From Thermoplasmatota archaeon (GTDB lineage Archaea > Thermoplasmatota > E2 > DHVEG-1), in assembly GCA_022848765.1 (NCBI GenBank), contig JAJISJ010000003.1, positions 1 through 39,279 of the forward strand: DNA of 39,279 nt. Direction: 5' to 3'. Below the pieces are notes generated by a model, which was not told where the DNA came from, made no database searches, and was given only the letters and a program-made list of their open reading frames with translations. Position numbers and translations under genes: made by a program. Positions 1 to 39,279 of the stretch are shown here, one piece after another. The first letter of the stretch is position 1, and each line of letters starts with the position of its first letter.

Positions 1-237
1 AGCACAGATACTCCACAAGATATGTATTCTATGATAACATCAAATGTTCAGAGACTTCCAAATGGAAATACGTTAATTTGTGCTTCAACTCAAGGTCTTT
101 TTTTAGAAGTAACTAATGAAAAAGATATGGTTTGGGAATATAGGAATCCTTATCCATCAGGTTTTATCAATAAAGGAGTTGCAAGAATACAGTGGTATTC
201 AGATGATTACCCTGGACTAAAATATCTATTCAATTAA
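1..237 (+). CDS. Arylsulfotransferase (ASST)-like protein, C-terminal fragment; gene begins upstream of window
   Basis: Frame is open from base 1; NVQRLPNGNTLICASTQGLFLEVT...VWEYRNPYP...YPGLKYLF resembles the C-terminus of arylsulfotransferase beta-propeller proteins. Confidence 0.75.
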   Translation, partial: STDTPQDMYSMITSNVQRLPNGNTLICASTQGLFLEVTNEKDMVWEYRNPYPSGFINKGVARIQWYSDDYPGLKYLFN

Positions 238-263
238 TAATAAATATAAAATGTAAGGAAAAA

Positions 264-341
264 ATGAATAAAAAAGATTATTCAGAAAAATGGTTAATTA
301 AGAGAGTTGTAAATGAATTACTTGTTCTAGGAAAATTATAA
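264..341 (+). CDS. Possible 25-aa small ORF (MNKKDYSEKWLIKRVVNELLVLGKL)
   Basis: ATG preceded by AAGGA at short spacing; no homology recognised. Confidence 0.2.
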   Translation: MNKKDYSEKWLIKRVVNELLVLGKL

Positions 342-446
342 AAATTTTTAGCTTTAAAAGATATGTTAAAACCAGAATTAAAAGAAAAAAAAATCAAATA
401 TATTTTTGAATTAGATAAAAAGTTAACATATACTCAAAATAATATT

Positions 447-1562
447 ATGATTAAATCTGTAAATAATAAAAAAGATTTCAAAGATTTTTATGAAATTCCA
501 TGGATTATATATGATGGGGATAAAAATTGGGTTCCTCCATTATGGGGTGAGATAAATAGATTTTTCGATAATAGAAATTATTTTTGGAATCATACTGATT
601 TAAAATTATATGTAGCAATAAAAAATGGAAAAAAAGTTGGGAGAATAGCTGGATTTATTGATAATAAATACTGTGAATCAAAGGATGAAAGAATTGGGTT
701 TTTCGGTTTTTTTGAATGTGTTAATGATGTTGAGATTTCAGCATTATTATTTAGATCTGTTGAAAATTGGTTAAAAAAAAATAATGTTAAAAAAATGATA
801 GGTCCAATTGATGGACGAGTTGATATTGGCTGTGGTCTAGTATATGAAGGATTTAATCATCCTCCAATATTCCCTGATAAATATTCATTAAATTATTATA
901 TAAATCTTGTTGAAGAAAGTGGTATGAAAAAATCAAGGGATTTTTTTAATTATTACATTGATTTAAAAAACCCTATCCCTAAAGATTTAGAAATAGCTGC
1001 AAATAATTGTGAAAATGAATATAATGTAAATATACGTTTTTTTAATAGAAAAAGAGCAAAGAAAGAAATTGAATGGTGGTCTAATTTCATGATAAAAACA
1101 TTTACTGATCATTGGGGTTATGTTCCAGTAAAAACAGATGAAATCAAGGAAAGATATGGAATTAAAAATATTAGATGGTTTGTTGATAATAAATTATTTC
1201 TAATTGCAGAAAAAGATAATACGCCAATAGGTTTTAGTTGGACTTTTCCTGATTATAATCAGATATTTAGAAATATGAATGGGAAGTTTAATCTTATTAA
1301 ATATCTGAAATTTTACTATGATGCAAGATTAATCAATCAGGCTAATATGAATATAATTGGGATAGAAAAGGAATATCAGAATCATGGTATAGCCTCTTTA
1401 CTTAATTTTACGACTATTACTGAATTGAAAAAAAGAGGATATAAGGGAGCGGAAATAGGGGTTGTAGATGAGAATAATCTTGCGTCTCAGAAGATTATTG
1501 AAAAAACTGGGGCAAAGCCTCATAAGACATATCGTATTTATCAAAAAAATATAAATATATAA
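447..1562 (+). CDS. GNAT-fold N-acetyltransferase-like protein (~370 aa)
   Basis: ORF 363-1562; the in-frame ATG at 447 (MIKSVNNKKDFKDFYEIPWIIYDGDKNWVPPL) fits the family N-terminus better; C-terminal IGIEKEYQNHGIASLL acetyl-CoA-binding-like motif. Confidence 0.7.
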   Translation: MIKSVNNKKDFKDFYEIPWIIYDGDKNWVPPLWGEINRFFDNRNYFWNHTDLKLYVAIKNGKKVGRIAGFIDNKYCESKDERIGFFGFFECVNDVEISALLFRSVENWLKKNNVKKMIGPIDGRVDIGCGLVYEGFNHPPIFPDKYSLNYYINLVEESGMKKSRDFFNYYIDLKNPIPKDLEIAANNCENEYNVNIRFFNRKRAKKEIEWWSNFMIKTFTDHWGYVPVKTDEIKERYGIKNIRWFVDNKLFLIAEKDNTPIGFSWTFPDYNQIFRNMNGKFNLIKYLKFYYDARLINQANMNIIGIEKEYQNHGIASLLNFTTITELKKRGYKGAEIGVVDENNLASQKIIEKTGAKPHKTYRIYQKNINI

Positions 1563-1579
1563 TAAACAGAATAATAGTT

Positions 1580-4500
1580 GTGAGGCTGAAAAAGATTTTC
1601 ACATTTAAATCTAACAATAATCTCTATAAAACGATTTCCGTAATTCTAGTCTTGTTATCATATAATTTTTCGATTCAATTAATTTCTGCTGAACCAATAA
1701 CTTGGGATGATGAATGGAATTTTTCTCAAGAAATCAATATTCCGATCGATACAACTATGGAAGCTTCACTATTTCAACCGGTAGATATAAAAATAGAATT
1801 TGATGAAAATTGCTGGGCGAAAAATGAGAATCAACATTCGATCCGTATTGTAAGTTGGGATGAAAATAATTGGCATGAGTTAGAATCTCAAATTTATGAT
1901 TTAGAAAAATCCAATGATAATTTTATTAATTCGTGTGGTCTTGTTTTTTTAATACCTGAGTTTGCAGATGGTAATGAGAAATATTATGTTTATTACTCGG
2001 ATACAGAGAAAGATAATCCAGATTATGAAGATCATGTTCAGATTGAGGAATCATACTATCATTATGAACCTATTTCCGGATATGCTTTAGAGTCCTCGTT
2101 TTTTAAAATTACAGATGATGGATATTGTAATTATATAGTTTCTCAGGAAGGACAGTTTATGGGTTACAACACTGGCCAGCATATTACAAAAATGATAGAA
2201 AAAACAACTGAAATAAAGCCAAAAAACGGTGATCCAATTGCCTCTTTTGATTTTAAATATAGTTATGGAGAGGATCTTTTTGATTATAGTTCAACTAGTC
2301 AAAAACTAATTTCAAAGGATATAGTCAATGATGGTAATTTAATGATTGAATTTGGCATGATAAGTAAATCAAAATTAGATGATCTTCAAACAACAGCTAA
2401 TTACAAATATTATCACTGCCCTTCTTCTTCTAAAATAAGAATTCATGTACATATAAAACATGAGGCATTAGAAGATATAAGTTTAAATGATGTAATTATT
2501 TTAGATACAAATACTGATGGAACATATGCTACTTTACAAACACAGGCTGTTAAAAGTAAAACAATTGATGATTTAAATTTTGGAGAAATACAACCCTACT
2601 TACATTTCAATAATGAAATAAATACATTAACTGAGTTTGAAGTAGATACTGATCCGGATTATATACCTGAGGATTTAGATATTAGAATCATAAGCATAAT
2701 AGATGATGTAGATTTAGGGGAAAATAGTTGGGTTTCGTTTGATGAAGGAGAAAAAGGAATAGCTCATGCTATTATATTTTATTCTAATGATGTAGTACTA
2801 TCAGGAGATAATGAGAGAAATGGATTTCAGATAAATTCATTTGAAATGGATTATCCTCATTTGCCAGGTTTAGAGAATAATATGGCAAATATAGTTATAT
2901 CAAGAAATTCTTTTGAAAAAGATGAAAATCTTGATACAAATATACCTAAAGGTTTTGTTGTAGAATTTGACGCTGAATATTTCTCAACAAAAAATGATGG
3001 ATACAAAATATTAGATGATGAAGCAACCATATTTAGAAAATTAGTTGAAAATAAACCAGAGTATGAACTAGATATAAATAATGAAATAGATGAAAAAAGG
3101 AAGCATACTCTATCAATTAATGTACATCGAGCACCTTCATTTCCTATGGGTTCGAGTCTTTCTGCAATATTTGGGAAAAATTTTTCTTATATATCAGCGG
3201 AACTATATGAAGTAAATGAATATGTTTCTTCTGAATCCGCAGTTAGATTACCTATGAAAGCAATGGATGATTTTGATAGTTCAAGAATTATTCGGACAAT
3301 GATTCAATCATTAAAATTTTTTGACTACAGAAATTCTTCATTCTATAAAAAAATAATTTTTTCAGATATTGAGGAAGGAGAATATATTGTAAAAATATTT
3401 AGAGAAAATTCAGTTTTCTCTATGGATAAACAGTATATTGGGTATGCTATTGTAAATTTAAATGCTGATATAAAAATTGATATAAATTGTCGTTCAGAAG
3501 GACAGTTGAATTTATTATTAATTGATCAAAATGAAAATGTGGTTGAAAATGCTCAGATTTTCTTAAAAATTAATGATTTAATAATTGCAGATAGCCTAAC
3601 TGATCAAGATGGAATAACTGAGATAAAAGCGCCTAAAAATTCAAATGATTATAGCTTAGAAGTATTTTATAAAGGATTCTTAGTATATGAAGAATCAGTA
3701 AAGCTAAATTTTTTAAATAATTTAAGATCAGATGCCAAATCAATTGAAATTGAAAGATATATTATTAATTTAGAAATTTTTGATAAATGGGATTTATCTC
3801 CAGATGTTGAACTTAATCCAATAATTGTAAACAATGAGATTAATGATCAAATAATAATTAACTCTGAGAAAAATTCTGATTCAAATTATGTTTTCAATGA
3901 TATCCCACCAGGGGATTATCAGATAATGTTTAGATACAAATCTTTTATTATTGAAGAATCGATAAAATTAAATGAGGATAAAAATGTAAGAATAGAATTT
4001 CCTGCTGAGTTTAAAATAAATATTAAAGTAAGGGATTCAAGAGGGATTCCATATCAAGATTCAATAGTATATATTGAGAGAGATGGGAAAAAGATTAAAC
4101 TTGAGGATAATATTGAACTAACTGCAACTCTCCCACCTGGAGAATATATACTTCAAGTTCATAATGATGAAGATATAATTTACAAAAAAAATATTAATAT
4201 ATACAATGAAGGAAATTTTGATATTGTAACAAATCACGATTCCATGTATCCTATAATATTTTTAGCAATATTTATTATTTTAATTGGGTTAGTATTAGTT
4301 TATTCCTATTTGAAAAAAAATATTAAGATATCTTTAACTTTTTTACCAATTATATTCGTTTTTATATCATTATTATTTCCATGGTGGATAATACAAGGTT
4401 CTTCAAATCAGATATCATCGACATCATCAATGTTTTTATATCCAATGAATCTGATAACCTTAACTACATCATCAGAAAATATTGTTGGTGAATTAGCATT

Positions 4501-4918
4501 TATACCAGATTTATTTATCTTAGTTATCAACATATTTTTAATTATTTCCTTTATAGGATGCATTATTACTTCCCTAAGTTATTATTTTGATAGAAATAAT
4601 AATAAAAAAAATTCCTTAATATCTTTATTTCTTGGATTAATAACTTTTTCAGTATCAATATCAATGTTTATTTTTGCATTAAATGAATTAGCCTCAATTG
4701 CGGTGGGGGGTATTATTGGACAAGGAAATATAGATTCAACTGTAATTCAAAATGGAGTTGCAAGTTCTGTTTATTCAAACTGGGGTTTTGGAATTGGTTT
4801 TTATATATATTTTGTATCTCTATTATTAATTATAGCTAACATACTATATTTTATTCGATTAAATAAAGGTGAGGAAGTTATATTGGGCGTAGGCAGAAAA
4901 AAATCAAAACAGAAATAA
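1580..4918 (+). CDS. Large exported/surface protein with beta-sandwich repeats and C-terminal multi-TM region
   Basis: GTG start; N-terminal hydrophobic segment (ISVILVLLSYNFSIQLISA); repeated carboxypeptidase-regulatory-like stretches (IPPGDYQIMFRYKS, LPPGEYILQVHND); about 5 C-terminal TM segments. Confidence 0.75.
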   Translation: MRLKKIFTFKSNNNLYKTISVILVLLSYNFSIQLISAEPITWDDEWNFSQEINIPIDTTMEASLFQPVDIKIEFDENCWAKNENQHSIRIVSWDENNWHELESQIYDLEKSNDNFINSCGLVFLIPEFADGNEKYYVYYSDTEKDNPDYEDHVQIEESYYHYEPISGYALESSFFKITDDGYCNYIVSQEGQFMGYNTGQHITKMIEKTTEIKPKNGDPIASFDFKYSYGEDLFDYSSTSQKLISKDIVNDGNLMIEFGMISKSKLDDLQTTANYKYYHCPSSSKIRIHVHIKHEALEDISLNDVIILDTNTDGTYATLQTQAVKSKTIDDLNFGEIQPYLHFNNEINTLTEFEVDTDPDYIPEDLDIRIISIIDDVDLGENSWVSFDEGEKGIAHAIIFYSNDVVLSGDNERNGFQINSFEMDYPHLPGLENNMANIVISRNSFEKDENLDTNIPKGFVVEFDAEYFSTKNDGYKILDDEATIFRKLVENKPEYELDINNEIDEKRKHTLSINVHRAPSFPMGSSLSAIFGKNFSYISAELYEVNEYVSSESAVRLPMKAMDDFDSSRIIRTMIQSLKFFDYRNSSFYKKIIFSDIEEGEYIVKIFRENSVFSMDKQYIGYAIVNLNADIKIDINCRSEGQLNLLLIDQNENVVENAQIFLKINDLIIADSLTDQDGITEIKAPKNSNDYSLEVFYKGFLVYEESVKLNFLNNLRSDAKSIEIERYIINLEIFDKWDLSPDVELNPIIVNNEINDQIIINSEKNSDSNYVFNDIPPGDYQIMFRYKSFIIEESIKLNEDKNVRIEFPAEFKINIKVRDSRGIPYQDSIVYIERDGKKIKLEDNIELTATLPPGEYILQVHNDEDIIYKKNINIYNEGNFDIVTNHDSMYPIIFLAIFIILIGLVLVYSYLKKNIKISLTFLPIIFVFISLLFPWWIIQGSSNQISSTSSMFLYPMNLITLTTSSENIVGELAFIPDLFILVINIFLIISFIGCIITSLSYYFDRNNNKKNSLISLFLGLITFSVSISMFIFALNELASIAVGGIIGQGNIDSTVIQNGVASSVYSNWGFGIGFYIYFVSLLLIIANILYFIRLNKGEEVILGVGRKKSKQK

Positions 4919-4971
4919 AAAATATTCAACATCCACTATTCGGAATTTCAATAAAAAATTGGATTAAAATT

Positions 4972-6009
4972 TTGAGTGAAAATGGTGGAATTGATATACG
5001 ATATCTTCCAAGAGCATTGTTTATAACTATATCATCTATAGGTATAATGCCAGCAAGATTTTTATTTAAAATTCTCTATGAAACAAAGATTGAAAAAACT
5101 AAAATTACAAAACCACCTGTTTTTATTATTGGTCATTGGAGAAGTGGAACAACTTTCCTACATGAATTACTCAGTTATGATCCTCAGTTTAGTTACGTAA
5201 CCTTATGGATTACACTTCTACCTGATAGTTATCTGATTTTAAATCCAATGAAGAATTTTTTGTCTCAATTTTTACCATCTACAAGACCTATGGATCAAGT
5301 TGAGGTGGCTGCTGATGGACCATATGAGGAGGAAGCTGGATTGTCTGTCCTTTATGATTGGTCTTTTTTCCATGCACTTCATTTTCCGCGAAATGCTGAA
5401 CAACAATATTTAAAATCAATTCATTTCCAGGGTTTTACAAATGAAGAATTAAAAAATTGGAAGAAAATTTATTTAAAATTAATGAAAACTGTAACATTTG
5501 AAAATTCTGGAAAAAGACTGATATTGAAAAATCCTCCAAATTCAACGCGAATTAAAGAATTACTTGAAATATTTCCGGATGCTAAATTTATTCATATTTA
5601 CAGGAATCCATATAAGGTATATCTTTCAACTAAAAAAATGAGAACTAAAGTTTTAGATAAACTTGCTTTACAAGATGCTTATGAAGATGAAATAGAAGAT
5701 CAGGTTATTAATAACTATATTAGATTTATGAATAGTTTTTTTAAACAAAAGGGTCGGATTCCAAATAAAAATTTTGTAGAAATAAGTTATGAAGACTTAG
5801 TAGCTGAACCATTAAAACAAGTTCAAATAATATATGGTAAGCTTGATTTAACGGATTTTGATAAAGCAAAGCCATATTTAGAAAAATATCTTGAATCTAA
5901 AAAGGATTATAAAACTAATGTCTATAGTATTGATAAAAAAATAATTGATAAAGTTAAAATAAATTGGGGTTTTACTATTGACATGTGGAATTATAAACCG
6001 CCTAAATAA
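4972..6009 (+). CDS. PAPS-dependent sulfotransferase family protein
   Basis: PPVFIIGHWRSGTTFLHELLSYDP (5'-phosphosulfate-binding loop) and FIHIYRNPYKVYLSTKKM; TTG is the only conventional start, but homologous-looking sequence (HPLFGISIKNWIKI) continues upstream in frame. Confidence 0.85.
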   Translation: MSENGGIDIRYLPRALFITISSIGIMPARFLFKILYETKIEKTKITKPPVFIIGHWRSGTTFLHELLSYDPQFSYVTLWITLLPDSYLILNPMKNFLSQFLPSTRPMDQVEVAADGPYEEEAGLSVLYDWSFFHALHFPRNAEQQYLKSIHFQGFTNEELKNWKKIYLKLMKTVTFENSGKRLILKNPPNSTRIKELLEIFPDAKFIHIYRNPYKVYLSTKKMRTKVLDKLALQDAYEDEIEDQVINNYIRFMNSFFKQKGRIPNKNFVEISYEDLVAEPLKQVQIIYGKLDLTDFDKAKPYLEKYLESKKDYKTNVYSIDKKIIDKVKINWGFTIDMWNYKPPK

Positions 6010-6139
6010 TTTGAATATTTTTGATATTTTTATTTAAATAAATTATTTTGAAAAATTGGGATTGAATTGGGAATAAATATTTAATTAATATATTGTATTA
6101 TAAATACATAACAATAATATTAATAATTTAGAGGTTTTA

Positions 6140-8063
6140 ATGAATTTTAAAAATTATCATTTTATCAATAGTATTTTTATTTATTACATTATCGCTAAAT
6201 CCATCGTTTAATGCAATTAATGAAAATAATATAATTTCAAACAAATATGACAATAAGAATGATTGTTATGGTTTTATTATACCACTCCCAGAATCAGATA
6301 TAATAGCTGAAAAACCTGAAATTCAATATTCAACTATGAATCTTATTAATGATCTTTTAAGATTAAATATCTCAGTATATTGGTTAGCAAATTCAATATC
6401 ATTAAAAATAAAGGATATAAATAGTGAAGAAAATCCGAAAGATCTAATATTTAATCCCGGAACTTTTATAATTCCTTTTACTGGAAATAACTCAATTGAT
6501 ATCAAAATAATTGCAGTGATATATGATTATAATATTAGCCATGAAATACATAAAAATGATATAGTGCCCATTAAATCTTATATGATTTTACAACAATTAA
6601 ATCTTGAAACTCCATATAAATTATTTGAACCAAAAATTGCTTATTATTATGGTGATGGTGTTTACTCGAGATCCCTAAATTGGTATGTTTATACATTATA
6701 TAAATCAGGTTTTCTAACTAATGATTTTCTTTATGATGAAGAAGTTATTGAAGAATTAAATTATGATGATTATAATATTTTTATATGGCCTGGTGGAGAG
6801 ATACTGGAGGATATAAATAGTGATATTGGTCTTGTTACGCGCATACTTAAACAAAATACAATAAGAGATTTTGTTGCAGATGGGGGAGGTTATGTAGGTT
6901 CATGTTATGGAGCTTTCGCTGCATCTAGTGGAATTAGATTTCTACCTTTAACACTTTTAAATTATTATTTTCCTATAATCCCATCAGTGGGATATTTGTC
7001 AATACAAGACTGTACAACAGCACTGGCGATTTCTTGTACATTCAATATTAGTGTTTCAGATATCAATAACCCAGTTATTTATGGATCAGATGAAATATTA
7101 TATAATTCTCAATTAAGAGGAGGTCCAGTTTTTACTTGGTTAGGTAAAAACACACAATCCCTTGCAACAATAAAAGAGGTTAACTCTACAATATGGACTC
7201 ATTGGTTCAGAGAGTTATTTAGTGCAAATAGTTCTATTTCTAAAATGATAATCGATCTTTGGGTAAAATTTACTTCAGGTAAAACAATTTGGACGACCTC
7301 TGAATATGAAAACGGGAAAATTGTAACTTTTGGTGATCATCCTGAACTTGGACATATCAATCTAAATAGAATAGTGCATAATGCAGTATTTTATGTTTCA
7401 TCCATACAACAATCTGAACTTATTTCAGATTTTTCGTATCCTATTCAAGATTTGGAATCAATAGGTAATCAAAGTTTGAACATTTACTTAGATGATACAA
7501 TAAGTACCTTATTCTCAGAAATTAATAATGATATAGAATATAATCTAAATCATTTTAATTCATATAATAATAGAACTGATATTTTATTTAATAGAATATT
7601 TGAAATGATTGATCAAAATGAATTAAACTTTTCCTTTGCAATAGAAATATTTGTCTCAGGTTTTTGGGAATTTATAACTACAATTAATAGATCAAGAAAC
7701 TATCTAGATGACCCAATTAATTATGAAGACACATCTAACAATTTAATAAAATTAGATAGCATATATAATCAAATCGAGACAAATAATACATCTATTAAAA
7801 ATTTAATAATAGAACTAAAAGATGATATTTCAAATAAATTAAAAGAAGTTACAAATATTAATGATGAAATAAACAATGATCTATACCTATTAGAAAATAA
7901 AATTGAACATTATGATAATACAGAAAATCAAAACGAATCAATTATTGAGATATGTAGTAATTTATGGCATTACTCAAAATTAATAGACAGATTATGTTCC
8001 AACTTATATTTCGAATCATTAAAAACATTAAGAGAATCTTGGTATAATTATGAAACAATATAA
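6140..8063 (+). CDS. Exported BPL_N-like (class I glutamine amidotransferase fold) protein, paralog 1; signal peptide is out of frame with its ATG by one nucleotide
   Basis: GGYVGSCYGAFAASSG nucleophile elbow and GDHPE motif; paralogous to the next gene. ORF track starts at 6336, but the conserved N-terminus (DCYGFIIPLPES) and a signal peptide lie upstream; SD GAGGT (6131-6135) precedes ATG 6140. Confidence 0.7.
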
Positions 8064-8220
8064 CTAATCATTCATAATCAGTAATATATATTAATTTTGA
8101 CTTAAAAATATATAAATGATAAAAGCATTCATAATTCACAATTGTTAATGTATTATTATGTATAGAAAAAGATTAAAAATTTTAATTTAATATAAACTTT
8201 GAAAATGGGGACAACAAAAC

Positions 8221-10164
8221 ATGTATAATAGTATTTTTAAAAAATGTATATTTCTCTTGGCTATATTTTTATTTATTCAACCCTTATCTCCAATAGCTTC
8301 AAAAGAAAATAATATTATTAATTATACATTTAATCCTGAATCAATTAATAAAAATGATATGGAAGCGTATGGTTTTATTATATCTATTCCTTCAAGTGTA
8401 GAAATTTCGAATAATCCTGAGATACAATATGAAACAATTAATATAGTCAATGATCTCCTTAGAAATAATATTTCTATTTTTTGGTTATCTGATGATATTG
8501 AACTTTTTACAAAAACTCTTTTATCTAGTGAATTACCTGAAAATAGAAATTTCATTCGAGGTTCATTTATAATTCCATTCATAGGACAACACTCAAAAGA
8601 TATAATGTCTATAGTTATAATATCTGAATATTTATCTGTTAATTCATCACAAAAAGAAGAAACTGCGTCAAAAAATATATACATAATAAATGAACCAATT
8701 CAAAATATTGAATTATACAGGTTTAATGAACCAAAGATTGCATATTATTTTGATCAAGGCGTAACAACAAGATGTATGAATTGGTATATGTCAACTTTAT
8801 ATAAGGCTGGATTTCTAAATAATGAGATTCTTGATGACAATGATCTTTTTACTGAGTTAAACAACCAGAATTTTAATACATTAATCTGGCCTGGTGGGAA
8901 CATGATGGAAAGTTTAAAAAAGAATTTAAGCTTTGTTTCAATATTAAACAGACAATATTCTATTAAAAATTTTATATCTAATGGTGGAGGATTTGTTGGA
9001 TCTTGTTACGGTGCTTTTATTGCTAGTAGTGGAATGAGGTTTACTCCATTTCTTCTATTTCAATATTATTTCCCAAGATTTCCATCTATTGGTTTTTTTT
9101 CATTTTCAGATACTTTATTAGCTCTTGGCATGCCATCTACAATTAACGTCTCAATTGAATCAACTGAAAGTCCAGTAGTTTTTGGACTTAATGGAACTTT
9201 AGCAGGATCAGTTATTCAGGGGGGGCCAGTTTTTACTTGGGTTGGTGAAAACTCTGAATCTTTAGCGAGAGTTGAAGATATTAATTTATCTTGGCTTCAT
9301 TGGATTGATTCATTAAACAGTTCATTACCAAGAAAAATATTAAACGCATGGGCAAATTTTACTATCGGTAAAACAATATGGATTTCCTCAGAGTATAATA
9401 AAGGAAGGATTGTAACCTTCGGAGATCATCCGGAGCATGGTGATATTAAATTACAGCGAGCAGTTCATAATTCAGTTTTGTATGTCACATCTGAATTAAT
9501 TGAGGAGAATAGTTTTCAAAATTATTATCCAATTTCATATATAGAGAATATTGTACATAATAGTATGAATACAATAATAGATGAATATGAAACAGATATG
9601 TTTAATAGCGAATTTAATAGATTATACGATATTGTTGATATTTTAAACTATATTGAGATTGAATATGATATTTATTCAGATTTAGTTGATAATCTGACGG
9701 AAAATGAGAATATTGAATTAAATTTTTATTATCTTATGATGAGTAGCGGGTTTTGGGAATTTAGAGATTTTATACATAAATCAAAAAATTATCTAAGTAA
9801 TCCTCTAAATGATAAGGATACTATTAACAATTTAAAAATAATAAATTCTGTATCACATTTATTATCATTAGAAAATGTTGTCATCGATGATCAAATTAAT
9901 ATTTTAAAAAATGAAATAAACAATAGATTAGAACAGATTAACTATTCAGTAATCTCGTTAAATGATAATATGAATAAAATAATAGCTGAAATACAGAATT
10001 ATCAAAATACTACTGATCAAAATGATTATATTATAAATCTTGTTGAAAACATTAAAATGGATTCTAAGGAGATTGTTAAAAATTTACCATTAATCTATTT
10101 TGATTCAATAATGTTTTCAAGAGATTTATCAGCGTTATATAAAACAATTATGGTAAATAATTGA
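8221..10164 (+). CDS. Exported BPL_N-like (class I glutamine amidotransferase fold) protein, paralog 2, with C-terminal helical domain
   Basis: Signal peptide MYNSIFKKCIFLLAIFLFIQPLSPIAS; GGFVGSCYGAFIASSG; VTFGDHPEHGD. Confidence 0.75.
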   Translation: MYNSIFKKCIFLLAIFLFIQPLSPIASKENNIINYTFNPESINKNDMEAYGFIISIPSSVEISNNPEIQYETINIVNDLLRNNISIFWLSDDIELFTKTLLSSELPENRNFIRGSFIIPFIGQHSKDIMSIVIISEYLSVNSSQKEETASKNIYIINEPIQNIELYRFNEPKIAYYFDQGVTTRCMNWYMSTLYKAGFLNNEILDDNDLFTELNNQNFNTLIWPGGNMMESLKKNLSFVSILNRQYSIKNFISNGGGFVGSCYGAFIASSGMRFTPFLLFQYYFPRFPSIGFFSFSDTLLALGMPSTINVSIESTESPVVFGLNGTLAGSVIQGGPVFTWVGENSESLARVEDINLSWLHWIDSLNSSLPRKILNAWANFTIGKTIWISSEYNKGRIVTFGDHPEHGDIKLQRAVHNSVLYVTSELIEENSFQNYYPISYIENIVHNSMNTIIDEYETDMFNSEFNRLYDIVDILNYIEIEYDIYSDLVDNLTENENIELNFYYLMMSSGFWEFRDFIHKSKNYLSNPLNDKDTINNLKIINSVSHLLSLENVVIDDQINILKNEINNRLEQINYSVISLNDNMNKIIAEIQNYQNTTDQNDYIINLVENIKMDSKEIVKNLPLIYFDSIMFSRDLSALYKTIMVNN

Positions 10165-10171
10165 TTTGAAT

Positions 10172-11719
10172 TTAATTTTTATAATTATCTCCAACGCCAT
10201 AATCACCCCTCGCTTTATTCTGAAAATAAGTTAAGTCAATATTACTCCAATCATCAAAATCATGTACTCCATGAGACCCATTACTATAATCCAAATAATA
10301 TTGCCCAAATTTGTTATAATTCATAACACTTTCATAATCCCCCCAGTATTCTATTGCTTCAAGACGTGTTCTAAATTTCTGTAATGGTGGAAGATCATTT
10401 CGTCCTACCATTGACTTATTATCAATTCCTAGACATACTGTTTTATCCAGACCCAGTGAATGACCAAGTTCATGAATAAAAGAAACAGCCATAGTGAGAT
10501 GATGAAGGCGAGGAGTTATTGCGGGAGGAAGCATCATATTGAAATATAATTTTTTACTGGCTGGAAGAGAAATAACATCCGGATTCCAATCACTTGTTTG
10601 TGGAAGAACCCAACCTATCTCACCAGCCTGAACAAAGATATATCTAAAAATACCATGTCTCTCAATGGAAAAATGATTTTTATAAAATTCAGATCCAATA
10701 CCATCCGCAGGTTCAATAGTATAACCAACATAACGAAGATATTCACCACCTCCATTAACTGGTCCATCAGGCCAACCATCATCGACATGTAATGTAATAA
10801 AATGGGAGGAAAAACTATCTATTACCATCCATTGAGATTCTCTCCATAAAATATGATCCATCTCAAACCAATTTCCTTTATCCATGAAATCAACTTCACA
10901 GAAAATATCTTTATAAAACGGATTTGCAAGCCATTTTTCCATTTCATATTCCTCAATATTTTCCAATCCATCCTCATCTGGGTCAAGATAACTATGATTA
11001 TCCCAAATAAAAGGATCATATTTCCATCTCCATTCCCAACTTGTTGGTATGCCGTCATTATCTGGATCTAAAAGAGAGTCATCCAATCTGGGATTAGTTC
11101 CTAATACATTATTTTCAGTCCAATATGGTATCCCATCATCATCTATATCGAATTGATTAAGGCTAAACCAGATCTCATAATATTTACCGTTATAATGTCC
11201 ATATCCATCACTATCATTAAAACTGTCATCTCCCTTCCATTCACCGGTTTTAAAATCATATATAACATTGAAACTTTCTTTTTCAACATCTTCTTTTCCA
11301 AATAATTTTTTTCTTGTTTCAAATATTTTAAAATAAACTGACGTTTCTTCTTGTTCATCCATCACGTCTTTTAATGATTCCCAACCAATATAACCTGTAT
11401 CCCACTCATTTATATTTTGACTAATCCATAATGCCCCGTCTACATTTGCTTCATAATGATAAACTGGTTTTTTCTTCCAAGAATTTCCTATTTTTCTAAA
11501 TTCTTCTTCTATTCCTTTTTTATGAATTCTTTTTACTTCTAAGAAAATACCTTGTGTAACATTATCTGGACTAATTTTATAATCAATAATATTTGATTCA
11601 TCGGTAAATTCAGGTTTTTTTTGTTCTTCAGGATAATTATAATAAATTAAAAAATATGTAGAGATGATAATTATACATATAATTAATGTGGCAGTTAATG
11701 ATTTAGTTAATATTTTCAT
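10172..11719 (-). CDS. Exported/anchored metzincin-like zinc metalloprotease with TSP3/EF-hand-like Asp-rich repeats
   Basis: N-terminal hydrophobic segment; DIDDDGIPYWTE, DPDNDGIPTSWEW, DPDEDGLENIEEY repeats; HELGHSLGLDK and ESVMNYN (Met-turn-like). Confidence 0.8.
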   Translation of the reverse strand: MKILTKSLTATLIICIIIISTYFLIYYNYPEEQKKPEFTDESNIIDYKISPDNVTQGIFLEVKRIHKKGIEEEFRKIGNSWKKKPVYHYEANVDGALWISQNINEWDTGYIGWESLKDVMDEQEETSVYFKIFETRKKLFGKEDVEKESFNVIYDFKTGEWKGDDSFNDSDGYGHYNGKYYEIWFSLNQFDIDDDGIPYWTENNVLGTNPRLDDSLLDPDNDGIPTSWEWRWKYDPFIWDNHSYLDPDEDGLENIEEYEMEKWLANPFYKDIFCEVDFMDKGNWFEMDHILWRESQWMVIDSFSSHFITLHVDDGWPDGPVNGGGEYLRYVGYTIEPADGIGSEFYKNHFSIERHGIFRYIFVQAGEIGWVLPQTSDWNPDVISLPASKKLYFNMMLPPAITPRLHHLTMAVSFIHELGHSLGLDKTVCLGIDNKSMVGRNDLPPLQKFRTRLEAIEYWGDYESVMNYNKFGQYYLDYSNGSHGVHDFDDWSNIDLTYFQNKARGDYGVGDNYKN

Positions 11720-12020
11720 TTAATATCATCTTAACATTTTTTATTTATTATTAATATCTTATTAAATTATATAATTTATTATATTCAAATTATTCAAATA
11801 GTGTATTAAAAAATGAATTTTTACAGTTATTTTTAATTAACAACACTATAAATCAGCAAGTTGAAAACAACGAGAATAATACAAAACCTAATATTCAGTT
11901 TCAATGAAAATTTTGTCGTTTTTGTAATTTTAGATGTAGATGCAACTAATTTGTACCATATTTAATGAATAACCATTATATACAAATGATTTAATTATAT
12001 TTATTAAGGGGAGTAATAAA

Positions 12021-14276
12021 ATGAAGAAATTATTAATTGTCATCCTTTTTATAGTCATACTAATATTAGCACCAATATCTTCATCATTTGAATCAGAATT
12101 TTTTGAAAATAAAGATATCAAATATAATTCATTGACCGTGTTTAAAATAAAATTAACTAATGATACAATAAACCAAATATATCAATTAATAGCAGATATT
12201 GAAGATAATATATGCAGAAATATTGCTTTAACAATTATTAATCAAATATTAACAAAGGATGGAGAGTTGTTAGTCAATAAATTTTTTAATATTTTAAGTG
12301 AAGAAGGTATCATAGATTTATATAAATTAAAGGACACTTCTGATGCTTTAGATGATTTATATGATTTTATTTTCGATTTATTTGTTGAAAGACTTGGATG
12401 GTTAAATGATCTCTTTGATAAAACCTCAAATATTATTAATGACGCTAAAGAATTATGGAATGACAGAACAATACCAAGTGAAATAAGAGACGAAATTCAA
12501 AATATTATAGATAAATTAAATGAGTTGGAAAGCTTATTGACTCTGCTAGCTGAGGGAAAATATTTACGATTTTTAAGGGATTGGGCTCCATTTATATTTA
12601 TTAACAATACTATTGCTATTGTTGAATCAATAAGTACAATTTCATATGACTTGGGAGTTCTTTTCGGAGATATTCGAAATTTTATTTATGATGTTTCAGA
12701 TTTTATTTCATGGTTTAGTGATGAACCATGGAAAGATCAGATATTTGTATATGGTCGGGTGATGAAAGATATTTTTAACGGAGCTTCAAATGTAACAATA
12801 AGTTGTATGAATGTAACAACTCAGACAGATGAAGATGGTAATTTTTCAATGTACGTATCTCCATCTCCTTCAGAGGTTTCTTTACCTCCAAACGAATATT
12901 ATGGAATCCATAAATGTGTAATTACTGCTGAGAAAGAGGGGATTACAAAGAGTAGTGTTGATAGCCTTTCTTATAGTTTCTCAGGTGGTAGTATTTTTTG
13001 GATGTTCATGTTAACTGATGACGATTCAATTTCTATTAAATATGATTTTTATTTTCAAAAATTATATGAGAAGTATCCTATTATGTTTGAACCAATTTGT
13101 TTTAATGATGTAAATAATTTTATTAATCCAATTCCATGTGCTATAGTTAATACACCAGATGAATTTAATTGGAAGAAACTCGATGGAGAGGATTGGACTA
13201 CTCCTGCTAAAAATCAAGATAATTGTGGAAGTTGTTGGGATTTTGCAGCGATTGGAACGTTAGAGAGTATTATTAAAATCAGAGAAAATCGTTCAGAGAT
13301 TAACCCTGATTTATCTGAACAATATGTTTTATCATGTTTACCGATGGCCGCAAATAACTATGGACAAGGTTGCTTAGGCGGAACCCCATATAATGCTTTT
13401 TATTTCATGATGGATACATCATATCAAGGTAATAGTTATAATGGAGCTATTCCTGAATCATGTTTTCCATATCAGGCTGATGATGACGTACCTTGTACTG
13501 ATAAATGTGAAAATTGGATCGATTATCTTATTCCAATATCTGACTGCGGAGAAACCTGGTTAGGATTTGATAGCCTTGAAGCAAGGGATACAATAAAATC
13601 TCTGATTTATCAAGATGGTCCAATTGCTGCAGGCATAAATGTAACTGAGGATTTTATTAATTATTGGTCTTTTAATAATAATGAAAACGATTATTATCCA
13701 GATACAAATGAACCTTGGGGTAATCAATTAAATCATATTATTGTAATTGTAGGTTGGAAAGATGACCCGGGTATTGATAATGGTGGGTATTGGATCTGCA
13801 AAAATAGTTGGGGGGTAGAATGGGGTTTTGATGGTTTCTTTAATATCGAATATGGTGGATTATTTATTGGAACATATATTTCTTGGGTAGATTATCAACC
13901 AAATGATCAGAGACCTGAAAAACCTTCAAGACCTATTGGTATAATTGATGGAAAAACAAATACAGATTACTGTTATTCAAGTAGTAGTATTGATCCAAAT
14001 GGTGATCAGATTTTTTTCTTATTTGATTGGGGGGACGGGACAGATAGTAATTGGATTGGACCATATGATTCTGGTGAAATTGTAAATATAACCCATAGTT
14101 GGAATATGAGGAGAAATTATGAAATAAAAACAAAAGTGAAAGATATACATGATTTAGAAAGCGAATGGTCAGATCCCTTAATTGTTAGTATGCTACATAT
14201 TAGATCATTCGATAATATTAATCTATGGCTCTTTAGATTAACCCAGCGATTCCCAAAACTTGATTTTCTACAATAA
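12021..14276 (+). CDS. Exported C1A papain-family cysteine protease with N-terminal helical region, beta-sandwich insert and C-terminal PKD-like domain
   Basis: Signal peptide MKKLLIVILFIVILILAPISSS; KNQDNCGSCWDFAAIG (Cys), LNHIIVIVGWKDD (His), CKNSWGVEWGFDGFF (Asn); PKD-like FFLFDWGDGTDSNWIGPYDSGEIVNITHSW. Confidence 0.9.
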   Translation: MKKLLIVILFIVILILAPISSSFESEFFENKDIKYNSLTVFKIKLTNDTINQIYQLIADIEDNICRNIALTIINQILTKDGELLVNKFFNILSEEGIIDLYKLKDTSDALDDLYDFIFDLFVERLGWLNDLFDKTSNIINDAKELWNDRTIPSEIRDEIQNIIDKLNELESLLTLLAEGKYLRFLRDWAPFIFINNTIAIVESISTISYDLGVLFGDIRNFIYDVSDFISWFSDEPWKDQIFVYGRVMKDIFNGASNVTISCMNVTTQTDEDGNFSMYVSPSPSEVSLPPNEYYGIHKCVITAEKEGITKSSVDSLSYSFSGGSIFWMFMLTDDDSISIKYDFYFQKLYEKYPIMFEPICFNDVNNFINPIPCAIVNTPDEFNWKKLDGEDWTTPAKNQDNCGSCWDFAAIGTLESIIKIRENRSEINPDLSEQYVLSCLPMAANNYGQGCLGGTPYNAFYFMMDTSYQGNSYNGAIPESCFPYQADDDVPCTDKCENWIDYLIPISDCGETWLGFDSLEARDTIKSLIYQDGPIAAGINVTEDFINYWSFNNNENDYYPDTNEPWGNQLNHIIVIVGWKDDPGIDNGGYWICKNSWGVEWGFDGFFNIEYGGLFIGTYISWVDYQPNDQRPEKPSRPIGIIDGKTNTDYCYSSSSIDPNGDQIFFLFDWGDGTDSNWIGPYDSGEIVNITHSWNMRRNYEIKTKVKDIHDLESEWSDPLIVSMLHIRSFDNINLWLFRLTQRFPKLDFLQ

Positions 14277-14407
14277 ATACCATACTCATTAATATCATAA
14301 TCAGCAGGTAAAAATATTAAAAAATGTTGAGAAATATTAAGTATTATTCTCGGATTATACAAATTAGGTGGTAAAGGATAGTAAACTTTGATTTTTTACT
14401 TTGGCCA

Positions 14408-15082
14408 ATGTTAATTCCAATGATTATTCCTATAATATATGGAATAAAATATAAACGAGATTCATTACTGGAAATAATTATTATCACTTTAGTTATGATT
14501 TTTATTGTTATACTATATTGGCCATTAACATTAGGGTTAAATTCATCAGCAAATATTATTACTAAATTCTTATTGTTTGTATTAGTTCCACTATTTTTTC
14601 TTTATTTAACTTATAAAATTAGAAATAAACAAAGAAGAAAAAAACTAGAATTTCAATATAATCAATTTGGAATTACTAGTAATGGAATTAAAAAGAGCCT
14701 GAAACTTGGATTCCTTTTTCTCCCATTGATGTTGTTTATTACATACTTAGCTAAAACTATGATAGGGGGAACTCTTTATCCAAATTTTCCTCTTGGTATA
14801 GTAAGTTTTATTGAATCATTTACTGAAGAGTTTTTCTTCAGGGGGATATTGTTTCTATTTTTAATGAGTAAAACAAATTTAAAAATTGCTTATATTACCT
14901 CTCTTCTTAGTTTTATTTTAATTCATCCACAAAATTTTACAAATTTATTTATTATAAGTACAATAATTCAGGGTTTAATTACTATTGAGATATGTCGAAG
15001 AACAAGTAATTTAGCTGGTGCTTGGATTGTTCATGGAACTAACAGATTTTTCAGTATTGCGATATATCCCCTTTTATCATAG
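14408..15082 (+). CDS. CPBP family intramembrane metalloprotease (ABI/CAAX-like)
   Basis: Multi-TM; SFTEEFFFRGILF (EExxxR) and LIHPQNF / IVHGTNR His motifs. Confidence 0.8.
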   Translation: MLIPMIIPIIYGIKYKRDSLLEIIIITLVMIFIVILYWPLTLGLNSSANIITKFLLFVLVPLFFLYLTYKIRNKQRRKKLEFQYNQFGITSNGIKKSLKLGFLFLPLMLFITYLAKTMIGGTLYPNFPLGIVSFIESFTEEFFFRGILFLFLMSKTNLKIAYITSLLSFILIHPQNFTNLFIISTIIQGLITIEICRRTSNLAGAWIVHGTNRFFSIAIYPLLS

Positions 15083-15245
15083 AAATAAATTATAAGTTTA
15101 TCAATATACATATCGATTTATTCAAAAAATATTTCTATTACTTTTTACATGATATCAATTAAAATCATAATCAGCAAGCAATAATGTTAATTTGTTAGAT
15201 CAATGTATAGATATTTTTTTATATCCTGGAAATATTAATTATCAA

Positions 15246-16451
15246 ATGAGAATAAATATGAAGAAAATGATTTTAACAATTACAGTTTTGTGGTTAATTA
15301 TTTTTAGTGTTTCAATAGAAGCATGTATTGTCTTCAATAGTACAAATGATGGGATTACTTTAGTTGGAAGGAATATGGATTGGTATACTCAGGAAAATTA
15401 TATAGCATTTTTACCTTCAGAAGAAGGTAAATTTGGAAGGGTATATTTCGGATGGAATGAATTCCCATCTTGGCATCAAGGTGGAATGAATAGTCAAGGT
15501 GTAATGTTTGCATATCTAGCAGCACCATTTCTAAGTGTGACAAATTCTTTACTAAAGCCAGTATATCGTGGAAATTATGGGAATTTAATGGAGAAATGCA
15601 TGGAAGAATGTTCATCAGTTAATGAAGTGCTTGATATTTTTAATCAATATAATCTCCGATTTTTAGAGAATTGTCATGTTATGGTTGTCGATAGAAATGG
15701 TGATTCTGTGATTATTGGTGGTGATGATGTTACTATGAAAGATGGGGCTTTTCAAGTTGTTACGAATTTCCGCCCGTCTCATCCTTCATTAGGAGGTTAT
15801 CCTTGCTGGAGATATGATGAAGCTTATGGAAAGTTAGAAGAAATGGAAATTATTTCACTTGATTATTTCACTGAGATCTTAAATGAAACGCATATGGAAG
15901 GAAATTATCCAACTCAATGGTCAATTATATATGATCTGGAGGAATATAATATTCATCTATATTATTTTCATGATTTTAATAATGTTATAATATTTAATTT
16001 ACACGAAGAGTTAGAAAATGGTGAGCATGTATATTCAATACCTTCTCTTTTTGAGACTTCTGATAATCAACCGCCTAACGCTCCTACTGATGTAGATGGT
16101 CCTTCTATAGGAAAAATTGAAACTGAGTATACTTATTCATGCAGTGTAACTGTTGATCCTGATAATGAGCCTGATGAGTTATATTATTTATTTGATTGGG
16201 GTGATAATACAGATAGTGGTTGGATTAAACCATTGTCTTCTAGTATGATATCTACTTCTCACGTTTGGTATGTAAATGGTAGCTTCAAGATAAAGGTAAA
16301 AGCTAAAGACATTTTTGGTGCTGAGAGCGAATGGTCTGAACCTTTAGAAATCAATATGCCCAAGAATAAAATTATTAATGATCTACTAGTTGGACGATTA
16401 TTAATTAGATTTCCGATCTTTAAATTTTTTTTATGGTCACTCCTTCAATAA
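15246..16451 (+). CDS. Exported linear amide C-N hydrolase / choloylglycine hydrolase-like Ntn hydrolase with C-terminal PKD-like domain
   Basis: Start likely at 15246 or 15258, not 15192; signal peptide MKKMILTITVLWLIIFSVSIEA followed directly by CIVFNSTNDGITLVGRNMDWY; QGGMNSQGVMFA; NCHVMVVDRNGDSVII; PKD-like tail. Confidence 0.8.
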   Translation: MRINMKKMILTITVLWLIIFSVSIEACIVFNSTNDGITLVGRNMDWYTQENYIAFLPSEEGKFGRVYFGWNEFPSWHQGGMNSQGVMFAYLAAPFLSVTNSLLKPVYRGNYGNLMEKCMEECSSVNEVLDIFNQYNLRFLENCHVMVVDRNGDSVIIGGDDVTMKDGAFQVVTNFRPSHPSLGGYPCWRYDEAYGKLEEMEIISLDYFTEILNETHMEGNYPTQWSIIYDLEEYNIHLYYFHDFNNVIIFNLHEELENGEHVYSIPSLFETSDNQPPNAPTDVDGPSIGKIETEYTYSCSVTVDPDNEPDELYYLFDWGDNTDSGWIKPLSSSMISTSHVWYVNGSFKIKVKAKDIFGAESEWSEPLEINMPKNKIINDLLVGRLLIRFPIFKFFLWSLLQ

Positions 16452-16483
16452 AAATCCAATAAGAATTAATAATAATAAATTTT

Positions 16484-16531
16484 GAAAGAGGCTCATAAAA
16501 CCATTTAATAATTTATTTTATATCCTCTTTC
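16484..16531. terminator. Possible hairpin (GAAAGAGG ... CCTCTTTC) between convergent genes
   Basis: Perfect 8-bp inverted repeat at 16484-16491 / 16524-16531 with a 32-nt AT-rich loop. Confidence 0.35.
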
Positions 16532-16633
16532 TTAAACAATTGATATAGTTGTTAAAATTCTATTATTCAATTTACTATCAGGTTTTTTTTTGAAAATTAA
16601 CCATTTTAAAACCGTTTATACTATTTTAATAAA

Positions 16634-17416
16634 TTATTCTGGTGGTGATGCATCATCATATATTCTTACTGCAGCAATTTTTCCTGATTCACCAATTTCA
16701 TAAATTGCAATACCTGCTTGAGATTCAAATTTTTTATTACCCCATTCATCAAAAACATATTCAACGGCAAAATGTCTTCCATCAAAAGTTGCAGTGCAAT
16801 GTTTTAGAGGGATACCTCCTTTGCCTAAAGCAAAGCTATAAAATTCGTTTCTACCAGATTCCCCTAAATGTCTATATTTAGAACCACTAGGTTCTTGAAC
16901 ATATGCATCTACTTCAAATAAGGATAAAACATGATCTTTATCAGCGTTTTTTATTCCTTTCATATATTCTATTATAATATCAGGGACTTCCAAATTAGTA
17001 TCTGGCTTCAATATTGGTTTAATGCTAATATGTTTACCAGTTATAGGCCAAGAACTATGATAAATTCTAATATTAATAATAAAATTATTTTCAATATCTA
17101 AAACTGCAACGAAAGGTAATTCAATTTTTTTTTCTCCTTTGTCATAAAAAATGCTTAACTCAATAATAATACGATTTTTAGCATCTATTAAATTGAAAAT
17201 CTCAACCCGAGCATTTTTAGTATTTAACCAATCTTTTTGGTTCATAATATAATTTTTAATTTTCATTCTACCAGAAATCAATCCATCTAATGGAGTATAC
17301 ATTGTTGATCTATTATTCAAAAGAGAGGATAGAGCATCAATATCTTCTTTTTTTAGTACAGTTAAATATTCTTTTAATATTTCTTTAATATTCATTTTCC
17401 CAACACTCAACATCAA
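16634..17416 (-). CDS. Tandem SnoaL/NTF2-like domain protein
   Basis: Two NTF2-like halves (MNIKEILKEYLTVLKKEDIDALSSLLNN... and PDIIIEYMKGIKNADKDHVLSLFEVDAYVQEPSG...); true start probably the internal MNIKEIL. Confidence 0.6.
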   Translation of the reverse strand: MMLSVGKMNIKEILKEYLTVLKKEDIDALSSLLNNRSTMYTPLDGLISGRMKIKNYIMNQKDWLNTKNARVEIFNLIDAKNRIIIELSIFYDKGEKKIELPFVAVLDIENNFIINIRIYHSSWPITGKHISIKPILKPDTNLEVPDIIIEYMKGIKNADKDHVLSLFEVDAYVQEPSGSKYRHLGESGRNEFYSFALGKGGIPLKHCTATFDGRHFAVEYVFDEWGNKKFESQAGIAIYEIGESGKIAAVRIYDDASPPE

Positions 17417-17502
17417 TAGTTGTTTACTATCGATATAATAAATTCAATTAATTTTTTATTATAATATGTTTTATATTACTATTGTATTTGATTTTATAAA
17501 AT

Positions 17503-17631
17503 TTATGAAAAATCATCCATTCCTACATCAAAATCATCTTCTTGAACAATGGATGAAGCACAATCTTGACATATATCTCCTACCATCTCATCTTTTGATT
17601 TCCTTTCCCCGCAAATTGAACATTTTACCAT
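17503..17631 (-). CDS. 42-aa CxxC/CxxC zinc-ribbon-like microprotein, absent from supplied ORF track
   Basis: Reverse strand reads MVKCSICGERKSKDEMVGDICQDCASSIVQEDDFDVGMDDFS*; two CxxC knuckles with an acidic tail. Confidence 0.6.
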   Translation of the reverse strand: MVKCSICGERKSKDEMVGDICQDCASSIVQEDDFDVGMDDFS

Positions 17632-17736
17632 ATAATATACATAATATATGAGATAAATTAAATAATTTTTACCTATATTTCTATAAAGATTTTCATTTCA
17701 AAATATTTATATAATTATTAGCGAATTAATAAGGAT

Positions 17737-19029
17737 ATGAAATTAATAACTATGATTACTATTTTATTAGGTTTTTGTATTATTTTCAACACAACTACAT
17801 TATCTGCCTATAGGAGTTCAGTTAACCAAAAAAACATTGATATTAATGAATTTATTATTAAAGATTCAATTAATCAGATTAATGAGTCAAGACTAAATTA
17901 TTTTTATAAAAATCTTTTAAATTTTGGAGTAAGATATACTGGAACTCCTAATTGTTCAAAAGCAGGAGATTGGATTTATGATGAATTTGAAAAAATGGGT
18001 TTAGATGTTGAGTTTCATGAATGGAATTATGATATATATGAATCAAGAAATATAGTCGCAACTATACCCGGAAATGATCAAAATAGTAATGCAATTTATA
18101 TGTTATGTGCTCATTATGACACTTTTTTGGATTCTCCCGGGGCAAATGATGATGGATCAGGTATTGTTGCAATTATGGCAATAGCAGAAGTTCTTAGTAT
18201 TTTTTCATTTAATCATACTATTCGTTTTATTGCTTTTTCAGGTGAAGAAGTAGGGGCTTATGGGAGTTATAAATATGCTCTAGAGGCATATAAACGTGGG
18301 GATAACATTGTAGGGGTTCTAAATCTAGATATTATTGGCTATGCAGAAACAAAAGAAGGCGGAAAAATAATTAGATTTTTTCATGAAAGCCCATCTGACT
18401 GGATAGCTATTTTTGCTCAAGAAATCTCAATTAAATATTACGATATTCTAGATATGTCTGTTGAAAATTTACCTAATTATCCTGGTGCAGATAATCAAGC
18501 TTTTGTTGATTATGGGTATGATGGGGTATGGATTGCTCAACATGACCCAAATCTGGGGGGCCATTCTCCAGATGATACTTTTGAAAATATTAATATTTCA
18601 TATCAAATGAAAACAACAAAAATAATGTTAGCGGTTTTAATTGAACTAGCTATCAAACCTATTCATATCCAGGTAATTATTAAATCTCCTCTTGAAGGAA
18701 AGGGATATATTAATAATAAGCCTGTTATTGAGTTAGGTTTTCCTGATAATTTTTTCCAGAGATTAAGAGGTATAACTATTGTTTTTGGACGACCAATAGC
18801 TAATGTTGAAATTATTTGTAATGATGAAATAAAATATGTTATTTTTAGTATAAATGATGCGTTTACATTATGGGATTCAGAACCACCATATGAGTGGAAA
18901 ATTCAAGGTAAATATTATCCATTATTCGGGCGTCATAAATTGAAAGTATTTGCATACTCTGAAACTGGAGAATATGATACAGATGAAATGGAAATTATCT
19001 TTTTCACAACATCTTATCAATATGGATAA
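17737..19029 (+). CDS. Exported M28 family zinc aminopeptidase
   Basis: Signal peptide; YMLCAHYDTFLDSPGANDDGSGIVAIM, IAFSGEEVGAYGSYKYA, LNLDIIGY; C-terminal beta-sandwich-like region. Confidence 0.9.
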   Translation: MKLITMITILLGFCIIFNTTTLSAYRSSVNQKNIDINEFIIKDSINQINESRLNYFYKNLLNFGVRYTGTPNCSKAGDWIYDEFEKMGLDVEFHEWNYDIYESRNIVATIPGNDQNSNAIYMLCAHYDTFLDSPGANDDGSGIVAIMAIAEVLSIFSFNHTIRFIAFSGEEVGAYGSYKYALEAYKRGDNIVGVLNLDIIGYAETKEGGKIIRFFHESPSDWIAIFAQEISIKYYDILDMSVENLPNYPGADNQAFVDYGYDGVWIAQHDPNLGGHSPDDTFENINISYQMKTTKIMLAVLIELAIKPIHIQVIIKSPLEGKGYINNKPVIELGFPDNFFQRLRGITIVFGRPIANVEIICNDEIKYVIFSINDAFTLWDSEPPYEWKIQGKYYPLFGRHKLKVFAYSETGEYDTDEMEIIFFTTSYQYG

Positions 19030-19135
19030 TGGTAAAAAATAAAATTAGATGTTAATAAATAATATGGTAAAATAGTAAAAGATCACTATCACAATTATTG
19101 GAAAATAATATGAACTGTATTTTTATTGTTCTAAT

Positions 19136-19774
19136 ATGAAAAGATCATTTTGTAATAATATATGTAAAAATATCATAGCATCCTATAGTTTAAAAATAGT
19201 TCTAATTGTTACATTTATTCTTGCAATTTGGAAAGGACAATGGATATGGGTTATAGGTGGAATAATAGGTATAACACTAGGGTTTATACCAACTCTATTA
19301 AAAAAAGATATCAATGTTACACTTCCTTGGTCAATTGAATTACTTATTGCAGTAATACTAGCTTTACATATGGGGGGAGTACTTCTTAACGCATATTATG
19401 ATATACCAGGTTATGCAGATATAACCCAATTTTTTACATCAATACTAGTAGCTTTCTTAGCTTTCGCTATAATTTATATTTTTGATGAATATTGGGATGG
19501 TCTTAAAATGAATAAATACGCAATGGCATTTTTAGTAGTTGTAACAACAATGGCATCTGCAGTTATCCTTGAGTTTGTTAAATGGTTTAAAATATTTGGC
19601 AGAAAATCAGAAAGCGTAGAGCAAGTATTACTTAGTCTATTAATAAGTACAATTGCTGGAATTATAATGGCGTTAATAGGTGTAAATCTAATTAAAAAAG
19701 GAAAATTTAATGAAATGACTGAAGGATTTGAAGAAACAATTGATTCAAACATAATAAAAAAAATTAGTAAATAA
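19136..19774 (+). CDS. Integral membrane protein, possibly DUF2238/YjdF-like
   Basis: Multi-TM; family assignment from YYDIPGYADITQFFTSILVAFLAFAIIYIFDE-type pattern only. Confidence 0.5.
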   Translation: MKRSFCNNICKNIIASYSLKIVLIVTFILAIWKGQWIWVIGGIIGITLGFIPTLLKKDINVTLPWSIELLIAVILALHMGGVLLNAYYDIPGYADITQFFTSILVAFLAFAIIYIFDEYWDGLKMNKYAMAFLVVVTTMASAVILEFVKWFKIFGRKSESVEQVLLSLLISTIAGIIMALIGVNLIKKGKFNEMTEGFEETIDSNIIKKISK

Positions 19775-19848
19775 TTAAAAATATTTAAATATTGATTTCA
19801 TTGATCTGATTTTAAACTGGAAATTATTAAATATATTTCTCGGATGTA

Positions 19849-19858
19849 TTTATATAAG
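19849..19858 (+). promoter_or_regulatory. Archaeal TATA box for leaderless DUF362 gene
   Basis: TTTATATAAG centred ~27 nt upstream of ATG 19880, with no SD between. Confidence 0.5.
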
Positions 19859-19879
19859 TAAATTTTTATTTCATTTTAA

Positions 19880-20968
19880 ATGGAAAAAAACAATAATGTT
19901 TCAAATGCTAAAGTAACTATAAAAAAATCTACTTATGAAAATTTAGAAATTGAATCATTAATTGAACCATTAGGTGGAATAGATAGTTTTATAAAAAAGG
20001 GAGAAAGAGTTTTATTAAAAACAAATCTTCTCAATGCAAGCGAACCTGAAAAATCAGTTGTTACTCATCCAAATTTTATTAAAAAAGTAGCTGAAGAAAT
20101 TTTAAAAATTGATGCAATTCCATTCATCGGAGATTCTCCTTCTGGTCCTTTTTCAAAAAGAAGATTAGATAAAGTATACAAGAAAAGTGGTATGATTAAA
20201 ATATCTAATGAATTAGGAATTGATTTAAATTATAATACAAAAACCCAAAAAATATCTATACCAAATGGTAAAAGATTGAAGAAGACATCCATATGTAATT
20301 TTGTGATTGAAGCTGATAAAATCATATCGCTACCAAAGTTAAAAACTCATTCATTAATGATAATGACACTTGCAACAAAAATCATGTATGGAGTAATACC
20401 AGGTTTAACAAAAGCACGGTATCATTCCATGTTTATTCGGAAAAAAGCGTTTTCAGAAATGTTGATAGATATTCTATCTATTATAAAACCTGATTTAATT
20501 GTAATGGATGGGATAATAAGTATGGAAGGTGATGGACCTGCTGGAGGAAACCCTGTTGAACTAGGTTTAGCACTTGCATCAGATAATTCATATGCTATTG
20601 ATCTTGCAGTTTGTGAGATATTAAATATTGAGCCAATAGGAATTCCAACATTAAAAGATGCAAAAATTAGAAAATTATGGCCGAAAAATATCAAATATCC
20701 ATTATTAAATCCAAATGATGTAAAATATGATACTTTCAAATTACCTTCTACTGCAGGTTATATTCTAACAGGAAAAAAAATTCCAGATAAATATCCAATT
20801 CCAAATAATAATTGTACAGCATGTGGTGAATGCGTTAAATTATGTCCAAAAAAAGTAATAAAAATTGATGAAAATATTGCAAAAATTGATTATTCAAAAT
20901 GTATAAGATGTTATTGTTGCCATGAGATATGTTCCTATAATGCAATAAAATTAGAAGTTAGGAACTAA
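19880..20968 (+). CDS. DUF362 domain protein with C-terminal 2x[4Fe-4S] ferredoxin module
   Basis: VLLKTNLLNASEPEKSVVTHPNFI; CTACGECVKLCPKK and CIRCYCCHEICSYNAI. Confidence 0.9.
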   Translation: MEKNNNVSNAKVTIKKSTYENLEIESLIEPLGGIDSFIKKGERVLLKTNLLNASEPEKSVVTHPNFIKKVAEEILKIDAIPFIGDSPSGPFSKRRLDKVYKKSGMIKISNELGIDLNYNTKTQKISIPNGKRLKKTSICNFVIEADKIISLPKLKTHSLMIMTLATKIMYGVIPGLTKARYHSMFIRKKAFSEMLIDILSIIKPDLIVMDGIISMEGDGPAGGNPVELGLALASDNSYAIDLAVCEILNIEPIGIPTLKDAKIRKLWPKNIKYPLLNPNDVKYDTFKLPSTAGYILTGKKIPDKYPIPNNNCTACGECVKLCPKKVIKIDENIAKIDYSKCIRCYCCHEICSYNAIKLEVRN

Positions 20969-21077
20969 TAATACTCAGAATCTTCAATCTAAATATTAAT
21001 TTGTTATTGATTTTATAATTCTACGGAAATTATTTAAATTGATGAATTATTGATAATATAAAGGGGGTAAAAATATA

Positions 21078-22916
21078 TTGAAAAAACTTTTTATATTCAT
21101 AATAGTAACTATTTTTTCATTAAATAGTATTAGTATTGCTTCAGTTCAATTAGAAAATGATGAATCTTTAATTATAAAAACTATTGAATTTTCAAAACCA
21201 CAAATCGATTATTCAACAGGATATGGAAAAATTTTGATTGAAGAATCAAATAATGTAATAATTAATCCAAATAAACCTATATTACCTGTTTACAAAAAAA
21301 CATACATTTATCCTTATGGTACAAAAATAAATGAAATATATTTCAAAATAACTTCAAAAATAAATAAAGAAATCATCCTAAAAAATATTCAATACTCTCC
21401 AAATGTAAACCCACCTGAAAATCAACCTCAGAAAAAAGAAAATAATCAAAATAATCCTAATTATAATCCATTTGATTTTTATCCAAATAGCTGGTTTGAT
21501 TATGAAATATCTTCAGGTTTAAATAATGGAAAAAAATCCATTATTCTTAATTTAATAATTTACCCTATTAGATTTTATGAGGATATTTTTTATTATTTTA
21601 CATCCTGTGAAATAAAAATTGATATTGGCTATAAAGATAAACAAACTTCATTAGATGATGATATAGATTTAATTATAATTGGGCCTGAAGAATTCTCAGA
21701 TCATCTTCAAACATATATAGAACATAAAGAATCATATGGGATAAAAACAAGATTGATTACATTAGAATCAATATATGATGGTACTTATTTCCCGGTCAGT
21801 GGAAGAGATGAAGCTGAAAAAGTAAAATATTTTATAAAAAACTCTTTGGATAATTGGAATATATCCTATGTTTTACTTGTTGGTGGTAGAAAACCAGGTA
21901 TATTAGAAACTTGGTATACTCCTGTAAGATATGTTAATGTATTTTGGGCTGATGAGAATAGATACATGAGTGATCTATATTTTGCAGATATCTATGATAG
22001 TAACTATAATTTTTCAACATGGGATACTGATAATAACAATATCTTTAGTGAATGGCCTTCCAATGGATTTCTACAAGATGATTTAGATTTATATCCTGAA
22101 TTATATATTGGAAGATGGCCTTGTAGAAATATATTTGAGTTAAAAATAATTGTTGAAAAATCAATTCAATATGAAAATACTTATACCGATAATAAAATCG
22201 TTTTAGTAGGCGGAGATAATTTTGAAGATCCTGGTATTGAGGGTGAAATTGTCTGTGATAAATCTATAGATTTTTTACCTGGATTTGAATATGAAAAAGT
22301 ATATTCATCTGAAATGTCTGTAAATCCAGAAAATATCATGGATGGTTTAGGAGAAGGAGCATTATTTTTACATATGCATGGACATGGAAATCCAATTAAA
22401 TGGGGTACACATCCTCCAGAGAATTTTGAGGAATGGGAAGAAGGATTATACATAACAGATGTTCCATGGTTTTCAAATACGAAATATCCAATTACACTTA
22501 TTGGCGGTTGTCATACAGCTATGTTTAATGTAAGTAATTTCAATCGTCCTTGGACATATACATGGAGGATTATTCCAGAGGGATTAGGTTGGTGGTTTGC
22601 ACGAAAAATCAATGGAGGCGGTATTGCTACAATTGGTTATACTTGTTTTCCAGTAGCAGCTCCAGGGGAATACGGTGATTTGGATGGTGATGGAAATAAT
22701 GAACCAGATTGTATTGAATCAGGTTATGGTTATATACAATTACAATATCTCAAAGGTTATGGTATTGAAGGACTGGAAACATTAGGGGAATGTTGGAGTT
22801 ATGCAATAAATCAATATCTGAATGCTTATAAAATACCAAGTATGAGATGGCATCTTCATACATCTGAAGGTTTTGTATTATTAGGTGATCCAAGTTTAAA
22901 AATAGGCGGCTATTAA
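21078..22916 (+). CDS. Exported C25 (gingipain-like) cysteine peptidase
   Basis: TTG start after GGGGGT; signal peptide; IIIGPEEFSDHLQTYIEHKESYGIKTRLITLESIY; ALFLHMHGHGNP (His), LIGGCHTAMFN (Cys). Confidence 0.85.
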   Translation: MKKLFIFIIVTIFSLNSISIASVQLENDESLIIKTIEFSKPQIDYSTGYGKILIEESNNVIINPNKPILPVYKKTYIYPYGTKINEIYFKITSKINKEIILKNIQYSPNVNPPENQPQKKENNQNNPNYNPFDFYPNSWFDYEISSGLNNGKKSIILNLIIYPIRFYEDIFYYFTSCEIKIDIGYKDKQTSLDDDIDLIIIGPEEFSDHLQTYIEHKESYGIKTRLITLESIYDGTYFPVSGRDEAEKVKYFIKNSLDNWNISYVLLVGGRKPGILETWYTPVRYVNVFWADENRYMSDLYFADIYDSNYNFSTWDTDNNNIFSEWPSNGFLQDDLDLYPELYIGRWPCRNIFELKIIVEKSIQYENTYTDNKIVLVGGDNFEDPGIEGEIVCDKSIDFLPGFEYEKVYSSEMSVNPENIMDGLGEGALFLHMHGHGNPIKWGTHPPENFEEWEEGLYITDVPWFSNTKYPITLIGGCHTAMFNVSNFNRPWTYTWRIIPEGLGWWFARKINGGGIATIGYTCFPVAAPGEYGDLDGDGNNEPDCIESGYGYIQLQYLKGYGIEGLETLGECWSYAINQYLNAYKIPSMRWHLHTSEGFVLLGDPSLKIGGY

Positions 22917-24067
22917 TATAACAATTTTTCTTCTACAATTATCCCCGATCTTTCACAAATATAAAGATTTACACCAACATGATTATAACATGCCGAGAGG
23001 ATATCATCTGGATTTGAGGGGGCGTATTCCCTACATAATTCCATCGTAAAAGAAAGGATACCTTGTTCTCTATACAACCAATTCTCAGAAGATCCAAGAG
23101 TACCTCCATATCTTGGAATTATATAATTTCTACCAGTGTATAGATAGTAATTATTTATTCTTGACATATTTTTGCCAATAGAAATAAATAAATCCTCATG
23201 AGGGGTAGGCTTACTAGTATGCATCCAAGGATAAATTATAACTTCACTAAAAGAATGAAAAGATAGTGAAATGCTAATATCTTGTTCTTCAACAAAATCT
23301 CTAACCGCTATTGTTTCATTTTCAGAAAAAGGATAAGGGCCTCTAAAATTAAAACTTGAGTCAAAAGTATTCATCATAAGATGATAATTGGTTGGTAAAA
23401 TATAATATAAAAACCAGTTGTCATCATAATTTCTATTTAGATTTACACCATATGATGTTATTTCATTACTTATCCCAAAAGGTCCATAATTAGGTACACA
23501 ATTCTTCCTTGAATTTGCTTCAACACCATCTGGATTTACCATTGGTATAATAAAAATTTGTGTATTATCAATTACTTCTCGTACTCTGTCTTCAGAAGGA
23601 TCTTCATCAATTATGCCATCATTATCATTATCAATTCCATCGATGGGATCCTCATTTATTAGTCCATCATTATCATCATCAGTGTTTTCTTTATAATAGC
23701 TATCTATCATATGGCGAATAAAATAAATTAAAACTTCAAAAGACGCTTTTTCATTTCCATGATGAGCTCCCATGAAAAGAACACCTGGTTCGTTCTCGTT
23801 TTGATTAACATTATCTGAAAGTTTTATCATCCAAATATCCCTTCCTTCAAATGTATATCCTATTGACTCTAATTTCATTATATCTGAATGATTCTCTTGA
23901 ATATTCTGCAGTAAATCTGTCATTTCAGAATAAGTAAAATAATGATATGGTGTATTAAACAAAGGTTTAATGTTATTTTTCGAAATTGAAGTACCTATTG
24001 TAGGATAAATTAATGAAAATAAAATTAAGATAAAAATAATTATTATTGATAAGATTTTTTTTTTCAT
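22913..24067 (-). CDS. Exported M14 zinc carboxypeptidase with Asp-rich (TSP3-like) insertion
   Basis: MGAHHGNEKASFE (HxxE), SFHSFSEVIIYPW, SFTMELCREYAPS; insertion TDDDNDGLINEDPIDGIDNDNDGIIDEDPSED. Confidence 0.9.
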   Translation of the reverse strand: MKKKILSIIIIFILILFSLIYPTIGTSISKNNIKPLFNTPYHYFTYSEMTDLLQNIQENHSDIMKLESIGYTFEGRDIWMIKLSDNVNQNENEPGVLFMGAHHGNEKASFEVLIYFIRHMIDSYYKENTDDDNDGLINEDPIDGIDNDNDGIIDEDPSEDRVREVIDNTQIFIIPMVNPDGVEANSRKNCVPNYGPFGISNEITSYGVNLNRNYDDNWFLYYILPTNYHLMMNTFDSSFNFRGPYPFSENETIAVRDFVEEQDISISLSFHSFSEVIIYPWMHTSKPTPHEDLFISIGKNMSRINNYYLYTGRNYIIPRYGGTLGSSENWLYREQGILSFTMELCREYAPSNPDDILSACYNHVGVNLYICERSGIIVEEKLLY

Positions 24068-24099
24068 TAAATTTTATCTCCAATTAATTTAAACTTATT

Positions 24100-25647
24100 T
24101 TAAGGAAAATCTTCTTGAAATGAGGTAAGATCCATATCATTCCAATCATCAAAATCATTTCTACCGCGTGAACCATCTGAATAATCAACAATTTTATACA
24201 TATAACCGTAATTCATTACGCTTTTATATGGTCGCCATTTCCACCAGTTTTTCTGCCAGGGAGATTTGCCATTCTGATCATCACATCCAGGAGTATTTCC
24301 ATGAAATATTCCTAAGGTATGACCACATTCATGCATATAAGCACTCGCATAAACAATATCTCTATCTAACCATGGTAAACTTCTAGCTTTCTCATTTAAA
24401 CCATTACTTGAAATCTGAAAAGACCCACTACCAAAAGCATTTCCATTAGCCATTGAGCATTGATAGATTAAAACTCCGTAATGAAAAACACCTTTACGCC
24501 AGTTATTCTCATCATTATGTAAGAAGAAATCATTGTATATCTTATTAAGATCATTATCTGAACTAAACCAATCCGTGCTTGTTAATTCATCAAATGGTAT
24601 CATATCAGATCCAGAATCTTCCCAACTACCATCATCCAGATGATATACAACATTATGTTTATTATATGCAATTTGAAGTAATTCTTTTGCTCCTTCAGGC
24701 ATAATACTAGCAGGTTCACCATTTGGACCTGCCTCCATTTGATCAAGTTCAACAAATAGATCCTTCCTATAAGGATCTGAACCCAAATTGGCGGTTAGAA
24801 ATTCCTCATAATTATCTATACCATCATTATCTTCATCTATATTCCTATGATCTTCCCAAATATTGGGGTTATATCGCCAATCATGAATCCATGTAAAATT
24901 CTCCCAATCAATATTTTGGAAGTAACCCCATCTAAATTCCCATTCAATAGGAATTCCATCTCCATCAAAATCCTCACCAAGATTGTTTACAGTAGGATCA
25001 GTCTTAAAAACATTAACCTCCGTCCAATAGGGAATACCATCATTATCAAAGTCATTTTGATAAATATCAAAATATAATTCACAATCACGATTATTTTGAT
25101 AAAAACTATTATCATCACATCCGTTTAAACGTCCATAACCGCTTTTATCTAGGCCCCCCCAAAAAGGTATTAACCAATCATCTCCATCCCAATGACCTGT
25201 TTTTAAATTATAATATAAATCAACTTCATAGTTTTCTTCAAAATCCCCATAGTTTTCACTAAGATCGCATAATTTATCACCATTTGGACTTGAATCCCAT
25301 AGTTGTATCGTTATATTAACATAATCTTCTTCATCTGGAACATTTAATGTCGCAGACCATTGGGGATCATCAACTAATTTGGTATCATACCAAATTGGAC
25401 TAGTAAATTCCTCATCATTGATGTAAACTTTTACATAAAAATCAGGGTCACTTAATAAATCTATTTTGTCAATTGGAAAAAATCCTAAATCAGACTTTTC
25501 TAAAGTTCTAATTTGTTTGATTTCAACTGTAACACTTAAATCAATTAAAGGATCAATATCATCATCAATGTTTTCTGCTGAAACAAGAAAAACAATGTTT
25601 ATCATTAATAAACTTATTATTATACTTAAATATTTTTTATAATTCAT
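24100..25647 (-). CDS. Exported metzincin-like zinc metalloprotease with TSP3/EF-hand-like repeats (paralog of 10172-11719)
   Basis: Signal peptide MNYKKYLSIIISLLMINIVFLVSA; MHECGHTLGIFHG (HExxHxxGxxH), SVMNYGYM; D-rich repeats; shared C-terminus YSDGSRGRNDFDDWNDMDLTSF. Confidence 0.85.
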   Translation of the reverse strand: MNYKKYLSIIISLLMINIVFLVSAENIDDDIDPLIDLSVTVEIKQIRTLEKSDLGFFPIDKIDLLSDPDFYVKVYINDEEFTSPIWYDTKLVDDPQWSATLNVPDEEDYVNITIQLWDSSPNGDKLCDLSENYGDFEENYEVDLYYNLKTGHWDGDDWLIPFWGGLDKSGYGRLNGCDDNSFYQNNRDCELYFDIYQNDFDNDGIPYWTEVNVFKTDPTVNNLGEDFDGDGIPIEWEFRWGYFQNIDWENFTWIHDWRYNPNIWEDHRNIDEDNDGIDNYEEFLTANLGSDPYRKDLFVELDQMEAGPNGEPASIMPEGAKELLQIAYNKHNVVYHLDDGSWEDSGSDMIPFDELTSTDWFSSDNDLNKIYNDFFLHNDENNWRKGVFHYGVLIYQCSMANGNAFGSGSFQISSNGLNEKARSLPWLDRDIVYASAYMHECGHTLGIFHGNTPGCDDQNGKSPWQKNWWKWRPYKSVMNYGYMYKIVDYSDGSRGRNDFDDWNDMDLTSFQEDFP

Positions 25648-25870
25648 ATTTTGTCCCCTAACTACTGATATTTCAAACCAATATTAATATATAAATCCTT
25701 TTTATATAAATATATCCTTAACAAATGTTAATGAAATATTAATTATATTTTCCAAATAAATATCATTTTTATAATAATTATTTCCAATCTGGACACAATT
25801 GAAACCCAAATTAAATATTTTTTCTTGAATAATCCCCTTTTTATATACAAGAATTATATTGTATTATTAA

Positions 25871-26446
25871 ATGAATAATGATACTTTCAAAAAAGCAAAA
25901 ATGTTCAATAATAAAGCATCAAGAAAAAAATCAAAAGCAAATAAAGTAATTGATATTATAAAAATAATGAAGGGTAATAAAATTGCTGACATTGGATCAG
26001 GGGGTGGGTATTTCACGATACGTTTTGCAAAACTAGTAGGTGATGAAGGTCATATCTATGCAATAGATACAAACTCTGAATTTTTAAAATATATAAAACT
26101 ACAAGCTGATAAAAATGATTTAAAAAATATTACAACCATTCAAGCTGATGACGATAAACCTAAACTACCAAAAGAAAAACTAGATTATATTTTTTTAAGA
26201 AATGTATATCATCATATCCCAAATAGATTAAAATATTTACAAATTTTAGGTGAGGGATTGGGAAAAGATGGAAAAATAATAATTATTGAGCATAACGGCT
26301 CCGGATATCTGAATTTTAACAAATTATTTGGACATTATATTAAACCTGAAATTATAAAAAATGAAATGAAAAAAGTAGGATATATAATAGATGAAGAACA
26401 TTATTTTATAACCCAACAGTCATTCACTATTTTCAAAATAAGATAA
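25871..26446 (+). CDS. SAM-dependent class I methyltransferase
   Basis: KIADIGSGGGYFTIRFAKLVGDEGHIYAIDTNSEFLK and LDYIFLRNVYHHI. Confidence 0.85.
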   Translation: MNNDTFKKAKMFNNKASRKKSKANKVIDIIKIMKGNKIADIGSGGGYFTIRFAKLVGDEGHIYAIDTNSEFLKYIKLQADKNDLKNITTIQADDDKPKLPKEKLDYIFLRNVYHHIPNRLKYLQILGEGLGKDGKIIIIEHNGSGYLNFNKLFGHYIKPEIIKNEMKKVGYIIDEEHYFITQQSFTIFKIR

Positions 26447-26468
26447 TGCCATAGGGGAATAATTTAAT

Positions 26469-27386
26469 ATGGTTGAAAAAATAGAAAAGAATCCTTTTTC
26501 TGAACATCTCTTTGAATATAGAAATGTTGAAAAGAAAAAACTGAGTCTTTCACTATTAATTACAACTATTGTAATGTTTGTTGAAATTATTGGTTTTTTT
26601 ACTACTAATAGTATTGCATTGTTAAGTGATGCTGGCCATATGTTTACCCATTCATTCGCAATTGCAATAAGTTTAATTGCAATTATTATTGCAAAAAAAC
26701 CTCCTTGTCATCATAGAACTTTTGGATTATATAGAGCAGAAATATTAGCAGCTTTTATCAATGGTATTTTTTTATTACTAGTTGTAATTTTAATAATTTG
26801 GGAAGCAATTCAAAGACTAATACACCCTGAAGAAGTTCTTGGTTTTCAAATGCTTTTTATTGCATTAATTGGACTTTTTGTAAACATAATCAGTATAGGA
26901 ATATTGCATGGAAGCCATAAAGAAAATATGAATATTCGCGGAGTTTTTTATCATATGATAGCAGATGCAATATCATCTGTGGGTATTATTTTTGCAGCAA
27001 TTATTATTCTTTTCACTGGATGGAATCTAATTGATCCATTAGTTAGTCTTTTAATATCAGGTTTAATATTATACTGGGCTTGGGGTATTTTAAAAGAATC
27101 TTCAAGAGTTTTACTTGAAACAGCTCCTAAAGGTTTAGATTGTGATATAGTAAAAAATGATTTGAAAAAAAATTTTTCAGAGATTAAAAATTTGAATAAT
27201 ATGCACCTTTGGGCTATAATACCAGAAATGATTGTATTCTCTGCTCATATATCTTTAAAAGAAGATCAAGATAACATTGATACTGAAAAATTAGTCACAA
27301 AAATAAATAAATATTTAGCTTCAAAATATAATATAATAGAATCAACAATTCAAATATCATCAGATGAAGATCTTTTAACTTGTTAA
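26469..27386 (+). CDS. CDF (cation diffusion facilitator) family metal transporter
   Basis: SIALLSDAGHMFTHSFAIAISL, HHRTFGLYRAEILAAFING, FYHMIADAISSVGII, VSLLISGLILYWAW. Confidence 0.9.
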   Translation: MVEKIEKNPFSEHLFEYRNVEKKKLSLSLLITTIVMFVEIIGFFTTNSIALLSDAGHMFTHSFAIAISLIAIIIAKKPPCHHRTFGLYRAEILAAFINGIFLLLVVILIIWEAIQRLIHPEEVLGFQMLFIALIGLFVNIISIGILHGSHKENMNIRGVFYHMIADAISSVGIIFAAIIILFTGWNLIDPLVSLLISGLILYWAWGILKESSRVLLETAPKGLDCDIVKNDLKKNFSEIKNLNNMHLWAIIPEMIVFSAHISLKEDQDNIDTEKLVTKINKYLASKYNIIESTIQISSDEDLLTC

Positions 27387-27398
27387 ATGATTTTTATT

Positions 27399-27878
27399 CT
27401 AAAGTTTATTTATTGTTTCATCAAAATATTTTTTTATAAAATCGATAATAATAGTTATCTCCTGGATTTTCTCCTTGTTTTCAATTTTAAGATAATACTC
27501 CTTTATAGCTGTTATAAATGCTAGAATTGCTGTTGGTGGGCAATGCCAATTTTTATCAGGAACCTTACCAAGTTCATCATTGATTAGTTTTAATAAATCA
27601 TCAAAAGTTTTATTTCCAATAATAATTTCATTCAATTTTTTTCCTTTGACTATCTCAGTTAGAACTGATGCAGATGCTATTGTTGCTGTACAACCTATTG
27701 TTTTAAACTTTATATCCTCAATTTTATCTTCTCTGATTTTAATATATATGTCTGTTCTATATCCATTAATAGGATTTTCTACACTAGAATATCCATCATA
27801 ATTTTTGATTACCCCAACGTTTCTTGGTCTCATAAAATGTTCTAATAATCTATCTTTTGTTATTTTCATTTTAACCAT
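27399..27878 (-). CDS. IscU/NifU-N-like Fe-S scaffold family protein, divergent at first cluster ligand
   Basis: HFMRPRNVGVI, FKTIGCTATIASASVLTEIVKGK, NWHCPPTAILAFITAI; expected NPxCGD reads NPINGY. Confidence 0.8.
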   Translation of the reverse strand: MVKMKITKDRLLEHFMRPRNVGVIKNYDGYSSVENPINGYRTDIYIKIREDKIEDIKFKTIGCTATIASASVLTEIVKGKKLNEIIIGNKTFDDLLKLINDELGKVPDKNWHCPPTAILAFITAIKEYYLKIENKEKIQEITIIIDFIKKYFDETINKL

Positions 27879-27886
27879 TTAAAAAA

Positions 27887-29317
27887 TTATTTACATTTTC
27901 TTTTACAGGATTCAATAGTATTTATATTTGATACTACAAGTGGTGCAGGTTTTCCTGTTTCTGTGTCATCTTCAATTTTATTTACTTCTTTAATATTCAA
28001 CTTTACATTTGTTCCAATATTTTCTTTATATATTTTCTTTATTTTTTCAGAAATTTCATTGAAAGAAGGTTCTTTATTTCTTTGATCTTCATCAATTTCT
28101 ATTAGAATATCAATTTCATCTATTGTGTTCTGAATGATTTGATATTTTTTTACTTTAAAAGTTTTTAATTTATTTAATACATCTGTGATATACAAAAATT
28201 GACTTGGAGGTATACTTCTACCATCAGGAAGATGTATATTTGATAATATTCTCCCCTCAACTGGTCTTCCAAATATCGGACTTTTTAGTCCACAAGAACA
28301 TTTTTCTCCATTTCCAAGTGTTATCCAATCTTCCATGCCTGTATATCTAATTATTGGAGTGCCTGTTCCCCATAGTTTTGTTATAACAAGTCGACCACGT
28401 TCACCAGGATTAACTAGTTCCATATTTTCATCTACTGCTTCCAAATGGAAGAAATCTGAGTGAATATGCCAGTTTCCTTCGGTACATTCGAAAGCGATTT
28501 CTGCACCTGATTCACAAGAAGAATATGTGTTAAACATTCTACAATTAAAAGCTGTTTCAACATAATTTCTAGTGTAGTTGTCCAGCATTGCTCCTCCAAC
28601 AAAAAGTAGTTTTGGTTTAACGTTATTACCAAAGCCTTTTCTTTTAAGATATGCCATATCTTGGAAAATAGCGGGATAGGATATAATTACATCTGGTTTG
28701 AATGTTTCTAATTTTTCAATTATTTCATGGGTTTTATTTGATGCTTGTATGTTATAATAGTTATCGAAGGAAACGAAAGTTTTAGCATATTTTATCACAT
28801 TTTTTTCAAAGACTTCATCAAATTTATAAGGATTAAAATTACCTATATGTGCAAATCTTGTATTTCTCATATTTAGATTATGAAACCTGTTTTCCCTTGT
28901 TGTAATTATACTCCCCCTCAATAAACTTGGCGTATCTGTATAAGTACATACTGGATCAGATCCGCTATTACAACAATATTTTGTTGTTGTTCCACCTGTA
29001 CATATAATATGCCCTTTATCTAGGTCAAAATCTGGTGATACAACACCGTCAGGGTAATTTTCGCTTAGATCTTGTCTTGAGATGAATGGTAATTTTATTA
29101 TATCTTTTATTCCTTGGATGTCATTTGGATTTATCCCTGATTTTTTGTATTTATTTTTGTATACTGGGACTTTATATGCTTTTGAAAAAATTTTTTTTAG
29201 AGCTTTATCTCTATATTTTTCTAATTCTTTTGGATTTAGTCGTTCTAATCTCTTCGGATCTTGTATATAATTATTTATGAATGGAATTATTATTCGAGGA
29301 TTTAAAAATGGATTCAT
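27887..29317 (-). CDS. PaaK/CapK-like AMP-forming ligase (phenylacetate-CoA ligase-related)
   Basis: TGGTTTKYCCNSG (phosphate-binding loop), TYSSCESG, IRYTGMEDWITLGNGEKCSCGLKSPIFGRPVEGR. Confidence 0.8.
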   Translation of the reverse strand: MNPFLNPRIIIPFINNYIQDPKRLERLNPKELEKYRDKALKKIFSKAYKVPVYKNKYKKSGINPNDIQGIKDIIKLPFISRQDLSENYPDGVVSPDFDLDKGHIICTGGTTTKYCCNSGSDPVCTYTDTPSLLRGSIITTRENRFHNLNMRNTRFAHIGNFNPYKFDEVFEKNVIKYAKTFVSFDNYYNIQASNKTHEIIEKLETFKPDVIISYPAIFQDMAYLKRKGFGNNVKPKLLFVGGAMLDNYTRNYVETAFNCRMFNTYSSCESGAEIAFECTEGNWHIHSDFFHLEAVDENMELVNPGERGRLVITKLWGTGTPIIRYTGMEDWITLGNGEKCSCGLKSPIFGRPVEGRILSNIHLPDGRSIPPSQFLYITDVLNKLKTFKVKKYQIIQNTIDEIDILIEIDEDQRNKEPSFNEISEKIKKIYKENIGTNVKLNIKEVNKIEDDTETGKPAPLVVSNINTIESCKRKCK

Positions 29318-29431
29318 TTTTCAACCCAACATTTATTTTTTAATATTTAAATATTTTATAAAGAATTCTTTCTAATATTTTTAATAAAATATTCATTAAT
29401 TTTTTAATTAAAATGTAAATTCACAAAAAAA

Positions 29432-30097
29432 TTAAGATGATAGTCTACTAATTCTTTTCTCATAATTTTTAATATGTAGTTTTTTAAGAGCGTTTATTAA
29501 ATTATTAACTCCAGTTATTTTAACTGCATATTTATCAGCAGATTTTTCATCGTTATATCTTCTAAAAGTGAGAGATGAGATAGCTAGTAATGATGAAACT
29601 ATTTTATTTGGACTATACTTTAGATGATAAATTTCATGTGCAATAACAGCTCTAATTTCTTCTTTTTCTAATCTTTCGAGCAAACCAATTGATAGATAAA
29701 TCCTTTTTCGGTAATGGAAAGCCTTTATTCTCTGCGAATCAATAATTTGAATCGGAACATTGAACTCTTTTTCAAATTCGTAGACGAAAGATATTGAATT
29801 AATAATATTTTCATCTATCTCATTATCTAATAAATTTTTAATGATAAATATCATTAAAGATCCAATTAATATAATTCCAAGATATATCCATAACCAATTG
29901 AACATAGTACAACTCATTGCAATTAGACTAATTGTAATAACTCCTGTTATTAATGTTTGACTTAAAAGTAAGGATTCAAAATTTCTTTTTTTAATAAATC
30001 TAAACAAGAATATGGATATGAAACCAATCATAATTATAATTGGTAATAATAAAGATGATTCAATTAAACATGAAATGTAACATTCCAAACCATTCAT
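29432..30097 (-). CDS. M56 (BlaR1/MecR1-like) membrane metallopeptidase without recognisable sensor domain
   Basis: N-terminal TM segments; RAVIAHEIYHLKYSP (HExxH) and YNDEKSADKYAV; 5-bp gap to BlaI-like gene. Confidence 0.8.
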   Translation of the reverse strand: MNGLECYISCLIESSLLLPIIIMIGFISIFLFRFIKKRNFESLLLSQTLITGVITISLIAMSCTMFNWLWIYLGIILIGSLMIFIIKNLLDNEIDENIINSISFVYEFEKEFNVPIQIIDSQRIKAFHYRKRIYLSIGLLERLEKEEIRAVIAHEIYHLKYSPNKIVSSLLAISSLTFRRYNDEKSADKYAVKITGVNNLINALKKLHIKNYEKRISRLSS

Positions 30098-30102
30098 ATT
30101 TG

Positions 30103-30468
30103 TTATCTTCCTTTTTTTGAAATTTTACCAATTGAATCAAGAGTTGATTCTCCAAATGTGTCAACAAGACTTTCTAATATTTTTGTGGAAATTTTATTTC
30201 CAACATTTTTTCTATCGCCTGAAGGAGAGTAAATGTATCTAACTCTTTTTTCTGTCTCGTCAAGTTTTCTATTTACAAAACCAGATTTAACTAATCTATC
30301 TAATGTTCCTGAAACACATGCAAGAGATAGATCATTACAAACAAATTGAATATCTGGCGATGTCATTTTTCTATTTTTCCAGAGTAATTCTAATATTCTA
30401 CCTTCATTTGGACTGAAAAATTTTGTTAATCCTTTTTTTTCGAGATTTATTCTTTCTAATTTAACCAT
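30103..30468 (-). CDS. BlaI/MecI/CopY family winged-helix repressor
   Basis: NEGRILELLWKNRKMTSPDIQFVCNDLSLACVSGTLDRLVKSGFVNRKLDETEKRVRYIYSP. Confidence 0.85.
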   Translation of the reverse strand: MVKLERINLEKKGLTKFFSPNEGRILELLWKNRKMTSPDIQFVCNDLSLACVSGTLDRLVKSGFVNRKLDETEKRVRYIYSPSGDRKNVGNKISTKILESLVDTFGESTLDSIGKISKKGR

Positions 30469-30471
30469 TGC

Positions 30472-30488
30472 TTTACATATATTGTAAA
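30472..30488. promoter_or_regulatory. Putative BlaI-type operator O1
   Basis: TTTACATATATTGTAAA, between TATA-like (30494-30502, minus strand) and BlaI start codon. Confidence 0.75.
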
Positions 30489-30530
30489 CAAGGGTATATA
30501 AGCTTTGTCATACAAGGGATAACATTTAAC

Positions 30531-30547
30531 TTTACATTTGCCGTAAA
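30531..30547. promoter_or_regulatory. Putative BlaI-type operator O2
   Basis: TTTACATTTGCCGTAAA, directly upstream of TATA-like TATTTATA (30549-30556). Confidence 0.75.
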
Positions 30548-30574
30548 GTATTTATAGTATGCGCAACATATAGG

Positions 30575-30591
30575 TTTACATTAGGTGTAAA
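30575..30591. promoter_or_regulatory. Putative BlaI-type operator O3
   Basis: TTTACATTAGGTGTAAA, over the predicted TSS and 2 nt before ATG 30594. Confidence 0.75.
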
Positions 30592-30593
30592 CA

Positions 30594-30683
30594 ATGTTTG
30601 TTAAATTAAAAAAAATTTTTAGATTAATTTTTCGACAAAAAAAAGTAAATAGGAGGTTTGATCTGGGTCTAATATTTTTATAA
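30594..30683 (+). CDS. Possible 29-aa basic small ORF (MFVKLKKIFRLIFRQKKVNRRFDLGLIFL)
   Basis: ATG in the same position relative to O2/O3 as the ABC permease ATG is to O4/O5. Confidence 0.4.
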   Translation: MFVKLKKIFRLIFRQKKVNRRFDLGLIFL

Positions 30684-30769
30684 TTTATTCTTACCTCCTT
30701 GAATGTTATAGAATATTTACCTCCGTTAAATAAAAATCTCAGATCATCCTCCCATCTTTTCTCCTATTT
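30647..30769 (+). ncRNA. Possible structured RNA / imperfect inverted repeat downstream of first operator-promoter unit
   Basis: AAATAGGAG (30647-30655) pairs with CTCCTATTT (30761-30769); GATCTGGG (30660-30667) pairs with CTCAGATC (30738-30745); TTACCTCC direct repeats in the loop. Confidence 0.35.
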
Positions 30770-30832
30770 GATTTTCCAATATTGTTAAAATTAATGGATA
30801 TAATTTCTTCAATTTAGTAATAAAATTGTTTG

Positions 30833-30849
30833 TTTACAATAACCGTAAA
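30833..30849. promoter_or_regulatory. Putative BlaI-type operator O4
   Basis: TTTACAATAACCGTAAA, directly upstream of TATATATAA (30851-30859). Confidence 0.75.
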
Positions 30850-30876
30850 GTATATATAATTTGAAAAACAATACTG

Positions 30877-30893
30877 TTTACAATTGGTGTAAA
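30877..30893. promoter_or_regulatory. Putative BlaI-type operator O5
   Basis: TTTACAATTGGTGTAAA, over predicted TSS, 3 nt before ATG 30897. Confidence 0.75.
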
Positions 30894-30896
30894 ACA

Positions 30897-32153
30897 ATGT
30901 TTTGGCGTATATTAAGAAAATCAATAACCAAAAGAAAATCTAGAATCGCGATTGCAATAATCTCAGTATTAATGGGAGCATCAATTGCTACTGCGTTATT
31001 AAGTGTATCAATGGATGTAAGTGAAAAAGTAGGTTTTGAATTTAGAAAATATGGTGCAAACTTGATGGTAGTACCAAAATCAGATATTATTGATGTAGGC
31101 TTTCCTGGCGTAGATTTTGGAGCTGTTACAGATCAGCGATATATAAATGAGAGTGATCTTTGGAAAATTAAAAGTATTTTCTGGAGAAATAATGTACTAG
31201 GTTTTGCACCATTATTATATCAGGTAGTAGAGATTGGAGATGGAGAAAATAATCAGAATGTGGTCCTTGCTGGAACATATTTCAATAAAGATATTGAAAT
31301 TATAGAACCATATTCTACATATGATGATCCTATTTTTAATACTGGAATTAAAGTAATAAGTCCATGGTGGAATGTTAATGGAAGTTGGATAGAAAATTCT
31401 AGTGATAATAAAAGTAGTATGGTTGGTATTAATGTTGCTGAAAAAATTGGTTTAAAAATTGGAGATACTTACACTATTTCATTTATTAGAGATTATGAAG
31501 ATCAAACTAATATCTCATATTATGATTTAACAATAATAGGAATAATTGAAACTGATGGTAATGAAGATAATCAAATATTTGTTAACTTACAAGTAGTTCA
31601 AAATATAACAGGTTTATCTGGAAAAGTACATACGGTCCAGGTTTCTGCTCTTTGTAATAATTGTCCAGTAGATACGTTTGCTTATGAAATTCAAGGAGCT
31701 ATCCCCTATGTAGATGCAAGATCGGTAAAACAACTTGTAAGCGCAGAGATGAATATATTAGGTAAAATTGAAGACATGATGTTTTTAGTAACAATAGTGG
31801 CACTACTTGCTTCTGCTCTTGGTGTAATGACTACAATGACAACCTCAGTTATAGAGAGAAAAAAAGAAATAGGTCTTATGAAGAGCGTAGGTGCTGAAAA
31901 TAAAAAAATTGTTGCATTATTTTTAGGGGAAGCAACAATAATTGGTATAGCTGGTGGTATTTTAGGATATATAATTGGATTTGCGCTCTCTCAGTTTATT
32001 GGGATGAGTGTTTTCAATACCACAATATCGTCAAGAATTGAAGTTCTACCTATTGCTATTGGAATTTCGGTCGGTGTTTCATTATTAGCTAGCATCCTAC
32101 CGGTACGAAGAGCAACGAAAGTAGAACCTGCAATAGTTTTACGAGGTGAATAA
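30897..32153 (+). CDS. MacB/FtsX-type ABC transporter permease
   Basis: MFWRILRKSITKRKSRIAIAIISVLMGASIATALL ... VIERKKEIGLMKSVGAENKKIVALFLGEATIIG ... ASILPVRRATKVEPAIVLRGE; supplied ORF starts at TTG 30861 but reads through operator O5. Confidence 0.85.
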   Translation: MFWRILRKSITKRKSRIAIAIISVLMGASIATALLSVSMDVSEKVGFEFRKYGANLMVVPKSDIIDVGFPGVDFGAVTDQRYINESDLWKIKSIFWRNNVLGFAPLLYQVVEIGDGENNQNVVLAGTYFNKDIEIIEPYSTYDDPIFNTGIKVISPWWNVNGSWIENSSDNKSSMVGINVAEKIGLKIGDTYTISFIRDYEDQTNISYYDLTIIGIIETDGNEDNQIFVNLQVVQNITGLSGKVHTVQVSALCNNCPVDTFAYEIQGAIPYVDARSVKQLVSAEMNILGKIEDMMFLVTIVALLASALGVMTTMTTSVIERKKEIGLMKSVGAENKKIVALFLGEATIIGIAGGILGYIIGFALSQFIGMSVFNTTISSRIEVLPIAIGISVGVSLLASILPVRRATKVEPAIVLRGE

Positions 32154-32156
32154 TCA

Positions 32157-32810
32157 ATGGAAAATCATGTTATTGATATAAAGAATATTTCAAAGATATA
32201 TGAAAACAATACAAGAGCATTAGACAACCTAAGTTTGATTATTAAACAGGGTGAATGGACATCAATTATGGGACCATCTGGATCAGGAAAAACTACACTT
32301 CTGAATGTTATCGGATGTCTAGATTCACCAACGAATGGAAAAGTAATAATTAATGGTACAGAAATTACAAAATTAAATCGCAATGAGCTTACAAGATTCA
32401 GAAGAGAAAATATTGGGCTTATTTTTCAACAATATCATCTAGTTCCATATCTTTCGGCTCTAGAAAATGTAATGATGGCACAATATTATCACAGTGTTGT
32501 AAATGAAAATGATGCAATTAATGCTTTGAAAAAAGTAGGATTGGATCATAGACTTGATCACATACCTGCTCATCTATCTGGTGGAGAACAACAAAGAGTT
32601 TGCATTGCAAGGGCATTAGTAAATGAGCCAAGAATACTTCTTGCTGATGAGCCCACAGGAAATCTTGATCAAAAAAATGGTGAGGTTGTACTAAAATTAA
32701 TCAAGAATCTCCACGAGGAAGGACATACTATAATTTTAATAACTCACAATCCACAAATAGGAAAATTAGGTGATAAACAGCTAAATTTAGTTGATGGTAA
32801 AATTAATTAA
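32157..32810 (+). CDS. ABC transporter ATP-binding protein (MacB/LolD-type)
   Basis: MGPSGSGKTTLLN Walker A, HLSGGEQQRVCIARAL signature, ILLADEPTGNLD Walker B. Confidence 0.95.
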   Translation: MENHVIDIKNISKIYENNTRALDNLSLIIKQGEWTSIMGPSGSGKTTLLNVIGCLDSPTNGKVIINGTEITKLNRNELTRFRRENIGLIFQQYHLVPYLSALENVMMAQYYHSVVNENDAINALKKVGLDHRLDHIPAHLSGGEQQRVCIARALVNEPRILLADEPTGNLDQKNGEVVLKLIKNLHEEGHTIILITHNPQIGKLGDKQLNLVDGKIN

Positions 32811-32836
32811 TAAATCATTTTGGAGGAATATAAAAT

Positions 32837-33415
32837 ATGAGTAAAAAATATAAAATAAATAAAGAAGAAATGAGTAGAGTAGAAAAAAGAAAAATAGAAC
32901 TAAGAAGAAGAAAACAAAAAAGAACAAAACTAATGATGGCAGCTTCATTCATACTTATTGCAATTATTGGTATGGTAATTGTCTATGCAGTATTTAGCAG
33001 TCCAAATGAAGATATATTAAATGATGAGAAAAATAAAACCCCTACAAATCCATCCGATATCACAACTGGGTCACAACTAAGTATATCCTTATCTGATATT
33101 GATAATAATGCAAAATTCTATAGTTATGATGTTGATGATGTTGAAATTAAATATTTTGCATTGACGGGTTCAGATGGAAAAGTACATGTTGCTTTAGATG
33201 CCTGTGATGTATGTTATGGTTCAAAAAAGGGTTATGTTCAAGTTGGGGATGTAATGCGTTGTGTCAATTGCGGGAATCAATATCCCATAAACAGTTTAGG
33301 AACTGAAAATACTCAAGGAGGATGCTGGCCAAGTTATATACCTATGAAAATTGAAGATGATAATATTCTAATTGAAAAATCTGATTTGGAAAATAAGAGA
33401 TATATGTTTATATGA
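32837..33415 (+). CDS. DUF2318-like Fe-S-type membrane protein
   Basis: One TM near N-terminus; VALDACDVCYGSKKGYVQVGDVMRCVNCGNQYPINSLGTENTQGGCWPSYIP. Confidence 0.85.
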   Translation: MSKKYKINKEEMSRVEKRKIELRRRKQKRTKLMMAASFILIAIIGMVIVYAVFSSPNEDILNDEKNKTPTNPSDITTGSQLSISLSDIDNNAKFYSYDVDDVEIKYFALTGSDGKVHVALDACDVCYGSKKGYVQVGDVMRCVNCGNQYPINSLGTENTQGGCWPSYIPMKIEDDNILIEKSDLENKRYMFI

Positions 33416-33585
33416 TTATTTTCCATTCATTTTCTAAGATTGTCTAATTCATCAATTATTCCAAAAGAAGGCCCTAATGTTGCTGATATACCCTTTTTAT
33501 TAAGGTTACGAATATTAGATCCTTTCACTCGTATTTTAGATATTATTTTAATGTTAATTATTTTTGGATAATACTTAAAATTATT

Positions 33586-35682
33586 TCAATTAAATAATTC
33601 CTTAAGATTTTTTAAATTTGTTATCGGTTTTTTACATTGATAATTTTCACATAAATAAACTGTTGTTTTATTTTCAATTATCTCATAATTTTTAAGATAT
33701 GAGCATAATTCTATAATCGATTTTTTTTCATCTTTACTAGAAATTTTAATTGAAATTGTATTTGGTAAATATTGATTCCTAATTTCATTTATAAATTTGT
33801 TAGTTTCTGTTTTATTTTTTCCTTCAATTATAATAATTTCAAAGTTAGGTCCTAAAGCAAAATCTAATGCGGATAATAAGAAAGTGTAACCACTTGGATA
33901 TCTAATAATATCTAGTGAAAATGAATTCATTATTTGACTTGCCATTTCTTCAAAATTTGAATTACTAGTAATTCTACTTAATTTTAAAAGATTCATAGCT
34001 GATACCGAATTTGATGATGGAATTGCTCCGTCATATATTTCCTTAGTATTCAATAATTCTTGGTTATCCTTATTTGAAAATTGAAATCCTTTACCTCTTT
34101 CATCCCAGAAATGTTTAATAAAATAATCATTAAGATCAAGAGCTTTAGATAAATATTTAGTTTTATGATTTGATTGATATAATTCAATAAGTCCCCAAAT
34201 AAAAAATGCATAATCATCAGCAAATCCCATAATTGCTGATTCTCCATCTTTGTATCTATGCAAAAGTTCAGTATTTTTTTTATACATATTTTTTAAAATA
34301 AAATCTGCAGTTTTCTCTGCAATATTTAAATATTCATCTATGTAAAAAACAAATCCTGCCTTGGCAAGAGCCGCGATAATCAATCCATTCCAATCTGTTA
34401 AAATTTTATCATCTTTTAAGGGAGGTATACGTTTACTGCGAATTTGAAACATTTTTGATAATATTTTATTTATTTCATCAGATGTTTTTATAATTTTTCC
34501 ATTCAATTCTTGTTTTGATTCTTCTGTTAAATCATTTTGAAAAATAACATTTTTTCCTGAGAGTTTATTAGTTGATTCTTCTAAGTAATTTCCTTCTTTT
34601 CTTATAATAAATTTTTTTTTAATTATTTCAAATTCATTTTTTGTAAGTATTTTTTGTAATTCATTATAACTCCATGTATAATATTTTCCTTCAACTCCCT
34701 CACTATCAGCGTCTTCTGCAGAATAAAAACCTCCTTCATTTGATTTCAAATCTCTTAAGATATAACTTATGATTTCCCTTGCAATTTTTTTGAATAAAGG
34801 ATTTTTTGTTGCTTGATATGCCTCAGTATATGCAATTATTAACATAGCTTGATCATAAAGCATTTTTTCAAAATGAGGGAGAATCCATTGTCTATCGGTA
34901 GAATACCTGTGAAAACCATATCCAACATGATCATATATACCTCCTTGATACATATCTGTAAGTGTTTGTTCAACCATTTTCAAAGCATATTTTGTATTTG
35001 TTTTTTTCCAATATCTAAGGAGAAATAATAAATTATGTGGAGTTGGAAATTTTGGAGCAATATTAAATCCTCCATGTAATTCATCATAACTAGTCAGTAG
35101 ACTTTCATAGGCTTGATCTAAGATTTTTTTATCAATTATTTTTTTTTCATTTTGATTTTCTAATTGAATTTTTAAATTATTTGTTATCTCTTTTGATGAG
35201 TCAATAAGTTTATCTTTATCATTATCCCATAATTTTTTTATTTTTGGTAATATCTCAAGCATTCCATTTTGTCCAAATCTACCTTTTTTAGGAATATATG
35301 TAGCAGCAAAAAATGGTTTTTTATCAGGTGTCATAATTATTGTTAGAGGCCACCCTCCAGAACCTGTAATCATTTGACAGAATTTCATATAAATGTTATC
35401 AATATCAGGCCGTTCTTCTCTATCAACTTTTATGCTTATAAAATTTTTATTAAGTATTTCAGCAACTGTCGTATCCTCAAATGATTCATGTGCCATAACA
35501 TGGCACCAATGACAAGTTGAATATCCAATTGATAAAAAAATTGGTTTATCTTCTTCTTTTGCATTATTAAATGCTTCATCAGTCCAGGAATACCAGTTCA
35601 CGGGATTATTAGCATGTTGTAAAAGATAAGGACTTTTTTCAAATCCAAGTTTATTTCTTAGTTTTTTTTGTTTTGATTTCAT
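33586..35682 (-). CDS. Thioredoxin-domain DUF255 (YyaL/SPATA20-like) protein
   Basis: [13 protein letters not shown]...[23 protein letters not shown]...[36 protein letters not shown]. Confidence 0.95.
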
Positions 35683-35752
35683 AAAATATTACCAACTTTT
35701 TTATCTTATAATGATAATTTATAAAAAAAGGTATTATATTTATTTTTATTTG

Positions 35753-36643
35753 ATGAATTTATCTGGATTACGTTATGAGGGCCCAATCTATAGACCCCCT
35801 AGTGAAACAAATAGTCTTCTTATACAGACAACAATAGGATGTCCCTGGAATAAATGTACTTTTTGCATGGTTTATAAGAATGGTCCAAAATTTAAAATTC
35901 GACCAGTTGAGGAGATTAAAGAAGATTTATTATGGGCGAAAAAAAATTATTTATTTCCAATTGAAACTGTATTTTTTCCATCTGGAAATAGTATTATAAT
36001 GAAGACTGATGATTTTGTTGAAATTTTAATTTATACCAAAAAATTATATCCTAATTTGAAAAGAATAACAATATATGGATCTTCTCAATATATTGTAAAA
36101 AAAGGATTAAAAGATATTAAAAGATTAGCAGATGCTGGTTTATCAAGAATACATGTTGGATTAGAATCAGGATCGGATGTTGTTTTAAAAAATGTATGCA
36201 AAGGATCAACATCAGATATACAAATAGAAGCAGGAGAAATTGTAAAAAAATCTGATGTTGAACTAAGTGAATATGTAGTACTAGGTCTGGGTGGGAAAAA
36301 ACATAGTAAACAACATATTTCAGAAACAATAAAAATTCTAAATATTATTAACCCAGATTTCATAAGAATTCGAACTTTTTTACCAAAAATTAATACTCCA
36401 ATATTAAATGAAATTGATTCAGGATCATTTAAAATTCTATCGCCTCATGAAGTGTTAAAAGAAACTTATGATTTAATTAAAGGGTTAAAGGTAACAAGTC
36501 AGGTATTAAGTGATCATTATACAAATTATATCCAAGTAAAGGGTAGACTTCCTGAAGATAAAGATGTAATGCTAAAATCAATTGATCAATCTTTAAAAAA
36601 AGATAAAAATGTTTTTAGAAAAATATATATTGGAACTGAATAA
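35753..36643 (+). CDS. Radical SAM protein
   Basis: YRPPSETNSLLIQTTIGCPWNKCTFCMVYKNGPKFKIRPVEEI; LSRIHVGLESGSD; start likely at in-frame ATG 35753 rather than 35711. Confidence 0.85.
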   Translation: MNLSGLRYEGPIYRPPSETNSLLIQTTIGCPWNKCTFCMVYKNGPKFKIRPVEEIKEDLLWAKKNYLFPIETVFFPSGNSIIMKTDDFVEILIYTKKLYPNLKRITIYGSSQYIVKKGLKDIKRLADAGLSRIHVGLESGSDVVLKNVCKGSTSDIQIEAGEIVKKSDVELSEYVVLGLGGKKHSKQHISETIKILNIINPDFIRIRTFLPKINTPILNEIDSGSFKILSPHEVLKETYDLIKGLKVTSQVLSDHYTNYIQVKGRLPEDKDVMLKSIDQSLKKDKNVFRKIYIGTE

Positions 36644-36708
36644 TTTTTTATTATAGTTCAATAAATTAGATACATTTTTTATAATGGCTAAATAATTTCC
36701 TAGATGCT

Positions 36709-37926
36709 ATGAATTATGATTATATCATAATAGGTGCAGGGGTGATAGGAAGTTCAACAGCATATCATCTTAAAAGATTAAATCCAAATTTTAATATTCT
36801 AATTATTGAAAATAATCATAGAGCAGGTTTTGGAAACACAGCAAAAAGTGCTGCATTATTTAGAAATTTATTTTCATCAAAAACAAGTAGAAAACTAGCT
36901 ATAAGTTCTATAAAATTTTATTATACAATTGCAGAAAAAATTAAGTTACATAAATCAGGCTATTTATGGCTTTTTTCAGAAAAACAATGGAGAGCTAATG
37001 AAAGCATTATTAAAAATTTAGATAAAGAAAATTTAGAAATAGACATTTATAATCAAGAAGAAATCCAAAAATATCTTAAAATCAATTTTAATTCAAATGA
37101 TAAATTTCCTGATATATTAAATGGTATTTTTTGTAAAAATTGTGGTTCTCTATCTGCTGTTGCATTAGCTGAATATTATGCAAATTCATTTATCAAATTA
37201 GGTGGAAAAATTATTTTTAATAAGGAAATAAAATCATTCAAATTATCTGGAGAAAAAGTATTATATGCCCCTTGGGATGAAATAAAAATTAATTATTTAA
37301 TAGATAATACTGGAGAAAAATATTATAGTAAAAACTTTGTTTTTGCAACTGGTGCATGGACTAATACTCTTCTTTCATCAATTGGAATTGCATCGTCTGT
37401 TTACCCTAAAAAAAGACAACTTTTTGGATTAAAAATTAAAGATTCTTCAAATATTTTTAATAAAAAAGATGAAAACTATCCTGCAATAATTCTTCCAGCT
37501 GGAGGTGTTTATATTAAACCTGTTTTAAAAAATAATACAATTATTGTGGGCTGTGCGGATGATTTAGGACAACCATATTATTTATCTGATTTTAATGCAA
37601 ATCCAGAATATTTCAACAAAGCAATTAAACCTGTATTATCGTATTACTTTCCATCCTTAAAAAATTATGAATTATATCTTCAATGGGCGGGATATTATGC
37701 ATATCATTGGCCGGATAAGAATCCCGTAATAGAAAATGTTTCAAATATAACGTGGGTTAGTGGAACATCAGGTAGTGGAATTATGAAAGCAGATGCGATA
37801 GGTCGAATAACCGCCACAAAATTACTTGATTATGAATATGCTGAACTCGCTGATAAATCTAAATTTAAAGTTTCAGATCTTTCGTTATATGAAAGAAAAG
37901 TAGATTTGGAAAAATTTATAATATAA
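36709..37926 (+). CDS. FAD-dependent oxidoreductase (DAO / sarcosine oxidase-like)
   Basis: MNYDYIIIGAGVIGSSTAYHLKRLNPNFNILIIEN Rossmann motif; WVSGTSGSGIMKADAIGRITA. Confidence 0.9.
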   Translation: MNYDYIIIGAGVIGSSTAYHLKRLNPNFNILIIENNHRAGFGNTAKSAALFRNLFSSKTSRKLAISSIKFYYTIAEKIKLHKSGYLWLFSEKQWRANESIIKNLDKENLEIDIYNQEEIQKYLKINFNSNDKFPDILNGIFCKNCGSLSAVALAEYYANSFIKLGGKIIFNKEIKSFKLSGEKVLYAPWDEIKINYLIDNTGEKYYSKNFVFATGAWTNTLLSSIGIASSVYPKKRQLFGLKIKDSSNIFNKKDENYPAIILPAGGVYIKPVLKNNTIIVGCADDLGQPYYLSDFNANPEYFNKAIKPVLSYYFPSLKNYELYLQWAGYYAYHWPDKNPVIENVSNITWVSGTSGSGIMKADAIGRITATKLLDYEYAELADKSKFKVSDLSLYERKVDLEKFII

Positions 37927-37936
37927 AAAGTTAAAA

Positions 37937-39279
37937 TTAAATTTTCCATAATCCACATATTATCGAATTAGCTATATATCCCTTAAATTCATTTGGATCG
38001 ATAAACCCACAGCAAGGATAACCTCCATAATTCTCATCTAATATTTTAATTGAAAATCGGTCTTCCGGGTTATAGCTTACTTCTAACATTTTAATTGGAA
38101 GAAATCTAAATCTCTGATTTGGATCTTTTTCAATGTCAGAAATTTTACCTATTAATATTGCCCATGATGATAAATTATCATAAAATATATTTTTAGGCAT
38201 TCGAACAGTTAGAGTCCCCCATTCACTTACATCAGAATCTTTTGCTTTTACTCTAACACTATATGTTCCTTGTTCGAACCATATATGTTCTACAATAATT
38301 TCTTCTCCAGGTTGATATGGCCCTAACCATCCACTGGTTGTTTCATCACCCCAATCAATATAATAATAAATTTCGTCATTATCAAGATCATTAGTGGAAA
38401 TTGTATATTCATATTCTGTTTCCGGAGCACCTCTATTTTGACCATTGATAGATGGAGCATCTGGTGGAGTATTGCCTTCTAAATCTAAAAATACTTTTAA
38501 AAACTCATCCCAATTTGTATCCTCTGCAAATAATGTTTCTTCATATGATGATAAAAGTTCATCGAATCTGAAACTACGGTTATAATCGACTTTTCTCCAA
38601 GGAATATAAAGACTAAGACCACACACAGGGTCATCTTCTAGATGAGCACAAGCAACAACAGCGTTATTATATTGAGTAATAATCTCATTTTTTAAATCTT
38701 CATATTCAGGATCATTAATCGATAAAAGCTCCAAAAATTGTACAGGATCAAGATAAAACTCAATATACCAAAGACGTCCTAATACTCGAGTATCTTCAAT
38801 TGCTTCATGAATTTCATCCCTATAATCTTCAATATTTACAATTAAAAAATCTGCTAAATCATCTAATGAGTTAACAATACTATTTATTTTTGATAAATCA
38901 GTTACAGTAAGAACAGTTATAATTCTTGACATAGGAAAATTTCTAGGTTCAAAATAATTGGCAAAACTTTCTGAAAACTCCTCAGACGTCATAAAAGGAT
39001 TATCAACAAGATCTGTAATAGGTTCAACATAAGGCCAACAATATGGTGGATTTCCTGCAGTAGCACAATCTTCAAAAGCTATATAATAATCAACAAATGA
39101 ACTTAATTGATAAGCTATTTCGGTCATCATTCCCATACATGTTTCAATACCAAGAATATCATTTACTTTTATAGAAATTTTATGTTTCCCCTTTTCCTCG
39201 TAGTAATATGGAACTGAGGTTAAGTTCAATTTACGATTTTTTAGCGTTCGATATGAAATCCATGTCACAGTAAAACTCT
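37937..39279 (-). CDS. C11 (clostripain-like) cysteine peptidase with PKD-like domain; N-terminus beyond right window edge
   Basis: ILGIETCMGMMTEIAYQLSSFVDYYIAFEDC...CWPYVEPI; ANYF; PKD-like IYYYIDWGDETTSGWLGPYQPGEEIIVEHIW; frame remains open to the window edge (SFTVTWISYRT). Confidence 0.8.
   Translation of the reverse strand, partial: SFTVTWISYRTLKNRKLNLTSVPYYYEEKGKHKISIKVNDILGIETCMGMMTEIAYQLSSFVDYYIAFEDCATAGNPPYCWPYVEPITDLVDNPFMTSEEFSESFANYFEPRNFPMSRIITVLTVTDLSKINSIVNSLDDLADFLIVNIEDYRDEIHEAIEDTRVLGRLWYIEFYLDPVQFLELLSINDPEYEDLKNEIITQYNNAVVACAHLEDDPVCGLSLYIPWRKVDYNRSFRFDELLSSYEETLFAEDTNWDEFLKVFLDLEGNTPPDAPSINGQNRGAPETEYEYTISTNDLDNDEIYYYIDWGDETTSGWLGPYQPGEEIIVEHIWFEQGTYSVRVKAKDSDVSEWGTLTVRMPKNIFYDNLSSWAILIGKISDIEKDPNQRFRFLPIKMLEVSYNPEDRFSIKILDENYGGYPCCGFIDPNEFKGYIANSIICGLWKI

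Follow-up and report, generated by a model that had tools for sequence, protein, structure and literature searches.

A BlaI-like repressor and an M48-like membrane peptidase in a candidate archaeal metal-stress switch with an ABC–DUF2318 module and a hairpin RNA

Protease-relieved circuits of the BlaI type and small RNAs with anti-Shine-Dalgarno (anti-SD) motifs are both known from bacteria. In BlaI/BlaR1 and MecI/MecR1, a winged-helix repressor of the Penicillinase_R family is paired with a membrane peptidase carrying an HExxH motif, regulation includes the repressor's own gene, and the operators consist of TACA/TGTA-type half-sites. CopY belongs to the same repressor family, also acts on TACA/TGTA half-sites, and regulates copper genes, a copper P-type ATPase operon among them. 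The FtrABCD and P19-Fet systems combine a DUF2318/FtrD protein with an FtsX-type permease and an ATPase. Regulatory RNAs such as FsrA, IsrR and RyhB stand together with metal-transport genes under a metal-type repressor and have C-rich segments facing SD sequences. The Cuckoo or alpha-r14 RNAs (NfeR1) of Alphaproteobacteria have variable stems, unpaired anti-SD motifs and several units per genome (PMC10746234). Each of these systems shares features with the archaeal locus described here, the link to a copper ATPase operon being seen in a single relative.

The locus lies in a window of 39,279 nucleotides from a Thermoplasmatota archaeon. The preliminary description had reported a BlaI-like gene and a membrane peptidase gene, 5 bp apart and divergent from genes for a permease, an ATPase and a DUF2318 protein. 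A check against the sequence verified these coordinates, with the first two genes on the minus strand and the other three on the plus strand. TTG 30861 was replaced by ATG 30897 as the permease start. What the earlier gene list had missed is the region 30531–30770, a separate operator-controlled unit encoding a structured RNA. The elements are the following.

29432..30097, minus strand: membrane metallopeptidase, M48-like, 221 aa (Pfam PF01435, invariant residues, AlphaFold, Foldseek)
30103..30468, minus strand: BlaI/MarR-clan winged-helix repressor, 121 aa (PF03965; orthologues in relatives)
30472..30488, unstranded: operator of the repressor–peptidase operon, TTTACATATATTGTAAA (perfect palindrome; same place in most relatives)
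30531..30547, unstranded: upstream operator of the hairpin-RNA promoter (palindrome match; promoter architecture)
30549..30556, plus strand: TATA box of the hairpin-RNA promoter, TATTTATA (fixed operator offset)
30575..30591, unstranded: downstream operator of the hairpin-RNA promoter (covers the expected transcription start)
30592..30770, plus strand: hairpin RNA (folds, unpaired probabilities, covariance model, comparable units elsewhere)
30833..30849, unstranded: upstream operator of the ABC promoter (palindrome match; promoter architecture)
30851..30858, plus strand: TATA box of the ABC promoter, TATATATA (promoter comparison)
30877..30893, unstranded: downstream operator of the ABC promoter (3 bp ahead of the permease start codon ATG; overlies the expected transcription start)
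30897..32153, plus strand: FtsX/MacB-type permease (PF02687, PF12704)
32157..32810, plus strand: ABC ATPase, LolD/MacB type (PF00005; TIGR02211 family region)
32837..33415, plus strand: DUF2318/FtrD-like protein (PF10080; orthologue alignment)

The arrangement of repressor and peptidase genes against permease, ATPase and DUF2318 genes is kept in nine other archaeal MAGs, so that the synteny expected among relatives was found, and the operators occur at the same promoters in most of these loci. A thioredoxin-fold DUF255 gene adjoins the ABC operon.

The repressor scores 31.6 bits against Penicillinase_R (PF03965; curated cut-off 22.6), and the domain was found in 12 of 12 orthologues at E <= 0.001. 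Identity is 58–73% across 11 relatives, and most orthologues have TTTACR-N5-YGTAAA at their own promoter. CopY differs in half-site spacing, in having no peptidase partner as found here, and in its C-terminal CxCx(4-5)CxC metal site, which is absent from all 12 orthologues. This absence makes metal sensing by the partner peptidase plausible.

The peptidase had been assigned to family M56. This assignment was not upheld: the window protein reaches 14.9 bits with a cut-off of 31, and six of ten orthologues match M56 (PF05569) only at E <= 0.05. M48 (PF01435) gives 34.3 bits (cut-off 20.3) and is found in all ten orthologues, and Foldseek likewise led to M48 members, so that by these comparisons the protein fits better with M48. 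The HEIYH motif occupies residues 154–158, with H154, E155 and H158 invariant among the orthologues; the presumed third zinc ligand is E184 in eight of them and Gln in the proteins of G009 and G034. In the AlphaFold model there are three predicted membrane helices (17–37, 41–59 and 63–96). Two conserved motifs, CxxxC (C6, C10) and MxCxM (M61, C63, M65), probably lie on the outer face. With its 221 aa the protein does not extend beyond the peptidase domain, and it gave no Pfam match to a penicillin-binding sensor domain, in agreement with its earlier characterization as short and lacking such a sensor. In this, and in its M48 assignment by Pfam, the system differs from BlaI/BlaR1 and MecI/MecR1, as it does in its archaeal host and in acting on an RNA and on a transporter of the metal type. 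We propose the peptidase as candidate sensor and protease; adjacency and co-conservation suggest that it may inactivate the repressor.

All five palindromes claimed previously (at 30472, 30531, 30575, 30833 and 30877) match TTTACR-N5-YGTAAA with 0 mismatches, and the window contains no further perfect site. The half-sites are 5 bp apart in all sites, whereas those of BlaI-type operators are separated by 2 bp (TACA-N2-TGTA). The operator at 30472..30488 follows a TATA box and lies 4 bp before the repressor start. The hairpin-RNA unit and the ABC operon share an operator–TATA–operator design. Among 45 family genomes there are 13 instances of this double operator, compared with 0 in the reversed control; seven lie before ABC/DUF2318 genes and six before hairpin RNAs. 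All 13 promoters have the TATA box at the same 1-bp offset from the operator and keep a fixed spacing of the double operator to TATA box and start. A search of the organism's own genome with TTTACRNNNNNYGTAAA gave eight places, and the reversed control gave one. Three of the eight fall outside the locus: one is inside an ORF, and the other two make up a further 44-bp pair, on contig C121. Single palindromes have a background of 0–3 chance matches per genome. Those at G004:C59, G009:C42/C49/C77, G034:695681, G006:1944844 and G000:C79 lie within predicted ORFs and look like chance; another, in G001, a genome without a repressor ortholog, has a tRNA-like sequence on one side and an ORF on the other. 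Operator control of the repressor, ABC and hairpin-RNA units is well supported, with the BlaI-like protein as the presumed ligand.

In the ABC module, the extracytoplasmic domain of the permease has a Cys pair (C253, C256) that is invariant in an alignment of ten orthologues. The DUF2318 protein (91.7 bits against PF10080; cut-off 26.3) is predicted to have a single membrane segment, at its N-terminus, and contains Cys residues that are invariant in the orthologue alignment. Both the ATPase and the DUF2318 gene are preceded by SD-like sequences. No Pfam match to the FTR1 permease or to P19 (FtrA) was obtained among ten proteins scanned at 26469–36643. The module differs from FtrABCD and P19-Fet in this respect, and also in its single permease and BlaI-type repressor control.

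The hairpin RNA has a basal stem pairing 30652–30667 with 30738–30752, CCUCC (anti-SD) motifs at 30694–30698 and 30720–30724 that are unpaired in predicted folds, and a CU-rich tail. A covariance model built from relatives, with the window RNA left out, recovered the window hairpin at 22.5 bits, and one distant hairpin RNA as well. Eight comparable units were found elsewhere behind the same operators. They have one basal stem, the sequence of which varies between units while complementarity is kept, and a motif that is mostly CCUCC; in nine of nine units at least one CCUCC, CCUCU or UCCCU has an unpaired probability of 0.68 or more. Reading the unit as a small ORF was rejected, as the first ATG yields short peptides that are unrelated between units. 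Rfam returned nothing at gathering score for the window and only tRNA at E <= 0.5 for four other loci, and among the papers searched none described an archaeal small RNA of this kind. The Cuckoo/alpha-r14 RNAs differ in having three hairpins, each with CCUCCUCCC, instead of one stem with CCUCC; moreover, the promoters here are archaeal with operators, and target silencing is a matter of predicted pairing. The RNA is missing at the repressor locus of G004, G026 and distant relatives and is therefore not obligatory.

The hairpin might instead be a leader, an attenuator or a transcription-end structure of the permease mRNA. In the window it does precede the permease gene in the same orientation, behind a promoter like that of the ABC operon, and the fold z-scores of some hairpins are weak (−0.7 to −1.8). 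The permease, however, has a complete double-operator promoter of its own, pairing is maintained despite changes in stem sequence, and elsewhere such units stand by themselves, not followed by an ABC gene (G000:C121, G016, G060/G068, G026 and G006). We regard this explanation as highly doubtful.

As to the action of a separate regulatory RNA, SD motifs precede 20% of genes in one relative's genome as against 4% of internal starts, and the hairpin loops are predicted to pair better with start regions than with internal regions. For the G026 loop, shuffling hardly lowers the frequency of pairing with starts. A pattern search did not find the 16S 3' tail in five MAGs. The predicted pairing is consistent with an RNA that would block SD-led translation through its CCUCC loops; given their SD-like sequences, the ATPase and DUF2318 mRNAs might themselves be targets. 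Similar hairpins may be more widespread. An operator-blind covariance search gave many weak matches, several of which are convincing by eye (TATA box plus CCUCC loop) and others of which lie inside ORFs. In 2 x 400 kb scanned without regard to promoters, seven intergenic candidates emerged; three have a TATA box on the CU strand alone, three have one on each strand, and one has none. Because of this mixed placement and the weak covariance matches, a wider class is suggestive only.

The signal had been called unknown. It is probably copper or another thiophilic metal, with the CxxxC and MxCxM motifs of the peptidase as a candidate sensor. Conserved Cys and Met residues across peptidase, permease and DUF2318 protein in the orthologue alignments also speak for copper. 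In G061, and in this genome only, the operator is found at an operon for an HMA protein and a copper P-type ATPase (CopA). CopA promoters of other relatives have no such operator, and CopA gave no match in G000, G004, G026 and G034 although the switch is present there. An independent inference places DUF2318 in the CsoR copper regulon of gut Firmicutes (PMC4938975).

Two other signals would fit the same switch. Under iron limitation, the ABC–DUF2318 module would import iron as FtrABCD/P19 does, and the RNA would spare iron as do RyhB, FsrA and IsrR. DUF2318 is indeed a member of clusters for iron uptake, Campylobacter fetMP-fetABCDEF being one example, and a small RNA and a transporter beneath one metal repressor follow RyhB/IsrR logic. 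Iron is nevertheless unlikely, since the locus has neither an FTR1 nor a P19 gene, DUF2318 also occurs in the CsoR regulon, and the candidate sensor conserves Cys and Met, not His and Glu. Alternatively, the peptidase could sense oxidized thiols or membrane damage, with the transporter and the Cys-rich DUF2318 protein serving repair or export. M48 proteases frequently serve membrane quality control, and the Cys pairs of peptidase, permease and DUF2318 protein as well as the neighbouring DUF255 gene would suit such a redox or envelope response. Conserved Met beside Cys, however, suits Cu(I) more than disulfide sensing, and the presence of the operator at the CopA operon of a single relative counts against both redox and iron; we give redox or envelope stress as little credit as iron. 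The system would differ from FsrA, IsrR and RyhB in a repressor that is probably relieved by a protease instead of by metal loss, and in a response probably to metal excess, not limitation. The archaeal host is a further difference, and no sequence relation to these RNAs was shown.

From gene content, synteny, the operator–TATA–operator design, the conserved hairpin unit and the exposure of its motif in predicted folds, all read from the sequence, we infer a stress switch in which a repressor and a protease respond to a thiophilic metal, most likely copper, and drive ABC–DUF2318 and an anti-SD RNA. We give this model an even chance. At rest, a BlaI-like dimer would occupy the operators that flank or follow the TATA boxes at three promoters, those of the repressor gene itself, the ABC–DUF2318 operon and the hairpin RNA. 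The three-helix peptidase would sense metal or thiol chemistry at the outer face through CxxxC and MxCxM, and its cytoplasmic HExxH domain would inactivate the repressor, whereupon all three units, the repressor–peptidase operon included, would be derepressed. The ABC–DUF2318 complex may then handle metal outside the membrane, while the CCUCC loops of the expressed RNA would compete for SD sequences and so lower translation of SD-led mRNAs. The lead genes of the regulon are nearly without leader and should therefore escape. The earlier reading, a BlaI-like repressor and a membrane metallopeptidase over a metal-handling ABC–DUF2318 module, remains the best one, except for its M56 label, its wholly open signal and the RNA output that it missed.

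A more far-reaching version is offered tentatively, and we lean somewhat against it. Here the RNA turned on with ABC–DUF2318 by the protease-relieved repressor would lower SD-led translation globally, with near-leaderless stress genes escaping, and would belong, as a single branch, to a wider and so far undescribed group of hairpin RNAs with CU loops in the family, whose other branches would be served by operators of their own, for example TTAACAATYGTTAA.

The conserved double operator provides an exact motif for locating the regulon elsewhere. If the model is true, a BlaI-type circuit and an anti-SD small RNA would share a single archaeal regulon, together with a compact metal-type sensor and a precise operator–TATA–operator promoter, and a metal-stress response would act on transcription and translation at once. 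This would be a new archaeal way of coupling metal stress to protein synthesis. Near-leaderless and SD-led mRNAs could then be separated by rule, which would give their coexistence in archaea a regulatory meaning.

The locus lies in an archaeal MAG of 1.2 Mb (82% complete). The closest named MAGs carrying it are titled Thermoplasmatales archaeon or Candidatus Thermoplasmatota archaeon, and more orthologs come from MAGs titled Euryarchaeota and Methanomicrobia. The preliminary description, a BlaI-type repressor and a membrane peptidase divergent from an ABC-DUF2318 module with shared palindromes, was confirmed; it had missed a hairpin RNA unit. The features of this part of the window are:

29432–30097, minus strand: short membrane metallopeptidase
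30103–30468, minus strand: BlaI/MarR-clan repressor
30472, 30531, 30575, 30833, 30877: operators, palindrome TTTACR-N5-YGTAAA
30531–30770: hairpin RNA unit
30897–32153, plus strand: FtsX/MacB-type permease
32157–32810, plus strand: ATPase
32837–33415, plus strand: DUF2318/FtrD protein

The permease starts with the ATG at 30897, three bases past the last palindrome. It has invariant cysteines (C253, C256), and invariant cysteines are also present in the DUF2318 protein. Repressor and peptidase genes lie opposite those for permease, ATPase and DUF2318 at loci L048, L049, L050, L053, L055, L056, L057 and L058; at L054, all five are found within 5 kb. At L052, DUF2318 alone is opposite the pair. 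The ABC operon belonging to L051 is on a separate contig, yet has its own double operator.

In most loci compared, palindromes are located at the repressor start and the permease promoter; in more distant loci they are imperfect at some promoters. The strict pattern occurs eight times in the window's genome, as against once for the reversed control. Of 45 family genomes, 8 contain a compound pattern of two palindromes 20–32 bp apart, with 13 occurrences in all (reversed control, 0). All 13 double operators share one layout: operator 1, one base, TATWTAWA, and operator 2 centred 29–31 bp after the TATA box, which is about where archaeal transcription is expected to start. Seven precede ABC or DUF2318 genes, and six a hairpin RNA with no ORF. 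The neighbouring repressor would bind these palindromes, as suggested by the copy at its own start and by co-conservation. Operator control of all three units (repressor-peptidase, ABC-DUF2318 and hairpin RNA) is very probable. In genome G061 (L054, L075), the ABC and copper ATPase promoters have one perfect operator, not two; the double-operator design may therefore be specific to the window's family plus a few others. A further operator in G061 (L078:1932–1948, contig C66) is located right behind a TATA-like box, ahead of a large secreted protein with TSP3 repeats.

Pfam placed the window peptidase in M48 above cut-off and in M56 below it. M48 members were also the top matches of the structure model (mean pLDDT 72), with BlaR1 lower and TM-scores low. 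Relatives additionally hold another BlaI-like gene, paired with a genuine M56, BlaR1-like peptidase (L016:332–1958, L017:51–1770; 77–78 bits) and other upstream repeats, of TACA-N3-TGTA type; the window's pair is thus a distinct, reduced version. By analogy, its peptidase would cleave the repressor. In the G009 and G034 peptidases (L028:7228–7893, L029:6590–7255), Gln replaces the Glu of NDExxAD, the expected third zinc ligand.

Copper or a similar metal is somewhat favoured as the signal by three independent hints. G061 has a perfect operator at the promoter of an operon for an HMA protein, a P-type ATPase (599 bits against a copper cut-off of 397), a thioredoxin/Sco-like protein and a second HMA protein. 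In gut Firmicutes, the CsoR copper regulon has been inferred to include DUF2318 proteins (PMC4938975). In the peptidase, C10, M61, C63 and M65 are invariant and C6 nearly so; the predicted helices (17–37, 41–59, 63–96) and positive charges after helix 1 would place these residues on the outer face. The repressor has no CopY metal site. Against copper, the link of CopA to the operator is known from G061 only: no operator was found at other CopA genes of relatives, and four family members that have the switch gave no CopA match.

Predicted hairpin RNA units with their operators and basal stems
Window, 30531–30770: double operator; GGAGG-UGAUCUG/CAGAUCA-CCUCC
Contig C121 of the window's genome: double operator; GGGAGU-UUCUGGAAGA/UCUUCCAGAA-ACUCCC
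G068 (alias G060; holds L051): double operator; GGGGAGU-UGGUCUG/CAGAUCA-ACUCCCC
G009: double operator
G034: double operator
G016: double operator
G006, repressor locus: second operator imperfect; same RNA
G006, second unit, distant from repressor locus: one perfect operator upstream
G026, distant from repressor locus: one perfect operator upstream; UAAAGGGGUCAAA/UUUGACCCCUUUA

The strand of the RNA was set by TATA orientation, in agreement with the ABC promoters. Every unit is predicted to fold with a long basal stem, whose pairing is preserved despite changed sequences. C/U-rich segments with CCUCC or CCUCU, predicted to be unpaired, are enclosed by the stem and, in most units, also located 3' of it. 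All nine units had a lower fold energy than the average of dinucleotide shuffles; the difference was large in four of them (z −3.0 to −4.5) and slight in the others, related units not being independent. With a covariance model made from four relatives, the window left out, the window RNA was recovered (22.5 bits), as was the second G006 unit (28.4 bits); there was no Rfam match. The unit is likely to give a discrete RNA. Downstream of the C121 unit (L023, about 5770–6160) are at least two more hairpin-like sequences with GGGAGG/CCUCC motifs, whose upstream AT-rich promoter-like sequences are unlike that unit's.

As functional analogues, the cuckoo/alpha-r14 RNAs of proteobacteria come closest: their unpaired anti-Shine-Dalgarno (anti-SD) motifs silence mRNAs (PMC10746234). 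Across 400 kb sampled from G026, a strong SD motif precedes 20% of genes versus 4% of internal start codons. About one-fourth of genes have a TATA box near the ATG without SD; SD-led and near-leaderless mRNAs thus both seem to be present. Predicted pairing of the RNA loops and tails was higher for start regions than for internal regions of the same genome, but a shuffled G026 loop was almost equal. Repressor and permease, the lead genes of the regulon, have hardly any leader, so their mRNAs should escape an anti-SD RNA. This idea is complicated by SD-like sequences ahead of the ATPase and DUF2318 genes. We give anti-SD action an even chance, and hold the combination of metal switch and anti-SD RNA, as best single account, to be equally balanced between right and wrong.

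Palindromes of a second, TTAACAATYGTTAA-like class are over-represented in the window (six strand matches, 0.14 expected; 8135–8148, 12228–12241, 25718–25731) and occur at L116, L118, L119, L121, L124, L130 and position 116440 of the G026 sample. They adjoin other CU-loop hairpin RNAs, those without the metal operator, and possibly represent another regulon with hairpin RNAs of its own.

The original reading as a BlaI/M56 circuit with an ABC-DUF2318 module largely stands, with the peptidase moved to M48, copper as the now favoured signal and the hairpin RNA added to the putative operator targets. The core switch is a new variation on the BlaI-protease circuit; the surprise lies in the hairpin RNA.
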